Origin: a bacterium
GTDB lineage: Bacteria > Bacteroidota > Bacteroidia > Flavobacteriales_D > Crocinitomicaceae
Length of the DNA stretch: 64,000 bases
Assembly (NCBI GenBank): GCA_024742305.1
Contig: JANSYQ010000001.1
Coordinates: 248,001-312,000, forward strand
Direction of reading: 5' to 3'
The notes under the pieces are model-generated. The model was not told where the DNA came from. It made no database searches and was given only the letters and a program-made list of their open reading frames with translations. Position 1 is the stretch's first letter. Each line of letters opens with the position of its first letter. Position numbers and translations under genes: made by a program. Of this stretch, positions 1-64,000 are shown piece after piece.

Positions 1-47
1 ACCTGAAAAAATATTTATCTTCATATAAATTTACGAAAAAAGACACA

Positions 48-611
48 ATGACAGGATTACTTATAGCTGGCGGAATTGTACTGATAGTGGTGATTTGGTA
101 CATATCAGCAAACAACAAATTGGTTCGTTTAAAGAATCGCAGAGAAAATGCCTTTGCCGATATTGACGTACAATTGAAACAACGTCACGATTTAATTCCA
201 CAACTTCTTGGATCCGTGAAAGGATACATGGAGCACGAGGAAAAAGTATTAACACGCGTTACCGCGGCACGTTCAGGAGCTATGAGCGCTAGTTCAATTA
301 ACGACAAAATTGCAGCGGAAGCTGAACTAGGAGCAGCCATGAGTGCGTTCAACATTCAGGTAGAGGCCTACCCAGACTTAAAAGCCAACAGCAACTTCAT
401 GCAGTTGCAAGCAGAGATTTCTGATATCGAAAACAAACTAGCAGCAGTGCGTCGTTTCTTTAATTCAGCAACGCGCGAGTTAAACGATGCGATTGAATCC
501 ATTCCGTCGAATATCGTTGCAAACATGAAAGGTATGAAGACAGAGCCAATGTTTGATTTGGGTACTGCACAACGTGCCGAAATGGACAAGGCTCCGGAAA
601 TTAAATTCTAA
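48..611 (+). CDS. lemA: LemA family protein
   Basis: A 187-residue protein with one N-terminal membrane helix (about residues 4-20) followed by a long helical domain. The segment around residues 23-55, with NRRENAFADIDVQLKQRHDL, is the LemA signature. LemA proteins are membrane-anchored helical-bundle proteins whose biochemical role is not settled. The ATG at 48 puts the anchor helix directly at the N terminus. The next gene, 8 bp downstream, is an M48 protease, a conserved LemA partner, so the two are probably co-transcribed. Confidence 0.93.
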   Translation: MTGLLIAGGIVLIVVIWYISANNKLVRLKNRRENAFADIDVQLKQRHDLIPQLLGSVKGYMEHEEKVLTRVTAARSGAMSASSINDKIAAEAELGAAMSAFNIQVEAYPDLKANSNFMQLQAEISDIENKLAAVRRFFNSATRELNDAIESIPSNIVANMKGMKTEPMFDLGTAQRAEMDKAPEIKF

Positions 612-619
612 GAAACCGG

Positions 620-1549
620 ATGAAATACGTTGGTCTCGATACGCAGATTCGACGCAACAATAGGCGTTCGATACTGTTACTTCTCTCCTTTCCTCTGCTC
701 ATATTGGCAGGAGTTTATGGCTTCTTCTTGTGGATACATCAAGGGAACTTTTATGCTGCTGGTTATGACTTTATGGTCACCATTCCCTTTGTTTTGGGCG
801 GTGTAGCGATTTGGTTTCTTATTGCGTTTTCGAGTCATTCCACCATGATTCGTTTAGCGACGGGCTCCGAAACACTGGATCGAAAAAATAACATGCGCGT
901 GTACAACCTCACGGAGAACCTGTGTATGTCGGTAGGGATGAAAATGCCCAAGCTGCGCATTATTGAATCCGATCAGTTGAATGCATTCGCCTCAGGAATC
1001 AATGAAAATACCTACACGGTAACGCTTACACGCGGAATCATTGAGAAGTTGAACGATCAGGAACTGGAAGGTGTAATTGCGCACGAATTGATGCACATTC
1101 GCAACCGAGATGTTCGCCTGTTGATCGTATCAATCATTTTCGTGGGTATTTTTTCCTTCGTGGTAAGCATTCTTTTCCGCAGCCTCTTGTTTGGTGGTGC
1201 AAGAAGACGCAATAACAAAGATGGTGGTGGACAGCTAATCATCATTGCCTTGGTAATTGCCGTGGTTGTTTACTTTCTTTCCATTTTGTTCCGATTTGCA
1301 TTATCTCGAAAACGGGAGTACATGGCAGATGCAGGAGCCGCAGACATGACAAGAAACCCGATGGCGTTGGCGAGTGCCCTCCGAAAAATAAGTGGTAATT
1401 CGAACGTTGATGTAAACAGTGATGAAGTCAAACAAATGTTCATTGATAATGGCCCAGCCGAAAACGAAGCAGGGTTCTCAGGTCTTTCCGGCTTGTTTGC
1501 AACGCACCCACCGATCATGAAGCGCGTTCAGTTTTTGGAGAATATGTAA
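620..1549 (+). CDS. HtpX-like M48 family zinc metalloprotease
   Basis: A 309-residue integral-membrane protease. Two helices lie near the N terminus (about 19-38 and 50-71). The zinc-binding HELMH motif is at residues 155-159, two further helices follow (about 165-225), and the third-ligand region EYMADAGAA comes after them. The family degrades misfolded membrane proteins at the cytoplasmic membrane. It follows lemA by 8 bp, the usual LemA-HtpX arrangement. Family assignment is secure; the substrate is not known from sequence. Confidence 0.93.
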   Translation: MKYVGLDTQIRRNNRRSILLLLSFPLLILAGVYGFFLWIHQGNFYAAGYDFMVTIPFVLGGVAIWFLIAFSSHSTMIRLATGSETLDRKNNMRVYNLTENLCMSVGMKMPKLRIIESDQLNAFASGINENTYTVTLTRGIIEKLNDQELEGVIAHELMHIRNRDVRLLIVSIIFVGIFSFVVSILFRSLLFGGARRRNNKDGGGQLIIIALVIAVVVYFLSILFRFALSRKREYMADAGAADMTRNPMALASALRKISGNSNVDVNSDEVKQMFIDNGPAENEAGFSGLSGLFATHPPIMKRVQFLENM

Positions 1550-1604
1550 GTGAATTTTGAATGATGAATTAGAAATTAGGAATTGGTTCATCGTAGATAT
1601 TAGG

Positions 1605-1634
1605 CGACCGGATCAAGTTGATTCGGTCGTTTTT
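1605..1634 (+). terminator. Rho-independent terminator after the lemA-M48 operon
   Basis: An almost continuous hairpin: CGACCG pairs with CGGTCG and an inner ATCAA with TTGAT, followed by TTTTT. It lies 56 bp after the M48 stop codon. Confidence 0.8.
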
Positions 1635-1703
1635 CATTGTATCCGTCCTGACTGTTTTCACAAAAAATCCCAATTTGCTTTTGTTATTCCGATAAATAAT
1701 TCA

Positions 1704-1720
1704 ACTTTGCATTACAAAGT
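1704..1720. promoter_or_regulatory. Inverted-repeat operator ACTTTG-N5-CAAAGT, copy 1
   Basis: ACTTTG CATTA CAAAGT followed by ACTTTT lies 12 bp before the start at 1733. The same 6-5-6 inverted repeat with the same flank recurs at 2661-2677 before the third gene of the cluster. The small winged-helix regulator encoded between them is the obvious candidate to bind both. That assignment is inference. Confidence 0.6.
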
Positions 1721-1732
1721 ACTTTTATCTCT

Positions 1733-2353
1733 ATGGAAAAAGACACGCAGCATTTAGAGCAATTGGCAGAAATTCGGGACATTATGAACAAGTCCACCCG
1801 GTTTTTATCGCTCAGTGGTTTATCAGGAGTTGTAGCAGGTGTTGCTGCAATTGGCGGTGCTTGGGCAGCGTACGACTATCTTGGCAAGCACGCAATTGGG
1901 CTCAACGTATACACTACAGATCGTGCCGACATGATTCAATTCTTTTTGTTAGATGCATTCATAGTATTGGCAGTTGCTGTTGGTTTTGGAAGCATTTTCA
2001 CCATTCGAAAGGCACGGAAAAATGGACAAAGTGTTTTCAATAAAATGGGGATGCGCCTGCTGATCAACCTTTGTATTCCACTATTTACCGGAGGCGCTTT
2101 TGGGCTGATCGTTTTGTACCACGGAGGACTTTTTCTTCTGCCTTCTATAATGCTGATATTTTACGGTTTGGCGCTTATTAATGCCAGCAAATACACCTTG
2201 GAAGATATTCGCTATTTGGGCTATTGTGAAATCGCGCTTGGACTTGCCTCTGCTTTCTTCATTGGTTATGGTTTACTATTTTGGGCACTTGGTTTCGGTG
2301 TATTACACATCATTTACGGAACCATCATGTATTTTAAGTACGACCGAGCGTGA
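1733..2353 (+). CDS. Integral membrane protein, unknown function
   Basis: A 206-residue protein with a soluble N terminus of about 25 residues and then roughly five to six hydrophobic segments (about 28-46, 68-90, 111-130, 133-150, 162-180, 182-200). No catalytic motif was recognised. Its stop overlaps by 4 bp (GTGA) the GTG start of a winged-helix regulator, so the two are translationally coupled. In such pairs the membrane protein is often a sensor or regulated partner, but that is not shown here. The inverted repeat immediately upstream suggests autoregulation by the downstream gene. Confidence 0.85.
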   Translation: MEKDTQHLEQLAEIRDIMNKSTRFLSLSGLSGVVAGVAAIGGAWAAYDYLGKHAIGLNVYTTDRADMIQFFLLDAFIVLAVAVGFGSIFTIRKARKNGQSVFNKMGMRLLINLCIPLFTGGAFGLIVLYHGGLFLLPSIMLIFYGLALINASKYTLEDIRYLGYCEIALGLASAFFIGYGLLFWALGFGVLHIIYGTIMYFKYDRA

Positions 2354-2643
2354 AAAATATAATTGCACATCTGGACAAAGCATTCGAAAGTCGAGTCAGG
2401 CTGGGCATTATGTCCATGCTGATGGTGAACGAGTCGGTAGATTTCAAAACGATCAAGGAAACACTCGACGTTTCTGATGGAAATCTCGCTAGCCACTTGG
2501 CGGCATTGGAAAAAAAGGAATACATCAACATTACCAAACAGTTTATAGAAAGAAAACCCAACACCTCGTATTCGCTATCGCCAGCTGGAAGATTGGCGTT
2601 TAAAAAACACCTTGAGGCCTTGGAAGCATTAATTGGCAAATAA
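2350..2643 (+). CDS. Small winged-helix transcriptional regulator
   Basis: A 97-residue, single-domain DNA-binding protein of the MarR/ArsR-like 'winged helix DNA-binding' type (HTH_34 family). The helix-turn-helix is around residues 30-52 (TIKETLDVSDGNLASHLAAL), followed by a wing with the ERKPNTSYSLSPAGR motif. The start is a GTG overlapping the upstream stop by 4 bp. Two identical inverted repeats before the first and third genes of the cluster are its likely operators, implying control of both transcription units including its own. Confidence 0.88.
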   Translation: MKNIIAHLDKAFESRVRLGIMSMLMVNESVDFKTIKETLDVSDGNLASHLAALEKKEYINITKQFIERKPNTSYSLSPAGRLAFKKHLEALEALIGK

Positions 2644-2660
2644 TATTTTTTTACTCTTTT

Positions 2661-2677
2661 ACTTTGTATTTCAAAGT
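2661..2677. promoter_or_regulatory. Inverted-repeat operator ACTTTG-N5-CAAAGT, copy 2
   Basis: ACTTTG TATTT CAAAGT followed by ACTTTT, 17 bp before the start at 2695. It matches the copy at 1704-1720 in both half-sites, spacer length and flank. Confidence 0.6.
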
Positions 2678-2694
2678 ACTTTTAATTACCCGAT

Positions 2695-4206
2695 ATGACA
2701 CGAACAAAAATCATCAAAATCGTACTCCTTCTCACAGGAGGAATTCTTTTCAACCTATTGTTTTGGGAGGAAAACATGGGCATCAATTTACTGTTATTTT
2801 CCACATTTCTCATCGCCATTGGCCTGATGACACAAGGAATTCTGTTTGCATCCAAAGGCATTTGGGTATCTATTGCAGGCGTTCTTTTAACCGGAATTAT
2901 GGTCGTGTATCATCATTCACTTGCTGCTCGAATCATTCACATAATTTCATTGATTGTATTCACTGGGTTTCTCTGTGAGCCTCAATTAAAAGCCGTTTTC
3001 AATGCCATTCTCGCCTCTCTTTTGAATGTTATCGACCTTCCCAAGCACGTCACGCTTGAACTGTTCCAAGGTGGTTCAAATAATGTCAAGTTTCAAAGAC
3101 GTTGGCGTTGGATCAAACTGATTGTCATTCCCATAGCGGCATTTTGGTTGTTTTATATCATATTCTATGCATCCAATCCTGTTTTCTCTGAATTGTCCGA
3201 TCGTTTTTGGGGATCCATCGGCGATTTCTTTATGACCATTTTCAAAGATTTTTCGCTTTTTTGGATGATTCAGTTTATCGTTGGAATGAGCATTGTAGGT
3301 TTGATTGTTTTGCGTTCAAAATCAAATCGCGTTCAGTTGTTAGAGGACAAATTTGGTGATACTATCGTGCGTCGTCGATCCAAAAAAGAAAGCATTTTCC
3401 GCTTGCGAAAATTGACTATGATTTCGCTGCTCAATGAGTACAAGTCTGCACTGCTTTTGGTTGGGTCCATCAATGCGCTACTGTTGGTGGTTAACGCAAT
3501 TGATATTCATTGGATATGGTTCAATTTTGAATATAACGGAACCGCAAACCTTTCGCAGTTAGTTCACGAAGGAACCTACCTGTTGATTTTAAGCATCCTG
3601 CTTTCCATGGGAATTTTGTTGTATTTCTTCCGCCGTAATATCAACTTCTTGCCTGAGAATATTTGGCTTCGAAGACTTTCAAACGCATGGATTATCCAAA
3701 ATGCGATCCTTATGATTTCCGTTGTAATTCGCAACTATCATTACATGTATCATTTTGGTTTGGCGTACAAGAGAATTGGTGTGATGTTTTTCCTCACGGC
3801 AGTCATTATTGGTTTGATCACACTTTACATTAAAATCAACAAAAAGAAAACCTCTTTTTACTTGCTGCGCGTAAACAGTTGGGCCGTATACTTTCTCTTA
3901 CTGATATTAAGTTCAGTGAACTGGGACATGGTCATCGTTCGGCACAATATCGAATATACACATGAGAAAAACTTGGACGTTTCATTCTTGCTTTCTCTTT
4001 CGGATAAGACCTTGCCCGTCATTCATAAAAACCGAGCGAAACTCAATTTAGGACGTGACCACAATTATCGACCGATAACCTATGAACAGCAACTTGACGA
4101 CAGAATTGAAGATTTCAATCGGATGTACAAAAACCTCTCATGGAAGTCTTGGAACTATCACGACCAAAAAGCTCATCAATTTTTTACGTCATTGGATAAG
4201 AATTAA
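2695..4206 (+). CDS. DUF4173/DUF4153-type polytopic membrane protein
   Basis: A 503-residue protein with about eleven or twelve hydrophobic segments through residue 410 and a soluble C-terminal tail of about 90 residues. Length, segment pattern and the tail resemble the DUF4153/DUF4173 membrane proteins of Bacteroidota. Their function is unknown. It has its own copy of the operator found before the first gene of the cluster, so it is probably co-regulated with, but transcribed separately from, the regulator pair. A strong terminator follows. Confidence 0.8.
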   Translation: MTRTKIIKIVLLLTGGILFNLLFWEENMGINLLLFSTFLIAIGLMTQGILFASKGIWVSIAGVLLTGIMVVYHHSLAARIIHIISLIVFTGFLCEPQLKAVFNAILASLLNVIDLPKHVTLELFQGGSNNVKFQRRWRWIKLIVIPIAAFWLFYIIFYASNPVFSELSDRFWGSIGDFFMTIFKDFSLFWMIQFIVGMSIVGLIVLRSKSNRVQLLEDKFGDTIVRRRSKKESIFRLRKLTMISLLNEYKSALLLVGSINALLLVVNAIDIHWIWFNFEYNGTANLSQLVHEGTYLLILSILLSMGILLYFFRRNINFLPENIWLRRLSNAWIIQNAILMISVVIRNYHYMYHFGLAYKRIGVMFFLTAVIIGLITLYIKINKKKTSFYLLRVNSWAVYFLLLILSSVNWDMVIVRHNIEYTHEKNLDVSFLLSLSDKTLPVIHKNRAKLNLGRDHNYRPITYEQQLDDRIEDFNRMYKNLSWKSWNYHDQKAHQFFTSLDKN

Positions 4207-4226
4207 TGATGCCTAATCGCGAAAAG

Positions 4227-4264
4227 AAGCGACTGAATTCCGAGGTGGAACCAGTCGCTTTTTA
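4227..4264 (+). terminator. Rho-independent terminator
   Basis: A perfect 9-bp stem, AAGCGACTG pairing with CAGTCGCTT, separated by 16 nt and followed by TTTT, 20 bp after the stop of the DUF4173-type gene. Confidence 0.85.
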
Positions 4265-4607
4265 GTGGTTATGGGGTTTATATTTGGGAAAGTTTACGTC
4301 GAGGTCGAATTGAAAGATAACTCGCGTGCCCGCGGTCAGGAAGGCAGTGTTGTATTTTTTAACCACAAAGGTGCGGAGAACACTAAGGAGAGTGGGTGAA
4401 AGTTACATTCGAGAGGTGCACTAGATTATGACAAAGTCATAATCCACAGTGTTCTTTACTCTTTTTGGACTATAAACTGCGCTCCGTGCGCCCCGTGACT
4501 CTGTAGTAAATTCACTGTTATGGGCGTCTTGTCAACATCTAGGCAATTTACACGTCGAGGGCCTCAGTGTACTTTGATTTTCTACTTCAAAAGTCTTCTT
4601 ATTCTAT
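4265..4607. other. Gene-free stretch with a perfect 9-bp hairpin
   Basis: No credible coding region lies between the convergent genes here. The only clear structure is GATTATGAC AAA GTCATAATC at 4424-4444, a perfect 9-bp stem with a 3-nt loop. The nearby AACCACAAAGGTGCGGAG-type text resembles low-value intergenic repeat sequence common in this phylum. No function is assigned. Confidence 0.5.
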
Positions 4608-6935
4608 TTAAATTCCCGCGTGCCCTTTTTTGTAGTTTTCAATGAGTTCCAGAAGTTGCTCATCTTTCTCATTTTTGGGTTGCATCAACAGCGAGTAATT
4701 GTATAGCTCATCCATTGTCAGCTTATTTTTGAACGCTGAATTGCGCATCACCAAACCAAACGCAACCACTGTATTGAGTTTGCGCCCTCTTTCGATGGCA
4801 TCTTTGCAATACACTGGGTACGCTCGTTCTATACTTTTTTCAGCTTCGAAAGGTTTGTAGCGAAGACGGACATTGGCAATTCGATCTTCGTTTTCGACCA
4901 AAAGAGAATCATGGATACGCTGAATTTCATACACAGCCACCACCTCATGATTATAACCGATCTCTCCCCCGTCCTTTGTATCATCAATGAAATCCTCCGG
5001 CTGCAACATGCGGTTCTCGTAGCCAATCAAACGGTAAGAAGTTACCATCATTGAGTCGAATTCAACATCCAATTTCACGTCGCGCGCGATATTAAGAAGA
5101 TTTCCCACTTCCTCTACCAAAACGGTATGGCTTTCTTCTAGCGAGTTGATGTAAAAGTGGTTTCCATCTCCACGATCCGCTAAAGACTCAAGAATATCAT
5201 TGCGATAGTTTCCCATTCCAAAGCCGAGTGCCGTAAGATAGATACCGCTTCCGCGCTTTTCAGAAATGTAGGCTTCTAGCTCGCTTGTATTGCTGATTCC
5301 CACATTAAAATCGCCGTCAGTACATAAGATTATTCGGTTGTTCTTCTCGAGATCCAAGTTGGCCTCTGCTAAGTCGTACGCTTTTTGTACTCCTCCCATT
5401 CCGTTCGTTGAACCTCCTGAATTCAAGTTATTCAAGGCTTGAAGAATGGCTGATTTATCGGAGGTCGGCTCCAAAGCAACACCTACATTCCCCGCGTAGG
5501 TAACAATGGAAACCACGTCCTCTTCCTCTAGCGTTTTGACAAAATCTTTCAATCCTTCTTTTAACAAGGGCAATTTATTTGGAGAGGACATCGACCCTGA
5601 AACATCAACAAGGAAGACGAAATTGTGATTCTTACGCGCCTGATCTTTGGGTAGATCCATGGCTTTCAAGTGAACAGATAGCAATTCGCTTTCTTCGTTC
5701 CACATGCACTCAGAGCGTACGACATTGACGTGCATCAGTTCGTTTTCCGGTACATCAATCGTTCTGTAATGAAACGCATTGATCATCTCTTCCATTTTAA
5801 CAGCATCGCGTTGAACTTCCGCTCCTGTTTCGATGCAGTTTTGTACGTAGGTCCACGATGCACGATCTACATCCAATCCGAAGGTGGAGTTTGGGTGTTC
5901 CTTAGGTGATAGAAACATGTTCTCGTAAATTGCGTGAAAACGATCGGCGCTAATTCTAGGTTCCAGCGAAGCGATAAATTCCTCGCGTTCTTTCCGAGCA
6001 ATTTCCTCAGCTGTCAACTCGGGTTTGGGTATAATTTCTTCCTTAGCTGATTCGACAGATTTTGGAGTTGGACTTCGGAAAGAACGGTGACTTTGATATT
6101 CATAGGACCTTCTTTCACGGTATAAATCGAAATAACTTTTAGACTCCACAGAAATAACGCCTCCGGTGAAATCGCCGTATTTTGCTGGAACACCGCCAGT
6201 CAGAACGGTAACTTGGTTCATGGAAGATTTCGGAATTACGGGCATGGATCGAACACGAACTCCATCAATAAAATAAATGGTTCCGTCTGATCTCGCCCCA
6301 CGAATATTGGGTCCAAGATTTCCTCCTTCATCAAATTGAACACCGCCTACAGTTGCCGCCATTTGGGTTGCCGCTCTTGTGGGCATGTGACGAATATCTT
6401 CATTGGTAAAGGTTGCACTTGAAACTCCACCTGATTTATCTAGCAGTGGAACTCTATATGCCTTCACCGAGACACATTGAATCTCCATGATATCTTGTCC
6501 GTATGACATTTGAATTCCCGCGGCTGGACCTCCATTCCAATAGTTTGGATCTACAAGTGAAGTGTTCCCCATCTTTTGTCCTGCACCGATTTCAAATTTT
6601 CCGTTTCTGTTCACATCTATTCCTGCGAGTACAGTATCAATAAGTACGGTTGTGCTTAGCAATTGACGTTCCTGAACAAAAAAATCTTTCGTCCCGTAAT
6701 CGTTTCCTAGATAAGAGAACCGCAGTGTTTGCATTCCTAATGGCACTTCTTTAGCGACAAAAAGACCGTCATTATCTGTGGTTCCGATCCATGTTTCTGT
6801 GGAGTCATCTTGAAGAAATACACTTACCTGAAGTGGTCCAAGTGTTGGATTGTTGAGAAACGTTAGTTGTAACGCTCCTTCTTGCGCAAAACTGTTTAGG
6901 GAGCAGCCAAGTAGAAGAATCAGTACATATTTCAT
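4608..6935 (-). CDS. YfbK-type vWA protein with carboxypeptidase-like and TonB-plug domains
   Basis: A 775-residue exported protein. It begins with a hydrophobic signal (residues 1-18); an LLGC sequence at 8-11 could also be a very short lipobox. Domains in order are a carboxypeptidase-regulatory-like beta domain (about 20-105), a TonB-receptor-plug-like segment (about 165-268, with GPNIRGARSDGTIYFIDGV), a charged linker, the vWA-associated N-terminal domain (about 330-425), a vWA domain with MIDAS DVSGSMS at 444-450, and a C-terminal DUF3520-like region. There is no TonB beta barrel, so it cannot be a receptor. It is probably a surface or periplasmic metal-dependent adhesion or assembly protein. 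It has no operon partner. Confidence 0.85.
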   Translation of the reverse strand: MKYVLILLLGCSLNSFAQEGALQLTFLNNPTLGPLQVSVFLQDDSTETWIGTTDNDGLFVAKEVPLGMQTLRFSYLGNDYGTKDFFVQERQLLSTTVLIDTVLAGIDVNRNGKFEIGAGQKMGNTSLVDPNYWNGGPAAGIQMSYGQDIMEIQCVSVKAYRVPLLDKSGGVSSATFTNEDIRHMPTRAATQMAATVGGVQFDEGGNLGPNIRGARSDGTIYFIDGVRVRSMPVIPKSSMNQVTVLTGGVPAKYGDFTGGVISVESKSYFDLYRERRSYEYQSHRSFRSPTPKSVESAKEEIIPKPELTAEEIARKEREEFIASLEPRISADRFHAIYENMFLSPKEHPNSTFGLDVDRASWTYVQNCIETGAEVQRDAVKMEEMINAFHYRTIDVPENELMHVNVVRSECMWNEESELLSVHLKAMDLPKDQARKNHNFVFLVDVSGSMSSPNKLPLLKEGLKDFVKTLEEEDVVSIVTYAGNVGVALEPTSDKSAILQALNNLNSGGSTNGMGGVQKAYDLAEANLDLEKNNRIILCTDGDFNVGISNTSELEAYISEKRGSGIYLTALGFGMGNYRNDILESLADRGDGNHFYINSLEESHTVLVEEVGNLLNIARDVKLDVEFDSMMVTSYRLIGYENRMLQPEDFIDDTKDGGEIGYNHEVVAVYEIQRIHDSLLVENEDRIANVRLRYKPFEAEKSIERAYPVYCKDAIERGRKLNTVVAFGLVMRNSAFKNKLTMDELYNYSLLMQPKNEKDEQLLELIENYKKGHAGI

Positions 6936-7059
6936 AGTGCCATTTATTTGTAGGATGCACTATGGTTGATTTTTCCATATTGATTGCATGAAAGATCGTT
7001 TTTTCTCCCTCATTAGAGGACGACTTTCAACAGACGAAGGCAAAACAATTGTATCAGTT

Positions 7060-7923
7060 TTACACTTCCGAAACAGTTTCTAGCATCAATTCACGCAGAT
7101 CATCTTCGGTGATGGTGTCCTGTAGAATTTCATTGAGCGGTCCTGTGAGTTCTTTCACGCCTTGTTCAATCAAAGCATTGTTTCCGTTTGCTGCGGCTTG
7201 CTCACAAATGGAATAAATGAGAATGGACATTTTGGCCTGTGTAAGCTCTGGGAAGAGCTCACTGTGTTTCGCGATGTTTTTCAAAAAGGTTTGATTCATA
7301 GGATCGTCGAGTTCGTTCACTCCGATGCAGAAAATCAAAAATTCATCCTCGTTTGCCAAGTCCAATTCAGGATATAGACTAAGATATTCGTTCACAATCG
7401 GTTCAAAATCCTTTTCCTTTTCGACCAATTCATTAATGTACGACTGCATGAACGCCTGGTCCCGGTTGCCTTCGTCATATTTCTCTTCTAACTGAAACAA
7501 TAGCGTGGAAGAAGGGTCGATTACGCCTTTACTGACTTCCAAAATTTCGTTGGCTGAAACAGCACCAACAATACGATTTAACTCTTCCCTATCTGGCGAG
7601 AGAAATAACATAGTTGGGTAGGCATCCAGTCCAAATTCAGCCATTAGATAGTCGCCGTCGCCTTCTTCTCCATCCAACTTCAAGTTGATAAAGTGTTCGT
7701 TCATGTAGGCGCCTAGCTCTTCTTCTACAAATACTTCTCGGCTCAGGTATTTGCACGGTCCGCACCAAGTTGCGTAAACGTCGATAAAAATGGGTTTGTT
7801 TTCTGCTTTCGCTTTTTCCAAAGCAGCGTCAAGAGAAATGTGTTCAAAAGAAATGCCTTCGGCAGATGCACCGAAAGTACAGAGCGCAACTGCGAGAGTT
7901 GCAAGGAGAGATCTCAACTTCAT
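7060..7923 (-). CDS. Exported thioredoxin-domain protein
   Basis: Taken from the ATG at 7923, which gives 287 residues beginning with a clean signal peptide (residues 1-22). The longer open frame to 8028 would bury it behind 35 untypical residues. A thioredoxin fold spans about 25-135 with the redox pair C54-G-P-C57 in the ATWCGPCK motif and the cis-Pro region YPTMLFLS. The remaining 150 residues are helical, as in periplasmic DUF255/thioredoxin-like proteins of Bacteroidota. It probably acts as a periplasmic disulphide reductase or isomerase. It is divergent from the gene at 8079. Confidence 0.87.
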   Translation of the reverse strand: MKLRSLLATLAVALCTFGASAEGISFEHISLDAALEKAKAENKPIFIDVYATWCGPCKYLSREVFVEEELGAYMNEHFINLKLDGEEGDGDYLMAEFGLDAYPTMLFLSPDREELNRIVGAVSANEILEVSKGVIDPSSTLLFQLEEKYDEGNRDQAFMQSYINELVEKEKDFEPIVNEYLSLYPELDLANEDEFLIFCIGVNELDDPMNQTFLKNIAKHSELFPELTQAKMSILIYSICEQAAANGNNALIEQGVKELTGPLNEILQDTITEDDLRELMLETVSEV

Positions 7924-7960
7924 GTTTCTGGTTTTAGTGGGTTTTATACTCTTATAACTT

Positions 7961-7976
7961 ATTATGTATGCATAAT
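7961..7976. promoter_or_regulatory. Small inverted repeat between divergent genes
   Basis: ATTATG TATG CATAAT lies between the thioredoxin-like gene and the plus-strand membrane-protein gene. It may be an operator, but a 6-bp arm in AT-rich DNA is weak evidence. Confidence 0.25.
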
Positions 7977-8078
7977 ATTGTGTTGTTGAGAATAAATTTG
8001 TTTGTGGCATATCTGAATTCACTTGCACGGAAAAATGGAATCACTACATTTACAGGTACTCACCAAAAACCTATAACC

Positions 8079-8618
8079 ATGGAACAGTTCTATGTCTGTG
8101 ACTCACTTACTGCTTACTCTACCGAAGATGGAATTTTAATCGAAGAGAAGAAAAAAGGAACATTAAAAATGGTGCTTACGATCCTTCTAATGGGAGTTTT
8201 GATGCTCATTGGCGGTTTGTTAATAGGCATTTTCGGCGGCACAATTGGAATGGCGGTTGGACCTTGGCTTATATGGGGCTCTATTCTTGTCTTAGCGGTG
8301 GCCGTAATTTCTTTTATCATCAAGCTCGCCATGAATCAGGACCCGAAAATAACGCTGAACAAGCACACGAAGGAAGTTACCATGCGCGGCAAGGTGATTG
8401 CCTTTAGCGATATTTCGGCTATCGACTATTCAGAACAGTCTATGATGTCCAAAACAATGGTTATAGCCTTTTTAATCGTTAACGGAAAGAAAAAGTCGCT
8501 TTTTAGCACTGCTCTTGTATCGAAGAACCCAAAGGAGACAGTGAGTTTCATCAAGGATTTGGAGCGATTCATTCAAAATGAGGGGCACAAAGATGCTTCG
8601 AAAGAGGACGCAACTTGA
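8079..8618 (+). CDS. Small membrane protein, unknown function
   Basis: The start is set at the ATG at 8079 (MEQFYVCDSL); the open frame reaching back to 7968 would overlap the divergent promoter region. The 179-residue product has two adjacent membrane helices (about residues 28-50 and 57-80) and a soluble C-terminal domain resembling PH-like YcxB or bacterial-PH domains (KITLNKHTKEVTMRGKVIAF). No specific family is claimed. It lies alone between the thioredoxin-like gene and a secreted beta-barrel candidate. Confidence 0.7.
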   Translation: MEQFYVCDSLTAYSTEDGILIEEKKKGTLKMVLTILLMGVLMLIGGLLIGIFGGTIGMAVGPWLIWGSILVLAVAVISFIIKLAMNQDPKITLNKHTKEVTMRGKVIAFSDISAIDYSEQSMMSKTMVIAFLIVNGKKKSLFSTALVSKNPKETVSFIKDLERFIQNEGHKDASKEDAT

Positions 8619-8654
8619 GAACTTACTTCCAACAAATTGTAACACCATTTATTT

Positions 8655-9296
8655 ATGGACACCATGAAATCCGTTGTACTATTCTCTTTCCTCTCCATTG
8701 CACTTTGGAGCAATGCCCAAGTGGATAAATCAGACGAGCCTTATTTTCGACTTGGATTTCTTAGCAACTACTACTTCTGCAAAAACCGCGAAGAAGACGT
8801 TTCTACCTATTCGGATGGGTCAACGAGCACGCAAAGAGATACAACAGACCTCACCAATGGAGGACTTGGGTTTTATTCAACAGTGGGCTATGCTTTCGGA
8901 AACGGTATGCGCGTAGGAGTCGATGGAAAAGCGTACCTCTACAGAGATAAGTCGTACACGATTGGCATCTTCGGTATGGTTGGCTTGGGACCTGTGTTGG
9001 AGTATGAAGTGTCTGAAGAATTCACTCTTTACACAAAACTTAATTGGAACTTTGATTACGCCTACAAAGATGACGCAAACCGGAGGGCTTATTCTATTGG
9101 AGCTGGAGGATACATCGCAATTCCGCAATATCCTTTTGCACTCGTACGACTCAACCTTGAATACATGGTATCGGGTGGTACTCGAATTACGGAGTACGAA
9201 ACAGACGGCGGAACTGGTGTTCAGCTAACACGACTTGAAGCGACAGATAGATACCGAGGCTTGGTTGCGGAACTCGGCATTTCAGTTGGGTTCTAG
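8655..9296 (+). CDS. Probable outer-membrane beta-barrel protein
   Basis: A 213-residue protein with a signal peptide ending about residue 21 (SNAQ). Alternating aromatic and hydrophobic strands such as GLGFYSTVGYAFGNGMRVGV and a terminal strand LVAELGISVGF are typical of small eight-stranded outer-membrane barrels of Bacteroidota. The second ATG (8664) gives a more compact signal peptide and may be the true start. No function is assigned. It converges on pgk with 2 bp between stops. Confidence 0.72.
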   Translation: MDTMKSVVLFSFLSIALWSNAQVDKSDEPYFRLGFLSNYYFCKNREEDVSTYSDGSTSTQRDTTDLTNGGLGFYSTVGYAFGNGMRVGVDGKAYLYRDKSYTIGIFGMVGLGPVLEYEVSEEFTLYTKLNWNFDYAYKDDANRRAYSIGAGGYIAIPQYPFALVRLNLEYMVSGGTRITEYETDGGTGVQLTRLEATDRYRGLVAELGISVGF

Positions 9297-9298
9297 AA

Positions 9299-10492
9299 TT
9301 ACTGCTGAATAGCGGCAATCCCAGGAAGTACCTTTCCTTCCAAATACTCCAACATCGCGCCTCCACCTGTTGAAACATGACTCACCTCATCTGCTAGATT
9401 GAACTTATTGATCGCTGCAACGGAATCTCCTCCGCCAATCAATGAGAAAGCTCCATTTTTAGTTGCTGCTGCAATTGTCAAGGCAATTTCTGCCGTTCCA
9501 TGTTGGAAACTCTCCATTTCGAAAACGCCCATAGGTCCGTTCCACAAAATTACTTTGGATGATTCCACTATTTTTTGGCAATCGCGCAAGGTTTGATTCC
9601 CAATATCCAATCCCATCCATCCGTCAGGAATTTCGTCGATAGCCACTTCTCGCTTGTTCGCATCGTTATCAAATTTGTCTGCGATTACCGTGTCAACAGG
9701 CACGTAAAACTTCACTCCTTTTGCATCTGCGGCTTTCAGTAGTTTTTCGGCGTATTCCAAATAATCATCCTCTACTAAAGAAGCTCCTACTTTTCCGCCT
9801 GTTGCTTTCACAAACGTGTAGGCCATTCCACCGCCAACAATCAGGTAATCAACTTTATCCAACAAGCGCTCAATGATGGTGATTTTTGATGACACCTTCG
9901 CTCCTCCAACAATTGCCGTTACGGGTTTTTCGTCGCTTTCCATCACCTTTGCTACACTCTTGATCTCTCGTTCAATCAAGAACCCAAACATTTTGTCGTT
10001 TGGAAAAAACTCCGCCACAACAGTCGTTGATGCGTGCGCACGATGTGCTGTACCAAAAGCATCATTCACGTACACATCTCCGTGCTTTGATAACTTTTCG
10101 GCGAAATCACGATCTCCTGCGGTTTCCTCCGAGTGATATCGAACATTATCCAACAAAACGACTTTTCCCGCTTCTAAATTTTCCGTGATCGCATACGCTC
10201 CAGCACCAATACAATCACCAGCAAAGACAACGTCTGTGCCCAAAAGTTTTGAAGTGTGCGCTACGATATGTTGCAAGGAAAATTCCGGTTCGTTTCCTGT
10301 TTTTGGTCGACCCAAATGGGACATAATCACTACACTTCCTCCGTTATCCAAAATATGTTTAATGGTTGGCACTGCCGCTCGAATTCTTGTATCATCTGTT
10401 ATTTCCATGGTTTGCTTGTCCAGTGGAACGTTGAAATCAACACGGATTAAAGCACGTTTGCCTTCGAAGTTGTAGGAATGAATGTCTTGCAT
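9299..10492 (-). CDS. pgk: Phosphoglycerate kinase
   Basis: Full-length glycolytic phosphoglycerate kinase of 397 residues starting at the ATG at 10492 (MQDIHSYNFEGKRALIR); the longer frame to 10585 runs past a good promoter. Substrate-binding RVDFNVPLD, SHLGRP and the GGAKVSSK nucleotide-binding segment are present, as is the C-terminal GGGDSVAAIN loop. It transfers phosphate between 1,3-bisphosphoglycerate and ADP in the cytoplasm. It is transcribed alone; a TATCTTTG box lies 19 bp upstream. Confidence 0.98.
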   Translation of the reverse strand: MQDIHSYNFEGKRALIRVDFNVPLDKQTMEITDDTRIRAAVPTIKHILDNGGSVVIMSHLGRPKTGNEPEFSLQHIVAHTSKLLGTDVVFAGDCIGAGAYAITENLEAGKVVLLDNVRYHSEETAGDRDFAEKLSKHGDVYVNDAFGTAHRAHASTTVVAEFFPNDKMFGFLIEREIKSVAKVMESDEKPVTAIVGGAKVSSKITIIERLLDKVDYLIVGGGMAYTFVKATGGKVGASLVEDDYLEYAEKLLKAADAKGVKFYVPVDTVIADKFDNDANKREVAIDEIPDGWMGLDIGNQTLRDCQKIVESSKVILWNGPMGVFEMESFQHGTAEIALTIAAATKNGAFSLIGGGDSVAAINKFNLADEVSHVSTGGGAMLEYLEGKVLPGIAAIQQ

Positions 10493-10511
10493 TTTGAAAT
10501 CAATTATGCAG

Positions 10512-10519
10512 CAAAGATA
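10512..10519 (-). promoter_or_regulatory. -7 box of pgk (TATCTTTG)
   Basis: A perfect match to the Bacteroidota -7 consensus TAnnTTTG on the minus strand, 19 bp before the pgk start. It supports the start chosen for pgk, because transcription would begin downstream of the longer open frame's start. Confidence 0.6.
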
Positions 10520-10642
10520 GACAGATAATGGAGAAATCTTTATGTCAGCACGCATATAAACGTGTGCCGATGTGAACACAAACACGCGTCTTTTCTCTTT
10601 GTTCTTTTCATCCTTTATCTAGTTATACCTACCTTTAATCTC

Positions 10643-12025
10643 ATGTCCCAACCCAAAGTTTTTACTCTCCGCCAAGTGGTTTCTTCCATTCGCAAAACGC
10701 TGGAGGAACGCTATCAAAGTGAGTACTGGGTGAAAGCGGAGATGCACAAATTAGGGAAAACGCCAAGCGGTCACTGTTATCCCGAATTGGTGCAAAAGGA
10801 AGATGGAAAAATTGTTGCCGAAATTCGCGGAATTATTTGGCGGCATCATTTCGACGCTATTAATACACGGTTCATGAAAGTGGTGAAGGAGCCTTTGAAA
10901 GAGGACAGTACACTGCTCATGAAGGTGAAGGTACAATTTCACGAAGTGTACGGATTGAGCCTACAGATTACCGATATTGATCCAAACTACTCTTTAGGAG
11001 AATTACAGCGAGAGCGGGCCGAAACCCTGAAAAAACTGCAAAAGGAAGGATTGATTGATGCCAATCAGCAATTGGACTTTCCCTTGTTGCCCAAACGTGT
11101 GGCTGTAATTTCTGCTGAATCAAGCAAAGGTCTCTCGGATTTCATGAAGGTGATAGAGCAAAACGAATGGGGCTATAAGTTTATCACACACTTGTTTCCT
11201 GCCTATTTACAAGGAGATCAGGCAGAAGATTCCATCATTCGGCAACTGAACCGAATTGCGAAGGTGCGGGAACATTTTGACATCGTGGTTATTGTTCGAG
11301 GTGGTGGAGGCGAGGTTGGAATGAGTTGCTATAATACCTACAATCTTTGCAAGGCAATAGCCACTTTTCCCCTACCCATTCTCACAGGAATTGGTCACTC
11401 CACCAACTTGACGGTTGCGGAGATGATTTCCTTCAGAAATGCAATTACACCCACCGAATTGGGCGATTTTCTCGTTCAAGCCTTCCATGATTTTGCCATT
11501 CCTCTGAAGGATGCCATGAAAAGCATTCGAGTGCGTGTTTTACAACAATTGGAGGTAGCCCACTTGCAACTGAATACCCACTCGAAGAACTTTGGTCATG
11601 TGGTACGAAAAGCACTGGATAGGGAACGACAGCATCTTCGCCTCGAGGAAAAAGAGCTAATACATGTTTCGAAAGGATTTACTCAACGTAACTCTGATTT
11701 TATTGAACGCTTGAGAAGTCAAATTTCTAGTAGTAGTCGTTTTTTGCTTCAAGAACACAAAAATGACCTCATCAGCCTTAAAACGCGTCTATCTAGTGGT
11801 AGCAAACAACATTTGAAAGATGCCCATAATGGTGTAGAGCGCATGGAACAACTGATAAAATTGATGGATCCAATACACGTTTTGCAGCGCGGTTATTCCA
11901 TCACCACGAAAGATGGAAAAACCATATCGCCATCAAACCCAGTAGACGAAGGCGATACTATTACCACAAGAACTGCTACTTTTACGTTAACTTCTGAAGT
12001 CATTAAAAGAGAGGAAGATGTCTGA
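10643..12025 (+). CDS. xseA: Exodeoxyribonuclease VII large subunit
   Basis: Starts at the ATG at 10643 (MSQPKVFTLRQVV), giving 460 residues, close to the family norm. The N-terminal OB-fold nucleic-acid-binding domain (about 5-110) is followed by the catalytic domain with DIVVIVRGGGGE and GIGHSTN, a long coiled-coil region, and the terminal DPIHVLQRGYSIT motif. With XseB it degrades single-stranded DNA in both directions. Its 3' end overlaps xseB by 8 bp. Confidence 0.96.
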   Translation: MSQPKVFTLRQVVSSIRKTLEERYQSEYWVKAEMHKLGKTPSGHCYPELVQKEDGKIVAEIRGIIWRHHFDAINTRFMKVVKEPLKEDSTLLMKVKVQFHEVYGLSLQITDIDPNYSLGELQRERAETLKKLQKEGLIDANQQLDFPLLPKRVAVISAESSKGLSDFMKVIEQNEWGYKFITHLFPAYLQGDQAEDSIIRQLNRIAKVREHFDIVVIVRGGGGEVGMSCYNTYNLCKAIATFPLPILTGIGHSTNLTVAEMISFRNAITPTELGDFLVQAFHDFAIPLKDAMKSIRVRVLQQLEVAHLQLNTHSKNFGHVVRKALDRERQHLRLEEKELIHVSKGFTQRNSDFIERLRSQISSSSRFLLQEHKNDLISLKTRLSSGSKQHLKDAHNGVERMEQLIKLMDPIHVLQRGYSITTKDGKTISPSNPVDEGDTITTRTATFTLTSEVIKREEDV

Positions 12026-12215
12026 ACAACCAAAATACACCGAAGCATTTGAAGAATTGCAGCAAATTGTTGCCGACATCGAGGATGGAGAAATCAGCGT
12101 AGATGAACTGAGCATTAAGGTCAAGCGCGCCTCGGAGTTGATTAAAATCTGTAAGGAAAAACTGTCTGCCACCGACTCCGACATCTCAAAAATTCTAGAA
12201 AATCTCGAAGATTAA
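12018..12215 (+). CDS. xseB: Exodeoxyribonuclease VII small subunit
   Basis: A 65-residue helical protein with the XseB signature YTEAFEELQQIVADIEDGE and the second helix with DELSIKVKRASELI. It overlaps xseA by 8 bp, so the two subunits are translationally coupled. Normal length for the family. Confidence 0.95.
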   Translation: MSEQPKYTEAFEELQQIVADIEDGEISVDELSIKVKRASELIKICKEKLSATDSDISKILENLED

Positions 12216-12262
12216 AAATTTCCAATCCGTAAGTGAAACTTCTTTTATAACTTACGAGTTGA

Positions 12263-13063
12263 ATGAAAACTACAAACCTAAGCGACGGCACAAAAGTGTA
12301 CTGTCTGAAAGCGCCTGAAGCTAAAATGCTCGATCATCATGTTGAGGGATATTTTCAACATGGGATTTCCGTTAAAGACAACGATATTATTTTCGATGTC
12401 GGTGCCAACATTGGAATTTTTGGTGTTAGAGCCACTCAAAATCATCAGGGATTGAAGATTTTTTGCTTTGAACCCATTCCGGATATCGCCGAGGTTTTGC
12501 AACAAAATGCCACAGAACTAAGCAATGGCGGGATGATTGTGAAGCGTTGCGGTTTGTCGGACAGTGCAGGAAAAGCTGAATTCACGTATTTTCCGAATAC
12601 ACCGGCCCTATCTACCTCACTTCCTGATGATTGGGAACACAATCCCAAAGCCTTTGAAAATGCCGTGAAGGGCACCATGAAGAACCCACCTCGAGAGATG
12701 CGTTGGATGCGGTTGATTCCCACATTTGCCGCTCCACTTATCGCTAAGCACTTACTCAAAGGAAAAAAGCAGGTTCATTGTGATCTAAAAACGGTTTCTG
12801 AAATTTTAAGCGAAGAAAACATCGATCGCATTGATTTGCTCAAGGTAGATTGCGAAGGCGCTGAGTTGAAGGTGCTTCAAGGAATTTCTGAGGAAGATTG
12901 GCCAAAAGTTCGATCGGCGGTTATCGAAGTGCACGACTTAGATGGAAGACTCGATACGATTCGAACACTATTGGAGAAAAATGGCTTCAATTCTATTCAC
13001 GTTGAGCGTGAACAAGGCTTGGAGCACACGAAAATGCATAACTTATACGCTACTCGGGTATGA
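12263..13063 (+). CDS. FkbM-family methyltransferase
   Basis: A 266-residue class I SAM-dependent methyltransferase. The SAM-binding motif is DVGANIGIFG (about residues 45-54), with the acidic FEPIPD after strand 2, and an FkbM-type C-terminal segment with LLKVDCEGAELKVLQGI. Substrates in this family are usually sugar or lipid hydroxyls, and this one is not known. It overlaps the next gene by 4 bp (ATGA) and lies in a run of four or five close plus-strand genes. Confidence 0.9.
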   Translation: MKTTNLSDGTKVYCLKAPEAKMLDHHVEGYFQHGISVKDNDIIFDVGANIGIFGVRATQNHQGLKIFCFEPIPDIAEVLQQNATELSNGGMIVKRCGLSDSAGKAEFTYFPNTPALSTSLPDDWEHNPKAFENAVKGTMKNPPREMRWMRLIPTFAAPLIAKHLLKGKKQVHCDLKTVSEILSEENIDRIDLLKVDCEGAELKVLQGISEEDWPKVRSAVIEVHDLDGRLDTIRTLLEKNGFNSIHVEREQGLEHTKMHNLYATRV

Positions 13064-13764
13064 CGAAATTTGAAATAGTCATGGGAACCATTGTGGTGTT
13101 CGCTGCTTCCAATGTATTTGGGCTGATTTATTCGTATTTCGCGCTGTATTCTAGCATTTTCAAACGATTCAGAATACAAGAAAAACCGTATGTAAAAGGA
13201 ATATTTAGAAAACGTTTTCCGTTATACCTACTAAATGTATTTCTCGTCATTGGATTAGCCGCAGGAAGTTTGTACATCTTGGAAGATTTGCTCGATACTT
13301 CATTTCCCAGTATTTGGGTGTTGCTCGGACAACTTGTTTTCATCTTTTTGATAGACGACGTTTGGTTTTACTTCGCTCACCGCTGGATGCATGAGAACAA
13401 ATGGGCACTGAAAAACATTCACAGTATTCATCATCGTGCAACCACGCCGTTTCCGATGGAATATCTGTATGTACACCCGCTGGAATGGATGATTGGAATG
13501 ATTGGAATTGCGATTGGTGTTGCCCTGATATTCATTGTAATGCCCGTAAACATTTACGTCATTTGGCTCATGGGGTTGATTCGAAATTTGCACGAGATAC
13601 ACATTCACTCTGATTTGGATATCCCCGGGTTGAACTGGATTCCATTCATGAGTAGTACGAAAAATCATGACGTTCACCACGCCAAACTGAACGGGAATTA
13701 TGCTTCATTTTTCTCTATTTGGGACAAGGTCATGAAAACAGAATATAATGAACATGCGAAGTAA
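13060..13764 (+). CDS. Fatty acid hydroxylase / sterol desaturase family membrane protein
   Basis: A 234-residue membrane di-iron oxygenase. Histidine clusters are present in the expected order: HRWMH, HSIHH, HEIHIHSD and DVHHAKLNG. About four membrane helices surround them. Such enzymes hydroxylate or desaturate lipids. It is coupled to the FkbM methyltransferase (4-bp overlap), so the two may modify the same lipid, which is inference. Confidence 0.92.
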   Translation: MTKFEIVMGTIVVFAASNVFGLIYSYFALYSSIFKRFRIQEKPYVKGIFRKRFPLYLLNVFLVIGLAAGSLYILEDLLDTSFPSIWVLLGQLVFIFLIDDVWFYFAHRWMHENKWALKNIHSIHHRATTPFPMEYLYVHPLEWMIGMIGIAIGVALIFIVMPVNIYVIWLMGLIRNLHEIHIHSDLDIPGLNWIPFMSSTKNHDVHHAKLNGNYASFFSIWDKVMKTEYNEHAK

Positions 13765-14218
13765 ATGGATCTTTCTTATCGCCTTGCCAGCAGTTTTCTT
13801 TGTGAATGCTTCCTTTATTCCTGCAGGCGATCTCGACACGAATCCCCCTGAGGGTTCCGCTACGCTAACCGTGGAGGTTACCAACATAAAAAACACGAAT
13901 GGTCGGGTACAAATTGGACTGTATAATTCCTATAAGATGTTTCCAAAAGTGGGCAAAACCTATCGAATGGAACGCATCAAACCAACGGGCAAAACGTTGA
14001 AATATAAATTTACAGGACTTCCTCCGGGCAAGTATGCCATTGCGATTTATCACGATGAAAACGGCGATAAAAAGTGCAATAAAAACTTAATTGGAGTCCC
14101 CACCGAAGCATATGCTTTCTCGCGAAACTTCCGACCGAGTATGTCTGCACCAAAGTTTAGCGATTGCTACATAACACTGAAAGAGGCACGTTTGATTAGC
14201 ATTCGTCTGGTCTATTAA
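13748..14218 (+). CDS. Exported DUF2141 family protein
   Basis: A 156-residue protein with a signal peptide (about residues 1-20) and a single beta-sandwich domain carrying the DUF2141 pattern: TLTVEVTNIKNTNGRVQIGL, PPGKYAIAIYHDENGD and the late FSRN. The function is unknown, with periplasmic or outer-membrane location expected. It overlaps the hydroxylase gene by 17 bp. A second ATG six bases downstream is an equally good start. Confidence 0.88.
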   Translation: MNMRSKWIFLIALPAVFFVNASFIPAGDLDTNPPEGSATLTVEVTNIKNTNGRVQIGLYNSYKMFPKVGKTYRMERIKPTGKTLKYKFTGLPPGKYAIAIYHDENGDKKCNKNLIGVPTEAYAFSRNFRPSMSAPKFSDCYITLKEARLISIRLVY

Positions 14219-14228
14219 ATAGGATAAT

Positions 14229-14663
14229 TTGAGTAACGATTTAGTCACCATCGCGCGCTACGACAGTTCCATTCAGGCACACATCGTCAAGGCACATTTG
14301 GAAAGTTTTGATTTGGTTTGCTTCGTTTTTGATGCCAACATGATTGATCTCGATCCCTTGCTCAGTAATGCTATAGGTGGAGTGAAACTCAAAGTTCGAG
14401 AGGAAGATGCGCAAGAAGCCCTGAAAATTGTCAAGGAATATGAGGAAGCTCCATACACCGATGAAAATGATGAAGTAATCGCTTGTCCGAATTGCGGTTC
14501 CACTTCTTACTACACCCACTTTACCTCAATGCGCAACGCGAAAAGCATTATCGCCTTTATTATTTCATTGTGGACATTTGTCTTTCCTATTTATCGGAAG
14601 CAGGTGTTGCGTTGTAAGGAGTGTGATACGGAGTTTGAATCGAAGGACAAAACAGGGATGTGA
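14229..14663 (+). CDS. DUF2007-domain protein with zinc ribbon and membrane helix
   Basis: A 144-residue protein read from a TTG start at 14229, the only start that keeps the whole domain. Residues 1-72 match the DUF2007 'putative signal-transducing' ferredoxin-like domain (RYDSSIQAHIVKAHLE). A CPNCGS...CKECD zinc-ribbon pair flanks a hydrophobic segment at about 107-124. It is probably a membrane-associated adaptor. It lies 10 bp after the DUF2141 gene. Confidence 0.82.
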   Translation: MSNDLVTIARYDSSIQAHIVKAHLESFDLVCFVFDANMIDLDPLLSNAIGGVKLKVREEDAQEALKIVKEYEEAPYTDENDEVIACPNCGSTSYYTHFTSMRNAKSIIAFIISLWTFVFPIYRKQVLRCKECDTEFESKDKTGM

Positions 14664-14915
14664 GGGACAGTCTTGAAGGAAGGTAACACTTATATAAGAT
14701 ACAAGTTTTTCACATGAATCCCAAGTATTCGCAATTACTTGAGTTCGCGAAATGGCGAACAAGGTTCGTGAATCGCGTTAAGTCAACGGCCTTATAAATT
14801 TGATTAACTGCTAGTTGAATCGACATCCGGGTAAGGAAAAAGAATTACACTCGAACAAAGTTCAGCACGCGATCATATCGTTTTTAACCTGTAGCTTATC
14901 GACAAATTTCAATAA

Positions 14916-15572
14916 CTACTCATCCAAGAGCACTTCCATGTCGTGCATCATCTTCGTTACCTCCGCCTGATTCGTTCCGTCATAATACCCACGAATCTGT
15001 AACTCTCTATCCACCAAAACGAAATTGTTGGTGTGGATGAAGTCGCTTCCTGCATCGCCAAGATTCCGCGCTTCTGCTGGTTTCAACGTGAAGTAAGACG
15101 TGCGAGCTAACTGATACAAATCTTCCTTCTCCCCCGTTAAAAAATGCCAGTTGTTGCCGGATGCATTGTGCTTATCCGCATACCACTTCATCCGTTGCAC
15201 CGTATCGTTCTCAGGATCTACCGTAAAACTCAAAATCTTCACATCATCGTTCGACTTGAATTTTCGATGTACACGCTGCATTTGCTTGTTCATGATGGGG
15301 CAAATCGACCCACAATGCGTAAAAAAGTACTCTGCTACGTGAATTTTACCCTTCACTTCATTCTCAGTTATTGTCTCTCCATTCTGATTTGTCAATGAAA
15401 ACTCTCCAATGGTATGACCGTGACCTATATCGCGTACCGAGGCATCCACAACTTCAGGATTCAACTCGTTTGGATTGAGCACGGGTAGTTTCTCTTTCTT
15501 GTCTGTCATAATGAAATACGCGGCACCAATACCTGCCACTGTAATCACCAAAACGCCAATCAATTTGTACAT
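14916..15572 (-). CDS. SCO1/SenC family copper-binding protein
   Basis: A 218-residue protein with an N-terminal membrane anchor (about 5-24) and a thioredoxin-like domain. The copper-binding CxxxC motif is HCGSICP and the distal histidine is in SDFIHTNNF. SCO1 proteins deliver copper to the CuA site of cytochrome oxidase or reduce its cysteines. A perfect -7 box ends 4 nt before the start codon, so the mRNA may be leaderless. It stands alone. Confidence 0.93.
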   Translation of the reverse strand: MYKLIGVLVITVAGIGAAYFIMTDKKEKLPVLNPNELNPEVVDASVRDIGHGHTIGEFSLTNQNGETITENEVKGKIHVAEYFFTHCGSICPIMNKQMQRVHRKFKSNDDVKILSFTVDPENDTVQRMKWYADKHNASGNNWHFLTGEKEDLYQLARTSYFTLKPAEARNLGDAGSDFIHTNNFVLVDRELQIRGYYDGTNQAEVTKMMHDMEVLLDE

Positions 15573-15576
15573 ACCA

Positions 15577-15584
15577 CAAAGGTA
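15577..15584 (-). promoter_or_regulatory. -7 box (TACCTTTG) 4 nt before the SCO1-like start
   Basis: Matches TAnnTTTG on the minus strand. With the usual distance from box to transcription start, the transcript would begin at or next to the ATG. Confidence 0.55.
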
Positions 15585-15691
15585 CGGACTTCGAAGAAGA
15601 GGCTTCTACAAAATGATTGCTAATTTTAGACGACAACACATTCGCGAAATGGAACGAATGATTTACTGATGCGAAAACACAATAAAGAAAA

Positions 15692-16738
15692 ATGATTGAT
15701 ACGCAATTACTCAATAAAATATGCACCACTCCAGGGGCGCCGGGCTTTGAACAGAAGATACGTGAATTGGTTTTAACCGAAATCAAAGGTCTTGTTGACG
15801 AGGTAGAAATTGACAACATGGGCAACGTTTATGCAATTAGGCGTGGAAAAGCCAATAAGCGTGTGATGGTAGGAGCGCACATGGATGAAATCGGATTCAT
15901 TGTAACGCATATCGACGACAATGGCTTTATTCGTTTTCATACACTCGGCGGATTCGATCCGAAAACTTTGACAGCACAGCGCGTCATCATTCACGGAAAA
16001 GAAGACGTTATTGGTGTAATGGCGACGAAGCCCATTCATGTCATGTCTCAAGAGGAACGAAATAAAGTCTCCAAGACAAAAGACTACTTCATTGATACGG
16101 GTATGTCCGCAGAAGAGGTGAAAAAGCGCATCGGTATTGGAGATTCCATCACACGTGAGCGCGAATTCATCGAAATGGGCGATTGTGTCAATGGGAAGTC
16201 ACTTGACAACCGACTGGCCGTGTTCATACTTATTGAAACACTTCGAAACTTGAAAGGGAAGGAAATTCCGTATGATTTGTACGGCGTTTTCACTGTTCAG
16301 GAAGAAGTAGGGATTCGTGGTGCGAATGTTTCTTCTTTGCGTATCAAACCTGACTTCGGATTTGGATTGGATACTACCATCGCTTACGATTTACCCGGAG
16401 CACCCTTGCACGAAAAAATTACCGAACTAGGGAAGGGAACTGCTATTAAAATTATGGATGCTTCCACTATATGTGATTATCGTATGGTGCAGTATATGAA
16501 GAATACGGCAGACAAGCACAAAATCAAATGGCAACCCGAAATTTTAACGGCTGGCGGAACCGATACCGCAGGAATTCAGCGTATGACTGAAGGTGGTTCC
16601 ATTGCTGGAGCTGTCTCAATTCCTACAAGACACTTGCATCAAGTAGTTGAAATGGCGCACAAGGAAGATATTAAGGGGAGTATTGATTTATTAACAGCAT
16701 GCATTTCAGATATCGACCAACACGATTGGAGTTTTTAG
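15692..16738 (+). CDS. M42 family zinc aminopeptidase
   Basis: A 348-residue cytoplasmic tetrahedral-aminopeptidase-type enzyme. Metal ligands and catalytic residues can be placed in GAHMDEIG, LDNRLAV, QEEVGIRGA, GLDTTIAYD and AGGTDTAGIQ. It removes N-terminal residues from peptides. It is complete and ends SDIDQHDWSF. The coding sequence for a close variant of this C terminus recurs at 19442-19516 without the rest of the gene. Confidence 0.95.
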   Translation: MIDTQLLNKICTTPGAPGFEQKIRELVLTEIKGLVDEVEIDNMGNVYAIRRGKANKRVMVGAHMDEIGFIVTHIDDNGFIRFHTLGGFDPKTLTAQRVIIHGKEDVIGVMATKPIHVMSQEERNKVSKTKDYFIDTGMSAEEVKKRIGIGDSITREREFIEMGDCVNGKSLDNRLAVFILIETLRNLKGKEIPYDLYGVFTVQEEVGIRGANVSSLRIKPDFGFGLDTTIAYDLPGAPLHEKITELGKGTAIKIMDASTICDYRMVQYMKNTADKHKIKWQPEILTAGGTDTAGIQRMTEGGSIAGAVSIPTRHLHQVVEMAHKEDIKGSIDLLTACISDIDQHDWSF

Positions 16739-16868
16739 TCCATTCTATGTGAACCGATAATTTTGGTTTTCCACAAAGGGTAAATGGTCTAATCATATTA
16801 CGGAGAAGGCGTATACATCCCAAACCTTTTTTTAAGATGCAACGTTGGCATATGTAGAAAACATTGTT

Positions 16869-19409
16869 ATGAAACCTGCTTCCTTACTACTTCTTTTCTT
16901 ACTTCCTTTAACCGCATTAGCACAGTGGCAAGAGCATTCAATCACAAAAGACGTTCATGTGTCTAAAGTTTTTGTCACTGACGATTTTGACGGCGATGGT
17001 GATGAAGACTATCTTTCTCACAATCCGCCCTCCGGAGAAGTTTTTATTTTAGAAAATATCGGCGGAGGCAGAATTGCAGAACAAGTTGTTTCTATCCACT
17101 CGTTAGGAAATAACATACTTGGAGGGTTAGGGGATCTGTGCTACTCGATGGACCTAAACGGAGATGCACTTCCCGATTTCATCATGTCAATCACTGATTA
17201 CTCATGGACGAATCACATTATTTACTTTGAGAATCAGGGTAACTTTCAGTTCACTTTAATGGATACTCTGATTTCAATAAATACTCCCGTAGCTCACACA
17301 ATTATCGTTAATGACAACAATCAAGATGGCTTTGACGACGTGGTGGTTAGTTATAGAGAGGATTTGAGCCCTGGAGTCTATGAATGGAATGTTATTACCT
17401 ATACCAACCAGCAAAACAGCTTCTTTCTGTCACAAAATGTTTACGCTAACGAGGAAAAAGTATTTCTTACCGACCGCGATGGCGATGGCGATATTGACTT
17501 TTTCTCTGATACACTGTGGTATCGCAATGATATGAATACGTTCGTTCCTATTACCAACCAAGCAGTTAATTTTGGAAGCCTTTTCACCTTAGATTTTACT
17601 TACTACGGAGGGATATTTTTAGAAGATTTTAATAATGACGGTTCAGTAGACTTGGTAGAGTTCAACTCGTTAAACAATGGCTTTGCTGAACTCATCTTTA
17701 CACCAGGAACCTCGAACTATACATTCGACTGGGCAGCAAAAGATACATCCGTTGTAATGTCTACAAGTAACTTGAAGGTTGATGATATTGACAATAACGG
17801 AATAGTAGAAATTTATGGTCATACACAGAATTCAGTTTCTCTATTTCACAGCATTGTTTATGAATTTGACGGCGTTAGTACATTTACATCTTCTGTATTG
17901 TTCAGTCATATAGAGACGGATAACACTGGTACCGCCGTTCAAGGTATAAGTGATTTCAATAATGACGGGATAAATGACATTGTGGTTCGATCGGGAACCT
18001 ACTCTAACTTCTTCTACTTGGCGGGATTGGGCAACCTACAGTTTTCTCAACATCCCGTCTCTTTCCTCAATACAAATTCTATATGTAGCGACTTCCAATT
18101 GATTGACTTTGATAACGATCAAACCATGGAAATGGTGGCAACCAGTCAAGCCGCTGGAATTTTTTCAACCTACGAAAATGAGTCAAGCACGTTTGTAGAC
18201 CAACGAGTACATTGGCACAAGCTTGAACATGGTGGTCACCCGAGATTCCTAGAGCGTATTGATTTCAATAATGATGGTTTTCAGGACTTAACTCTTGCTA
18301 GCTCGACCGTCAATCAATATAGAATAGAAGTAGTTCCCAACCAAAATGGTTTGTTTTACGGAACACCAGTCCTAGTGGATGATTCTATTGGTCTTGTTTA
18401 CAAAGTGGTTACGTATGACTTTAATTCCGACGGGCTAGAGGATATCTTGGTTGCGGATCGAACACCGGACCCACAGGGAACAAGTTATTATTTGAGAATC
18501 TACCTATACACCAACAATGGTAATAACTCGTTTCAGAAGACAACCATAATGGAGCAACAAGAACAGCTATCCTATCGCATTTGGGATTTCGTTGTAGGGG
18601 ATATTGATGGTGATGCAGATGCCGATCTCGTTGTGACAATAGAAGGAACTAATGAAGCCAAGTTATATCGAAATACCTCGAACGGGTTCATGGCCAATTC
18701 CATTTATATCCCCGCTGCATTGCAATCTAATGCAGCTGCACAGTTTTTACATCTTGTGGATATCGATGACGATCAGGACCTTGATTTGTTCATTCGATAT
18801 GGTTCCATGTATTTGGATTACAACACGGTTTATTCCTACGAAAATCCGGGGAATGGGATATACGGAATGGACGTTTTCATTGACACTTCTTTTACAGATC
18901 GATTTCATCATGGAGATTACGATAATGACGGTGACTTAGATCTAATTTTTTCTGATCACCAAGGAAATCTGAATTGGTACATTAACGCGGGAGTCGGTAT
19001 ATCTAGCTCCAGTCCGCAAGATTTTGTGACAAACGATTTTGTCTACTTTGATGTCGGAAACATTAACGATGATGCCTATTTGGATGTGGCAGTGATGAAG
19101 CCTGGCGAACTGTATATGAGTTGGTATGAATTCACGCCATCAACAGTAAATGTTCCTGCTATAAACCTTCAAGAGGGAATTACCATTACTCCGTTCCCCA
19201 ACCCGAGTTCGGGAGTCTTTTATGTAGAAAATATTCCAGCAAACACCAATGTTCGACTGTTTGATATCAATGCAAGAACAGTGGAAATACGAACAATAAT
19301 TGACAATGATAAATGGAAAATTGAGGCTTTAGATCCTCAACCCGGTTTGTACTTGCTTCATTTATCCACTGAGGATTCAGCTATTACCAAATATTTGATT
19401 TTCGAGTAA
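16869..19409 (+). CDS. T9SS-exported FG-GAP/VCBS repeat protein
   Basis: Taken from the ATG at 16869, which gives an 846-residue protein with a signal peptide MKPASLLLLFLLPLTALAQ. The body is a run of FG-GAP/VCBS-type repeats with calcium-binding-like motifs (DFDGDGDEDY, DRDGDGDIDF, DFNNDGINDI, DYDNDGDLDL), forming a predicted beta-propeller. The last 80 residues are a T9SS type A sorting domain (PFPNPSSGVFYVEN, ending with LYLLHLSTEDSAITKYLIFE). It is therefore secreted across the outer membrane, probably onto the cell surface. Flanked by an M42 gene and an M42 fragment. Confidence 0.93.
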   Translation: MKPASLLLLFLLPLTALAQWQEHSITKDVHVSKVFVTDDFDGDGDEDYLSHNPPSGEVFILENIGGGRIAEQVVSIHSLGNNILGGLGDLCYSMDLNGDALPDFIMSITDYSWTNHIIYFENQGNFQFTLMDTLISINTPVAHTIIVNDNNQDGFDDVVVSYREDLSPGVYEWNVITYTNQQNSFFLSQNVYANEEKVFLTDRDGDGDIDFFSDTLWYRNDMNTFVPITNQAVNFGSLFTLDFTYYGGIFLEDFNNDGSVDLVEFNSLNNGFAELIFTPGTSNYTFDWAAKDTSVVMSTSNLKVDDIDNNGIVEIYGHTQNSVSLFHSIVYEFDGVSTFTSSVLFSHIETDNTGTAVQGISDFNNDGINDIVVRSGTYSNFFYLAGLGNLQFSQHPVSFLNTNSICSDFQLIDFDNDQTMEMVATSQAAGIFSTYENESSTFVDQRVHWHKLEHGGHPRFLERIDFNNDGFQDLTLASSTVNQYRIEVVPNQNGLFYGTPVLVDDSIGLVYKVVTYDFNSDGLEDILVADRTPDPQGTSYYLRIYLYTNNGNNSFQKTTIMEQQEQLSYRIWDFVVGDIDGDADADLVVTIEGTNEAKLYRNTSNGFMANSIYIPAALQSNAAAQFLHLVDIDDDQDLDLFIRYGSMYLDYNTVYSYENPGNGIYGMDVFIDTSFTDRFHHGDYDNDGDLDLIFSDHQGNLNWYINAGVGISSSSPQDFVTNDFVYFDVGNINDDAYLDVAVMKPGELYMSWYEFTPSTVNVPAINLQEGITITPFPNPSSGVFYVENIPANTNVRLFDINARTVEIRTIIDNDKWKIEALDPQPGLYLLHLSTEDSAITKYLIFE

Positions 19410-19441
19410 AATCCTATGTTTTCGAGAATTCTATACGTAAC

Positions 19442-19516
19442 AAGAGGATATGGCGAAGTATTGACTTCTTTACAGCCTGTATTTCGGATATCGACCAACA
19501 CGATTGGAGGTTTTAA
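19442..19516 (+). pseudogene. 3'-terminal fragment of an M42 aminopeptidase gene
   Basis: Reading 19442-19516 in frame gives a peptide ending SIDFFTACISDIDQHDWRF followed by TAA. The intact M42 gene ends SIDLLTACISDIDQHDWSF, with TAG. The nucleotide match covers about 70 bp with scattered changes, including silent ones, and the region after both copies also shares TGTGAACC..ATAATT text. Nothing upstream in this copy encodes the rest of the enzyme. It looks like the remnant of a duplication or of an allele replaced around the FG-GAP gene. Confidence 0.75.
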
Positions 19517-19589
19517 CGTGAATCGTCTTGCATAGCTTTTTTCTTGGCACAAATTTCGCAATTATCAATGTGAACCCATAATTCTAGCT

Positions 19590-19970
19590 ATGAAACATGC
19601 ACTTTTCATCTTCGCCATCTGTGGATGCTCTCTCGCCTTCGGGCAGTCAGAAACTCGTGTAGAAAAGAAATACGAACGCTTTGAAAATGGACAAAAGGTA
19701 GCGGACAAGTATTACCTCGAAGAAAACGGCCAAGTGATTGCCGGAGAGGATTTTGATATGCCGGAATTTGATGCCATGCAGGCCAAAATGGAGATGAAAC
19801 ATGCCGCCATGGAGCAACGCATGCATGAAATACATCAGACTGCCGATCAACGCATGGAAAAAGCACAATTAGACATGGACCTTCGAATGAAGGAAATGCA
19901 ACAACGCATAGAACAAATGCAGTTACGCATGGATGCGCGTATCCGGGAAATGTCATTAAGCGAAAAGTGA
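19590..19970 (+). CDS. Exported coiled-coil protein, unknown function
   Basis: A 126-residue protein with a signal peptide (residues 1-18, ending AFGQ), a short linker, and a methionine-, glutamate- and glutamine-rich heptad region from about residue 60 to the end (repeated MEQRM, MKEMQQR patterns), predicted as a coiled coil. No family was recognised. It lies between the M42 fragment and a convergent patatin gene. Confidence 0.75.
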   Translation: MKHALFIFAICGCSLAFGQSETRVEKKYERFENGQKVADKYYLEENGQVIAGEDFDMPEFDAMQAKMEMKHAAMEQRMHEIHQTADQRMEKAQLDMDLRMKEMQQRIEQMQLRMDARIREMSLSEK

Positions 19971-20010
19971 GAGGATAAAAAAATTCTTCACCACCCAACG
20001 CTTACCACTA

Positions 20011-21105
20011 TCAATCCAAAATGCGCTTGATGAAACTGTCGAGATGTTTTTTGTAATGATCGACTGTTTTCTGTCCGGCTAATTTCAATTTTTTAATGTT
20101 CTCAGGGCTTGCGTCTGCCATATCGGTCTCGTATTTACGGTCGTGTTGTTCTACATCAATGCGCAAATAAGAATCCTGATGAACTTTGTTCAATGTGTCG
20201 TAAATCTGGCGCATTTGATAATCCGTGGTATCGATACTTCCGTCCATCATGATATTTGGAATGGATTTCGCCCATTTTAAGACGTCCCAGCGCGGACTCT
20301 TACTCAACTCACCCAAGGCAAAATTTCCGCCTCCGGTACCGATGGATAAAATCAACATTTGATTGGCAGATGGAAAATCTACGCCGCGCTCTGGAAACTT
20401 CATATTTCTTGCTTCGGAATACGCACACATGGTTGGATTGTTCGCAAAAACACCTCCGTCTAGATTGTACAACGTAGTTTCATCGTTTACAGGCAAAGAG
20501 TAATTGTGAATTTCCGCTGGTGGGAAATACGTAGGTGCCGCCGATGTAGAGCGTAATGCTTCCCAAACCTTGTAAGTACGCGGCCCGTCCTTTCTGTTCA
20601 CATCAGTACTTCGAAGGAACAAGCTCGATTTCTTATTCATATTGTACGTGGTCACGGTACACGGCCGAACCAGTTCGTGCATCATCAAATCGCGCTCGGT
20701 GCCATCTTCCTCTTTCACAGTGAAGTGCTTTTTCAAGGTGGATTCGAGATAAGTCGGGTCGAATTGCGTAGCGTTAAAGAACTGTCGCAGTCCATACATT
20801 CGCTTCTTCGAGGCATTGAAGATATTGAAACCTTCCTCAGTATACACTTTTAATGCTTCCTCAGCTTCGTAAGCTGTTAGCGGTCCGTTAGGCGTTGGGG
20901 TAGGATTTGGCTTCAAGTAAAATCCGGTGAGCAAACCTCCGGTACTAGTACCTACAATCATATCGAAATAGTCGGCAATACGCTTTTCATCGCCCTTTTC
21001 TTCTCTGATTTTCTTTTCGATGTATGCAACTACTGTCGCAGGAATAACGCCTCTGATTCCTCCACCGTCTAACGAGAGGATACGCACCTTTTTTTCTTCA
21101 GCCAT
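20011..21105 (-). CDS. Patatin-like phospholipase
   Basis: A 364-residue patatin. The oxyanion loop DGGGIRG is at residues 13-19, the nucleophile elbow GTSTG at 52-56 (Ser54), and the catalytic Asp in NLDGGVFANNP. There is no signal peptide, so it is cytoplasmic and presumably a lipid acyl hydrolase. Patatins are effectors in some CBASS defence systems, but no nucleotidyltransferase or sensor gene is adjacent, so a stand-alone lipase role is more likely. Confidence 0.92.
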   Translation of the reverse strand: MAEEKKVRILSLDGGGIRGVIPATVVAYIEKKIREEKGDEKRIADYFDMIVGTSTGGLLTGFYLKPNPTPTPNGPLTAYEAEEALKVYTEEGFNIFNASKKRMYGLRQFFNATQFDPTYLESTLKKHFTVKEEDGTERDLMMHELVRPCTVTTYNMNKKSSLFLRSTDVNRKDGPRTYKVWEALRSTSAAPTYFPPAEIHNYSLPVNDETTLYNLDGGVFANNPTMCAYSEARNMKFPERGVDFPSANQMLILSIGTGGGNFALGELSKSPRWDVLKWAKSIPNIMMDGSIDTTDYQMRQIYDTLNKVHQDSYLRIDVEQHDRKYETDMADASPENIKKLKLAGQKTVDHYKKHLDSFIKRILD

Positions 21106-21219
21106 AGTGATTCATTTGATGAAACGAATGTACTAAAGCATCTTGAAAAAAGCGAATAACATGTGATTTTGTGTCGTCAAACCGAAATCTCCCGGAGTAC
21201 TCTCCGAAGTGAGGAAGTC

Positions 21220-21510
21220 CTACTTATTCAAAACCTTTGGAATGCGGAAATAATCAGAATCTGCTTTGGGAGCATTTTGTAGCGCCTGTTTCTGTGTAAC
21301 AGTCACTTCAGGCTCGTCTTCACGCAAACGGTTAATTTCTTTGGTCATGAAAATCAACGGTTCCACGTTATCCGTGTCTACCTCTTGAAGTTTTTCCATG
21401 AAGTTGACAATGCGCTCCATATCTTCCTTGATCGCTTTCTTGCTTTCTCCTTCAAACTCCAAACGCGACAAGTGCGCGATGTGATCCACAATTTCTTCTG
21501 TGATTTTCAT
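21220..21510 (-). CDS. gatC: Aspartyl/glutamyl-tRNA amidotransferase subunit C
   Basis: A 96-residue protein with the GatC N-terminal helical pattern (VDHIAHLSRLEF), a central FMEKLQEVDTDNVEPL motif and a C-terminal PEVTVTQKQALQNAP-type segment. It stabilises GatA in the amidotransferase that makes Gln-tRNA or Asn-tRNA. A -7 box ends 4 nt before its ATG and lies right after the plsC stop, so it probably has its own, possibly leaderless, transcript. Confidence 0.94.
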   Translation of the reverse strand: MKITEEIVDHIAHLSRLEFEGESKKAIKEDMERIVNFMEKLQEVDTDNVEPLIFMTKEINRLREDEPEVTVTQKQALQNAPKADSDYFRIPKVLNK

Positions 21511-21514
21511 ACGA

Positions 21515-21522
21515 CAAATGTA
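21515..21522 (-). promoter_or_regulatory. -7 box (TACATTTG) 4 nt before gatC
   Basis: Perfect TAnnTTTG on the minus strand in the 15-bp gap between plsC and gatC. The spacing to the ATG is the same 4 nt seen for the SCO1-like and plsC genes. Confidence 0.5.
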
Positions 21523-21525
21523 ATA

Positions 21526-22287
21526 CTATTGCTTCAAATGCGGATGCTCTTTCAATATAGGTTCATTGATGATATCGAAACAGTGCTGGCGTAGCTCCTT
21601 AACGTCCATAGTTTCAATTGTCTCAGCTGTAATGGCTTCGTGAATGTACATACGACTGATTCCCGGGCGGGCCGGACCAAGAATCTCAGTGGGGTCTGAA
21701 AACAACTTGTAATTATTGGTAAATGTGATAGGCACGATTGGCAACTTCAAGCTTTTCGCCAATTGGAACGCACCATCTTTGAATCGAATCATTTTTGGCG
21801 CTTGACCGTCGGGAATTCCACCTTCCGGGAAAATCATAATTGACCATCCATTTTTAGCTTCTTTTGACGCACGGATCAATGACCGCGCTGCTTTGACACG
21901 GTTCCCACGAAAAACAGGAATGTTCATTCGCTTGAAATAGGCCTTGATGAGCGGGTAACTCAACAATTCACTTTTCCCGAGAAACAAAAACGGACTATGA
22001 GGCAACACTGAGTACATCAGGAAAATGTCCAAGTAGGATGCATGGTTGGCCAAAATGATGTAGGGCGCCTCCGGTAGGGGACTGTTCTTTACTTTTTTTA
22101 CCCAGTAAAAGCAGAGCAGTCGAAACCACCAACTCCAAAAAACAAATACTTTGAAAGCGCGTTTTCTTCCTTTGTCTGAGCCCAATTGTGGTCGAATGAT
22201 AGGGTACAAAACAATGGCTGTCACAGTAAAAATTACCGCGATGTACAATTTCCAAATCAAACCCGGAACGCCAATCAGCACCTTCAT
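21526..22287 (-). CDS. plsC: 1-acyl-sn-glycerol-3-phosphate acyltransferase
   Basis: A 253-residue membrane-associated acyltransferase. The catalytic HX4D motif is NHASYLD (His82, Asp87), the substrate-binding motif is FPEGGIP, and two N-terminal hydrophobic segments (about 10-30 and 46-63) anchor it. It makes phosphatidic acid from lysophosphatidic acid in phospholipid synthesis. Normal length for the family. Confidence 0.92.
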   Translation of the reverse strand: MKVLIGVPGLIWKLYIAVIFTVTAIVLYPIIRPQLGSDKGRKRAFKVFVFWSWWFRLLCFYWVKKVKNSPLPEAPYIILANHASYLDIFLMYSVLPHSPFLFLGKSELLSYPLIKAYFKRMNIPVFRGNRVKAARSLIRASKEAKNGWSIMIFPEGGIPDGQAPKMIRFKDGAFQLAKSLKLPIVPITFTNNYKLFSDPTEILGPARPGISRMYIHEAITAETIETMDVKELRQHCFDIINEPILKEHPHLKQ

Positions 22288-22291
22288 ACAG

Positions 22292-22299
22292 CAAAATTA
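22292..22299 (-). promoter_or_regulatory. -7 box (TAATTTTG) 4 nt before plsC
   Basis: Perfect TAnnTTTG on the minus strand, ending 4 nt before the ATG, which suggests a leaderless transcript or a start codon further downstream. Confidence 0.5.
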
Positions 22300-22470
22300 C
22301 GTAAAACGCCATTGTAAACTGCTACCTGCCTTCAATATAGGTGCAAACTTGAATTTTACCTGTTTTGAATTTGTTTCGAGTAAAACAAGTCTATTCCGAC
22401 TCATTTCCCTACGTGCTTTGCTTCCCTTGCGGTTAAAAAAACTGTATTTTCGTGTTCTCAAAAGAGAATT

Positions 22471-23439
22471 ATGGCGCGCATTTTAACAGGAATTCAAAGT
22501 ACAGGAACCCCGCATCTAGGGAACATTCTTGGTGCAATTCTTCCGGCTATTGAAATGTCGGAAAAAGAAGAAAACGATTCGTACTTGTTTATTGCAGATT
22601 TGCACTCATTGACACAGATCAAAGATGGCAACACCCTGCGAAACAACACGCTTTCTACTGCGGCGACTTGGCTTGCCTTCGGATTGAATCCTGAAAATGT
22701 AGTCTTTTACCGTCAAAGTGACGTCCCTGAAGTAACCGAGCTTACTTGGTACTTGATGTGCTATTTTCCTTACTCTAGGTTGTCATTAGCGCACAGCTTT
22801 AAAGATAAGGCCGATCGTTTGGAAGATGTAAACTCAGGATTGTTTACGTACCCAATGCTGATGGCAGCCGACATTTTGTTGTACGATGCCGAAATCGTTC
22901 CAGTAGGAAAAGATCAAAAACAGCATTTGGAATTTACGCAAGACGTTGCCCGAAGATTCAACGATCAAATGGGCGAAACTTTCGTGATGCCAGCCGTTAG
23001 TCACAACGAGGCAACGATGCTGATTCCAGGAACAGACGGAGAAAAGATGAGCAAATCACGCGACAATTACATTGACATTTTCCTTCCAGACAAGAAATTG
23101 CGCAAAAAAGTGATGTCCATTGAAACGGACTCCAAAGGATTGGACGAACCAAAAGATCCGGATACGTGTAACGCGTTTGCCTTGTATGCACTCTTGGCGA
23201 GCGAGGAGCAAATTGCCGAAATGCGTAAAAAATATCAGTCCGGAGGTTATGGTTACGGTCATGCGAAGCAAGAGTTGTTCGAGTTGATTTGCGAGCGATT
23301 CAAAACGGAGCGTGAACGTTACAACCACCTGATTGAAAACCCACAGGAAGTAGAAGAAGCCTTGGCAATTGGAGCAGAAAGAGCAAGAAAAGTTGCGGCG
23401 GATGTATTGAAACGCGTTCGAGCTAAAGTTGGATACTAG
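22471..23439 (+). CDS. trpS: Tryptophanyl-tRNA synthetase
   Basis: A 322-residue class I synthetase. The HIGH-like motif is TPHLGNILGA near residue 15 and the KMSKS motif is GEKMSKSRDN. The Trp-pocket segment VPVGKDQKQHLEFTQDVARR is intact. It charges tRNA-Trp. Monocistronic, divergent from plsC. Confidence 0.97.
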   Translation: MARILTGIQSTGTPHLGNILGAILPAIEMSEKEENDSYLFIADLHSLTQIKDGNTLRNNTLSTAATWLAFGLNPENVVFYRQSDVPEVTELTWYLMCYFPYSRLSLAHSFKDKADRLEDVNSGLFTYPMLMAADILLYDAEIVPVGKDQKQHLEFTQDVARRFNDQMGETFVMPAVSHNEATMLIPGTDGEKMSKSRDNYIDIFLPDKKLRKKVMSIETDSKGLDEPKDPDTCNAFALYALLASEEQIAEMRKKYQSGGYGYGHAKQELFELICERFKTERERYNHLIENPQEVEEALAIGAERARKVAADVLKRVRAKVGY

Positions 23440-23997
23440 ATGATTGGCTGATGGGTCTTCGAGAGCCTCAGACCGCCGTGCGATTTTTAGTGGATTAAAA
23501 AAAGTAGAGACGTTATATTTTCACTTCTCACTAATTACCTCTCACCAGTCACTTTTCACTAATTACTTCTCACTGGTCCCTTCTCACTAACCACTTCCCA
23601 CCACCTCTCTCTTAATACTCAGCTAACATTGGATTGTTCCAAAAACCGTTTAGTCAGGAATTTTTGAAAAATCGGGGTTTCGTATCCTTGGAAAATCGCT
23701 GAAAACACGCACTTTTCTTCACATAACTTTAAAGCTAACGGAACATCCTAGGGAAAGAAAATACCGAAGTTTGTACTGAGAGAATTGATAAAAGGGAGCG
23801 GAATCCGCCAAGGGTTTCTAGTCAACCTTAGCATTTTCAATAGTTCGTTCGATAGTATAGTTAGTTCATAAGTACGATTCCGTTCCCGATCAATTCACTT
23901 CAAAATCACAAACAATCTTTTTGTAACCTCTTTGCCAAAACTCCGTAGGAATGGGTACAAACTGAGCGTTTTAACATGATTTGAGACCTAAATTCAT
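23440..23997. other. Gene-free stretch between trpS and the peptide-binding lipoprotein gene
   Basis: No credible reading frame of either strand fits here. It contains the six-copy 14-bp tandem repeat listed separately (23524-23607). The remaining 390 bp before the promoter at 23998 show no hairpin or conserved motif that I could support. Confidence 0.6.
23524..23607. repeat. 14-bp tandem repeat, six degenerate copies
   Basis: Units CTTCTCACTAATTA, CCTCTCACCAGTCA, CTTTTCACTAATTA, CTTCTCACTGGTCC, CTTCTCACTAACCA and CTTCCCACCACCTC follow without gaps. Alternate units are more alike, giving a 28-bp higher-order period (starts at 23524, 23552 and 23580). It is non-coding. Confidence 0.8.
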
Positions 23998-24005
23998 TAC
24001 ATTTG
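23998..24005 (+). promoter_or_regulatory. -7 box (TACATTTG) of the peptide-binding lipoprotein gene
   Basis: Perfect TAnnTTTG 18 bp before the ATG at 24024. It excludes the upstream start at 24003, which would lie at the box itself. Confidence 0.55.
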
Positions 24006-24023
24006 CAATTGAAAATCGAGACG

Positions 24024-25754
24024 ATGCTAAAAAAACCCTTTACTCTGCTATTGTTAGCCCTTGGATTCATCATCGCGGGCTGTTCTAATGAAGATAAACC
24101 AGAAGAACAATTGGTCGCGAAAGGCAATAAGATGTACGGTGGCGAATTGAAATTCATGTCCACTGAAAAAATTGACAACTTATTCCCGATCAGCACTGGC
24201 GATGTATATTCAAGCCGAATTATTTCCCAAATTTTTGAGCCCCTTTTGACGATTGATCCTGAATCAGGAACAGTAAATCCGGGAATCGCGAAAGATTGGA
24301 AACTAAGCAGTGATGCGCGTGTTTACACGTTCAACATTCGTAAAGGAGTGAAGTTCCATGAAGATGATTGTTTCAAAAACAAAACACGTGAGGTAACCGC
24401 TCAAGACGTAAAATTCTCTTTGGATTTAGCATGTACCGACATGAAAAACAATGAGGTAGCGTATTTGCTCGTGGATCGTATCGATGGAGCAAAGGAGCAT
24501 TTCGATAAATCCAACGGTAAAATTCGCAAGGGTGGTGTGAAAGGAATCAAAGCAGTAAACAAACACACATTGCAAATTACTTTGTCTGAACCATACGTAG
24601 GCTTCGAAAAGATTTTGACACACAGCGGATTGAGCGTTATCCCGAAGGAAGCTTACAACAAATACAAGGGCAACATCGGCAAACACCCGGTAGGAACAGG
24701 ACCGTTCTCTTTGGAGTCTATGTCGAGCAGCAAGATTGCACTTAAACGCAATCCTAAATATTGGAGAAAAGATGAATTTGGGAACCGATTGCCATTCCTG
24801 TCAAAAGTGACCATGACCTACGTGAAAAACAAGCGTAGCGAATTGAAGGCATTCCGCGAGTCGAAGGTAGACCTAGTACTAGAACTTCCAGTAGAGGAAA
24901 CCGAAAATATTCTTGGAACCTTGGAAGAAGCACAGCGTGGTTTGAACGTGAAGCACAAGGTAGATGCCAAGAAAAGTTTGAACATGATGTACGTTGCAAT
25001 GCAAAACGAAAGCGATGAGTTTTCTGATGTGCGTGTGCGTAAAGCATTCAACATGGCTATCGACCGGGTAACGATTGTAGACAAGGACCTAGAAGGTGAA
25101 GGTTGGCCTGCGAAAAACGGATTTGTCGCAGATATTGAAGGATATCCATCAGAGAAAGTAATTGGTCATGATTACAATCCTGAGCGCGCAAAAAGCCTTA
25201 TGCGAGAAGCAGGTTACCCGAACGGTGCCGGTTTCCCGGAATTGGACTTCTACGTGAATGCTATTGAAGGTTCAGGAGCCCATAGAGCGTGTCAAGCGAT
25301 TGCCAAACAACTGAAGGAAAACCTCAACGTAAATCTGAACATTGTACTTTGTAGCTTGGATGAACGCCGCGCTGCTGTGAATTCAGGGAAAGCGAAAATT
25401 TGGCGTGCCGGTTGGATTGCCGATTATCCAGATCCTTCCAACTTCTTGGCGCAGTTCTACGGTAGCAACATTCAGAAGCAATCTACGATGGTAAACGACT
25501 TCAACTACAGCAACGATTCATTCGATGCTATTTATGAAAAAGCACTCGTAGAAACTGATGATGCGAAGCGCATGGATTTGTATGTGCAGTGTGATCAAAT
25601 GGTGGTAGAAACAGCGCCTGTGATGCCAATCATGACAGACGACCACATTGTGATTATCAACGCGCGTGTCCGCGATTTCAACGCTACTCAGATGGAAACA
25701 TTGGATTTGACTGATGTTTACATCAAAGAGCTTCGTAAGAACAAGAAGAAGTAA
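24024..25754 (+). CDS. Oligopeptide-type ABC transporter substrate-binding lipoprotein
   Basis: Starts at the ATG at 24024, giving 576 residues with a lipoprotein signal (FIIAGCSN, lipidated Cys about residue 20). The rest is a family 5 extracellular solute-binding protein (DppA/OppA type), with IFEPLLTIDPESGTVNPGIA and ARVYTFNIRKGVKFHED near the start. It binds peptides or similar solutes outside the inner membrane. No permease or ATPase genes are adjacent, so its transporter must be encoded elsewhere or it acts in signalling. Confidence 0.92.
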   Translation: MLKKPFTLLLLALGFIIAGCSNEDKPEEQLVAKGNKMYGGELKFMSTEKIDNLFPISTGDVYSSRIISQIFEPLLTIDPESGTVNPGIAKDWKLSSDARVYTFNIRKGVKFHEDDCFKNKTREVTAQDVKFSLDLACTDMKNNEVAYLLVDRIDGAKEHFDKSNGKIRKGGVKGIKAVNKHTLQITLSEPYVGFEKILTHSGLSVIPKEAYNKYKGNIGKHPVGTGPFSLESMSSSKIALKRNPKYWRKDEFGNRLPFLSKVTMTYVKNKRSELKAFRESKVDLVLELPVEETENILGTLEEAQRGLNVKHKVDAKKSLNMMYVAMQNESDEFSDVRVRKAFNMAIDRVTIVDKDLEGEGWPAKNGFVADIEGYPSEKVIGHDYNPERAKSLMREAGYPNGAGFPELDFYVNAIEGSGAHRACQAIAKQLKENLNVNLNIVLCSLDERRAAVNSGKAKIWRAGWIADYPDPSNFLAQFYGSNIQKQSTMVNDFNYSNDSFDAIYEKALVETDDAKRMDLYVQCDQMVVETAPVMPIMTDDHIVIINARVRDFNATQMETLDLTDVYIKELRKNKKK

Positions 25755-25764
25755 TTTTAGGCAT

Positions 25765-26451
25765 CTAGCTCAGAATTTCCTGAACAATGGCGTAGGTTTC
25801 AAACTCGCGCAATCCCGGAACGTGTAGTTTGTAGTACTGCATCATTATATGCAGGGCCGTATCCCGAATCTGTTTGCCAACTGGCATTTCCACACCGTTG
25901 ATTTTACTCACGATGCATGCTACAGCCTCTCCCTGTGCGGTCAAGTGTCCATGCTGCGCGTACTTACCGATGTTTCCTTCGTCCAAATCGAAAATGGTTC
26001 CTCCCTGTTCTACTAAGGGCTGAACACCTAATATCTCGGTAAAATCTATGAGAAAATACAAAGGAAAATGGGCAAGGCTCTCTTTCGATTTCTGAAGCTT
26101 CTCAATTTGTTCGCGAATGAAGTCGAAAACATGCTGATCGGTATCAAACTCATGCACGCATTTGCGAATGGTTTCCGCTATAAAAAATGCAATGGTGGAT
26201 TTCACCGGATCAAACTGAAAGTCGGTTGCGAATAAGGCTTCCGTGCCTGTCAATTGCAATAAATCGCTTTCCTGACGGCCGTAAAATGTCAACTCGGTTG
26301 GTGCCAAAGGAAATAATTGATGTGCCTTTTTCTTTCCGCCTTTGAAGACAAATTTGCGCAGTCCTTTTTCGGCTGTGTAATAGGTGACAATAAGGCTAGA
26401 ATCGGAGAATGCCGTTCTGTGCAGAAAAATACCTTGATCGTTTTGCTTCAT
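25765..26451 (-). CDS. recO: DNA repair protein RecO
   Basis: Starts at the ATG at 26451, giving 228 residues and a 4-bp overlap with the upstream porZ stop. The N-terminal OB fold (DQGIFLHRTAFSDSSLIVTY) is followed by the helical C-terminal domain. RecO loads RecA with RecR in gap repair and anneals strands. The typical C-terminal zinc cysteines of many RecO proteins are not evident, as often in Bacteroidota. The porZ-recO order is conserved in the phylum. Confidence 0.93.
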   Translation of the reverse strand: MKQNDQGIFLHRTAFSDSSLIVTYYTAEKGLRKFVFKGGKKKAHQLFPLAPTELTFYGRQESDLLQLTGTEALFATDFQFDPVKSTIAFFIAETIRKCVHEFDTDQHVFDFIREQIEKLQKSKESLAHFPLYFLIDFTEILGVQPLVEQGGTIFDLDEGNIGKYAQHGHLTAQGEAVACIVSKINGVEMPVGKQIRDTALHIMMQYYKLHVPGLREFETYAIVQEILS

Positions 26452-28757
26452 CGCTCGTTGACCACCAATACTTTTCCTACGTAACGTCCGTCGTTCTGAT
26501 TGGAAGCTGTCCAAATGAGGTAAACACCCGTTCGCACCAATTCACCGGTTAACGTGCGACGATCCCAAGTTGCCGTTCCTCCGTTGGAGGTAGTTTGGTA
26601 GACTAGGTTTCCGCCTGCATCGGTAATTTTTACGTCAGAATCATACTTTATTCCCTGGATGGTAATAACGCCATCGAAGTCTGGGCGTGCCGGATTTGGA
26701 AACACTTGCACATCAGAATACGTCGGGTCTTCGTACGTGGCATCTGTTCGGTAAGAAATCAAACCTTGATCGGTGATGATGAACATTTCTCCTGTTTCCT
26801 GATTGATTTCCATGTCGATAATGTTGTTCGAAATCAACGGTGAGTTGTCCATGGTCCAATGCTCTAAAATGGTCAACCCATCTTCAGAAAGCAAGATGAT
26901 TCCACTATTGGCGGTTCCAAACCACTTACGGTTTCCACCATCAACTTCAATGTCGGTAATGTGCGTAGCGCCCAAAACGAACTCTACGTTTCCTTCAAAC
27001 TCTAGTTTAATTCGCTGTGCGTTGTACTCACCTGCCGCGGCATCAAAAGCGTTGTTTGAATTGTACAATACGGCGAACCCAGCGTCGGTTCCAATCCAAA
27101 TTTCATTGTCGAAATCTACCGCAATCGCCGTTACATCAGACGAAGGTAAGGCTCCGGTCAAATCTCCTTGATTAAGTTGAACCCATTGATCGTCGGAGGT
27201 ATTATCAACTGTTCCGTTGTCCTTAAATCCATACAAACCAGCGCCTCGAATGGCCATCCACTTATTTCCGTTGTAGTCAATTTCCAACCGTTCGGTAATT
27301 TTACTTTTCGCACTTGGACCGAGGTTAAAGGATACCCATTGACCGTCGCTCGTGTACACTTTTAATGGTTCTGACGCATATCCGTTCAACACCCACAGAT
27401 TTCCTTCTGTATCGTATTGCACGTCGGATACAAAGCTCCAACTGTTTCCAATGGATGTTTGTTCAACGAGACTGTTACCGGGATGAAAGTTATTTGACGC
27501 CTGACCTGTTTCATCTATGATGGATACGGGCACACTTGAGTAAGTTCCAACGCCAATTTGGTTTTCATCATTCGGGTTGATGGAAACACCCATGTAATCA
27601 TGGATAGTATCGTTCCAAGCCGTAACATTTCCTTGATCAATTAGTCTCCATTCTTCGTCCTTAAACGTATAAATTCCACCGCGATTGAACGAGGGAGCAC
27701 CTCCTGATCTTGCACCACTACAAACGGCAATGGTTCCGCGTTGATAGTCCAAGGCGTACATTTCCGACTTTGGTGGGCCGTTTAGATGGATAAAGGTGTT
27801 TTGGTAGGCTCCTGCATATTTCACCAAGCCGTTATTTTTGTCGGCAATCCAGTAGGTCGTTCCATCGTACCATGTCTCCATAGGATTGGCGATAGCACCG
27901 TTGAAAAGGCCGAGGTTTTCGTAGACTGTCCAGTTACTATTATAGATGCGTCCGCCTCCTGAGAAATCAATCAACAAGCGATCTTCAACAGTGCCAATCG
28001 AATTAATTTCCATCACAAAGGACTCCAAAATGGCCACTTGCAATCCGTTGTTGGTTACTTGATACACCGTATCACCACTGAACTCAGGATTTTTAGAAAG
28101 AATGAAGAGATCGTTTGCCGCGAACTCAATGTCTGAGAAGGGATAAAACGCTGGTGATACTCTGGAATCCAACGTCCATTGAGCGGGATCGGCGAGGGCA
28201 ATATTGTTAACAGATCCTCGGTACATTTCGTCCTCGGTGAGTGCATAAATGCTATCGTTAGCAAAAACTACGTCTACTATGGCTTTCGTTCCATTGGTTG
28301 GGTAGTATGTATCGCGAACTTCGTCTTTTTTCGGGTCAATTTTAACAATGGAAAAGCCCGTAGAAAGGTACATGTGCTCATCGTATTCAATCATATTGAA
28401 CACTTTCTTGGAACCTTGCACCTGCGCCAATTTAATTGCCGGAATATTCGTAACGCGATTGTTCTTCAGTTTGTCAACGTTGCCGTTCTCATAACCAATG
28501 AATACAGAATTATCGGACTCGCATACTTCAATGCAAGAAACAGTGATGTCGGAAAGTCCTGTGACACCGTCCCAAACACTCAACTCGTTGGAGGATTCAT
28601 CATACACTCCTACTCCTTTCTCATAGGCCACATAAGCACTTCCGGAAAGATAAGTTACATCAATTGCCTGCTCAGGGATGTGAAGACGCCATTGTCCGGT
28701 ACCAATTTGCGCGGACACTGCAAACGAAAGAAACGTAAAAGCTATAAGTAGTCGCAT
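26448..28757 (-). CDS. porZ: Type IX secretion system protein PorZ
   Basis: Starts at the ATG at 28757, giving 769 residues with signal peptide MRLLIAFTFLSFAVSAQ. Two beta-propeller domains (repeats such as DNSVFIGYENGNVDKL, NEIWIGTDAGFAVLYNS) are followed by a T9SS sorting-type domain (VFPNPARPDFDGVITI to the end). PorZ is a surface component of the attachment complex that works with PorU to cleave sorting signals and attach cargo to A-type lipopolysaccharide. Coupled to recO by a 4-bp overlap. A -7 box lies 6 nt before the ATG. Confidence 0.88.
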   Translation of the reverse strand: MRLLIAFTFLSFAVSAQIGTGQWRLHIPEQAIDVTYLSGSAYVAYEKGVGVYDESSNELSVWDGVTGLSDITVSCIEVCESDNSVFIGYENGNVDKLKNNRVTNIPAIKLAQVQGSKKVFNMIEYDEHMYLSTGFSIVKIDPKKDEVRDTYYPTNGTKAIVDVVFANDSIYALTEDEMYRGSVNNIALADPAQWTLDSRVSPAFYPFSDIEFAANDLFILSKNPEFSGDTVYQVTNNGLQVAILESFVMEINSIGTVEDRLLIDFSGGGRIYNSNWTVYENLGLFNGAIANPMETWYDGTTYWIADKNNGLVKYAGAYQNTFIHLNGPPKSEMYALDYQRGTIAVCSGARSGGAPSFNRGGIYTFKDEEWRLIDQGNVTAWNDTIHDYMGVSINPNDENQIGVGTYSSVPVSIIDETGQASNNFHPGNSLVEQTSIGNSWSFVSDVQYDTEGNLWVLNGYASEPLKVYTSDGQWVSFNLGPSAKSKITERLEIDYNGNKWMAIRGAGLYGFKDNGTVDNTSDDQWVQLNQGDLTGALPSSDVTAIAVDFDNEIWIGTDAGFAVLYNSNNAFDAAAGEYNAQRIKLEFEGNVEFVLGATHITDIEVDGGNRKWFGTANSGIILLSEDGLTILEHWTMDNSPLISNNIIDMEINQETGEMFIITDQGLISYRTDATYEDPTYSDVQVFPNPARPDFDGVITIQGIKYDSDVKITDAGGNLVYQTTSNGGTATWDRRTLTGELVRTGVYLIWTASNQNDGRYVGKVLVVNER

Positions 28758-28763
28758 GTTTAC

Positions 28764-28771
28764 CAAATGTA
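28764..28771 (-). promoter_or_regulatory. -7 box (TACATTTG) of porZ-recO
   Basis: Perfect TAnnTTTG on the minus strand ending 6 nt before the porZ ATG, implying a very short or absent leader. Confidence 0.5.
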
Positions 28772-28855
28772 GGTGTATTAACGAGAGGAGAACAAAAATA
28801 TTTGAATTCTAGATAAAAGATGGAAAGAAGAAAGAGAAAAGAGACTTAAGAGGTA

Positions 28856-28875
28856 CACTGAGCCTGTCGAAGTGC
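28856..28875. repeat. Dispersed repeat of the ACTTCGACA(A/G)GCTCAG type, copy 1
   Basis: CACTGAGCCTGTCGAAGTGC. The reverse complement resembles the copies at 35727-35750 and, inside hsdS, at 53183-53200 and 53825-53848. This looks like a genome-wide short interspersed element. Confidence 0.6.
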
Positions 28876-28887
28876 ACTTCTTACATT

Positions 28888-29919
28888 TTACAGCTCTATC
28901 CGATAATCAGGATTGGTAAGGAAGTCTTCATCGGTGAGTGCTTCTAAAAACCGAATGAGGTTTTGGCGTTCTTCGTTGGTGAGTTCAAAGGGAACAATTT
29001 CCTCTCCCTTTCCAGGGTGTGAGTGCCCTCCAGATTCATAGTGTTTGATTACCTCTTCTAGTGTTTCCATGCTTCCGTCATGCATATACGGTGCGGTTAC
29101 GGCAATATTTCTCAACGTCGGCACTTTGAAGATCGCTCTATCCATCTCTTTTTCAGTCAGTCGCATACGCCCTGAATCGGCATATACTTCATATAAGCCA
29201 TTGTTGGTGAGTCGCTCTTCGGTGAAGTCGGGACCCGAATGACATTGTGCGCAGTGCAGTTTTTCGAAGAACAGTTCCATTCCCTTTTTCTGGCCGTTGT
29301 CGAGCGCGGCATAATTACCATTGAGAAACTTATCGTAAGGCGAATTATCGCTGATCAATGTTCGTTCAAAGGAAGCAATAGAATTCTTCAGGACCCAATC
29401 GGTGATTTCAGAACCGTATCCTTTTTTCGCCCATTCGGCATACTTTGGAACCTTGTTCACTCTGTCGATCACCAAAAGAATGTGGAAATCGAATTCGTTA
29501 TGCTCTTGAATAGGAACTCCAACCTGTGCCTCAAGAGATGGATTTACACCGTCCAGTAAAAATTTGGTTCTGTTACCTACATTGGTCAAGGTGGGCGAGT
29601 TTCGTGTAACCATTCTATCTCGAATGCCGATACTCTTTGGTAATCCATCGGTGAAGGCCAATTCTTGTTTGTGACATGAGGCACAAGAAACTGTAGAGTC
29701 ACGTGAAAGAATGGGATCATAGAAAAGGTGCTTTCCTAGCTGCACACGGTAAAATTCTGTGGAATCTTCAGAGAAGGATGGCACGGTATTACTCGCGTTT
29801 TCAGAAATCGCCATACCGGTATTGGCGCAGCGCATAAAAAGTACTGCGGTAAGTACAAAAAATCCGAAGTATACGGCAGCTTTCACTCTTTCGGTTTGTT
29901 CAAAAATACAAACCCGCAT
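28888..29919 (-). CDS. MauG/MbnH-like dihaem cytochrome c peroxidase
   Basis: A 343-residue exported protein with two haem-binding motifs, CASCH and CAQCH, and the family segments FKVPTLRNIAVTAPYMHDG and TLEEVIKHYESGG. It follows two MbnP-like genes; MbnH proteins are dihaem enzymes that oxidise a tryptophan of MbnP to kynurenine to create a copper site, so MbnH is the likely role. The N terminus has a hydrophobic export segment (about 16-29) ending at Cys31. A GTG at 29886 is an alternative start that leaves a cleaner signal. It is the last gene of the copper operon. Confidence 0.88.
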   Translation of the reverse strand: MRVCIFEQTERVKAAVYFGFFVLTAVLFMRCANTGMAISENASNTVPSFSEDSTEFYRVQLGKHLFYDPILSRDSTVSCASCHKQELAFTDGLPKSIGIRDRMVTRNSPTLTNVGNRTKFLLDGVNPSLEAQVGVPIQEHNEFDFHILLVIDRVNKVPKYAEWAKKGYGSEITDWVLKNSIASFERTLISDNSPYDKFLNGNYAALDNGQKKGMELFFEKLHCAQCHSGPDFTEERLTNNGLYEVYADSGRMRLTEKEMDRAIFKVPTLRNIAVTAPYMHDGSMETLEEVIKHYESGGHSHPGKGEEIVPFELTNEERQNLIRFLEALTDEDFLTNPDYRIEL

Positions 29920-29957
29920 CTAGACAGACACGGGCTCATAATTGTCATATTCTCTTC

Positions 29958-30932
29958 TTAGTTTTTTACCACGAATCGGAACTGCTCACTGATATTTCCA
30001 TTCGTGAAGGAAATCAAATAAGTTCCATCTGGTAACTCTTTACGTACAAAGTAGTTTCCTTCCGGACTTTGATCCTGAGTTTCCAAAACAACCGAACCGG
30101 ACATATCCATTACACGGATATCAACGTTTTCTCCTGTTGCCAAATCGTAATAGATGGTTGGAGCATACGCCATAGTGTAATCTGCGTGGATGAAGTGTTC
30201 GTTTTGCGCTTCTTCTTCAATCCCCAATGATGCTGGGTCAAAGAATACGTAATTCGGGTTTGTGTTTTCCGCTACGGCAACATTGTTATTTCCTCCGTCA
30301 TGAGAAAAACCAACTGATTCTAAGTCAATTGCTTTTAACCAACCAGCAATGTTTACGTTCAGGTCAATGGTAACTGTACTTCCTGATAATGTCCAGCCAG
30401 TAAAACCGTTCACGTCGCGTAGCAAGTGGTCTCCAATACCGTGGAATTGAAACATTTTGTTGGGTGTTCCATCTCCAGTGTCATCAACCATCCCTTCGAT
30501 GGTCCAAAAGAAATAGCCGCTTGGCCAACCCCAATCCATTGAAGGCGATTGAGCAGCTAGAGGGTGTCCTGAAGGCCAGTTACTAGTTCCCATTCCGTTT
30601 CTTGCTGCATCTACACCCAAATCGAAGGAAATACCCTCTAGCGTAGTGAATGTTTCTTGACCTAATGAGTAGTTGGTGATGTTTGCACTTCCCAGTACAT
30701 AAGTATCGGGCATGGTGGTTGTTTGTCCGCCATCGTGCGTAATTTCAAATCCGCTTAAGTAATATTGCACTCGGTCCAATCGTACAGCTCTACCTTCCAA
30801 TTGGTATACTGTTCCGTACTGGAAAGCTGCACCGTCGAACTGGTGATTTAGGTTAAGCTCCAAGGTGTTTTGGGCCGAGACCGTTGACGCTCCCGCAATC
30901 AAAAGTCCAACAAGTAAATGTTTCGTTTTCAT
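29958..30932 (-). CDS. MbnP-like copper-binding protein with T9SS sorting domain (second copy)
   Basis: A 324-residue protein with signal peptide (to about residue 20, VSAQ) and an MbnP domain (about 22-235) containing VQYYLSGFEITHDGG, GISFDLGVD, the tryptophan-rich SMDWGWPSGYFFWTIEG and HGIGDHLLR. The last 80 residues are a T9SS sorting domain ending FRFVVKN. MbnP binds copper through an oxidised tryptophan and histidines. It is a close paralogue of the gene 12 bp upstream and lies 38 bp before its presumed modifying peroxidase. Confidence 0.9.
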   Translation of the reverse strand: MKTKHLLVGLLIAGASTVSAQNTLELNLNHQFDGAAFQYGTVYQLEGRAVRLDRVQYYLSGFEITHDGGQTTTMPDTYVLGSANITNYSLGQETFTTLEGISFDLGVDAARNGMGTSNWPSGHPLAAQSPSMDWGWPSGYFFWTIEGMVDDTGDGTPNKMFQFHGIGDHLLRDVNGFTGWTLSGSTVTIDLNVNIAGWLKAIDLESVGFSHDGGNNNVAVAENTNPNYVFFDPASLGIEEEAQNEHFIHADYTMAYAPTIYYDLATGENVDIRVMDMSGSVVLETQDQSPEGNYFVRKELPDGTYLISFTNGNISEQFRFVVKN

Positions 30933-30944
30933 AGTTTTAAATTA

Positions 30945-31925
30945 TCAGTTTTTTACGACGAAGCGTAAGTTTTTGGTTTCTACTTTGTTTGTTAAGGTTA
31001 TGATGTACATACCATCAGGCAGTTCTTTGCGAATAAAAAAGTTTCCACTTGAGGGTTGATCTTCTGCCGCCAGGACAATACGACCCGCTTCATCTACCAC
31101 CGTAATATCAACCTCTTCTTGCGATATCAAATCGTAATAGATAGTTGGCGCATACGGCATTGTGTAATCTGCATAGATAGATGATTCTTGATTTTCCCAT
31201 TCTTCAATAGAAAGCGGATTATCGAGTGTAAAAACTGTCTCCGGATTGGTGTTGTCTGCAACTTTAGTATTGTCGTGCAACCCATCGTGAGCAACACCTA
31301 CATAGCGCAATTCCATTTCGTGGAACCAATCGGCAATGTTGACAAAAAGTTCTACATCCACATCGCTTCCTGACAAGTTCAGTCCACTGAAGCCGTTCAC
31401 CGGTCGCAACAAGTGATTGCCCATTCCGTGCAAGGAAAAGTTCAAATCGGGTTGTCCGTCATTATCACTATCGACCTTTCCGTCGATGGTCCAAAAGAAG
31501 TAACCATCGGGCCAACTCCAGTCCATAGAGGGAGTTTGTGCTGCAAGTGGATGTCCGGCAGGCCAAGCATTCGTGTTCATCCCATTCCGAACAGAGTCTA
31601 CTCCCAAATCAAAGGAAATTCCCTCCAAGTTCGTAATGTTCTCCTCACCCAGTGTATAATCACTCACATTCGCGCTCGCTAAAACATAGGTGTCAGGCAT
31701 CGATGTCATTTGTCCGCCATCGTGTGTGATTTCGAATCCACTTAAATAATATTGAACGCGGGTAAAAAGTACGCTTTGACCGTCTAAGTCATAGATTTCT
31801 CCATACTGGAACGGTGCACCCTCAAATGTATGATACAGTTTCAGGTTGATATTCGTTTGACTGAACCCATAAATGGCCGAGCTAAACATCAACACAACTA
31901 TGCCATATTTCAATTTCCAGTTCAT
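30945..31925 (-). CDS. MbnP-like copper-binding protein with T9SS sorting domain (first copy)
   Basis: Start placed at the ATG at 31925 (MNWKLKYGIVV), which gives a normal signal peptide and an ATGA overlap with the stop of the upstream oxidase; the open frame to 31952 is less likely. The 326-residue product has the same layout as its neighbour, including SMDWSWPDGYFFWTIDG, HGMGNHLLR and the terminal LRFVVKN sorting domain. More than half of the residues match the second copy by eye, so this is a tandem duplication that has diverged. Confidence 0.9.
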   Translation of the reverse strand: MNWKLKYGIVVLMFSSAIYGFSQTNINLKLYHTFEGAPFQYGEIYDLDGQSVLFTRVQYYLSGFEITHDGGQMTSMPDTYVLASANVSDYTLGEENITNLEGISFDLGVDSVRNGMNTNAWPAGHPLAAQTPSMDWSWPDGYFFWTIDGKVDSDNDGQPDLNFSLHGMGNHLLRPVNGFSGLNLSGSDVDVELFVNIADWFHEMELRYVGVAHDGLHDNTKVADNTNPETVFTLDNPLSIEEWENQESSIYADYTMPYAPTIYYDLISQEEVDITVVDEAGRIVLAAEDQPSSGNFFIRKELPDGMYIITLTNKVETKNLRFVVKN

Positions 31926-33145
31926 CGCTGTATCTGTAATTTTACGGACCACTCAGGTCGATCTACATTTCTCAAAATATAGGTTCCGACTGGCAATTCG
32001 CTTACATCGTAATCGAAATAAGGAGCATTCAATTGAGTCAACTCTCTACCGGCAAGGTCCAATACGCGCCATGTTCCTGATAGCGGCAATTTTACGTGCT
32101 GGTTTGCTGGATTTGGATACACTAATGGATCGTTCGATCCCAGTTCGTCTACTCCAATAAAGCCGGAAATAGTCAAGTCAATTTCTTGCGTATTCTCAAG
32201 TTGATGTGTGTTCATATTCACGTAGTTGATTTGTACTACATCATTGAACTCAGCATCTGCCTCTAATAAAACACCGTAGCGTTCACCAGGAAATAGTTTC
32301 ACGGTATCAGAATTAACAACATTGGGAAGTGGTCTTCCGTCGGAGGAAATTATCTGTGCGTTCATTCCGGCTGGAAAAATCACTTCATTTCCGTAATATC
32401 CAATGTTTGCCAATCGCATGTATACTTTTTCGCCCACACTTGCTACTAGCGGGAAGGCATCAAGTTGCCCTTCTGACTTTCCATTGACCAAAAAGTGCTG
32501 CGGATAATAGGGCAAAATTGGATGTGTCGTCGATTGCGGATCGTGTGGTGCATTGATTATTGTGTCATGATGCCAATTGGTGTCCAATTCAGACATCAAC
32601 CATGCATTCTCGCTATCAAAAGCGTATCCGTTTTCCCACGTTAGATTCGGATCACTTTTCGGTTTTACGATCAACAATCCGTACATGCCTGCCTGAACAT
32701 GCAGTACCGAGGTGAAATGACAGTGATAGAGATACGTTCCTGGGTGCGGCGCCTCGAAATAATAGTGCCCTGAGTCGTCGTGTGCTACCTCGAACGACAA
32801 ATGGGGAACACCGTCATTTGCTTGATCTACATCCAAGCCATGCAGGTGAATGGTATGACTGGCCGCTTGAGACATGTTCCACAAGGTGATATGAACCGAA
32901 TCTCCCTCTTCAAAAATGAGTGTCTTTGATGGTAGTAGAATCGGTGCTCCAAGTGTTTCCGTAAAGCCCATTAAATGAACCAAATTACCGTCATGCAACT
33001 CATGCTGTGCCTGAAAGTCCATTTTTGACACCAAGGTAAGAGACGTATCAATTTGAGATTTCCCACTGAATGCGAGTAAAAGGAATGCGACTATCACCCA
33101 ATGAGAAATGCGCCGTTGCTGTACGTTGTAAATTGACTTTCTCAT
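31922..33145 (-). CDS. Multicopper-oxidase-like protein with complete type 1 site and T9SS sorting domain
   Basis: A 407-residue protein with an N-terminal signal segment (about 15-30). The first cupredoxin domain carries H97-TIH-L-H102 and H141-C142-H143 followed by H149 and M154, the arrangement of type 1 plus type 2/3 copper ligands. The second cupredoxin-like domain (about 170-330) lacks obvious ligands. A T9SS sorting domain (YPNPANQHVKLPLSG) ends the protein. Overlaps both neighbours by 4 bp. Likely a periplasmic or surface copper oxidase subunit. Confidence 0.87.
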   Translation of the reverse strand: MRKSIYNVQQRRISHWVIVAFLLLAFSGKSQIDTSLTLVSKMDFQAQHELHDGNLVHLMGFTETLGAPILLPSKTLIFEEGDSVHITLWNMSQAASHTIHLHGLDVDQANDGVPHLSFEVAHDDSGHYYFEAPHPGTYLYHCHFTSVLHVQAGMYGLLIVKPKSDPNLTWENGYAFDSENAWLMSELDTNWHHDTIINAPHDPQSTTHPILPYYPQHFLVNGKSEGQLDAFPLVASVGEKVYMRLANIGYYGNEVIFPAGMNAQIISSDGRPLPNVVNSDTVKLFPGERYGVLLEADAEFNDVVQINYVNMNTHQLENTQEIDLTISGFIGVDELGSNDPLVYPNPANQHVKLPLSGTWRVLDLAGRELTQLNAPYFDYDVSELPVGTYILRNVDRPEWSVKLQIQR

Positions 33146-33996
33146 GGCGCGATTAATAATGTGGTGAACATTCCTTGTGGATACAAGCTTCCTCCTGTTG
33201 TACCTATCAAATTGTGATCATGAACGGGGTACTCACCTGGAATATCAGGAACCAACTCTAAAATCATCGTCTCAGAAGGGTAGATTGGCATAGAGTCCTT
33301 TGACCACCCCACTTTTGATGCATCTTTCGAGTAATAGGTAACCGTTGCATGATATCCGTGCAAGTGCATAGAGTGTACACTTTGTCCAGTATTGGCAATG
33401 TAGATGTAAATAGTATCACCTACATTTCCGACCACACGAGCATCGGGATCGTTATTAATGTTCGGATTGCTTCGTCCATTAATAGTAAAGTGCTCAGGGT
33501 AATACGTCATCCAGTTAGGAGATGTTCCAGCAAATACCGAATCATTGTATCCCACTTGATGCTCTTTGACATTCCAATAGAATCCAGCATGTGAGGTATT
33601 CTTCACCACCAACATACCCGACAAACCTGCTGAGGCATTATCGGGGAAATTCATTGGGTCGTGAAAGATGTACACTCCGGGAGTATTACAGTCATATAAA
33701 ACTTGCACTGAATCACCCACAGGAATGGTTACAGTCGTCGTTTCCCCTTGAATACGGAATTCATGAGGATCTGAATCAAAATTTACTACCCACAAGTCTA
33801 GCTGGTCGCCTTGGTTGACGACGATGCGGGCATTTGTTGCATTAAAGGTGTTGTTAGCATTAAAAGTAGTGTAGGGTAATGCAGTTCCATTATCGAAGTG
33901 AATACTATCTCGCAGAATGTACAACGAGGTATTCACCGTTGCCGCCTGTGAAACGAAGACGTTCCCCAAAAACAGCATCAACACCCATTTCATCAT
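33142..33996 (-). CDS. Multicopper-oxidase-like protein lacking the type 1 cysteine
   Basis: A 284-residue exported protein (signal to about residue 18, SQAA) with two cupredoxin domains. The second has H-SMHLHGYH and a C-terminal VHDHNLIG followed by PQGMF, that is, the HCH of normal multicopper oxidases is HDH here. Type 2/3 ligands remain while the type 1 cysteine is absent. It overlaps the 407-residue oxidase gene by 4 bp, so the two are made together and may form one enzyme. No T9SS domain. Confidence 0.82.
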   Translation of the reverse strand: MMKWVLMLFLGNVFVSQAATVNTSLYILRDSIHFDNGTALPYTTFNANNTFNATNARIVVNQGDQLDLWVVNFDSDPHEFRIQGETTTVTIPVGDSVQVLYDCNTPGVYIFHDPMNFPDNASAGLSGMLVVKNTSHAGFYWNVKEHQVGYNDSVFAGTSPNWMTYYPEHFTINGRSNPNINNDPDARVVGNVGDTIYIYIANTGQSVHSMHLHGYHATVTYYSKDASKVGWSKDSMPIYPSETMILELVPDIPGEYPVHDHNLIGTTGGSLYPQGMFTTLLIAP

Positions 33997-34667
33997 AATT
34001 TCACGAATCGTTTTTCGATAATTCCTTGACCACCTGACAACTGAACAGTGTACACACCTTTTGGCAAGTTTGCCACGCTTAATGCTTGCTGTGACGCTAC
34101 AATTTCAATTGTTTCTACCACGCGACCCGCTGCGTCAATAAATACTGCTTGATTCAAATCGTAATCCGAATCTACGGTAATGAAATCCTGCGCCGGGTTT
34201 GGTGCAATTGTCACTTTGCTTGCAAGCAGTTCAGGAGTACTTGCCGTAGTATTCAACAAGAATGTCGCAGTATCTGTATCATTCGGGTAGTTTACGTCCC
34301 AAACTAGAATTTGAAGTTTCGCGGATTCCGTTCCATTAAATGGGTTCACTGTCAATCGAACCATTCCTTGATTGGATCCATAGATTGGATTCATTTGTGT
34401 TGTGGTTCCAACAGGTGGAATAGACCCTAGACACAATCCGTATACACAAACCATTCCGTCCCATGATTGCGGCAGATCGTTGTAGATGATCTCGATTGCA
34501 AGGGTCACGGTGTCGTTCCCAACAACGGATTGATACATTGGGTACTGGTCGTAGGTGTTTAGGTTCAAATTCGTTTCAATGGTATCGTTAGTATCCCACT
34601 GAAAGGTTGATTGAGAAAATGCTGCTCCGCTCAATACAATCGCGGATGAAAGTAGAAGTGTTTTCAT
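33993..34667 (-). CDS. T9SS-exported protein, unknown function
   Basis: A 224-residue protein with signal peptide (to about residue 18, AFSQ), a beta-sandwich-like middle region containing a QSWDGMVCVYGLCLGSIPP segment with two cysteines, and a T9SS sorting domain from about 150 (IAPNPAQDFITVDSD to KRFVKL). The middle domain resembles the redox or copper-linked 'VCVYGLC' proteins seen near SCO or MbnP genes, but I do not recognise a named family. Its stop overlaps the oxidase start by 4 bp. Confidence 0.78.
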   Translation of the reverse strand: MKTLLLSSAIVLSGAAFSQSTFQWDTNDTIETNLNLNTYDQYPMYQSVVGNDTVTLAIEIIYNDLPQSWDGMVCVYGLCLGSIPPVGTTTQMNPIYGSNQGMVRLTVNPFNGTESAKLQILVWDVNYPNDTDTATFLLNTTASTPELLASKVTIAPNPAQDFITVDSDYDLNQAVFIDAAGRVVETIEIVASQQALSVANLPKGVYTVQLSGGQGIIEKRFVKL

Positions 34668-34682
34668 AATTCTGATAGTTTA

Positions 34683-35027
34683 TTATTTAGATTTTGGTCG
34701 TTCGTACTTACAACAAGGGTGCAAGTTGTTATATGCTTCTGAAGTAGCACGCACTTCGTCGGTATCGTGTCCAACGGATGCGGCTTTTTGTTTTATTTTC
34801 TTCAATGAAGTTTTTGAAGTATCGTATTTCACCGTCAATTCGAGGGTTGCTTGCTCCCAGTCGGACCAAAGTACACCTTCCATTTCATTGATGGCTTTTT
34901 CTATGCGTGTTTCGCACATTCCACACTCACCGTATACGGTAAACGTTGCGCGTTCCTTCTTTCCGTCTCCGGATGAGAAACTTAATGAGATTACGGCCAC
35001 AAGGACCATTAAAGATTTAGATAACAT
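34683..35027 (-). CDS. Exported heavy-metal-associated (HMA) domain protein
   Basis: A 114-residue protein with an N-terminal signal segment (about 4-18) and one HMA domain carrying the metal-binding GECGMC motif near residue 35. A second cysteine pair occurs at the C terminus (HPCCKYER). Such domains bind Cu(I) or similar ions. It sits 15 bp upstream of the T9SS protein gene and is near the head of the copper operon. Confidence 0.9.
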   Translation of the reverse strand: MLSKSLMVLVAVISLSFSSGDGKKERATFTVYGECGMCETRIEKAINEMEGVLWSDWEQATLELTVKYDTSKTSLKKIKQKAASVGHDTDEVRATSEAYNNLHPCCKYERPKSK

Positions 35028-35091
35028 ATTTCTTTCAATTTAAAGTGTTCAAATTCGTTTTCTTGTATTCCCAACGTAGGGAAACAAGGCA

Positions 35092-35571
35092 TCAAATGAG
35101 AAATACCTGAAAGAATGTTTGATAATTACGCCTAATATCGGGGTCGGGGGGACCTCGGAAGGACATGTTTACAATCTCCTCTTGGCTCCAAGCGAGTGTT
35201 TGGTTTTGTTGTAAAATTGCTGCCGATTTGTTGAGCTCAAGTGAAGCTAAATCTGGTGTCGCATGATGCTGCTCCAAATCGGTTTTGAACCCTACTTGAT
35301 CGTTATAGCAGCACTTACCATTCTTCGCTACGGGAACACCTTCTTGCGGCTTTACTTCCGCTTTTTTCTTGGCTTTGCAGCAAGGGGGTAAATTATCGTC
35401 CTCCACTTCAACGAGCTTTTTCTTGTGCATGTTGCACGGTTTTGCCACGTCGTAAATATTGAAAGACTGCGCCTCTCCTTTGCAATAATGAACGTCTGCA
35501 CCAAAGCAGGTAGAGGCAACCAAAATTGTGGTTACCCAAAAGAATACTATGACTTTGGAGAGAACTCGCAT
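35092..35571 (-). CDS. HYC/CC/PP-type cysteine-rich exported protein
   Basis: A 159-residue protein with a signal peptide (to about residue 24) then HYCKGE, CCKAK, KCCYND and a late RGPPDP, the order of motifs that defines the Bacteroidota 'HYC_CC_PP' family. These small proteins recur next to HMA-domain and metal-related genes. The cysteines and histidines suggest metal binding. It is the first gene of the eight-gene minus-strand copper set, 64 bp before the HMA gene. Confidence 0.85.
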   Translation of the reverse strand: MRVLSKVIVFFWVTTILVASTCFGADVHYCKGEAQSFNIYDVAKPCNMHKKKLVEVEDDNLPPCCKAKKKAEVKPQEGVPVAKNGKCCYNDQVGFKTDLEQHHATPDLASLELNKSAAILQQNQTLAWSQEEIVNMSFRGPPDPDIRRNYQTFFQVFLI

Positions 35572-35726
35572 ACTCTAATTTACGGAACTATTAACAGGAA
35601 CGCAATAATAATGCCGGATATTCGAGAAATCCTAAAATTGTGTGGAAGACACTTTCACCAAAAACAAATCTATTCTTGTGTATTTGGGAATGTAGGTTAA
35701 TTTTGTGCTTCCGCGCAGGGCGTCTC

Positions 35727-35750
35727 GGCACTTCGACAAGCTCAGCGACC
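35727..35750. repeat. Dispersed repeat of the ACTTCGACA(A/G)GCTCAG type, copy 2
   Basis: GGCACTTCGACAAGCTCAGC, 33 bp before the tRNA. It is a relative of the copies at 28856 and inside hsdS. Confidence 0.6.
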
Positions 35751-35782
35751 TTCGTTTTGATTTCTTGAGAAGTGCTTGACTA

Positions 35783-35856
35783 GGCTCCGTAGCTCAACTG
35801 TATAGAGCACTGGATTTCGGCTCCAGCGGTTGCAGGTTAGAATCCTGCCGGGGTCA
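35783..35856 (+). tRNA. tRNA-Arg (anticodon TCG), intact copy
   Basis: Folds as a complete cloverleaf: acceptor GGCTCCG with CGGGGTC (two G-U pairs), D stem GCTC/GAGC, anticodon stem CTGGA/TCCAG with loop TTTCGGC (anticodon TCG), T stem GCAGG/CCTGC, discriminator A. CCA is not encoded. It reads CGA/CGN arginine codons. The chromosomal 5' part is preserved here, while its 3' part and terminator come from the integrated element. Confidence 0.93.
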
Positions 35857-35858
35857 CA
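35785..35858. repeat. Left attachment repeat, 74 bp
   Basis: Identical over 74 bp to 44216-44289. It covers the tRNA from position 3 of the acceptor stem to two bases past the discriminator. The flanks differ on both sides of the two copies, so the match is bounded exactly. Confidence 0.93.
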
Positions 35859-35899
35859 GAGCAACCCTCATCAATTTTGGTGGGGGTTTTTGTTTGCTC
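35859..35899 (+). terminator. Terminator of the tRNA-Arg gene supplied by the element
   Basis: AACCCTCATC pairs with GGTGGGGGTT (two G-U pairs), followed by a T run, with an outer GAGCAA/TTGCTC pairing. It begins 2 bp after the tRNA. The chromosome's own terminator is after the right repeat. Confidence 0.8.
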
Positions 35900-35959
35900 G
35901 GAATTCTGACGTTTTGTCTAGTTTTGAGAAGTAGAAATGGGACGGGATTTGGGACAGAA

Positions 35960-36454
35960 TCAACTGTAGTGGAGTTTAAATCTATCGGATGTTTCATCAT
36001 ACGACACTATAACGTCTTCCATTTTTTCTAATCTCTTCCATACTTTTTCGCCATCTTCATGTCTAAAGTCAATATCATAGCGCTTAAACTTTTGTAATTT
36101 GGTACTAGAAGTAATGTCGGATTTCAAATAGATGGAGGCGTATATTATCAATGTTTCAGGCAGTGATTTTTGCCGTAGCATTGTACCTTCCGCTTCTATC
36201 ATTGTATTTTGATAGCACTCCTTAAATTTTGTAACCCATAAGCTAATTCTTTCGCCTTTAGTAACGTTCAAATCTCTGGCTCTGAACTCGAATCCTTCAA
36301 ATGTGTTCCCGTGATTATCTGAGTGAGTCTGCTCAAATACCGAAATCAGAAAGCTGTTGACAGTTCCATCTTTAGCACCAACTTTGTCTACTTGAATTCC
36401 ATTAATTGGTTTAACGGACTTTCCATTTGTGTGTTTATACTTGTAATGCATCAT
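35960..36454 (-). CDS. Hypothetical protein of the integrative element
   Basis: A 164-residue soluble protein with mixed alpha/beta composition and no signal peptide, membrane helix or recognised motif. The start is MMHYKYKH, overlapping by 4 bp the upstream gene's stop, so the pair is co-translated. It is the last minus-strand gene before the left end of the element. Function unknown. Confidence 0.7.
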   Translation of the reverse strand: MMHYKYKHTNGKSVKPINGIQVDKVGAKDGTVNSFLISVFEQTHSDNHGNTFEGFEFRARDLNVTKGERISLWVTKFKECYQNTMIEAEGTMLRQKSLPETLIIYASIYLKSDITSSTKLQKFKRYDIDFRHEDGEKVWKRLEKMEDVIVSYDETSDRFKLHYS

Positions 36455-36678
36455 TCTAAATAGTTTGTTTTTATTATACCATCTATATAGTAAATTTTGT
36501 ACGCTTCCTTAGCCTCCGCACTCACAGGATAGAAATCTTCGTCGTACTTCACGCTGTTCTCTGTGGTTGTAACCATAAACACCCCCGTATCTGAAATGAT
36601 CGCCACAAGTGGGTCTCCTAGCATATCAAGGGTAACGCCATTCATCACCTCCGCATACACTAATTGAACTTTTTCCAT
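36451..36678 (-). CDS. Small hypothetical protein of the integrative element
   Basis: Start set at the ATG at 36678 (MEKVQLVYAEVM), preceded by AAAATTTAGAG-type text shared with other element genes; the open frame to 36750 adds 24 untypical residues. The 75-residue product shows no known domain. The text MLGDPLVAIISDTGVFMVTT suggests two short beta strands. Coupled to the next gene by a 4-bp overlap. Confidence 0.65.
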   Translation of the reverse strand: MEKVQLVYAEVMNGVTLDMLGDPLVAIISDTGVFMVTTTENSVKYDEDFYPVSAEAKEAYKIYYIDGIIKTNYLE

Positions 36679-36750
36679 AACTCTAAATTTTGGGTTAAAG
36701 CGGTTGGCATCATACACTCGTGGAATGACACAGAAAACCAAACCCGCCAC

Positions 36751-37148
36751 AAACTAGAATGGGGGGATAGAACGATTAACCTTGCAGAGCGGGTAACAAA
36801 CCAATTTTTCTATTGACAGGGGGGATAGAATAGAAAAGTACCCATATCGAAATAGCGTCCCAACCGAGTGTAGATGTTTCCGCTAACACATTCAATTTGA
36901 CGGATGATTACAAGGAAACAACGGCGAGGGTGGGACGATTACCAGTAGAAGTCGATTTGTCGAAATGGTATAATTACTTATTGCTCTTGCCTGCACTAGA
37001 AAACCCTTGAAAACGACAAAACGACAAGACGACTTTCTTAAACAAATTGTCAAATTGCCATTTCGACATCTTGACACCATACGAAAAAGCCCCGATCCAA
37101 AGAACGAGGCTACATCTATTTAAAATGCGCTAATACTAACATTGCTTA
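36751..37148. other. Non-coding region with iteron-like repeats (candidate origin)
   Basis: A gene-free stretch directly downstream of the DUF3987-like ATPase gene. It contains a 12-bp direct repeat GGGGGGATAGAA (36761-36772 and 36819-36830), an 11-bp inverted repeat TGTCGAAATGG / CCATTTCGACA (36958-36968 and 37058-37068), and inside it three ACGAC repeats at 8-bp spacing (37013-37033). The 19 bp at 37009-37027 recur inverted at 38408-38426 inside the ATPase gene. Such density suggests a replication or protein-binding site. Confidence 0.5.
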
Positions 37149-38516
37149 TCAACTAGCTTTTCGGTAGCGTCCGTGACCCACCTTCTCAAAACATGCGGAC
37201 TTTAAAAATCTATCCACAGTTCGATCAGAGAGAGCATAGTTGCCACCTAGCTGTTTGGCTTCACTTGTCGAAAACTCATTCGGAAGCATTAAAAAGAATG
37301 TTCTTTTCGTATCACTCATCTGGTCTTTCTCTTGTTTAGGGAGAAGTTCCATCGCTTTATTGGCGTTGAGTAACAATGTTTCCGATAAGTTCATAACAAC
37401 ATCAAAGTCGTCATCATTACAAACGAATTGACCTGAGAGTTCAGTATCCATATTCCGAAGTACCGTTAAAATTATAGCGATACGGAACATGATTAACCCC
37501 ATACGATTTACTGTCGCGTCGAGATCCCCATGAAACATGTTCATTAATTGGGACTTACTCTTGTTCAGGTAATCGACAAACAGCATCACCTGTTCATCAC
37601 TAAATAAAACTTCAACGCCATCGCATTCAATCAGTTTGTCGTACAAAACGACCATTTGTTGAGAGGCTTTGGCAAAGGTTTTATCTCTACTACTACCTTT
37701 AGTAGCAAAAACGTTATAAAAACGCTCCTCTGGTTCTGTAAACAGAAAACAGAATCTACTAAACAAACCATTCTCCGAAGAGGAAATGATTCGTGTTAAC
37801 TGATTAGGTGTACTTGATATCAACGTGGAGATTTTAGGCTCCTTAATATTAATGTACTTATTATCAGTTTTACGGTACTGGGACACTGGCTCATGATGAA
37901 ACCCCTTACGTAAGATGTCCGAGTAATCACCGTAATCGGCTTTTAAGATATTGGCTAGAGTGTCACCTTCAGTCTCAAAAATAAGACCTTTACCACCCCT
38001 TTCATCTAAAATCTTCGTGAAACCTGCAACACTAGAGTTGGCAGGAATTGTTATACTCCGTTTTGAAGTAGGTGTCGATTCTGGATGCTGATCCATTAAC
38101 TTTTGTAATAGGTCGTCTGTATCTGCTGACCCCGTACCTTGTTCTATACCAGCAACTAGCTGTTTTAACCAAACTAAATTGCCTTTGCCCGATCCTGCCT
38201 TACCAATGACGTAAGTATATAGATTAGGGTAAACTGTCCGCTGATCATAGACCCCATAAACATTTGGAAGTACGCTACTGATCACTGTAAGCGCACCCAT
38301 GAGCATCAACTCACGATCCTTGTGCTTAAAAGGCTCGCACAGTTCTTGTAAAAACGGTGGTAACTTTTCAAAGTAAGGTAGTGTTGCCGTTTCGTCATTG
38401 TGGCGAATTGTCGTTTTGTCGTTTTCGACGTTTTGACTTTCAGCACTACCTGTATCTGAATTGACTTCTTTGTTTGCACCCTCAAAGTCAGAAGGATTTT
38501 CTCCATTCTTTGTCAT
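37149..38516 (-). CDS. DUF3987-like P-loop ATPase (element replication protein)
   Basis: A 455-residue protein. After a charged, low-complexity N terminus (1-45), a RecA/helicase-like ATPase core carries Walker A GKAGSGK at 105-111, an acidic KGLIFETEGD segment as Walker B, and STLISSTPNQ as a sensor motif. The C terminus has a winged-helix-like segment (AKQLGGNYALSDRTVDRFLK). Proteins of the DUF3987/YfjI type are common replication helicase-like factors of Bacteroidota mobile elements. It is followed by a repeat-rich region that could be its site. Confidence 0.8.
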   Translation of the reverse strand: MTKNGENPSDFEGANKEVNSDTGSAESQNVENDKTTIRHNDETATLPYFEKLPPFLQELCEPFKHKDRELMLMGALTVISSVLPNVYGVYDQRTVYPNLYTYVIGKAGSGKGNLVWLKQLVAGIEQGTGSADTDDLLQKLMDQHPESTPTSKRSITIPANSSVAGFTKILDERGGKGLIFETEGDTLANILKADYGDYSDILRKGFHHEPVSQYRKTDNKYINIKEPKISTLISSTPNQLTRIISSSENGLFSRFCFLFTEPEERFYNVFATKGSSRDKTFAKASQQMVVLYDKLIECDGVEVLFSDEQVMLFVDYLNKSKSQLMNMFHGDLDATVNRMGLIMFRIAIILTVLRNMDTELSGQFVCNDDDFDVVMNLSETLLLNANKAMELLPKQEKDQMSDTKRTFFLMLPNEFSTSEAKQLGGNYALSDRTVDRFLKSACFEKVGHGRYRKAS

Positions 38517-38587
38517 AATAAAAGAGAATTAAAAGGTTAATCCCAATGCGGGACACTTCACATATAATGAAGGTTCTCTTTTTCATT

Positions 38588-38968
38588 TTATTTGAATCCC
38601 AATGGATTGGGTAAAGATGATTTAGGTGATTCTTCAGATGCGGAATCTTCATCTGCCTTTTGCGGCGACAGAATGCCTAAATTCATTTCGCTGTCTATCT
38701 TCTCGTATGTTTTCTGTTCAGACAAATCGAATTTATCCTTTACGAACCAAATAGCATTAAAGCGAGCATAATTAAACCACTTAGACCCCATACGTTCATC
38801 TATGATAATCGCATAGTTGTTGTATCGTTCACTCCATATCACTTTAAAGCGAATTTCATCGTCAACCACTACTGTTTTGTCAAGGGTAAAATCATGTGAG
38901 AGGTATTTCTTGAGAATTTCAAGACCTCCATCTGTTGCGTCTAAAAAAACGCGTCCAACTGCTTTCAT
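38588..38968 (-). CDS. Hypothetical protein upstream of the element ATPase
   Basis: A 126-residue protein. The segment from GLEILKKYLSHDF through NYAIIIDERMGSKWFNYARF to VKDKFDLSEQKTYEKI resembles, loosely, the CHC2-like head of element-borne primases but lacks their zinc cysteines and the FRDDKNPSF-type motif. The last 30 residues are acidic and disordered. It lies 71 bp before the ATPase gene in the same direction. The primase link is only a resemblance. Confidence 0.65.
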   Translation of the reverse strand: MKAVGRVFLDATDGGLEILKKYLSHDFTLDKTVVVDDEIRFKVIWSERYNNYAIIIDERMGSKWFNYARFNAIWFVKDKFDLSEQKTYEKIDSEMNLGILSPQKADEDSASEESPKSSLPNPLGFK

Positions 38969-39311
38969 AAAAATTGTTTTTGCAGTTAAAAAATTGACTG
39001 TTAAACAGCCGTAAAATCCATATACTTCAACTTTAGGAGTTTAAGACAAAGGTCTAGGTGATCCCAAATGTTGAAGAATGTATTAGCGCCAAGATGTCAA
39101 AGAACATACTTACTGTGTAAGCATAATAATATTACGCATTATTTTGCTTTGATATTGTATGCAAAACCTTGAAAAATTATAGAAACACGTCAATCAATTG
39201 ATAATCAAAAGGCGACAGGTCTTAATTAAATCTATTTTTAAGGTATATGGTTTTCATTTCGCCACGAAAACCGTCAAAAAATGACACCCTGCGCTTGACC
39301 AAAACAGCGGA
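38969..39311. other. Gene-free stretch with a stem-loop
   Basis: AT-rich, no reading frame worth reporting. GGTTTTC and GAAAACC pair at 39248-39271 with a 10-nt loop, 40 bp after the end of the small membrane peptide gene on the minus strand. It could be its terminator, but no T-run follows. Confidence 0.45.
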
Positions 39312-39416
39312 TCACATATCGCCGTGACCATCGTTCATGTTGTCGTTACCACCGAATGCGTAATGCATCGCTAGACCGAACATTACGATCGTGAGAATGA
39401 CTGCAAAGATTGTCAT
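39312..39416 (-). CDS. 34-residue single-pass membrane peptide
   Basis: The minus strand reads ATG at 39416 to TGA ending at 39312. The peptide begins MTIFAVILTIVMFGLAMHY, a hydrophobic helix, and ends in a short polar tail rich in Asn, Asp and Gly (NDNMNDGHGDM). The leader has CTCTAAATCTTACAACT, like the leaders of other element genes (CTAAATTT before ATG). The stop of the upstream 93-residue gene lies 11 bp before it. The codon and leader pattern argue that it is real, but no homologue is known to me. Confidence 0.6.
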   Translation of the reverse strand: MTIFAVILTIVMFGLAMHYAFGGNDNMNDGHGDM

Positions 39417-39427
39417 AGTTGTAAGAT

Positions 39428-39709
39428 TTAGAGTTCAATGTTAGAAAGGGCTTCAAAAAGATTAATCGCCCGTCTGTGTGCTTCTTTTGGGGTAATGTCG
39501 TTTGTGATCGACAACATTGTTTTGTGGTACATTTCTAGCCAATTGTCGGACACTTTCCCTTTCGGGTAGCCCATCATATCGGCAATGACCAAATCTAATG
39601 AGAGGGTGTATCTGTCGTTGTCGTTCAGCCCAATGCTGTCCAATCCGTTTAGTAGTCTGTTGTGTTTTATATCCTCCGCTATCAGAGCGATAACTTTATC
39701 TCTTTCCAT
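39428..39709 (-). CDS. Small hypothetical protein of the element
   Basis: A 93-residue protein from MERDKVIALIAED (the ATG two codons earlier is equally possible). It is helical and soluble, with no known motif. It lies 11 bp before the 34-residue membrane peptide, so the two are probably one operon. Function unknown. Confidence 0.65.
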   Translation of the reverse strand: MERDKVIALIAEDIKHNRLLNGLDSIGLNDNDRYTLSLDLVIADMMGYPKGKVSDNWLEMYHKTMLSITNDITPKEAHRRAINLFEALSNIEL

Positions 39710-39759
39710 GCACAATTTTATGCAGTCGGTTTGAGATTTTCAAACGGTTTGGCAAGAGT

Positions 39760-40209
39760 TTAACGGCTGTGATAGTAGCGAATTTTTGAATCTGGTGGTA
39801 CTACTGACCCTGCTGCTGGATGTGTTCGTTCTAAGGTCAAAACATTTTCATCCAATTGGAAAATCTTATATTCTACATTCGAGCCGTTTACAAATATATT
39901 GTTGTCATCCATGAAGTAGTATGTTCCTGCACTCCCGTTAAACTTGAAGTTAAACGCGTCTTCAAACTCCCAAACATCAGAGTAGGTATCATCAACAGCA
40001 TCTGACATTCCTGGAATTATGGTTATCTTTTGGTAGCCTGTCCAAACACCGACAATTTTCTGTTGGTTGGTTTCTGGTATATTGCAACTACCATCGTCCT
40101 TTGTTGCTTCAGCGTTGTAGTTCAGTGCGTTAGGGTCGGTGCATCCCTTTTTATTACAAGAGTATACGGAGAAGGCGATTACAGCCAATATAAGGAGTGT
40201 TCTTTTCAT
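39760..40209 (-). CDS. Lipoprotein of the element, lipocalin-like
   Basis: A 149-residue lipoprotein with signal MKRTLLILAVIAFSVYSC (lipidated Cys18). The GCTDPNALNYNAEATKDDGSC segment is a two-cysteine loop often found in exported proteins of this phylum. The rest (VGVWTGYQKITI, AFNFKFNGSAGTYYFMDDN, ERTHPAAGSV) looks like a lipocalin-type beta barrel. A promoter box TATATTTG lies at 40277-40284. Being inside the element, it is cargo rather than a mobility function. Confidence 0.8.
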   Translation of the reverse strand: MKRTLLILAVIAFSVYSCNKKGCTDPNALNYNAEATKDDGSCNIPETNQQKIVGVWTGYQKITIIPGMSDAVDDTYSDVWEFEDAFNFKFNGSAGTYYFMDDNNIFVNGSNVEYKIFQLDENVLTLERTHPAAGSVVPPDSKIRYYHSR

Positions 40210-40276
40210 ATTTCTGTTTTTAAATTTTCTATTCAGTGGGGGTAGGCTGTATAAAACACTTACCGTTCGGTCATTA

Positions 40277-40284
40277 CAAATATA
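40277..40284 (-). promoter_or_regulatory. -7 box (TATATTTG) of the lipoprotein gene, in the divergent gap
   Basis: Perfect TAnnTTTG on the minus strand. It lies between two TTCGGTCAT direct repeats (40266-40274 and 40302-40310); the second covers the start codon of the divergent XRE gene, so the repeats may be its operator. Confidence 0.45.
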
Positions 40285-40308
40285 GCACGCTTTCCTGACT
40301 TTTCGGTC

Positions 40309-40509
40309 ATGGACAATCAGGAGTTATTATTGACCCTCGCCAAACGGTTGAAAGAATTGAGAAAACAAAAGGGTGTGACCCAAGAGGACGTGTACAATGA
40401 CACGGGAATTCATGTTGCCCGAATTGAACAAGGGAAACGGGATATTAGTTACACAACACTGTGCAGGCTAGCTGATTATTTTGATGTCAGCTTAAATGAG
40501 ATGAAATAA
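40309..40509 (+). CDS. XRE-family transcriptional regulator
   Basis: A 66-residue helix-turn-helix protein (LAKRLKELRKQKGVTQEDVY, IHVARIEQGKRDISYTTLCRLADYF). One domain, no other region. In elements of this kind such proteins are repressors. It is divergent from the lipoprotein gene and the two share a gap containing TTCGGTCAT direct repeats. Confidence 0.9.
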   Translation: MDNQELLLTLAKRLKELRKQKGVTQEDVYNDTGIHVARIEQGKRDISYTTLCRLADYFDVSLNEMK

Positions 40510-40537
40510 AGAAGGCTCCCATCTGGAAGCCTTTTTG

Positions 40538-40801
40538 TCACTTTTTGTTGTTTCTACCTCGGTTTAAACTTGTGTTCAAGGGTCTTAGATTGTTCAAATG
40601 ATTAGTTCCTCCTTCCTTTCTTGGTCGAGAGTGATCTATCTCCCACCCCATTGGAGTAGCTTTACCATAGGAATACTTGTACATCACGTTACCAGCCGGG
40701 TCACGTCTGTACAAATCAGGGTCTTTGCCTCGGATTTTCTGTCCCTTATTCCACACTTGTTCTTTCTTCTTACGAGGGTTGCCATAATTGTTTGTTGCCA
40801 T
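40538..40801 (-). CDS. Small HNH-type nuclease-like protein
   Basis: Starts at the ATG at 40801 (MATNNYGNPRKKK), preceded by CTAAATTTAGAAC. The 87-residue, strongly basic product has an HNH-like core: WEIDHSRPRKEGGTNHLNNLRPLN, with the D-H pair and two Asn residues in expected order, but no CxxC zinc knuckle. It may be a DNA-nicking enzyme or a homing-type nuclease. Its 3' end faces the XRE gene. Confidence 0.75.
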   Translation of the reverse strand: MATNNYGNPRKKKEQVWNKGQKIRGKDPDLYRRDPAGNVMYKYSYGKATPMGWEIDHSRPRKEGGTNHLNNLRPLNTSLNRGRNNKK

Positions 40802-40862
40802 CGGTTCTAAATTTAGTTCAGAAAAAGGCACACAGCCAGATGACCATACGCCTTCTTCTCAT

Positions 40863-41204
40863 TTATGCCGCTTGGCTTGTTCGGTCCACAACTGGCGACC
40901 CCGGTCCGTTCTCCTTCACAGAAGAAATACCGTTATCGCGTCCCTGTCTGGAAACATACATCTCACTCATGCCAATTACCTGACCATTGGATGCGTGCAA
41001 CGTAAAAAAGTATTGTCCGTTCACCGCAATCTTTCGATTATAGTATTTGTCGTATGGAGAATGTTTCTTGACGGAAGCGATACCGTTCAAACAGTTCTGT
41101 TTAGTTGTGTACATCTCACTTGTCAAGATGACCTGTCCGTTTCTCGCAGTTAAAACGAAGTAAAACTGACCATTTCTGGATTTTTGAATAATATACTTGT
41201 TCAT
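40863..41204 (-). CDS. Tandem YegP/DUF1508-domain protein
   Basis: Starts at the ATG at 41204 (MNKYIIQKSRNGQ). The 113-residue protein contains two copies of a short beta-rich unit, NGQFYFVLTARNGQVIL..SEMY and NGQYFFTLHASNGQVIG..SEMY, spaced about 50 residues, typical of DUF1508/YegP. Function unknown. Its upstream region holds the three-way-junction-like inverted repeats. Confidence 0.85.
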   Translation of the reverse strand: MNKYIIQKSRNGQFYFVLTARNGQVILTSEMYTTKQNCLNGIASVKKHSPYDKYYNRKIAVNGQYFFTLHASNGQVIGMSEMYVSRQGRDNGISSVKENGPGSPVVDRTSQAA

Positions 41205-41221
41205 TTTAATCAAATTAAATT

Positions 41222-41340
41222 ATGTAAAGGGTCAATTCGCTCGTATTCAAACGTTCCGAGCAAGGAGACAAGTCTATCTGGCACGTTACTGGTTTCGTCT
41301 ATGCCACAGACATTTTCATCTAATGTCTCACCCTTTACAT
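41222..41340. ncRNA. Candidate structured element: three-way junction closed by an 11-bp stem
   Basis: ATGTAAAGGGT (41222-41232) is perfectly complementary to ACCCTTTACAT (41330-41340). Inside, GCTCG/CGAGC (41239-41243, 41257-41261) makes one hairpin and GAGACA/TGTCTC (41265-41270, 41324-41329) closes a longer arm whose end abuts the outer stem. The strand of any transcript is not determined; on the minus strand it would be the leader of the YegP-like gene. It may instead be a DNA-binding site. Confidence 0.4.
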
Positions 41341-41369
41341 TGTAATCTGACTAACTTTTCCTATCTTTG
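41340..41369 (+). promoter_or_regulatory. Consensus promoter TTG-N19-TATCTTTG
   Basis: TTG at 41340-41342, a 19-bp spacer, and TATCTTTG at 41362-41369 match the Bacteroidota promoter consensus in both boxes and spacing. No protein gene starts nearby on this strand, so it likely drives a small RNA. Confidence 0.6.
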
Positions 41370-41373
41370 AGGT

Positions 41374-41464
41374 TGAATTAAGGGTGGATAAGCCCTAGTT
41401 CGGAAAAAAATACCCGCCAAAGTATTTTATCAGTCGGATCACAATAGGGTTCGACTTTTTTTTA
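41374..41464 (+). ncRNA. Candidate small RNA gene, about 90 nt
   Basis: The stretch between the promoter above and a rho-independent terminator has no reading frame of useful length. It contains AGGG..CCCT pairing near the 5' end and ends in an 8-bp stem GTCGGATC/GGTTCGAC with two or three G-U pairs, a 7-nt loop and a run of T. Size, boundaries and position in a mobile element fit a regulatory RNA, but there is no transcript evidence. Confidence 0.5.
41433..41464 (+). terminator. Rho-independent terminator of the candidate small RNA
   Basis: Stem GTCGGATC (41433-41440) with GGTTCGAC (41448-41455), then eight or more T. It lies 300 bp before the next plus-strand gene and after no other gene of this strand. 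Confidence 0.65.
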
Positions 41465-41760
41465 TCCCTAATTGTTTTTATACTTTCAATATTTCAAAAG
41501 ATGACAAATGCCATCTGTTACAAATGTAGCACTTTTATTTCTTTAATCTGAATAATTGTTATATATTTATAGAACATGATGAACATTTTACATTGTGCCA
41601 TTTACCAAACTTGGTGTAACACCGATAATTTCACAAACGCACATGTTGTCAAGACGTGAATTATCATCAATGGTTGCCTTGACCGATTGGAAATGTTCTG
41701 GAAATAAGAATTGAACAAATTATTAATACATTTGCTAACGAGTTTAAAACGCTAGACGGA

Positions 41761-42840
41761 ATGAAAAAAGTGATTCATCCTGGAATTACATTAAATGAAC
41801 TGTTTAAGGAACGGGACATTTCGCAAAGAGAGTTTGCTTCAATTATTGATATTGCCCACTCACATTTAAGTGATATTCTGAATGGGAAAAAGCCCATTAA
41901 TGCTTCAATAGCAATATCATTACAAGCAGCTGGATTTAAGAATGCAGAATACTGGATGCAAGAACAAATTAAGTTCACAATTCAGGAAATGCTTGGGGAT
42001 GAAAAAGTTGTTGCTAAAACTGATGCTATAAAGGACTGGAACAAGTATATAGATTTAATCCCTGTCAAGTTTTTCAAACAACATAACTTAATTGGCGAAG
42101 ACAACCGAAAGAATGTAGCCCTTATAAATGATTTGTACGGTGTAAATAATTTCGATGAATTAAAGAGCCGAATCAATAAGTTTTCACCGGCAAGGTACAG
42201 AAAGTCATCCGCTTTTAAGGAAGTAAAATCGAATCTACTCGCTTGGGAGGTACTTGCCAAGTCAAAGGCACGTGATGTCAAAGTCATTAATAAATTCAAG
42301 AAGAGTTTTAAAAATGATTTGCTAAGCGAACTTAATGCGATTTTCTACAAGAATATTGACACTCTTTCCAAAACCAAGAAAGTGCTTAGTAAATACGGTG
42401 TGCGCTTTTCTACACTCGATAGACCTCCACAAACTCCAGTCGATGGAAAGACATTTATGGTTGATGGAGAGCCAGCGATTTGCTTGACTTTGAAGTACAA
42501 AAGACTTGATAATTTCGCTTTTACCGTGATGCACGAATTAGGTCATGTATTCCTGCATCTTACCGAGAGTGATAAATATCACGAATTCTATTCTGATTTT
42601 CGTCCATTGGACATGGTTAAAGAAGAATCAGAAGCGGATCGCTTTGCCACCGAAGCGTTAATTCCTCAAGCAGAGTGGGAGCAATTTTACTATAATTATG
42701 ATTTTACTGATGCTTCTATCAAAAGGTTTGCCCGAAAGTTAAAGATTCATCCTGCAATCATACGCGGTCGTGTTTGTCACCACCATAACGAATACTACAG
42801 AAGGAGATCATCGATTAATAAGGATAATACTCGCACTTAA
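41761..42840 (+). CDS. XRE-ImmA/IrrE fusion protein (HTH plus zinc peptidase)
   Basis: A 359-residue protein. The N terminus is a HigA-like helix-turn-helix (IHPGITLNELFKERDISQRE, about 5-65), and the C terminus a DUF955 (ImmA/IrrE) peptidase with HELGH at 258-262 and the EESEADRFA segment for the third ligand. ImmA-type proteases cleave repressors to induce mobile elements; the fused form would combine sensing and regulation. Stop codon abuts the integrase stop (42841), convergent. No HigB-type toxin gene is adjacent. Confidence 0.88.
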   Translation: MKKVIHPGITLNELFKERDISQREFASIIDIAHSHLSDILNGKKPINASIAISLQAAGFKNAEYWMQEQIKFTIQEMLGDEKVVAKTDAIKDWNKYIDLIPVKFFKQHNLIGEDNRKNVALINDLYGVNNFDELKSRINKFSPARYRKSSAFKEVKSNLLAWEVLAKSKARDVKVINKFKKSFKNDLLSELNAIFYKNIDTLSKTKKVLSKYGVRFSTLDRPPQTPVDGKTFMVDGEPAICLTLKYKRLDNFAFTVMHELGHVFLHLTESDKYHEFYSDFRPLDMVKEESEADRFATEALIPQAEWEQFYYNYDFTDASIKRFARKLKIHPAIIRGRVCHHHNEYYRRRSSINKDNTRT

Positions 42841-44064
42841 TTAAGCCACATTCCCCTTAAAGAACTGGTGTCCACTCGTCAACTTAGCATGTTCTTCCTT
42901 ACTCACTCGTATGTACTTCAAGAACACCTTTTCTGTGCGGTGTCCTGTAATTGCCATGATCGCTAGTGTTGGTACTCCTGCTTTGTAAGCATTGGTTGCA
43001 AAACTTCTCCGTGCGGTGTGTGAGCATACAAACTCACATTTGGGTTTAGTGATTTTGATTTTCTTACCTCCGCACGTTCTGGTAACAGTTACCGATTGAG
43101 TAATTCCAACCACCCTACACACCCTTTTGATATACTCGTTGAATTTGGCATTGGAAATTATCCGTGGTGTGCCGTTGTACTTATTGAGTATGTTCTTAGC
43201 GACAGGGTGCAGAGGTATTACAACTTCTTCATCTGTTTTCTCTGTACGTACCTTTAGCATTGTGCCGTCAGCTACAAAATTGTCTTTATTTAGTTTGTGG
43301 TAGTCCTGAGAGCGCACCCCAGTGTAACAAGCCAGTAGAAATATATCTCTTGCATTCTCCAAATGTTTGTTAGGCATAATCGCAGTTCTAATTCTGTGCA
43401 ACTCCACTTCTGCTAGGTAAATCGTATCAGCAGGAACGTCTATTTTCTTGAACGAACGACTTTGGTGTGCCGTGCTGGTGTGCAACCCATCATCCAATGC
43501 TGCATTCATCCACATTTTGATGTTTTTGATGTGCGTACTAATGGAGTTGTTGGCTAGGTTCAGGTCTTGCATACAATGGTTAACAAAACGGTTGTAGAAT
43601 GTCATATCCACATCTTTAAACCGCAACTTCAAACGGTGGCGTTTCTCGTACGATTGGATCTTTCCTAGGCTCACATGATACTGACGGATAGTACCGCTCC
43701 TACGTGTCGGCTTTGAGCGTTCTATGTGCATTTTAGCATACTCATACAGGTAGGTTTCTGCCATTGCCTGTTGGTTCGGATTCGTCAGCGATTCCCGAAG
43801 TTCTGAAATGCCTTCTTTGATGCTTTCCTTAGTGAGATCACCCACCAACTGTAAATGGCGTATCAATTCCATGATCTTTGTACGCATGGTGTTGATTAGA
43901 ATATTGGTTTCGGCATCTGAACCGCCCTGCACACACTGTTTCTTAGGGTTGAACTTTCCACTTTTAACAGAAATGCCGATGGTGTTGCGTACCCGAATAC
44001 CTGATACGGAAATGTCAGCGAATAGGTAATCCATACCCGCTTTTTGTCGGATTGTTACTTTCAT
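42841..44064 (-). CDS. Tyrosine recombinase (integrase) of the tRNA-Arg element
   Basis: Starts at the ATG at 44064 (MKVTIRQKAGMDY), 407 residues. An N-terminal Arm-binding segment and SAM-like domain (about 95-200) precede the catalytic domain: Arg in ACYTGVRSQD, the H-x-x-R in SHTARRSFATNAY, His in GHRTEKVF and the tyrosine nucleophile in LKYIRVSKE. It belongs to the Bacteroidota phage_int_SAM_5 type. It lies about 150 bp from the right attachment repeat, which makes it the likely agent of integration and excision. Confidence 0.94.
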   Translation of the reverse strand: MKVTIRQKAGMDYLFADISVSGIRVRNTIGISVKSGKFNPKKQCVQGGSDAETNILINTMRTKIMELIRHLQLVGDLTKESIKEGISELRESLTNPNQQAMAETYLYEYAKMHIERSKPTRRSGTIRQYHVSLGKIQSYEKRHRLKLRFKDVDMTFYNRFVNHCMQDLNLANNSISTHIKNIKMWMNAALDDGLHTSTAHQSRSFKKIDVPADTIYLAEVELHRIRTAIMPNKHLENARDIFLLACYTGVRSQDYHKLNKDNFVADGTMLKVRTEKTDEEVVIPLHPVAKNILNKYNGTPRIISNAKFNEYIKRVCRVVGITQSVTVTRTCGGKKIKITKPKCEFVCSHTARRSFATNAYKAGVPTLAIMAITGHRTEKVFLKYIRVSKEEHAKLTSGHQFFKGNVA

Positions 44065-44213
44065 ACTACTTGGTTTTATTGGTGAAACAAAGGGTGGCGA
44101 TAGTGCCAATCTATGGGACAGTTCTTGGGACAGCTATCCCGAATATTCAGAACAAAGCGATCTGCTCAGACGTTTGCTCTTTTGATGCCGTATGGTCGGT
44201 TGATGATTATTCT

Positions 44214-44287
44214 TACTCCGTAGCTCAACTGTATAGAGCACTGGATTTCGGCTCCAGCGGTTGCAGGTTAGAATCCTGCCGGGGTCA
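44214..44287 (+). tRNA. tRNA-Arg(TCG)-like right repeat, 5' end altered
   Basis: The same tRNA sequence as the intact copy from acceptor position 3 onward, but positions 1-2 are T and A rather than G and G. This leaves the first acceptor pair mismatched (T-C) and makes the second A-T. It represents the element's carried tRNA fragment with the original chromosomal 3' end. Whether it is transcribed and functional is unclear; it may be a pseudo-tRNA. Confidence 0.7.
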
Positions 44288-44289
44288 CA
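44216..44289. repeat. Right attachment repeat, 74 bp
   Basis: Perfect copy of 35785-35858. The distance from the left repeat is 8,431 bp. Confidence 0.93.
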
Positions 44290-44291
44290 CG

Positions 44292-44328
44292 AAGGACAAC
44301 TGATCAAAATGGATCGGTTGTCCTTTTT
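44292..44328 (+). terminator. Original chromosomal terminator of tRNA-Arg
   Basis: A 14-bp stem AAGGACAACTGATC/GATCGGTTGTCCTT (one G-U), loop AAAATG, then TTTT. It starts 5 bp after the right tRNA copy and is the counterpart displaced by the insertion. Confidence 0.85.
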
Positions 44329-44473
44329 TCTTTTCTGCTAGTTCTTTCGTGATATCTGCAATTGGAGCGAATAAAGAGTTTATTCTATTGCTTAAAACTC
44401 CCTTGTTTTGTTTGCCTTTACTGATTTCTTTTAGAAAGGGGGCTTTCTATTACTGTGATGCGCCATCCAAACG

Positions 44474-45538
44474 TCAATCAAAATAGGTATACGTCCATGA
44501 AAACTCTCGGATCAAAGCTCCTGAATTAGATCGTACTTGCATCAACTGGTAATTGCCGTGAGCATCCGGAAGTGACCATTCGATGGCAACAATCTTTGGT
44601 AAATTCTGTCCTTTTACACTACTGATTTGGTTGGGGTGTCCCCGTTTATTGTATGAGTAATATACCATATCAGACAAGTTGCGATTTCGGCAAACTCCTT
44701 CTTGATTATGTCGACTTTCAAGAAGCAGCCCACTGCTGGAATAACGATGCTCACTGCATACACTTTTTTCTTCTGTTTGTTTGTTGATCATCATAAGAGT
44801 TGTCCTACTTTCTGAATTGCCTGTCCTGATCCATTCATTTTCCGTTTGCCACTGGTATTCGGCAGCAGCATTTTTGTAGGCTTCCACATCTGGCCACGCC
44901 AGTGGTATCAACGAAGAATCAGGACTTGTTTCAATGGGAAATTCATCATCAAATGAAGTCAGTTCCGGCAAAGCATTCGTTAGGCTGCAGTGCACAACTG
45001 AAAAATAAGCACTATCCGATTGTCGATCTTCTGCGTCTCCAGAAAGATACCACTGTGCTATCTGGTCTTCATCGTATTGCCAGTAAAGACTTCCCGATGT
45101 AGTAGCCTTACTCATATCATTCACGTTCCACGCCATCAACGTTCCAAATTCTGCGCGAATCAGTTGTTTGTTAGAGTCCAAATAAAAGGAAGATTGATAC
45201 AACTCAACCCCCTGATTTTTTATTGGTTTCACCATCTTCAGGCGTTGGTTTGCATCTGCATTATCATAAATCGCCTTCCTTTTAAGGTAACTATCCGTGG
45301 CCTCTACAATGGAATCAGGAATGACACTTCGAATTTCACAGGTGCGAATAGGTCCGTGCAGTTGTGTTACTAGTGGCGCATAAAAGTAGGCATCAAAACC
45401 CTCTTGCAATTCATCAAAAAATAAGGCGTCGTTTGAAATATCGCGGTCAAGGTTAGCCATTTCCAGTACGATTTGCCCGTAGGATAAAGAACTCATTAAG
45501 AGTGTAAAAACACAACCAAGAAGCCGACAGTATTTCAT
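44474..45538 (-). CDS. Exported protein, partner of the DUF4157 gene
   Basis: A 354-residue protein with signal peptide (to about residue 21, SYGQ) and a predicted beta-rich body with repeated short motifs (SLYWQYDEDQIAQWYLSG, YYSYNKRGHPNQISS). I recognise no family. It is 21 bp downstream of the DUF4157-calpain gene on the same strand and so likely in the same transcript. In toxin loci a second gene at this position is often an immunity protein or accessory factor, which is only inference here. Confidence 0.75.
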   Translation of the reverse strand: MKYCRLLGCVFTLLMSSLSYGQIVLEMANLDRDISNDALFFDELQEGFDAYFYAPLVTQLHGPIRTCEIRSVIPDSIVEATDSYLKRKAIYDNADANQRLKMVKPIKNQGVELYQSSFYLDSNKQLIRAEFGTLMAWNVNDMSKATTSGSLYWQYDEDQIAQWYLSGDAEDRQSDSAYFSVVHCSLTNALPELTSFDDEFPIETSPDSSLIPLAWPDVEAYKNAAAEYQWQTENEWIRTGNSESRTTLMMINKQTEEKSVCSEHRYSSSGLLLESRHNQEGVCRNRNLSDMVYYSYNKRGHPNQISSVKGQNLPKIVAIEWSLPDAHGNYQLMQVRSNSGALIREFSWTYTYFD

Positions 45539-45559
45539 GCTACATTCTTCAAATTACTA

Positions 45560-47875
45560 TTATTCGGGAACTTTTGAGTAATACAAATTATTAAAACAAG
45601 CTTTGTAATCTGCGAAGGATATTGCAAATTCCGAGCCATCTCCGCCGTGGGGGTTTCTCAGGTGAATTGTTCCATCTGCCTCGTCAACTTTTAAGACACT
45701 GTAGGCATGACCGCACACAATTTCCTCCCCCTTTCCTACCACGACCGTGTATGTGGACTCGGTTCCTTCTTTCAACTTCGCCTTATAATTTGGATCGTTC
45801 ATTGCATTTACTTCGTCTTCATCCTTGCTGGCGACAATACCAACATTTCCATCAGATGTAGCTGTTTTGAAATCGTCCGCTGTTTGCTCCGAAGACGAAG
45901 GTACCTCTTCCGATTCATTGCCTGTAATTACAGCAAGTGCCTCGGCAGGTGAACCAGAGACAATGTTATCATAACCGCCCATTTCTTTGGCATACGCCTT
46001 TTCCAAAAGCATCACCCAAAGTTCGCCATCGCCTTTTTTCGCGTAGCTTTCCATTAAGCCTGTGAACGGGAAGTAAAAATCAATCACAATTTCTTTTGGT
46101 TCTCGAACCAAGGTATCTTGATTCATGATATATAGTGTCACTGTTGCACTTGAATCGCCTGGAGTGTAATCAATCAAGCTCTTGATATGAGCGGGATTCT
46201 GTTTCGCAACAGAAGCAATAGACGAAATCAAATAGCAGTCGCCGAGGGCCCCTTGCACAACATCGTTCATGTCGACTTCATCAGCGTCGTTTCGCCCTTG
46301 CTCGTATATAATGTACTCATCATTTTTCTTGTCGTACAGACCTTTAAATTTGAGTAAATCTTGATTTGGCTTGTCCTCTTTTCCTTCTCTTTTCCCTTTG
46401 TTCATGTAACTACCTCCCTGCTCTGAAAGAGTAGGTTGGTTCATTGCGGCATCTCCTTCTTTTGAGGTCCTTTTCTTTTCGGATTGTTTCAAATACTTCG
46501 GAGAGTCTGCGATGAACTCTTCATAGGTCGGAAGTGCAGAAGAATAGGACTCTATGACATCCTTATAGTAGTCCTTTATGACGGGATCATTTGAAGCTTC
46601 ATAAATGGCTTTGGAGTCGTTAATGATTCGAATGGCTTCGTTCACAATATCCACATCACTTTGCGTAATATCTCTCGATGCAATGCGCTGCTCCAACAAT
46701 GCAATGAATGTGTTCAATTCTCCTGCTTGCTGATTGTATTCTTGTAATTGATTGTGCTCTGTCAATCGTTGAATGAAAGCTTTACCATCACTTTCTATTT
46801 TCGAAACAGTTTCTGCGTTATTGTTTAGTAAACTGACAATCAGATCCACATCTTCTTGATAATAACTGGGAAGTGATTGTTTGAAAGTATCAATTCCGGC
46901 ATACTCGATACGTTTTAGGAACTCTTTGGCCATTTCAACCGTCACACTTTGATCTCCGGTTTTGAAGACATAGTTATAGCGGGTAGTTGCGCCATTCAAG
47001 CTGAACGTCAAACTTGTAGTGCCCTCTTTCTCATAATAACCTTGAATTATCTGAACATAGTACTGTCGAAGTTTGAATAACCTATCCACCAAATCTTGAT
47101 TGGACATCCCTTTTGGGTCGGTAAAATCAAATTCTTCCGCTTTGTCTTGTGGGCTCCTTTGCACCGTGGTACTTACCGGTGCATTCGAACTGTTTTTTCC
47201 TGGACTTCCAGCACTGCCTTGCTGAACGGTATGCGTTAATTCATGAGCCAACAAATGTTTTCCTTTTTGACTTTTGGGGTCATAGTTCCCTTCATTGAAG
47301 TAAATATCATTTCCGTTGGTAAAAGCCTTTGCTCCAATGTCGTTGTTCATTTGAACCGCATTTGCATCCGTATGTATGCGGACATCACTAAATCCGCGTC
47401 CAAATTCATTCTCCATTGAATCTTTCGTTGAATCATCCATTGGAGTTCCCTTTCCTTTTGAGAGGTCAAGATTTTTCTCAAACGATTCTCCTTTTTGTAA
47501 AGGTTCGCCCTCCATAGTTGCTTTCTGAACGCTTTGCGCTGGTTCCGATGCTTGTTGAATATTGGATTTCTTTGCATTACTATTCGGGCTTTTTGCCACT
47601 TGATCCGCCATTTGATCTGCCTCTTTCTCGTATGGATCATTTGACTTACCCATTTTAAGGCGCGCTTGAACGATTGAACTTGGCTGAATTAAATTGGGTC
47701 TACCAAATGAATCTGCTTTTGTTTGAACTTGATTTTCTTCATTATTAATGGGAGATGATTCGCTACCCGTATTCATCTTTTGCTGAACCGTTGGTTTGAT
47801 AAATGGTTCCAAAGTTCCAGTAGAGTTAGTTAAAGGCTTGAGATTACGTGTGGCAGATCGACTCATTCTATTCAT
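45560..47875 (-). CDS. DUF4157-calpain-like protein, candidate injection-system cargo
   Basis: A 771-residue protein with no signal peptide. Residues 1-75 are disordered; a DUF4157 domain spans about 80-220, with DPYEKEADQMADQVA, EFGRGFSDVRIHTD and HELTH at 211-215. A long helical linker (about 240-490) leads to a calpain-type cysteine protease domain with C547 in GALGDCYLISS, H723 in CGHAYSVL and N741 in HLRNPHGG. DUF4157 marks many proteins loaded into extracellular contractile injection systems. A protease toxin is therefore plausible, although no injection-system genes lie in this window. Confidence 0.85.
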   Translation of the reverse strand: MNRMSRSATRNLKPLTNSTGTLEPFIKPTVQQKMNTGSESSPINNEENQVQTKADSFGRPNLIQPSSIVQARLKMGKSNDPYEKEADQMADQVAKSPNSNAKKSNIQQASEPAQSVQKATMEGEPLQKGESFEKNLDLSKGKGTPMDDSTKDSMENEFGRGFSDVRIHTDANAVQMNNDIGAKAFTNGNDIYFNEGNYDPKSQKGKHLLAHELTHTVQQGSAGSPGKNSSNAPVSTTVQRSPQDKAEEFDFTDPKGMSNQDLVDRLFKLRQYYVQIIQGYYEKEGTTSLTFSLNGATTRYNYVFKTGDQSVTVEMAKEFLKRIEYAGIDTFKQSLPSYYQEDVDLIVSLLNNNAETVSKIESDGKAFIQRLTEHNQLQEYNQQAGELNTFIALLEQRIASRDITQSDVDIVNEAIRIINDSKAIYEASNDPVIKDYYKDVIESYSSALPTYEEFIADSPKYLKQSEKKRTSKEGDAAMNQPTLSEQGGSYMNKGKREGKEDKPNQDLLKFKGLYDKKNDEYIIYEQGRNDADEVDMNDVVQGALGDCYLISSIASVAKQNPAHIKSLIDYTPGDSSATVTLYIMNQDTLVREPKEIVIDFYFPFTGLMESYAKKGDGELWVMLLEKAYAKEMGGYDNIVSGSPAEALAVITGNESEEVPSSSEQTADDFKTATSDGNVGIVASKDEDEVNAMNDPNYKAKLKEGTESTYTVVVGKGEEIVCGHAYSVLKVDEADGTIHLRNPHGGDGSEFAISFADYKACFNNLYYSKVPE

Positions 47876-48186
47876 TATGTGGTTGATCTAAAATAAGTTA
47901 TTCTGATGACTAAATTGAGACTAGAATTGAAGTCGCGTATTTGTTGCAATGATTATTGGGTATTTATACACAAGGGTGTTTTACCAAATCTTCTTCCAAA
48001 AAACTTGTTTGTTGATTATACCCTTTAGACATCTCGCTGATTGAGATAACGGAAGCGGCGGGAGTGTGAAACGGGAGATTGATGATCACGATGCAGCTTT
48101 TCTTCTTCACTCAAGCTCGAACTCAGGAGAGTTATCAATCATAACATCGGATAACCTCCTAGAAAAAGGAATTAGGCCGTGAGCGA
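47876..48186. other. Gene-free stretch between hsdR and the DUF4157 gene
   Basis: This is the downstream side of hsdR and the upstream side of the DUF4157 gene (both minus strand). I see no -7 box that I would defend, no clear terminator and no reading frame on either strand with domain content. Confidence 0.5.
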
Positions 48187-51045
48187 CTACCCCATCCCTT
48201 CAATAAACGTTTCTACGAAGTCCATTATTTTTGCTTTGATGCGTTTCGATGCGCGTGCCCGTTCTTTTAACTTTGGGCGTTCGTTCATAAGTTCTATCAA
48301 TTCATCTGCGCGCGGTTCTTTCTTGGTAAAAAGGAAGGTTTGTACAACGTCAACCAGTTTTTGAAAGTCTAGGTTTTCCCTTTCACTGACTTCTTTAAAC
48401 GCTCTCTTCTTCTCCGCGGTCCAGAAGGCATCGAAGGCATCTTCAACGCTGTCTTCTTTTCGAACCATTGGCAAGTTTTCTTCAATGAAGCGTTCAATCA
48501 ATTCTTTCTTGCTGCGTAGTTCGGTGTTCGATTCCATGATCTCTGAAATCGTTTTGCGTTGCTTCTCGCGGTCTTTTGGTTTCGCACCGTACAATTCCGT
48601 CAGTAATTTGATAATGTACTGCACATTGATCTCATCGCGTCGAATGAGTTCGATTTCAAAATCAATATCGTTGAGAATGGAAACCTTTTCTTTTTGCGTG
48701 TCGCCTTTGATCTCTTGGTACAAATCCAAATACTTGCTTTTGTATTTTGCAAAGGTTTGTTCGTCCATGTTCAAATCCTCGGCATCCAATTGCGTGAAGG
48801 TATCCAATACGTTTTTGGTACGCATCAACTCGCGGAACGCCTTCACAAACTGCATTTGATCGTGTTCGGATTCCAAATCATTTACAGCATCGAAGGTGGG
48901 CGCAATTTTCTGCAATTCGGTAACGGCTGCGTTGAATTTGTCCACGTAGTTTTCATACGGCTCAATGATAATTTCCTCAATGGCTTCTTTGTTAGAGAAT
49001 AGCGTTATTGCTTCGTCCGTGGCTTTTTTTAGGTTCCGAAAACAAACAACATTCCCTTGGCTTTTTACCTCATCCAAAATACGGTTGGTGCGTGAGAACG
49101 CCTGTATCAATCCGTGGTACTTCAAATTCTTGTCCACGTAAATTGTATTGAGGTACTTGCTGTCGAATCCTGTTAGGAACATATTCACCACCAGTAATAT
49201 ATCGACGTGTTTATTTTTTACACGTTTCCCAATGTCTTGGTAATAGCCGTAGAAGTCGCCAACCGAGTAGTTCGTATTGAACATATCGTTGTAATCTTCC
49301 ATGTATTCATCCAAGATTTCTTGGCGGTGTTTTGTGGCGTACATGATTTGAGGTTCGGCAGCCATTCCAACGCTTGCTTCTTCTGTATATTCATCCTCAA
49401 AATCATCGGGAATGAATCCGTTGGCGTCCGCGTCTTCATGGTTGGATTGATAGGAAAATATCGTGGCAATTTTCAGTTCGTGTTCTCCCGCTTCTTTTCT
49501 CGCTTTGAATAGTTCGTAGTACTGCACCAAAGTATCTACGTTCGGAACGCAAAAGATTGCCGTAAACTTCTTTGAATGCGTTTTGCGGTCGTGATTATGG
49601 ATAATGTACTCGGTGATTTTCTCCAATCGCTCAGGGGCTTCCATCACCTCAGCTTTGTCGATTTCGTCGACCTTAATATCAACAACGCCTTCTTTCTGCT
49701 TGAAGGTACTGATGTATTCAATAGAGAACTTTAACACGTTTTTATCGCGGATGGCATCCGTTATCACATATTTGTGCAAACAATCTTGGAATAAATCTTT
49801 CGTCGTTCGCTTTCCAAGAGCATTTTTAACGGCATTATCTTTCAGAATTGGAGTTCCTGTAAACCCAAACAGTTGCGCCGATGTGAAGAATGATTTGATT
49901 CGGTTGTGCGTGTCTCCAAACTGGCTACGGTGGCATTCATCAAAGATAAACACGATGCGTTTGTCCTTCGATCCTTCCATTCGGTACAAATACCGATCTT
50001 TCATGATAGCGGTGTTCAACTTCTGAATGGTGGTTACAATGAGCGGTGTATCGTCGCTGAATTGCTTCACAAGCGTGTTCGTGTTATTGGTGGCATCAAT
50101 ACTCCCCTCGCTGAAACTGTTGAACTCGCGAATGGTTTGATAGTCCAAATCTTTTCGATCCACTACGAACACTACTTTATGCACTTTCTCTAGACTGGTG
50201 AGAATTTGCGCTGCTTTGAACGATGTGAGTGTTTTCCCCGATCCTGTGGTGTGCCAAATGTATCCGTTCTTGTTGGTGTTCTTCACGCGCTCAACAATGG
50301 CTTCCGTGGCGTAATATTGATACGGGCGCAACACCATGAGCGTTTTGGCGGTATTGAGCACGACGTACTTCGTAATCATTTTGGAGAGATGGCACGGCTC
50401 TAAAAAGGCATTGGCGAACTCAGGAAGGTTAGTGATAAGTTTGTTCTCCTGATCTGCCCAATAAAACGTTTGTTTGAAGGTTCGCGCCTTCACGGGGTTG
50501 TTTACATAATACTTCGTATTAACGCCGTTGCTGATCACGAACAATTGAATGTAATTGAACAGTCCCCAGCCCGACGAATAGGAAAAACGCTCGTAGCGAT
50601 TCGTTTGCTCGAAGGCTTCTTTGAGTTCCAAGCCGATGCGTTTCAATTCAATTTGCACCAAGGGCAAACCATTCACCAAGATCGTAACATCGTAGCGGGT
50701 TTCGTATTTGCCCGTCATGGTGATTTGGTTGGTAACTTGGTATTGATTTTTGCACCAATGCACTTGGTCGATGAGTTCGATGTATCCCGTTGATCCGTCG
50801 TCTTTTTTGTATTCTACTTTGTCTCGAAGTATTTGCGCTTTTTGGTATATGTTCCCTTTGGAAAGCGCATTCAGTATCTGTTCAAACTCTGATTGTGACA
50901 GCGTCTTTTTGTTGTGCTTTTCTAATTGGTTTTTCAGGTTGGAAACGAGGTCGTCTTCATCGTTGATTTTGATGCGCGAATAACCGAGATCCACCAACTG
51001 CTTCACCAAGTTTTCCTCCAGTATGCTTTCGGGTTGTGTGGTCAT
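48187..51045 (-). CDS. hsdR: Type I restriction enzyme, HsdR subunit
   Basis: A 952-residue protein. The N-terminal nuclease domain has a PD-ExK core in YDVTILVNGLPLVQIELKR (about 115-135). The DEAD-like helicase has Walker A HTTGSGKT (about 263-270), DECHRS as motif II and the later FSRTNRI as motif VI. The C-terminal helical region contacts the methylase. It cleaves DNA after translocation. Its ATG follows the SecB-like gene's stop directly, and it is the last gene of the operon. Confidence 0.96.
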   Translation of the reverse strand: MTTQPESILEENLVKQLVDLGYSRIKINDEDDLVSNLKNQLEKHNKKTLSQSEFEQILNALSKGNIYQKAQILRDKVEYKKDDGSTGYIELIDQVHWCKNQYQVTNQITMTGKYETRYDVTILVNGLPLVQIELKRIGLELKEAFEQTNRYERFSYSSGWGLFNYIQLFVISNGVNTKYYVNNPVKARTFKQTFYWADQENKLITNLPEFANAFLEPCHLSKMITKYVVLNTAKTLMVLRPYQYYATEAIVERVKNTNKNGYIWHTTGSGKTLTSFKAAQILTSLEKVHKVVFVVDRKDLDYQTIREFNSFSEGSIDATNNTNTLVKQFSDDTPLIVTTIQKLNTAIMKDRYLYRMEGSKDKRIVFIFDECHRSQFGDTHNRIKSFFTSAQLFGFTGTPILKDNAVKNALGKRTTKDLFQDCLHKYVITDAIRDKNVLKFSIEYISTFKQKEGVVDIKVDEIDKAEVMEAPERLEKITEYIIHNHDRKTHSKKFTAIFCVPNVDTLVQYYELFKARKEAGEHELKIATIFSYQSNHEDADANGFIPDDFEDEYTEEASVGMAAEPQIMYATKHRQEILDEYMEDYNDMFNTNYSVGDFYGYYQDIGKRVKNKHVDILLVVNMFLTGFDSKYLNTIYVDKNLKYHGLIQAFSRTNRILDEVKSQGNVVCFRNLKKATDEAITLFSNKEAIEEIIIEPYENYVDKFNAAVTELQKIAPTFDAVNDLESEHDQMQFVKAFRELMRTKNVLDTFTQLDAEDLNMDEQTFAKYKSKYLDLYQEIKGDTQKEKVSILNDIDFEIELIRRDEINVQYIIKLLTELYGAKPKDREKQRKTISEIMESNTELRSKKELIERFIEENLPMVRKEDSVEDAFDAFWTAEKKRAFKEVSERENLDFQKLVDVVQTFLFTKKEPRADELIELMNERPKLKERARASKRIKAKIMDFVETFIEGMG

Positions 51046-51486
51046 CTAGTCTTCATCGAGTGAAAGGCGTATGTCTTCTGACACAATATCATTAACGTTC
51101 AATAGCGGCAACATGAACTCGCTAAAAACTGTATTTCGTGTCCTTGCATGAAGAATACCGCGTACCGTCCCAATACTTATTTTGGCAAGGTGCTGCATAA
51201 ATGCCTTGGGAAAGACGATTTCTCTTTCTTCACAAAAACTATCCCAAGTAGCATCCTCTATTATGAAGGAGCAAGCAACTTCAATTTTGATGTGCGGCTT
51301 ATTTTTTTGTTGTAGGGTGATGCCTATTATCAACTGTACTCCCTTTTCAGCAGTGGAGGATCCAATTTCGATTTCCGTATTTATGGAGTAATCATAAGAT
51401 TGCTTCGTGCCAATATTTTCTTCGAACAGGGCAAATTGCTCTGTTTGAATATTTACGAGATTGAATCCAAAGGTTTGCTTTTTCAT
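51046..51486 (-). CDS. SecB-like chaperone of a TAC module
   Basis: A 146-residue protein resembling the SecB fold: a first half of antiparallel beta strands (GVQLIIGITLQQKN, IKIEVACSFIIE) and a helical second half, FPKAFMQHLAKISIGTVRGILHARTRNTVF, with the LPLLNV tail. These features match proteins annotated as SecB-like chaperones next to HigA-type antitoxins, which protect the antitoxin from aggregation and proteolysis. Here it follows a toxin and an antitoxin in the order known for HigBA-SecB. It starts 3 bp after the antitoxin stop and ends flush against hsdR. Confidence 0.8.
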   Translation of the reverse strand: MKKQTFGFNLVNIQTEQFALFEENIGTKQSYDYSINTEIEIGSSTAEKGVQLIIGITLQQKNKPHIKIEVACSFIIEDATWDSFCEEREIVFPKAFMQHLAKISIGTVRGILHARTRNTVFSEFMLPLLNVNDIVSEDIRLSLDED

Positions 51487-51489
51487 GGT

Positions 51490-51960
51490 CTATTCACATT
51501 CCATTTCAAGAAAACCCATGTCACTCGTGTGCATTGTTTTCTCTACTACTTTTTTCATAGGATAGTTATCTAGGTTTTGAAGATGCACAATACCTGTTCC
51601 TGTCATGCGCACGGTTTTATCGTTTCTCCAGGTCACTTTCACGGTTGGTTTGCGTTCGCGCTTCTCATGATACGTTGCCAACAATGGAATATCCAGCACC
51701 TTTTGCAGTTTTACCAAAGTGGACAGCGTGAGGTTTTCTTTACCACTCACGATTTTACTCACCTGCTGTGGGGATACGTCTAGCGCTTCTGCCAACTTGC
51801 GCTGTTTCCAGCCAAGTTCGTCCAATCGAACCAGTACTTTCAAGGCAATGGCTCTTGATTCGCGCAACATTTCGCGGTTCTTTATGCGTTCTCTTGCACG
51901 CTCTAGGGTATCCGTTTTTTCCTTGGATACCAGCGCTTGAAATTTTTCTTTTTGATTCAT
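51490..51960 (-). CDS. XRE-type antitoxin with C-terminal chaperone-addiction-like tail
   Basis: A 156-residue protein. An N-terminal helical part (1-45) leads into a helix-turn-helix (WKQRKLAEALDVSPQQVSKI, about 50-95). The remaining 60 residues end in a hydrophobic, acidic tail (TSDMGFLEMECE), comparable in position to the chaperone-addiction regions of HigA antitoxins. Its start overlaps the toxin stop by 4 bp (ATGA). It probably binds the palindrome before the toxin gene. Confidence 0.82.
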   Translation of the reverse strand: MNQKEKFQALVSKEKTDTLERARERIKNREMLRESRAIALKVLVRLDELGWKQRKLAEALDVSPQQVSKIVSGKENLTLSTLVKLQKVLDIPLLATYHEKRERKPTVKVTWRNDKTVRMTGTGIVHLQNLDNYPMKKVVEKTMHTSDMGFLEMECE

Positions 51961-52472
51961 TCTTGTTCGTTTAAGAATTCATAAAAGGAAAGATCGTCCA
52001 CAATATCATGCGATAGTAAGTAATCGCGTACATGTTTCATTTTATCTATTTCCTTATCGTTTTCCTCGTTTTCTTGTGTTGCTTGACTTCTTTTGATGCA
52101 CCCTCCGGTTATTACGTAGCAATTATCGTACACTTTTACTGCATAGAAGCGTAATTTGTTGCGATCTATCTTGCCTTTGCGTTGTGAGAGGCGCATTTCT
52201 CTGCCGTATTCATTATCGTGAAAGGGGCGAAAAAAGGTGTCTAGCGGATCTGTTTTCAGGGTTAGCTCATCGAGGCGTTCGTCAAATTCATCGGCATCTT
52301 CTGCTCGCTGTTCCGCCCATACATCAGGATTGGGAATGTGGTGGTTCTTCGCATACTCGTATAAATAGCCTACATCTGTCCATAAATTCATCAATCGATT
52401 GTATTCGTTATCGGCTTGATTATCATAGTGAACGGCGTAAAGTTCTTGTTCAAATATACAAACAATTCTCAT
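51957..52472 (-). CDS. RelE/HigB-like toxin
   Basis: A protein of up to 171 residues whose C-terminal half has the RelE-like pattern KLRFYAVKVYDNCYVITGGCIKRSQ followed by a DKMKHVRDYL helix, with basic residues typical of mRNA-cleaving toxins. It is first in the toxin-antitoxin-chaperone order. A good promoter (TTG-N18-TATATTTG) lies inside the first codons, so the real start may be the ATG at 52391 (MNLWTDVG), giving 144 residues. Family confidence is moderate; the ribonuclease role is inferred. Confidence 0.75.
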   Translation of the reverse strand: MRIVCIFEQELYAVHYDNQADNEYNRLMNLWTDVGYLYEYAKNHHIPNPDVWAEQRAEDADEFDERLDELTLKTDPLDTFFRPFHDNEYGREMRLSQRKGKIDRNKLRFYAVKVYDNCYVITGGCIKRSQATQENEENDKEIDKMKHVRDYLLSHDIVDDLSFYEFLNEQE

Positions 52473-52479
52473 TTATCAA
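52451..52479 (-). promoter_or_regulatory. Candidate promoter TTG-N18-TATATTTG of the TAC module
   Basis: The minus strand has TTG (52477-52479), an 18-bp spacer and TATATTTG (52451-52458). The -7 box lies within the open frame of the toxin gene, which argues for a downstream start. Box sequence and spacing are close to the Bacteroidota consensus. Confidence 0.5.
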
Positions 52480-52489
52480 CCTATAGGTT
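52478..52489. promoter_or_regulatory. Perfect 12-bp palindrome (AACCTATAGGTT), candidate operator
   Basis: AACCTATAGGTT overlaps the -33 TTG of the promoter above, 5 bp before the annotated toxin start. Position and symmetry fit autorepression by the antitoxin. Confidence 0.5.
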
Positions 52490-52641
52490 TACTTTTCAGT
52501 GAATTTTATTGACTTAAATGTACCATTTATTCCCTAAACGCGCATTAATTGTGCTTTGGCACGAATGGAAGATGAAAAATTCAACAATTGAAAAATTCAA
52601 AATAAGAACACCATTTTCGATTTTCAATTTTTCATGTTCAA

Positions 52642-53871
52642 TCAAACAAACATTTGTTGCAAAAGCCCTTTTTTCCATTCTTGCGCCTTCTCAATAGCTT
52701 CGGAGGTGGCGTTGATCTTTTCATCTATGGAAGTGAGGAAATTGGCTATTTTGGTTTGTTCGGGTAAGGTTGGAACTTTTAGTTTTCTACCTTCAATACT
52801 ACCTTTTGTAATATGAAACATTGTTCCGCCTTGCGACTGTGATTTAATGCGTTCAATATCATCCATGAAAACGTAGTAAAGAAACAGTTTATTTAATGAT
52901 TTGTTTGGAATAACTTTCCAAATGTGATAATGATAAATTGTTTTTGCTCCTTTCCAAAAATGTGGACCGAAAGTGGCTGACCATGCATACATCAAATCGC
53001 CATTTTCAACGTATTTATCTTCGTCCAATTCTAAATCAGAATAGTACCATTCATTATTGCTGAATAGGTTTCCTACTCGTAGTACTTTGTACTTTCCCGA
53101 ACTTAATAGTTCAACTTGTTTATATGCTTTACCATTAATGAATTTTGCGACATCTGCGAAAGTTTTCGTTTCCCACTCAGGCGGTTCGACAAGCTCACCG
53201 TCCTCGTTTTCTATTTTGAAGCGCAATTCCTGTGAGAATATTTTTTGCATTGCCCCTTTTTTGTAATTCTCCAAAAGGCTTTTTTCTTCGTTGAGGTTGG
53301 CGATTTTGGCATCTACTGCGGTGAGGAAATTGGCTATTTTGGTTTGTTCGGGAAGGGTTGGGAGGAATAGTTTCGTTTCTTTTATAGTCTTTAACGAAAG
53401 GTTTTTGATCGTACTTCCAGTTAACTCTAAATTGAAGTGTTTTTTGACTTTGTGAGTCTGCAAAATGTTAAAGTAGAAATGCTTTGGAAGTTCTTGTTTC
53501 AAAATTAAATATCCCGCACTCTTTCCCAACACGATTTTTTCCGAATTGTAATAAGCCAAATTCCCAATTGTACCGTTGATAGACATCAAAACTGTATTAT
53601 CAGTTAATTCAATTTTGTGCTTTTCATACTCCGACTTATCAACTTTTTTTGGATTAGTGTTTATCACAATCTCACCATCAACAAGATTGTTGCCATTAAC
53701 GAAATAATACTCACCATTCTCATTGTATATCGGTGTTGAATGTATTCCATCACTTATTTTGTCGCAAAGTTCTGATAGAGTCTCTTTCGACCATTCATCG
53801 CTAAAGTTCGAAAACCTCAACTTCGGCACGTTTCGACTAGGCTCAGCGCTAGCTTTCTTCACTCCCCCCAT
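52642..53871 (-). CDS. hsdS: Type I restriction enzyme, specificity subunit HsdS
   Basis: A 409-residue protein with two target-recognition domains separated by conserved regions. The two repeats LPTLPEQTKIANFLTAVDAKI and PTLPEQTKIANFLTSIDEKI are the spacer helices. The N terminus (ASAEPSRNVPKLRF) and the segment before the second domain (EDGELVEPPEWET) are encoded by copies of the dispersed GAGCYTGTCGAA-type repeat. It sets the DNA sequence recognised by the methylase and nuclease. It begins 1 bp after the hsdM stop. Confidence 0.93.
   Translation of the reverse strand: MGGVKKASAEPSRNVPKLRFSNFSDEWSKETLSELCDKISDGIHSTPIYNENGEYYFVNGNNLVDGEIVINTNPKKVDKSEYEKHKIELTDNTVLMSINGTIGNLAYYNSEKIVLGKSAGYLILKQELPKHFYFNILQTHKVKKHFNLELTGSTIKNLSLKTIKETKLFLPTLPEQTKIANFLTAVDAKIANLNEEKSLLENYKKGAMQKIFSQELRFKIENEDGELVEPPEWETKTFADVAKFINGKAYKQVELLSSGKYKVLRVGNLFSNNEWYYSDLELDEDKYVENGDLMYAWSATFGPHFWKGAKTIYHYHIWKVIPNKSLNKLFLYYVFMDDIERIKSQSQGGTMFHITKGSIEGRKLKVPTLPEQTKIANFLTSIDEKINATSEAIEKAQEWKKGLLQQMFV
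53183..53200. repeat. Dispersed repeat inside hsdS, before the second target domain
   Basis: GGTTCGACAAGCTCACCG. It encodes the GELVEPP segment on the minus strand and resembles the intergenic copies at 28856 and 35727. Confidence 0.55.
53825..53848. repeat. Dispersed repeat at the 5' end of hsdS
   Basis: CACGTTTCGACTAGGCTCAG is related to the other copies; on the minus strand it encodes the SAEPSRNVP segment before the first target domain. Confidence 0.5.
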
Positions 53872-53872
53872 C

Positions 53873-55438
53873 TTAAAACGGATTTGAAATGTTCAATTCC
53901 TTGCAAAACTCGGCAATGGTCGCATCAATGCTTTTGTTCTTTTGTGCCACTTCTTGCAATTGCTTCGCTACCGCATCCAAATCAATGGGTTTTTCTTCTT
54001 CGAAGGTGTCCACGTAGCGCGGTATGTTGAGGTTGTATTCGTTTTCTATCACCTCATCCATTGGCGCAACATAACTGAATTTGTCTATGGTTTCCCGTTT
54101 GCGGTAGGTATCTATGATCCGCTTAATGTTGTCGGGAGTCAATTTGTTTTTGTTTCCTTCCTTTTCGCATTCGTTAGAGGCATCAATGAAGAGAATGTCT
54201 TCGCTATGTACACGGCATTTACTCAACACCAAGATACACGTGGGAATGCTTGTTCCGTAGAAGATGTTGGGCGGCAAACCAATCACGGCATCCAAATAAT
54301 TTTGTTTCTCAATAATGTATTTGCGGATCGTGGCTTCGGCTGCACCTCGAAACAATACTCCGTGGGGCAACACGCACGCCATAGTACCGTTTTCAGCCAA
54401 TTGGTGAATCATGTGCTGCACAAAGGCGAAATCCGCTTTGGTTTTCGGGGCTAGTTTCCCGTACTGGCTGAAACGTTCATCGTTATTGTTGAGTGGGTTG
54501 TCTGCCCCTTTCCACTTTGCTGAGAATGGCGGGTTGGCAACAATGGCTTCAAAGCGTTTTTCAGAATGCTGCGGTTCTGCAAGTGTGTCTTCTTGGCGTA
54601 TATCGAAACGGCTGTAATGTACACCGTGCAAAATCATGTTCATTCTGGCGAGGTTGTAAGTAGTACGGTTCAATTCCTGTCCGTAGAAATCGCCTATTTC
54701 GTCCACTTCTTTGGCTACACGTAGCAACAGCGACCCCGAACCGCACGTTGGATCATAAACGGATTTCAACCGCTTCTTTCCTGTGGTAACGATCTTTGCC
54801 AATATTTTCGATACTTCTTGTGGTGTGTAGAATTCGCCCGCTTTTTTACCCGCACCGCTGGCAAATTGCCCGATGAGGTATTCGTACGCATCGCCCAAAA
54901 CATCGCTTTCTAGGTTTTCCAGTTCGAAGTCTATTTTGTCCAAATGGGAAAGTACTTTGGCAATTAGGGTGTTTCTTGCTTCAACGGTTCGCCCTAGTTT
55001 GGTGCTGCCTAAATCCAAATCTTCGAACAGCTTATTGAAGTCGTCCTCGCTTTCCGTCCCCATGGTACTCTGTTCAATGCCATTCAGTACGCTTTCCAAG
55101 TGTTCCAAGATAAAGTTGTCTTCGTTCTCGGTGGCGTTGTTCCCTTTGGCAGCGATTGCACTGAACAATTCGTTGGGATGCAAGAAATACCCCAATGCGC
55201 TTAATGATTCCGTTCGGATCGCGTCCAAATCTTCGGGGTCGGTTACAAGTGCGTAATCTTTTACGTCTTCGGTTTCCAGTAATTTGTTCGCGAAAATGTA
55301 TTGCTTTTCGGATAGGTATTTGAAGAAGATGAACCCTAATATGTAGTCTCGGAACTCGTCGGCATCCATTTTACCGCGTAATTCGTTAGCGATGTTCCAC
55401 AGTTGGGCCTCTAATAATCGTTTTTGTTCTTCACTCAT
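53873..55438 (-). CDS. hsdM: Type I restriction enzyme, methylase HsdM
   Basis: A 521-residue N6-adenine methyltransferase. An N-terminal helical domain (about 1-165) is followed by EFYTPQEVSKILAKIV, the SAM-binding DPTCGSGSLLLRV and the catalytic NPPF motif (ANPPFSAKW). It methylates the recognition site with HsdS. First gene of the operon hsdM-hsdS-toxin-antitoxin-chaperone-hsdR. A TATATTTG box lies 25 bp upstream. Confidence 0.95.
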   Translation of the reverse strand: MSEEQKRLLEAQLWNIANELRGKMDADEFRDYILGFIFFKYLSEKQYIFANKLLETEDVKDYALVTDPEDLDAIRTESLSALGYFLHPNELFSAIAAKGNNATENEDNFILEHLESVLNGIEQSTMGTESEDDFNKLFEDLDLGSTKLGRTVEARNTLIAKVLSHLDKIDFELENLESDVLGDAYEYLIGQFASGAGKKAGEFYTPQEVSKILAKIVTTGKKRLKSVYDPTCGSGSLLLRVAKEVDEIGDFYGQELNRTTYNLARMNMILHGVHYSRFDIRQEDTLAEPQHSEKRFEAIVANPPFSAKWKGADNPLNNNDERFSQYGKLAPKTKADFAFVQHMIHQLAENGTMACVLPHGVLFRGAAEATIRKYIIEKQNYLDAVIGLPPNIFYGTSIPTCILVLSKCRVHSEDILFIDASNECEKEGNKNKLTPDNIKRIIDTYRKRETIDKFSYVAPMDEVIENEYNLNIPRYVDTFEEEKPIDLDAVAKQLQEVAQKNKSIDATIAEFCKELNISNPF

Positions 55439-55463
55439 GGATATATGAATAGGACGTTTTGCT

Positions 55464-55471
55464 CAAATATA
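55464..55471 (-). promoter_or_regulatory. -7 box (TATATTTG) of the hsdM operon
   Basis: Perfect TAnnTTTG on the minus strand, 25 bp before the hsdM ATG. No clear -33 TTG at the ideal distance. Confidence 0.5.
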
Positions 55472-55600
55472 GCAACAAATAGGGTGTGATATTTCTGTTA
55501 CGTCCTATCGGCAGTACATAAGCGCGGACTCAGATGTACTGAAATTTGTAAAAAACGAGAAGTTGTTTCAACAAACGCGATTTATCTACAGTAAAACGAA

Positions 55601-55942
55601 CTACTCCTCAATCCCATCCCAGCTCTTCATGGAAAAGAGTGATACAGGAGAACTAGTGTTTTCTGCCGGTAATGCTTCGCGAAGCTCACGACTAGTAATG
55701 CGAATCAAGCGGGTATTGTTTACTAAAAGCTCGTAATCCAGCTCGGGATTGAGGTTTAAGCAAACGCTGGAATCCGACACTTCTCCGATAGCCAAAGAGG
55801 TGTTCACATTTTCATCAACGGCGCTCAAACGTAGGGAACGAATAAGGTCGTGGGTGTTTACTTCATAATTCACCGTTTCTGTGCTTTGAGCGTTTGCCGC
55901 TGAAATCATCAAGGTTACGAGTAGGGTGCTAACAATTTTCAT
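55601..55942 (-). CDS. Small exported protein, unknown function
   Basis: A 113-residue protein with signal peptide (to about residue 18, AANA) and a mature part with no recognised family. It is upstream of the RM operon in the same direction and likely separate, since hsdM has its own promoter box. Function unknown. Confidence 0.7.
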   Translation of the reverse strand: MKIVSTLLVTLMISAANAQSTETVNYEVNTHDLIRSLRLSAVDENVNTSLAIGEVSDSSVCLNLNPELDYELLVNNTRLIRITSRELREALPAENTSSPVSLFSMKSWDGIEE

Positions 55943-56211
55943 AGGTCTTCTTTTTACGTATGTGCAGCGTAGCCATACAGTTTGAAGTTACATTCCAAGT
56001 CTCCATTTTAACAGCCATTATTTCCCAACGTTTGAATTGTTCTTCCGAACGTTTCGTTGCATCCTTTTACTTTGAAATGTCAGCTAGTAAGCCGCTTGAT
56101 TCATGGTAAAAAAGTGGTGTGATTCAACTGTATCGAACTGACAATCATCCCGCACAGCAGAACCAATTTGGCGTATTTCCGTATGCCGTGGTAAACATAA
56201 AACATTTTACT

Positions 56212-57759
56212 ATGGAAAAGGTGCCGTACAATTTGTACATTAATTATGAGGAACTTAGTTCACTCTTCAACGAAAGTCAGTCAAGGCATGAGAACATGGT
56301 TCGATGCGGAGTGGCTTCGATTGAGCTAACCACTGCACTTTTGGGAAGCTTCATTAAAGAGGGGACAGATCCGGACAAAATCTCGGACTTAATGCGCGGG
56401 CTGGAGACGCAGTTCAAGTTGCTGAGCGAATACACACGATCGTATCCTGGAGGTGAATACCAAGAACGACTTTCAAACAATATCGAGAATATAAAACAGT
56501 TGTATCCGTATTGTTCAGATGAAGTTGATACCATAACACGTTTGTACTTTAAAGTAGCTGGAAAAGTAAAGTTGGGATTGGGAACCCAAATGAACGAAAT
56601 TAGAGCGCATTTTGGATTGCCACGAATCATTGCAGGAATTGGAACGCCGTCTCGTAAACACGGCTACATGGGTAACGCCGACTTGAAGCACCTCAGCAAA
56701 TTAGAATACTACAACGGTGAGGATGAAATCTTCATGCGGGTTCACCAAATTTCCGAATACTGGTTCAATATCGCCATTCGCGAATTGGAGGCCATTGCAA
56801 CTGCCTTCAGCGATGAAGAGGTGGATGCCAAAGAAATTGACACGCACTTCAAAGCTGCTTACGAAATTTTAATGTTCCTCTCGGACCACATCATGATTTT
56901 AGAACACATGGTACTGTCTGACTACCATCCGTTGCGCGTTGCGTTGAGAGGAGCTAGTGGAGGACAATCGCAGCAAGCACACGAAATTTTTGGCGTTGCA
57001 CGGAAAATTTACGGTCAGTTCATGGGGCAAATGAAGCGCGAGGGCACGTCCATAGTGCACGTTTTAGAGAACCCAAAGGTAGAAGCGGAAAAACTGGCCA
57101 TCATCAACAACTTCTCACGACTGGAACGCTCGCTAAAAATGTTCTTCTTTCAACATTACAACCTGTCTTCAGGTACCATCGGTTCGGCTTCTTTTGGTTC
57201 TATTGGTTACGATTTGGTGACCTTGACGAACAAGTTTGTTCAGCCCATGTTTAAGGAAATTGACGATGCGAAATACGATTTAACCTTAAAAACAAACTTC
57301 CAATACGGAGCATCTGCAGGTTCACTCATCATGAAAGATGAAACCTACAATTTGGATCACGCAAAATATGGAATTGCCGATGATACAACTCTTATTAATG
57401 ATGTGGTACGTCGTTATTTCGACTCCATTAGTGACTTAAATATGGAGGAATGGGTAAAGCTTTTCGCAACTGACGGATATATCGAAGATCCGGTGGGAAG
57501 TCGACCGTACATTGGTCACCAGCAGTTGTCCGTATTCTTTAAAGGTGTACTCCGCTTTTTCGCAGAGCTTGAAATGACGATTGAGGAGCAGATTACAAAA
57601 AAGGAATGCACAGAAGTTTCATGGACAGCAGAAGCAAAAACTTACAATGGTAAAGAGATCGCCTTCCATGGTAAAGAAGTGTTCTATATTGGAGCAAAGG
57701 GTGAAATTTTCGCCGCAGAAGTCTATTGGGGTCCAGCTATGATTGCCGAACAATTGTAG
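56212..57759 (+). CDS. Tryptophan-2,3-dioxygenase-like protein fused to a SnoaL-like domain
   Basis: Starts at the ATG at 56212 (MEKVPYNLYI), 515 residues; the frame reaching to 56119 adds an unlikely N terminus. Residues about 110-385 resemble the haem-dependent TDO fold: MRVHQISEYWF (His178), ASGGQSQQ, and the H315 region FFFQHYNLSSGTIGSASFG in place of the normal haem-ligand segment. Residues about 395-515 are an NTF2/SnoaL-like domain (GYIEDPVGSRPYIGH). Substrate unknown; a true TDO activity is not certain because the GTGGSSG motif is altered. Confidence 0.8.
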   Translation: MEKVPYNLYINYEELSSLFNESQSRHENMVRCGVASIELTTALLGSFIKEGTDPDKISDLMRGLETQFKLLSEYTRSYPGGEYQERLSNNIENIKQLYPYCSDEVDTITRLYFKVAGKVKLGLGTQMNEIRAHFGLPRIIAGIGTPSRKHGYMGNADLKHLSKLEYYNGEDEIFMRVHQISEYWFNIAIRELEAIATAFSDEEVDAKEIDTHFKAAYEILMFLSDHIMILEHMVLSDYHPLRVALRGASGGQSQQAHEIFGVARKIYGQFMGQMKREGTSIVHVLENPKVEAEKLAIINNFSRLERSLKMFFFQHYNLSSGTIGSASFGSIGYDLVTLTNKFVQPMFKEIDDAKYDLTLKTNFQYGASAGSLIMKDETYNLDHAKYGIADDTTLINDVVRRYFDSISDLNMEEWVKLFATDGYIEDPVGSRPYIGHQQLSVFFKGVLRFFAELEMTIEEQITKKECTEVSWTAEAKTYNGKEIAFHGKEVFYIGAKGEIFAAEVYWGPAMIAEQL

Positions 57760-57794
57760 TCCGAAAAAGAAATCTAATCGTACACACTAACATG

Positions 57795-57833
57795 AAAATC
57801 CTCTGTCCATAATTAGTGGGCAGGGGATTTTTC
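57795..57833 (+). terminator. Rho-independent terminator of the TDO-like gene
   Basis: A 14-bp stem AAAATCCTCTGTCC/GGGCAGGGGATTTT with one G-U pair, followed by T, 36 bp after the stop. Confidence 0.85.
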
Positions 57834-57994
57834 GTATCCGGAGGATTCGGTTAATGATAGATGTTACATTATCCTCATTCGCTGAACTCTAGCCTCGAAT
57901 CCCCGAAATTGCTCACGTTTCCGGTAACTTGCGTCGGATTTTTTCCTATCTTGGAAAGCCGCTGTTGAACTATTAACTATCTGCGTGAGTTAAG

Positions 57995-59005
57995 ATGAAA
58001 AAATACACATCCATAGAAGATTTACATGTGATCAGTGAGAGTGCATTGGAAAGCTCGCTAGCTGGTTTTTGGGATTGGGATATGGAAACGAATGAGGAAT
58101 ATCTCAGCCCGCGGTTCAAAAGCATGCTCGGTTACGCAGACCATGAAATGGAAAATTCTCCGGAAGCATGGCAAAAAATTGCCTTTCAAGAAGATCTCCC
58201 CGATATGTTTGAAAGTTTCAATGCCCATGTTGCCTCCCAAGGAAAAGTTCCCTTTAGGTCTGTGGTGCGCTATCATCACAAAGACGGCTCAACGGTTTGG
58301 GTCCGCTGTAATGGTAAAGTAGTAGAATGGTCCGATTCAGGAGCTCCACTGAGAGCCATTGGCTGCCATGTTGATATCACAGAAGAGAAGACCTTAGAAG
58401 AAGAGCTGAAGCGCGCAGTTCGAGAGCGAGAGGTGTTACTAAAAGAAGTGCATCATCGTGTTAAGAACAACTTGCAGTTGCTTTTGAGCATGTCTCGCCT
58501 AAAGGATAAAAACGGAACTGTTTATACGCACGAAATTGAAAACTCCATCAAGTCCATTGCCGGGGCGTACGATGCCATTTACAAGTCAGATCGCTTGGAT
58601 AAAGTAGCGATTAAATCGTATCTGGAGAAAATTATCAACCCTTTGGTTCAAGGGCAAAACGCACACTTTGCCATAGAATCTGTCAGGTTTGTAGAGAATA
58701 TCGACTTTCTCATCCCGATTGGGTTAATCATTACAGAGCTGGTGAACAACTCCCTGAAACACGGTCGTATTAACGGACATCCACTGCACTTAAAGGTCAA
58801 AATTGACCTTACAGAAAGCTTGCTTTCCATACGCTATTCAGACGACGGTAAAGGTTACGGAATCAGTCGCTCGAATGCCATGGAGAATGTCCAATCTTCC
58901 GGCTTATCTATCGTGGAAGGACTAATTGAACAACTCAATGGTGAAATTGAATTCTACGATGACGGTGGCGCTTGCACCGAGATGAAAATACGACTGAGCT
59001 CGTAA
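57995..59005 (+). CDS. PAS-domain sensor histidine kinase (HisKA_2 type)
   Basis: A 336-residue soluble kinase. A PAS fold with PAC tail spans about 20-130 (FWDWDMETNEEYLSPRFKS to GCHVDITEE), a short coiled coil leads to the HisKA_2 box EVHHRVKNN at 152-159, and an HATPase_c domain follows with LVNNSLKHG and the ATP-binding YSDDGKGYG. Cytoplasmic, sensing an internal signal. No response regulator is adjacent, so the partner is encoded elsewhere. Confidence 0.93.
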   Translation: MKKYTSIEDLHVISESALESSLAGFWDWDMETNEEYLSPRFKSMLGYADHEMENSPEAWQKIAFQEDLPDMFESFNAHVASQGKVPFRSVVRYHHKDGSTVWVRCNGKVVEWSDSGAPLRAIGCHVDITEEKTLEEELKRAVREREVLLKEVHHRVKNNLQLLLSMSRLKDKNGTVYTHEIENSIKSIAGAYDAIYKSDRLDKVAIKSYLEKIINPLVQGQNAHFAIESVRFVENIDFLIPIGLIITELVNNSLKHGRINGHPLHLKVKIDLTESLLSIRYSDDGKGYGISRSNAMENVQSSGLSIVEGLIEQLNGEIEFYDDGGACTEMKIRLSS

Positions 59006-59012
59006 ATGTCCG

Positions 59013-59360
59013 TCAAGACCTTGCTCCTTGTGCTTCCAGCTTGTACTCCTCAACCAAATACGATCCCCAATCTGCAATGGACCCAAAAATTGGAATGAGC
59101 GCTGTTCCTTTGTCCGTGAGTCGATACTCCACGCGCGGAGGACTCTCAGGATACGAATGTCGTGTCACCAATCCATCGTTTACCAACTCATTCAATTGAG
59201 TCGTTAACACCTTTCGCGATATTCCGGGAATTGCTACATCTAGTTGTCCAAACCGCTTATTGGAACGATGCAGTTGATACACAATAATGGGCTTCCACTT
59301 CCCGCCAATAATGGTTAATGCTTGAGTTAATGGACACATTGGATTACTACACGCCTTCAT
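59013..59360 (-). CDS. HxlR-family transcriptional regulator
   Basis: A 115-residue winged-helix protein with the HxlR pattern CPLTQALTIIGGKWKPIIVYQL, ISRKVLTTQLNELVNDGLV and YRLTDKG. Two N-terminal cysteines (positions 4 and 9) could be redox- or electrophile-sensing as in related regulators. It is divergent from the SDR gene at 59472, and the shared gap contains repeated GTTAC half-sites, so autoregulation and control of the SDR gene are likely. Confidence 0.92.
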   Translation of the reverse strand: MKACSNPMCPLTQALTIIGGKWKPIIVYQLHRSNKRFGQLDVAIPGISRKVLTTQLNELVNDGLVTRHSYPESPPRVEYRLTDKGTALIPIFGSIADWGSYLVEEYKLEAQGARS

Positions 59361-59372
59361 TTTACTTAGTTT

Positions 59373-59454
59373 GTTACTTCAAAGTAACCACTTTTTTCCC
59401 AATAAAACCAACATTTGTTACCTTTTGTTACTTTCGTTTGTAACTTTGGGTAAC
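59373..59454. promoter_or_regulatory. HxlR-SDR operator region with nested inverted repeats
   Basis: GTTACTT-CA-AAGTAAC (59373-59388) is an inverted repeat. Further on, GTTAC occurs at 59417-59421 and 59427-59431 and GTAAC at 59440-59444 and 59450-59454, with 10-bp spacing within each pair, making nested palindromes on one face of the helix. The -7 box TAACTTTG (59441-59448) of the SDR gene overlaps the third half-site. Confidence 0.6.
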
Positions 59455-59471
59455 ATTTAAAATTTGAAATA

Positions 59472-60335
59472 ATGGAAAAGAAAGTAATACTAGTGACAGG
59501 AACCAATAGTGGATTTGGATACTTGACTACACAATTATTGGCAGGGAAAGGACACACCGTTTACGCAGCGATGCGAAACGCAAGCTCAAAAAATAAAGAG
59601 CGTTTTGAAGAGTTGAATGCAACAGAAAACGTATCGGCTATAGAAATAGATGTGACGAATTCTGAAAACGTTGCTAGTGCCATTAAAGCGATTATTGAGA
59701 AGGAAGGACGCTTGGATGTAGTAGTGAACAACGCCGGGTATTTTGGTGGCGGACTCGCCGAGGCTTATACAGATAAGGACGTCGCGGACATGTTCGATGT
59801 GAACCTTTTAGGTGTTTGGAGAACAATCAAAAACGCTCTTCCACAAATGCGCGCCCAAAATGATGGACTAATTATCAATATCTCTAGCGTGCTCGGTCGT
59901 TTCTCTGCTCCTTTTATGACTGTTTACAACAGTACGAAGTTTGCCGTTGAGGGACTTTCGGAAGGTTTGCACTATGAATTACGTCCGCTAGGAATTGATG
60001 TTGCGTTGATAGAGCCGGGTGCCTTCCCAACGGAGATCTTCCATAAAACAGCCATGGGATCCGATCAAAATGTAAGTGCCGGATATGGTGAAATTGCCAA
60101 TATTCCCGAACAAGTAAGTGCAGGAATGGGACAGATGTTTGAATCACTACAACCCAACCCGCAAATGGTTCCAGAAGCAATTCTTGGATTAATTGAAACA
60201 CCAAAAGGATCACGCCCACTTCGCACTGTGGTAGATGGGATGACAGGAAAGTTTGCAGAAAACACCAACAAAAATTCAAAAGAGGATTACCAGCAATTTC
60301 TCACGGCATTCGGAATGGAAGCCTTATTGAATTAA
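59472..60335 (+). CDS. Short-chain dehydrogenase/reductase
   Basis: A 287-residue SDR enzyme. The nucleotide-binding TGTNSGFG is at about 9-16, the NNAG motif follows, and the catalytic YNSTK has Tyr and Lys in place. It resembles the SDR proteins usually divergent from HxlR regulators and induced by electrophiles, but the substrate is unknown. A strong terminator follows. Confidence 0.94.
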   Translation: MEKKVILVTGTNSGFGYLTTQLLAGKGHTVYAAMRNASSKNKERFEELNATENVSAIEIDVTNSENVASAIKAIIEKEGRLDVVVNNAGYFGGGLAEAYTDKDVADMFDVNLLGVWRTIKNALPQMRAQNDGLIINISSVLGRFSAPFMTVYNSTKFAVEGLSEGLHYELRPLGIDVALIEPGAFPTEIFHKTAMGSDQNVSAGYGEIANIPEQVSAGMGQMFESLQPNPQMVPEAILGLIETPKGSRPLRTVVDGMTGKFAENTNKNSKEDYQQFLTAFGMEALLN

Positions 60336-60352
60336 GCATTGTCATCATAACG

Positions 60353-60385
60353 AAAAAAGACTGCTATTTTTTGGCAGTCTTTTTT
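60353..60385 (+). terminator. Rho-independent terminator of the SDR gene
   Basis: A 12-bp stem AAAAAAGACTGC/GCAGTCTTTTTT with an 9-nt loop and a T run. The same DNA could act on the minus strand too. Confidence 0.85.
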
Positions 60386-60400
60386 GTTTTACTCGAAACA

Positions 60401-60430
60401 AAAAATCGGTCAGCCTTGGGCCGACCGATC
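60401..60430 (-). terminator. Rho-independent terminator of the minus-strand operon
   Basis: The minus strand reads ATCGGTCGG..CTGACCGAT, a strong stem, then TTTTTT. It lies 20 bp after the stop of the small lipoprotein gene. Confidence 0.8.
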
Positions 60431-60450
60431 TCTAACAAAAGCGAATATTA

Positions 60451-60633
60451 CTATTCACAATTTGAGTCCAAAAGGACATCAAATACCTGACAGTTGTCTT
60501 GCTGAACTTCCTGTCCTCCGCAGTTATCGCGATCATCTTCACATTGTACATCCATGTTTTCGAGTAAACTCGCACACGAAGTCGTCATGGCTAAAAGCGC
60601 TCCTGCTAGCAGTACTAATTTGATTTTTTTCAT
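60451..60633 (-). CDS. Small lipoprotein
   Basis: A 60-residue lipoprotein with the signal MKKIKLVLLAGALLAMTTSC (Cys20) and a cysteine- and acid-rich mature part. Last of four genes; overlaps the upstream gene by 4 bp. No family recognised. Confidence 0.8.
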   Translation of the reverse strand: MKKIKLVLLAGALLAMTTSCASLLENMDVQCEDDRDNCGGQEVQQDNCQVFDVLLDSNCE

Positions 60634-60839
60634 TGTTCTTTATTTTTGATGTTTGTGTTTTTATCTTTCTTTTTAGAGGGTAACGATGCTCCTACTCCAG
60701 CCCCTAGGGCTACTCCCAAACTAAGCCATAACGCCACGTTATCTGTGAGAATTCCGATAGCACATCCTAGAGCTAACCCTATGAATACTCCCGTCGCGAT
60801 GCGTGATTCTCGCATGTTTTTTTTAGATACGTTCTTCAT
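60630..60839 (-). CDS. Small two-helix membrane protein
   Basis: A 69-residue protein with two glycine-rich hydrophobic helices (about 14-32 and 34-52) and a lysine-rich, charged tail. Coupled by 4-bp overlaps to both neighbours. No family recognised. Confidence 0.75.
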   Translation of the reverse strand: MKNVSKKNMRESRIATGVFIGLALGCAIGILTDNVALWLSLGVALGAGVGASLPSKKKDKNTNIKNKEQ

Positions 60840-61534
60840 GCCGAATGCGCTGTTTTTAAGGCATGCTTGCTTTTCTTACTTTTTCCAGCCTTGAATAACA
60901 GCCATCCGGTAAGCGATAGCTCTCCAACTACTCCCGGAAGCACCACAACCAATGCGGAGATTTCTGCAATGCTGGCATAATCTGCATAAACAAACTGCAA
61001 CGTACTATCGATCAGATATCCCACCCCGGCAATAAAAAGCAAGACGGGAATCACTTTGAATACACGTTTCGATTGAAACAGAAGTATTGACAACAACATC
61101 AAGTGAATCCCGAAGAATAAAAGCCCTACCAGCCATACACTGTTGAACGCACTCAGTTCAGCATCGACTTTGACAATTGCTTCCTGTGTTGCACCGTGCT
61201 GGACCGAACCGAGTACCTGAAACAAGTAGATTAGTGCGGCGCCAAAGAAGAGCGCATTCACAAATCGTAGCCAAGCAGAAATTTTTGCCAAACGAGGGTT
61301 TTGGTCCTTGAAGATTTTGTACAAAACCCATGTTAAAATGATATCAAATACCACCATCAGTACAAATGCTACTAGCGCCTGAACAAATGCCGAAGAATTT
61401 TGTTGAATGTTTTCAAAGGTGGTGGTCATATCTCCCACTACTTTTAGTTGCTCTAGGACAAAGAAGTTGGCAAAAATCCCTGTGATGAAGATCACCACGT
61501 ATCCAAGTCCTCCTATGATTGCTAATTTTCTCAT
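60836..61534 (-). CDS. DUF4386 family membrane protein
   Basis: A 232-residue protein with about six membrane helices, including an N-terminal GLGYVVIFITGIFANFFV helix and a late LVVVLPGVVGELSLTGWLLF helix, as in DUF4386. Function unknown. It lies 31 bp downstream of the oxidoreductase gene and overlaps the small membrane protein gene by 4 bp. Confidence 0.85.
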   Translation of the reverse strand: MRKLAIIGGLGYVVIFITGIFANFFVLEQLKVVGDMTTTFENIQQNSSAFVQALVAFVLMVVFDIILTWVLYKIFKDQNPRLAKISAWLRFVNALFFGAALIYLFQVLGSVQHGATQEAIVKVDAELSAFNSVWLVGLLFFGIHLMLLSILLFQSKRVFKVIPVLLFIAGVGYLIDSTLQFVYADYASIAEISALVVVLPGVVGELSLTGWLLFKAGKSKKSKHALKTAHSA

Positions 61535-61565
61535 CGCTTTAAAGTTTTTGTTGTTGATCTTATCA

Positions 61566-62540
61566 TTATTGAATCGCCACTATGACGTTTCCTCGCTTGT
61601 GTCCTGCATCGACATATTTATGCGCTGCTTGAATTTCATCCAAAGAATACACCTTGTCTATGACCGTTTTCAGCGATCCGTTGGCGAGCATTTCCTTGAT
61701 TTGTTTCAGATCGCGCATTCTGAGATCTTGCTTTCTCAGTCCTGTTGCGGCAAACTTGAGCTTCTTTTTGGTGAATGTGGTTACCAAGAGCATGGTCGTC
61801 AATGCGGAAAATTTCAAAACGGGTGTTAGGAAAACTCCTCTTTCCGTTAAGTGTTTTTTGGATTTGACATAGGACAGTTTCCCAACTGTGTCGAAAATGA
61901 CGTTAAATTGCTCGGTGTTTTGTTCCAATTCATTTTGGGTGTAATCAAGTACATGATCTGCGCCAAGTCCGAGCACCAACGCTGCGTTTTTCCCACTACA
62001 AACAGCCGTAACTTCTGCGCCAAAATGTTTTGCGAATTGAATGGCTGCCGTGCCGATGCTACCAGAAGCTCCATTGATTAGAACTTTATCTCCGGGTTGA
62101 ATCGTAACTTGATCCGTAAAAAACGCCAGGGCTGTGCTCGCTCCATCTAAGATTCCCGTGGCTTCTTGGGCACTTACGTTATTTGGCCGATGTATGATCA
62201 ACTCATCTTCAGATAGACAAATGTACTCTGCGTATGCACCGCAGTTTAAATCTGTTTCTGCCATCACCTTATCGCCCACCGCAAATTGACTGACTTCTGA
62301 TCCTACAGCTTCAACCACCCCTGCTAAGTCGGTCCCCGGGATTTTCACTTTTGGTTTCGAAATTCCCGTGAACAAACGACCGAAGTACGGTTTTCCTGTT
62401 CGCATCATAACACTTGCCCTAGTTACTGAAGTTGCTTCAATTTTAACGAGCACTTCGTTGGCTTTTGGTGTCGGTTTTTGCGTTGTTTCGACATTCAGTA
62501 CTTCTGGTCCTCCATACGCATTAACAATAATTGCTTTCAT
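61566..62540 (-). CDS. NAD(P)-dependent MDR-type alcohol dehydrogenase/quinone reductase
   Basis: A 324-residue medium-chain dehydrogenase. A GroES-like domain has PGTDLAGVVEAVG, and the Rossmann domain has INGASGSIGTAAIQFAKHFGAEVTAV. No catalytic zinc cysteine set is evident, so it is more like quinone oxidoreductases. Head of a four-gene operon with a DUF4386 protein and two small proteins. Confidence 0.92.
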   Translation of the reverse strand: MKAIIVNAYGGPEVLNVETTQKPTPKANEVLVKIEATSVTRASVMMRTGKPYFGRLFTGISKPKVKIPGTDLAGVVEAVGSEVSQFAVGDKVMAETDLNCGAYAEYICLSEDELIIHRPNNVSAQEATGILDGASTALAFFTDQVTIQPGDKVLINGASGSIGTAAIQFAKHFGAEVTAVCSGKNAALVLGLGADHVLDYTQNELEQNTEQFNVIFDTVGKLSYVKSKKHLTERGVFLTPVLKFSALTTMLLVTTFTKKKLKFAATGLRKQDLRMRDLKQIKEMLANGSLKTVIDKVYSLDEIQAAHKYVDAGHKRGNVIVAIQ

Positions 62541-62698
62541 ACTATTCGTTTTTGTTATCTGAGACCAAATCTAGGGCAGTCGAATCGCTACAACGTTCGG
62601 ATTTAGAAGCTGCAGGTTCCGAATTATAATTCGGTACTTAAATTGTATGAAAAGAAGGGAAAATTGGAACTTGTCGGCAGCAAAACCTTGTGAGCAAA

Positions 62699-64000
62699 CT
62701 ACTGCGATTGAATCCAGGCTTTTGGGGACAGTCCCGTACTTTTTTTGAAGTAGGTGTTGAAGACCGTTTTAGAATTGAAGCCGCTATCGTACGCCAAACC
62801 AAGAATACTGAATTGGGAATTTTGAGGATCTAGCGCTATTTTTTTGAAGTGAGCAATACGGTAATTGTTAATGAACTGATTGAAATTCTGCTCTTGCATT
62901 TCATTGATCAGCCATGACAATTTGTTCGGGTGAATGTCAATTTGCTCGGCAAGTGTGCGCAAGTTTAAGCCAGCGTCTAGGTACGGCTTGTTCGTTGCCA
63001 AATGATCGAGTAAACGACCTCTGTACTCCTTTGCAGCCGCATCATCCAGAAGTGCTTTCTTGCTGGAGTGCGCTGTTGAACTTTCAATTTTCGGAAAAAT
63101 CTTCTCGCGGTATGCTTCGTAGCGTTTATCTGACCGCAACGAATCAACCATGGGATCAGGGTAGCGCAGCATTAATAATGTCGACTTGTTTGCGATGGCC
63201 GTCTCCACCCATTCAAAGGCTTTATCCGTTTGCCCAGTCACGGCATACATCATAAACAGAAAAGAATCAGACGTAAAACCTTCGGGTGTTTGCGCATCTT
63301 TCTTGAGCTGATGCATGTACTTCTCGGTGTTTGCAGTATCATGCAAATGTGCGTACGCCAAACCTAAGGACCCTATTTTTTCTCCGAGTACTAAATCTAC
63401 TGGCAAATCGTCGAAATAACTTACTACTTGCTCGTACATTCCCATCTGAACCATGCAAAGGGTCATCACCGCGTGTGCTGGAATATTCTTTGGGTTCACT
63501 TCTAAACAGTTGCTTAGTTGTTTGTGCGCGGCATCGAAATTCCGATTCATATAATCGAAATAGGCTTTAAAAAACAAGGTTTCTTGAGAAAGCGGGTCAA
63601 TTTCCAGCGCAATATCTAAGTGTTCCTTGGCTTTGTTGTTGTTTCCTACAAGGACATGCAGGAAAGACATAAATTGTTGCGCCTCCACATAGTTGGGCTT
63701 TAATTGAACCGCCTTCGATCCAAGATCAAATGCCTTTTGAAAATCGCATTCCGTAAAGAAAGCGCTGTGTCCTTTTTGGTAATACGCCTCCGGGTTATTT
63801 GGATCAAGCTCTAGTGTTTTTTCAATGAGTTCATTGCACTGCATCCATGCCTCTTCAAACGGTAGCGTTCCTGTCATCCCCATGAAACTGTACACATCTG
63901 CTAGTCCAATTATAGACGCAACATGATTGGGGTCCAGTTCCAAACTTTTGGTGTAGTAGCTTGCCGCACGTTCCGAGTCTTCTGGGTTCCATTTGTTTTT
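62699..64000 (-). CDS. AraC-family regulator with TPR repeats, truncated by the window end
   Basis: The reading frame is open to the window's last base on the minus strand, so its 5' end lies outside. The visible part starts in TPR-like helices (ELDPNHVASIIGLADVYSFM onward, about 280 residues), and ends in an AraC helix-turn-helix domain: LAEQIDIHPNKLSWLI and GLAYDSGFNSKTVFNTYFKK. It is a cytoplasmic transcription factor with protein-protein interaction repeats. Target genes unknown. Confidence 0.88.
   Translation of the reverse strand, partial: KNKWNPEDSERAASYYTKSLELDPNHVASIIGLADVYSFMGMTGTLPFEEAWMQCNELIEKTLELDPNNPEAYYQKGHSAFFTECDFQKAFDLGSKAVQLKPNYVEAQQFMSFLHVLVGNNNKAKEHLDIALEIDPLSQETLFFKAYFDYMNRNFDAAHKQLSNCLEVNPKNIPAHAVMTLCMVQMGMYEQVVSYFDDLPVDLVLGEKIGSLGLAYAHLHDTANTEKYMHQLKKDAQTPEGFTSDSFLFMMYAVTGQTDKAFEWVETAIANKSTLLMLRYPDPMVDSLRSDKRYEAYREKIFPKIESSTAHSSKKALLDDAAAKEYRGRLLDHLATNKPYLDAGLNLRTLAEQIDIHPNKLSWLINEMQEQNFNQFINNYRIAHFKKIALDPQNSQFSILGLAYDSGFNSKTVFNTYFKKSTGLSPKAWIQSQ

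Follow-up and report, generated by a model that had tools for sequence, protein, structure and literature searches.

A toxin-antitoxin-chaperone module as exchangeable cargo between hsdS and hsdR in restriction-modification operons of Bacteroidota

Toxin-antitoxin-chaperone (TAC) modules that act against phage are known from E. coli. In the available text of the reports on CmdTAC and HigBAC, each system consists of a toxin, an antitoxin and a SecB-like chaperone that keeps the antitoxin stable, and these relatives are set off by a phage structural protein (PMC11618068, PMC11980606). Of their toxins, CmdT is an ADP-ribosyltransferase and HigB belongs to the RelE superfamily. In the TAC system of M. 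tuberculosis, a tail that is variable in length and sequence, the chaperone-addiction (ChAD) segment, makes the antitoxin dependent on the chaperone (PMC5105189, PMC6377645). Additionally, defence genes have been described within type I restriction-modification (RM) operons. The RRDM island of EPEC carries the DarTG2 toxin-antitoxin (TA) system between hsdS and hsdR (PMC12255303), and the anti-phage genes tgvAB are embedded in a type I RM operon of V. cholerae (PMC11411939).

The locus described here lies on the minus strand at 48187-55438 of a 64,000-nucleotide stretch of Bacteroidota DNA (the window), in the order hsdM, hsdS, toxin-position gene, helix-turn-helix (HTH) antitoxin, SecB-like chaperone and hsdR. 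From their profile matches the identities of the three RM genes are secure, and they belong to one type I RM operon: hsdM (53873..55438; DNA methyltransferase subunit, 521 aa; PF02384 1.3e-113, TIGR00497 2.5e-143), hsdS (52642..53871; specificity subunit, 409 aa, with two Methylase_S stretches; PF01420 5.2e-51) and hsdR (48187..51045; restriction endonuclease/translocase subunit, 952 aa; TIGR00348 1.1e-146, EcoR124_C 1.3e-65, HSDR_N). A gap of 169 bp separates hsdS from the toxin-position ORF, which overlaps the antitoxin gene by 4 bp (ATGA, 51957-51960); the chaperone gene follows after 3 bp (51487-51489) and its stop codon (51046-51048) directly adjoins the ATG of hsdR (51043-51045). An earlier sequence-only reading had given this gene order with its spacings and had called it a TAC order. 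The coordinates confirm the former, and the latter is borne out by the tight spacing, as in each of the 19 loci where hsdR follows the TAC no more than 5 bp lies between toxin and antitoxin or between antitoxin and chaperone.

Like CmdTAC and HigBAC, the window module combines toxin, antitoxin and SecB-like chaperone, but its toxin family matches no Pfam model of the CmdT or HigB kind, and the available text of those reports does not mention embedding in an RM operon (PMC11618068, PMC11980606). It shares a variable tail with the M. tuberculosis TAC, from which its toxin family differs. The slot is that of DarTG2 in the RRDM island; there, however, the toxin belongs to another family, RptR regulates from upstream of hsdM, and the word chaperone is absent from the main text of the report (PMC12255303). 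TgvAB is a type IV restriction enzyme, whereas the cargo here is a TA module. The kind of module is already listed by PADLOC as PDC-M64 (the models matched lie between PDLC04752 and PDLC04763), a candidate listing whose name was not found in the literature searched. All three window proteins match it, the toxin fitting an M64B model best (2.9e-7) and the antitoxin and chaperone the M64C models (6.8e-14 and 1.7e-13, respectively). What is new is the operator-like element and -7 box over the toxin start, which are discussed below.

The toxin-position protein (51957..52472, minus strand; 171 aa) is a candidate toxin, judged by the TAC organisation. A mixed alpha/beta fold is predicted for it (pLDDT 91.3), and F81, R108, G124 and K127 are conserved in its family (alignments A1 and A4). 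Sixty-one loci were handled (60 relatives and the window), with no chaperone ORF at the expected place in L080 and L090. The alignments were drawn from 43 triples (35 in A1, 40 in A2, 35 in A3) chosen by spacing alone; in at least one of these (L072) the toxin position is taken by an unrelated gene. The protein had been labelled RelE/HigB-like by the sequence-only reading. In favour of this label, the family profile matches Gp49 weakly and in the expected register (hhalign probability 6.4%, E 0.0058), and the order of strands and helices in the model is compatible, by eye, with a RelE fold. Against it, the probability for HigB is 0.1%, the window protein has no Pfam or NCBIfam family match, and no named toxin was found for the family by Pfam, NCBIfam, solved-structure sequences or profile comparison. 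The label is a tentative one.

The chaperone (51046..51486, minus strand; 146 aa) is SecB-like, as had been claimed, on the grounds of profile comparison and predicted topology. Its profile aligns with SecB over 121 columns (E 2.2e-5) at an hhalign probability of 76%, which is below the usual certainty, and the model has four strands followed by a long helix (pLDDT 92.9). The window protein has no Pfam match, SecB included, and a single chance-level match in NCBIfam (E 0.16). A Pfam SecB match was obtained for one of 40 family members (E 0.053), and no SecB was among the matches when solved-structure sequences were searched. Within the genome, neither a Pfam SecB nor a second member of the chaperone's family was found, and a scan of the genome contigs with the chaperone as the only query gave no matches.

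The antitoxin (51490..51960, minus strand; 156 aa; HTH_3 3.4e-13) ends in a C-terminal tail of 59 aa (51490..51669 with the stop codon) that is a candidate ChAD segment, given how tail length varies with chaperone presence. This tail is the part that changes fastest. A by-eye check of the sequence speaks against a frameshift as the origin of the odd tail in the window, as the other two frames hit early stops. Across the relatives, the median tail is 55 aa in modules with a chaperone (n=69) versus 4 aa in those without (n=33; p 6.7e-16, with related rows); six further modules were undecidable at contig ends, L191 was counted as having a chaperone because a 45-aa piece of one is present where its contig ends, and L131 entered the count three times. 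In the hsd slot alone, the tails measure 10, 11 and 16 aa in three modules lacking the chaperone versus 39-60 aa in 18 that have it. There are four exceptions to the rule, namely L068 (19 aa) and L078 (27 aa) with a chaperone, and L133 (43 aa) and L192 (34 aa) without one. A long tail with the chaperone and a mostly short one without it matches the prediction of chaperone addiction, and argues for the chaperone-dependence of the antitoxin proposed in the sequence-only reading. The identical RM slot with and without a chaperone is a natural experiment in which the long tail tracks the chaperone, and the coming and going of the two together is a natural counterpart of the ChAD grafting experiments in M. 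tuberculosis. Covariation of tail and chaperone is 0.48 in 366 close pairs versus 0.03 for the toxin, and 0.03 (p 0.19) across all 2145 pairs of 66 modules; coevolution is thus suggestive in close pairs but not over all pairs, and is not claimed. Repeat loci (L123, L124, L043, L128, L120 and L037, which equals L036) were left out of the tail comparison, the hsdR tree, and the tail-rate, neighbour and operator counts. Modules with toxins below 140 aa (L134, L181, L197 and L199) were left out of the tail and operator counts, the cut-off being 130 aa in the neighbour count; L218 has no antitoxin within reach.

The arrangement hsdS-TAC-hsdR is found in the window and in 17 other distinct loci, including other species. 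Among the 17, an extra 513-aa gene precedes hsdR in L136, hsdR is incomplete or split in L139 and L150, and L153 and L163 begin within hsdS. The MAG labels Actinomyces and Sulfurimonas (L139 and L165) look like binning errors. Related modules also lie between the type III mod and res genes (L157, L186, L187 and L047), in BREX operons between brxC and pglX (L032) or after brxL (L031), and beside IIG enzymes (L046 and L059). The TAC module is therefore a plug-in that restriction and BREX operons of Bacteroidota carry as cargo. An occurrence only here by chance, which the sequence-only reading had allowed for, is ruled out along with any one-off insertion by the recurrence in other loci and species. 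A single ancestral insertion inherited with hsdR is ruled out as well: on a tree of 46 hsdR sequences (L139 and L161, where hsdR is not full length, being omitted) the TAC label undergoes 10 changes, at least nine of which are forced by well-supported branches. Slots were also sampled through hsdR, which gave 55 places spread over 50 of 395 genomes; 34 stronger hsdR loci were examined, four of which (L272, L275, L277 and L278) were unusable, leaving 30 readable hsdS-hsdR slots. A TAC is present in only three of these, and 26 contain neither TAC nor TA but other cargo or none. The gap between hsdS and hsdR is an exchangeable cargo slot, in which the TAC has been gained and lost repeatedly.

We favour, with moderate confidence, the reading that the TAC is a portable abortive-infection module carried as exchangeable hsdS-hsdR cargo and serving as a second defence layer behind restriction. 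At rest, the antitoxin, its tail held by the dedicated chaperone, would neutralise the toxin and would presumably repress its own operator. By analogy with CmdTAC and HigBAC, the trigger is probably a phage structural protein that, over-produced in an infection that has got past restriction, would draw the chaperone away. The tail would then be exposed and the antitoxin lost, and the free toxin, probably an RNase or translation inhibitor, would stop growth; an arrest behind restriction may be the benefit of embedding. The many paired RM and TAC loci can now be used for testing such a backup. The module might instead be hitch-hiking in a recombination hotspot that tolerates inserts and have no functional link to restriction; even so, the TAC could act against phage on its own. 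This possibility, which we consider doubtful, draws on the exchangeable cargo, on the description of the proteobacterial hsdS-hsdR site as a possible hotspot of recombination (PMC12255303), and on the 42 of 69 TAC modules of the window's subfamily for which a search limited to 14 query proteins recognised no RM or BREX neighbour. However, seven of 11 distinct cargo proteins scanned in other slots (11 of the 29 listed slot ORFs) look like defence-type proteins (Abi_2, Fic, PDDEXK_4, DUF4268, GmrSD_N, REase-ARP and PDC-S11), which, together with the embedding in type III RM and BREX operons, fits selection for co-occurrence with defence.

TA modules can stabilise or addict. A TAC inside the operon, with its chaperone stop adjoining hsdR in the window, might accordingly arrest cells that lose the RM operon, a role compatible with abortive infection. 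The sequence-only reading had suggested such killing or arrest when restriction fails or is lost; the modules, however, are also seen with no recognised RM neighbour and in type III, IIG and BREX settings. We consider this role improbable, because frequent loss or swapping of the TAC along the hsdR lineages and the 26 slots without TAC or TA indicate that the module does not lock the RM operon in place; moreover, addiction needs neither a dedicated chaperone nor a fast-changing tail.

The promoter-like element over the toxin start offers a concrete handle on how TAC and RM expression are linked. The candidate operator GTAAACCTATAGGTTGAT (52475..52492, minus strand), whose core AACCTATAGGTT is a perfect palindrome, ends 2 bases before the toxin ATG. 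This conserved operator-like element occurs in 81 of 108 modules, and its GTT stands 6-7 nt ahead of the first ATG or GTG in 72 of the 81 and 5 nt ahead in the window. A candidate sigma-A -7 box, TATATTTG (52451..52458, minus strand), sits inside toxin codons 5-8, 18 nt after the operator TTG (52477-52479). The last base of the box falls on nt 22 of the ORF in 18 of 21 slot loci, and the codon bias at this place has a p of 8.6e-8, with related rows. The sigma-A box of Flavobacterium psychrophilum covers -12 to -5 (PMC9723704); the candidate box would place the transcription start near 52446. A search from -260 to -45 for an additional upstream toxin promoter found one in none of the 21 slot loci and in three of the 87 others, about the shuffled level. 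The conserved element suggests a transcript of antitoxin, chaperone and hsdR that lacks the toxin. The sequence-only reading had held that expression of the three module genes and the nuclease is tied together. As stated, this was not supported: just seven of the 19 loci have 10 bp or less between chaperone and hsdR, and the promoter-like element suggests that antitoxin, chaperone and hsdR are transcribed separately.

It is conceivable, though rather unlikely, that the toxin start overlies an antitoxin-repressed promoter, such that full-length toxin would come only from hsdM-hsdS read-through, with antitoxin, chaperone and HsdR made from the internal promoter, and the module would compare transcription of the modification side with that of the nuclease side. 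Toxin would then be freed by removal of the chaperone, or by silencing of the internal promoter with hsdMS still transcribed. It is improbable that the HTH protein simply represses an internal promoter to set hsdR expression, with the toxin a co-regulator and not a poison, as the palindrome and -7 box do stand ahead of antitoxin, chaperone and hsdR, but the operator-like element is also present in modules with no downstream hsdR, and in L038 and L082, which have a chaperone of the same family, the first position is held by HigB_toxin proteins. In competition with the internal-promoter reading, the toxin mRNA may be leaderless and driven by an SM5-like box within the operator (TAAGTTGA or TAGGTTGA). 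The published SM5 is TAnnTTGY (PMC9723704), with A in the last position here, and the box usually lies 4 nt before the ATG and 3 nt before it in the window.

The sequence-only reading described six minus-strand ORFs, hsdM (53873-55438), hsdS (52642-53871), a toxin-position gene (51957-52472), an HTH antitoxin gene (51490-51960), a SecB-like chaperone gene (51046-51486) and hsdR (48187-51045), and its ORFs, strands and spacings were found to be correct on re-checking. The identities of hsdM, hsdS and hsdR are secure from Pfam and NCBIfam profile scans, and the middle small gene encodes an HTH_3 protein (Pfam). For the first and third small genes Pfam gave no match and NCBIfam none that is credible; all three small genes match the PADLOC candidate system PDC-M64. 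We take PDC names to denote "phage defence candidates" that were partly discovered through their embedding in other systems; a 2024 preprint by Payne et al. reportedly underlies the names.

The model of the window chaperone (mean pLDDT 92.9) contains strands at 8-20, 34-44, 49-60 and 63-76 and a helix at 94-116, and a profile comparison aligns the chaperone collinearly with four members of the SecB family, E. coli SecB among them, along 121 columns (probability 76%, E 2.2e-5). Pfam SecB has no match in the window's genome, where the toxin and the chaperone each occur once. In two other loci (L038 and L082) the same chaperone family is encoded third, behind HigB_toxin proteins (PF09907, 1.9e-19 and 1.5e-20), which supports the first gene as the place of the toxin; their middle genes were not recognised using the window's antitoxin as query. 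An alignment of 35 toxin-position proteins from two subfamilies (A1) keeps F81, R108, G124 and K127, and a 13-row alignment of the window's toxin subfamily (A4) adds T122, G123 and I126, among others, around these residues. In the toxin model (pLDDT 91.3), a pair of N-terminal strands precedes three helices, after which come four further strands and a C-terminal pair of helices; by eye this order is compatible with a RelE-type fold. Comparison of the toxin profile with HigB gave a probability of 0.1%, and comparison with Gp49 gave a weak match in the expected register (6.4%, E 0.0058), the Gp49 profile having 22 rows of which one, L286, is plainly misread. The protein is accordingly named here for its toxin position, and it is a putative toxin, probably an RNase.

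Modules with a chaperone (TAC, toxin-antitoxin-chaperone) and without one (TA) differ in the antitoxin tail, the C-terminal stretch after the HTH core and a candidate chaperone-addiction segment. The tail has a median length of 55 aa (19-140) in 69 modules with a chaperone versus 4 aa (-1 to 43) in 33 without, and six further modules at contig ends could not be assigned. The Mann-Whitney p is 6.7e-16, but because of relatedness among the rows, with 20 chaperone-less ones forming one clade, it should not be read as counting independent events. Within the hsdS-hsdR gap itself the difference persists: the three chaperone-less modules L154, L161 and L162 have tails of 10, 11 and 16 aa. For 278 pairs at an HTH identity of 65-75%, the median identity was 22% in the tail, 52% in the toxin and 49% in the chaperone (18.6% for shuffled tails), and the tail is the fastest-changing part of the module. 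Two papers describe the TAC chaperone-addiction segment as variable in length and sequence, transferable and bound by the cognate chaperone (PMC5105189, PMC6377645), and the tails here match that description in their variability. One genus (g60) encodes a chaperone relative without toxin and antitoxin in a recurring neighbourhood (L052, L054, L061, L065, L066, L084-L087), possibly a housekeeping SecB substitute.

The PADLOC chaperone model matches 77 of 395 genomes of the phylum versus 0 of 14 control genomes, and the A4 profile matches 23 of 395 genomes of the class. Forty-three tight triples were picked by spacing from 60 fetched surroundings and the window. On species-representative contigs relatives are encoded by 568 of 595 pattern matches among the matches listed, and the best 80 of the 568 were retained for locus comparison. 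Few relatives are present in viral and plasmid collections: they account for only 4 of 9 pattern matches in IMG/VR, and the window's toxin as query recovered 3 plasmid records and 1 phage record.

Recognised RM genes flank 21 of the 69 distinct TACs of the window's subfamily on both sides, 6 on one side and 42 on neither, the last figure being an upper bound, since it covers every module whose neighbours resemble none of 14 query proteins at the cut-off applied; L045 is counted there, yet relaxing the cut-off reveals an hsdR-like gene ahead of its TAC. The 21 comprise 18 hsdS-TAC-hsdR arrangements (window included) and 3 type III mod-TAC-res arrangements, a type I share that is inflated because the 80 loci were chosen by likeness to the window's toxin. 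Three of 39 chaperone-less modules lie between hsdS and hsdR, and 36 have no recognised RM neighbour. In the sister subfamily (n=20), recognised defence genes flank two modules on both sides and three on one: a TAC lies between brxC and pglX (L032), another module is enclosed by type III genes (L047), and three follow brxL (L031), a type I-like REase (L034) and an hsdM-like gene (L064), respectively. Type IIG enzymes are neighbours in L046 and L059.

Thirty readable hsdS-hsdR gaps sampled through hsdR hold 3 TACs, 1 TA and 22 other cargoes, with the two genes directly adjacent in 4. Profile scans covered eleven cargo proteins of ten loci, with ten run against each library. Pfam families were matched by 8 of 10 (two with pentapeptide repeats, the others Fic, REase-ARP, Abi_2, PDDEXK_4, DUF4268 and GmrSD_N) and PADLOC models by 5 of 10 (PDC-S24, S11 twice, S26 and HEC-05). 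In proteobacteria the hsdS-hsdR site has been proposed to be a hotspot at which defence genes insert, as DarTG2 does in EPEC (PMC12255303), and TgvAB lies within a type I RM operon of V. cholerae (PMC11411939). A tree was built from 46 hsdR proteins; most of its 18 TAC rows stem from the toxin search, and its other rows were obtained by the hsdR search. The TAC label requires 10 changes on this tree, 9 of them forced by well-supported branches, versus a mean of 14.4 for shuffled labels (as few as 10 in 5 of 500 shuffles); the label is thus somewhat clustered yet far from a single origin. Among the nearest to the window's hsdR, that of L163 is 77% identical and has a TAC whose toxin is only 40% identical, a difference that alone would not prove replacement since toxins evolve faster than hsdR. 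Also among the nearest is that of L249 (75% identical, hsdM 80%), with pentapeptide cargo in place of the TAC, and this nested row does show a change of cargo. On the toxin tree, type I context (23 rows) needs 12 changes, at least 4 of them forced (shuffled mean 21.1). In L255, L259, L260, L261, L268 and L273, hsdS pieces lie beside the gap in opposite or repeated orientation, which suggests invertible specificity cassettes.

A candidate operator and sigma-A-type -7 box (52451-52492, minus strand) lie over the toxin's first eight codons and are conserved in many relatives. The operator-like element is an 18-bp near-palindrome directly 5' of the toxin ATG, in the window GTAAACCTATAGGTTGAT (52475-52492, minus strand). 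Within the preceding 40 bases, its strict core pattern was found for 19 of the 21 modules in the hsdS-hsdR slot, for 28 of 51 TACs elsewhere and for 16 of 36 TAs, versus 0.1 or less in each group after base shuffling; relaxing the test to any 12-mer with 10/12 self-complementarity gave 19, 36 and 20 versus 6.7, 18.1 and 11.4 when shuffled. The element is present in 81 of 108 modules; it lies 6-7 nt before the start in 72 of the 81 and 5 nt before it in the window, and in L190 it is a perfect 18-mer. One locus of another genome (L131, G571) has three tandem toxin copies with an HTH antitoxin ORF near each and no chaperone, and a near-identical operator sequence precedes each copy.

In the window, a TTG at the element's 3' end is followed by TATATTTG, which fits the Bacteroidota promoter form, given in PMC7366714 as TAnnTTTG with an upstream TTTG or TTG; the same paper reports the -33 motif absent from F. 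johnsoniae RNA-seq. In 18 of the 21 slot modules the last base of the -7 box is nucleotide 22 of the toxin ORF. The Ile codon of the box is ATA in 49 of 68 modules versus 423 of 1090 toxin Ile codons elsewhere (p 8.6e-8, related rows), and the base following its Phe codon is G in 65 of 68, so that the DNA of the box, and not the peptide alone, seems to be conserved. In F. psychrophilum the box spans -12 to -5 (PMC9723704), a placement that here predicts transcription from about 52446, a position within the toxin ORF. The resulting mRNA would include the antitoxin and chaperone genes, plus hsdR in the slot, with no complete toxin ORF. The element at the toxin start implies either this internal promoter or a leaderless toxin mRNA, and the latter, which would arise from an SM5-like box inside the candidate operator, is a credible competing reading. 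Seven modules that lie outside the slot have a -7 box ending 20-43 nt 5' of the ORF start, and in L202, L207, L210 and L213 the box can be seen ahead of the ATG; the toxin would be transcribed normally where the box precedes the ORF start.

Already known are TAC systems as such, the presence of defence genes between hsdS and hsdR, and this family's listing as a PADLOC candidate. Among the matches listed from the open-access literature without bioRxiv, as far as their text was available, no paper on a TAC inside RM or BREX operons was found, and the words "SecB" and "chaperone" are absent from the main text of a 2026 BREX survey (PMC12839542). We infer a phage trigger and a benefit of RM embedding. 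The toxin would be kept inactive by the chaperone-addicted antitoxin until a phage protein that competes for the chaperone set it free, and a TAC carried in an RM operon would provide a second layer behind restriction. The proposed trigger is modelled on CmdTAC, for which a capsid protein has been shown to be the chaperone-competing trigger (PMC11618068), and on HigBAC, for which the major tail protein is reported in that role (PMC11980606).

Just downstream of hsdR, a 771-aa protein (45560-47875, minus strand) combines an eCIS core (PF13699, 1.3e-30) with a calpain-type protease (PF00648, 3.1e-25) and is a candidate contractile-injection cargo. Two plus-strand tRNA-Arg(tcg) calls (35783-35857 and 44214-44288), differing only in the two bases at their start, flank some 8.4 kb, and a tyrosine integrase (42841-44109) adjoins one of them. 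The arrangement resembles an island that targeted a tRNA gene and duplicated its attachment site, and it ends 3.9 kb before the 3' end of hsdR. Beside the integrase, a plus-strand gene (41761-42840) encodes an HTH protein with an IrrE-like metallopeptidase (Peptidase_M78), a make-up seen in mobile-element regulators.
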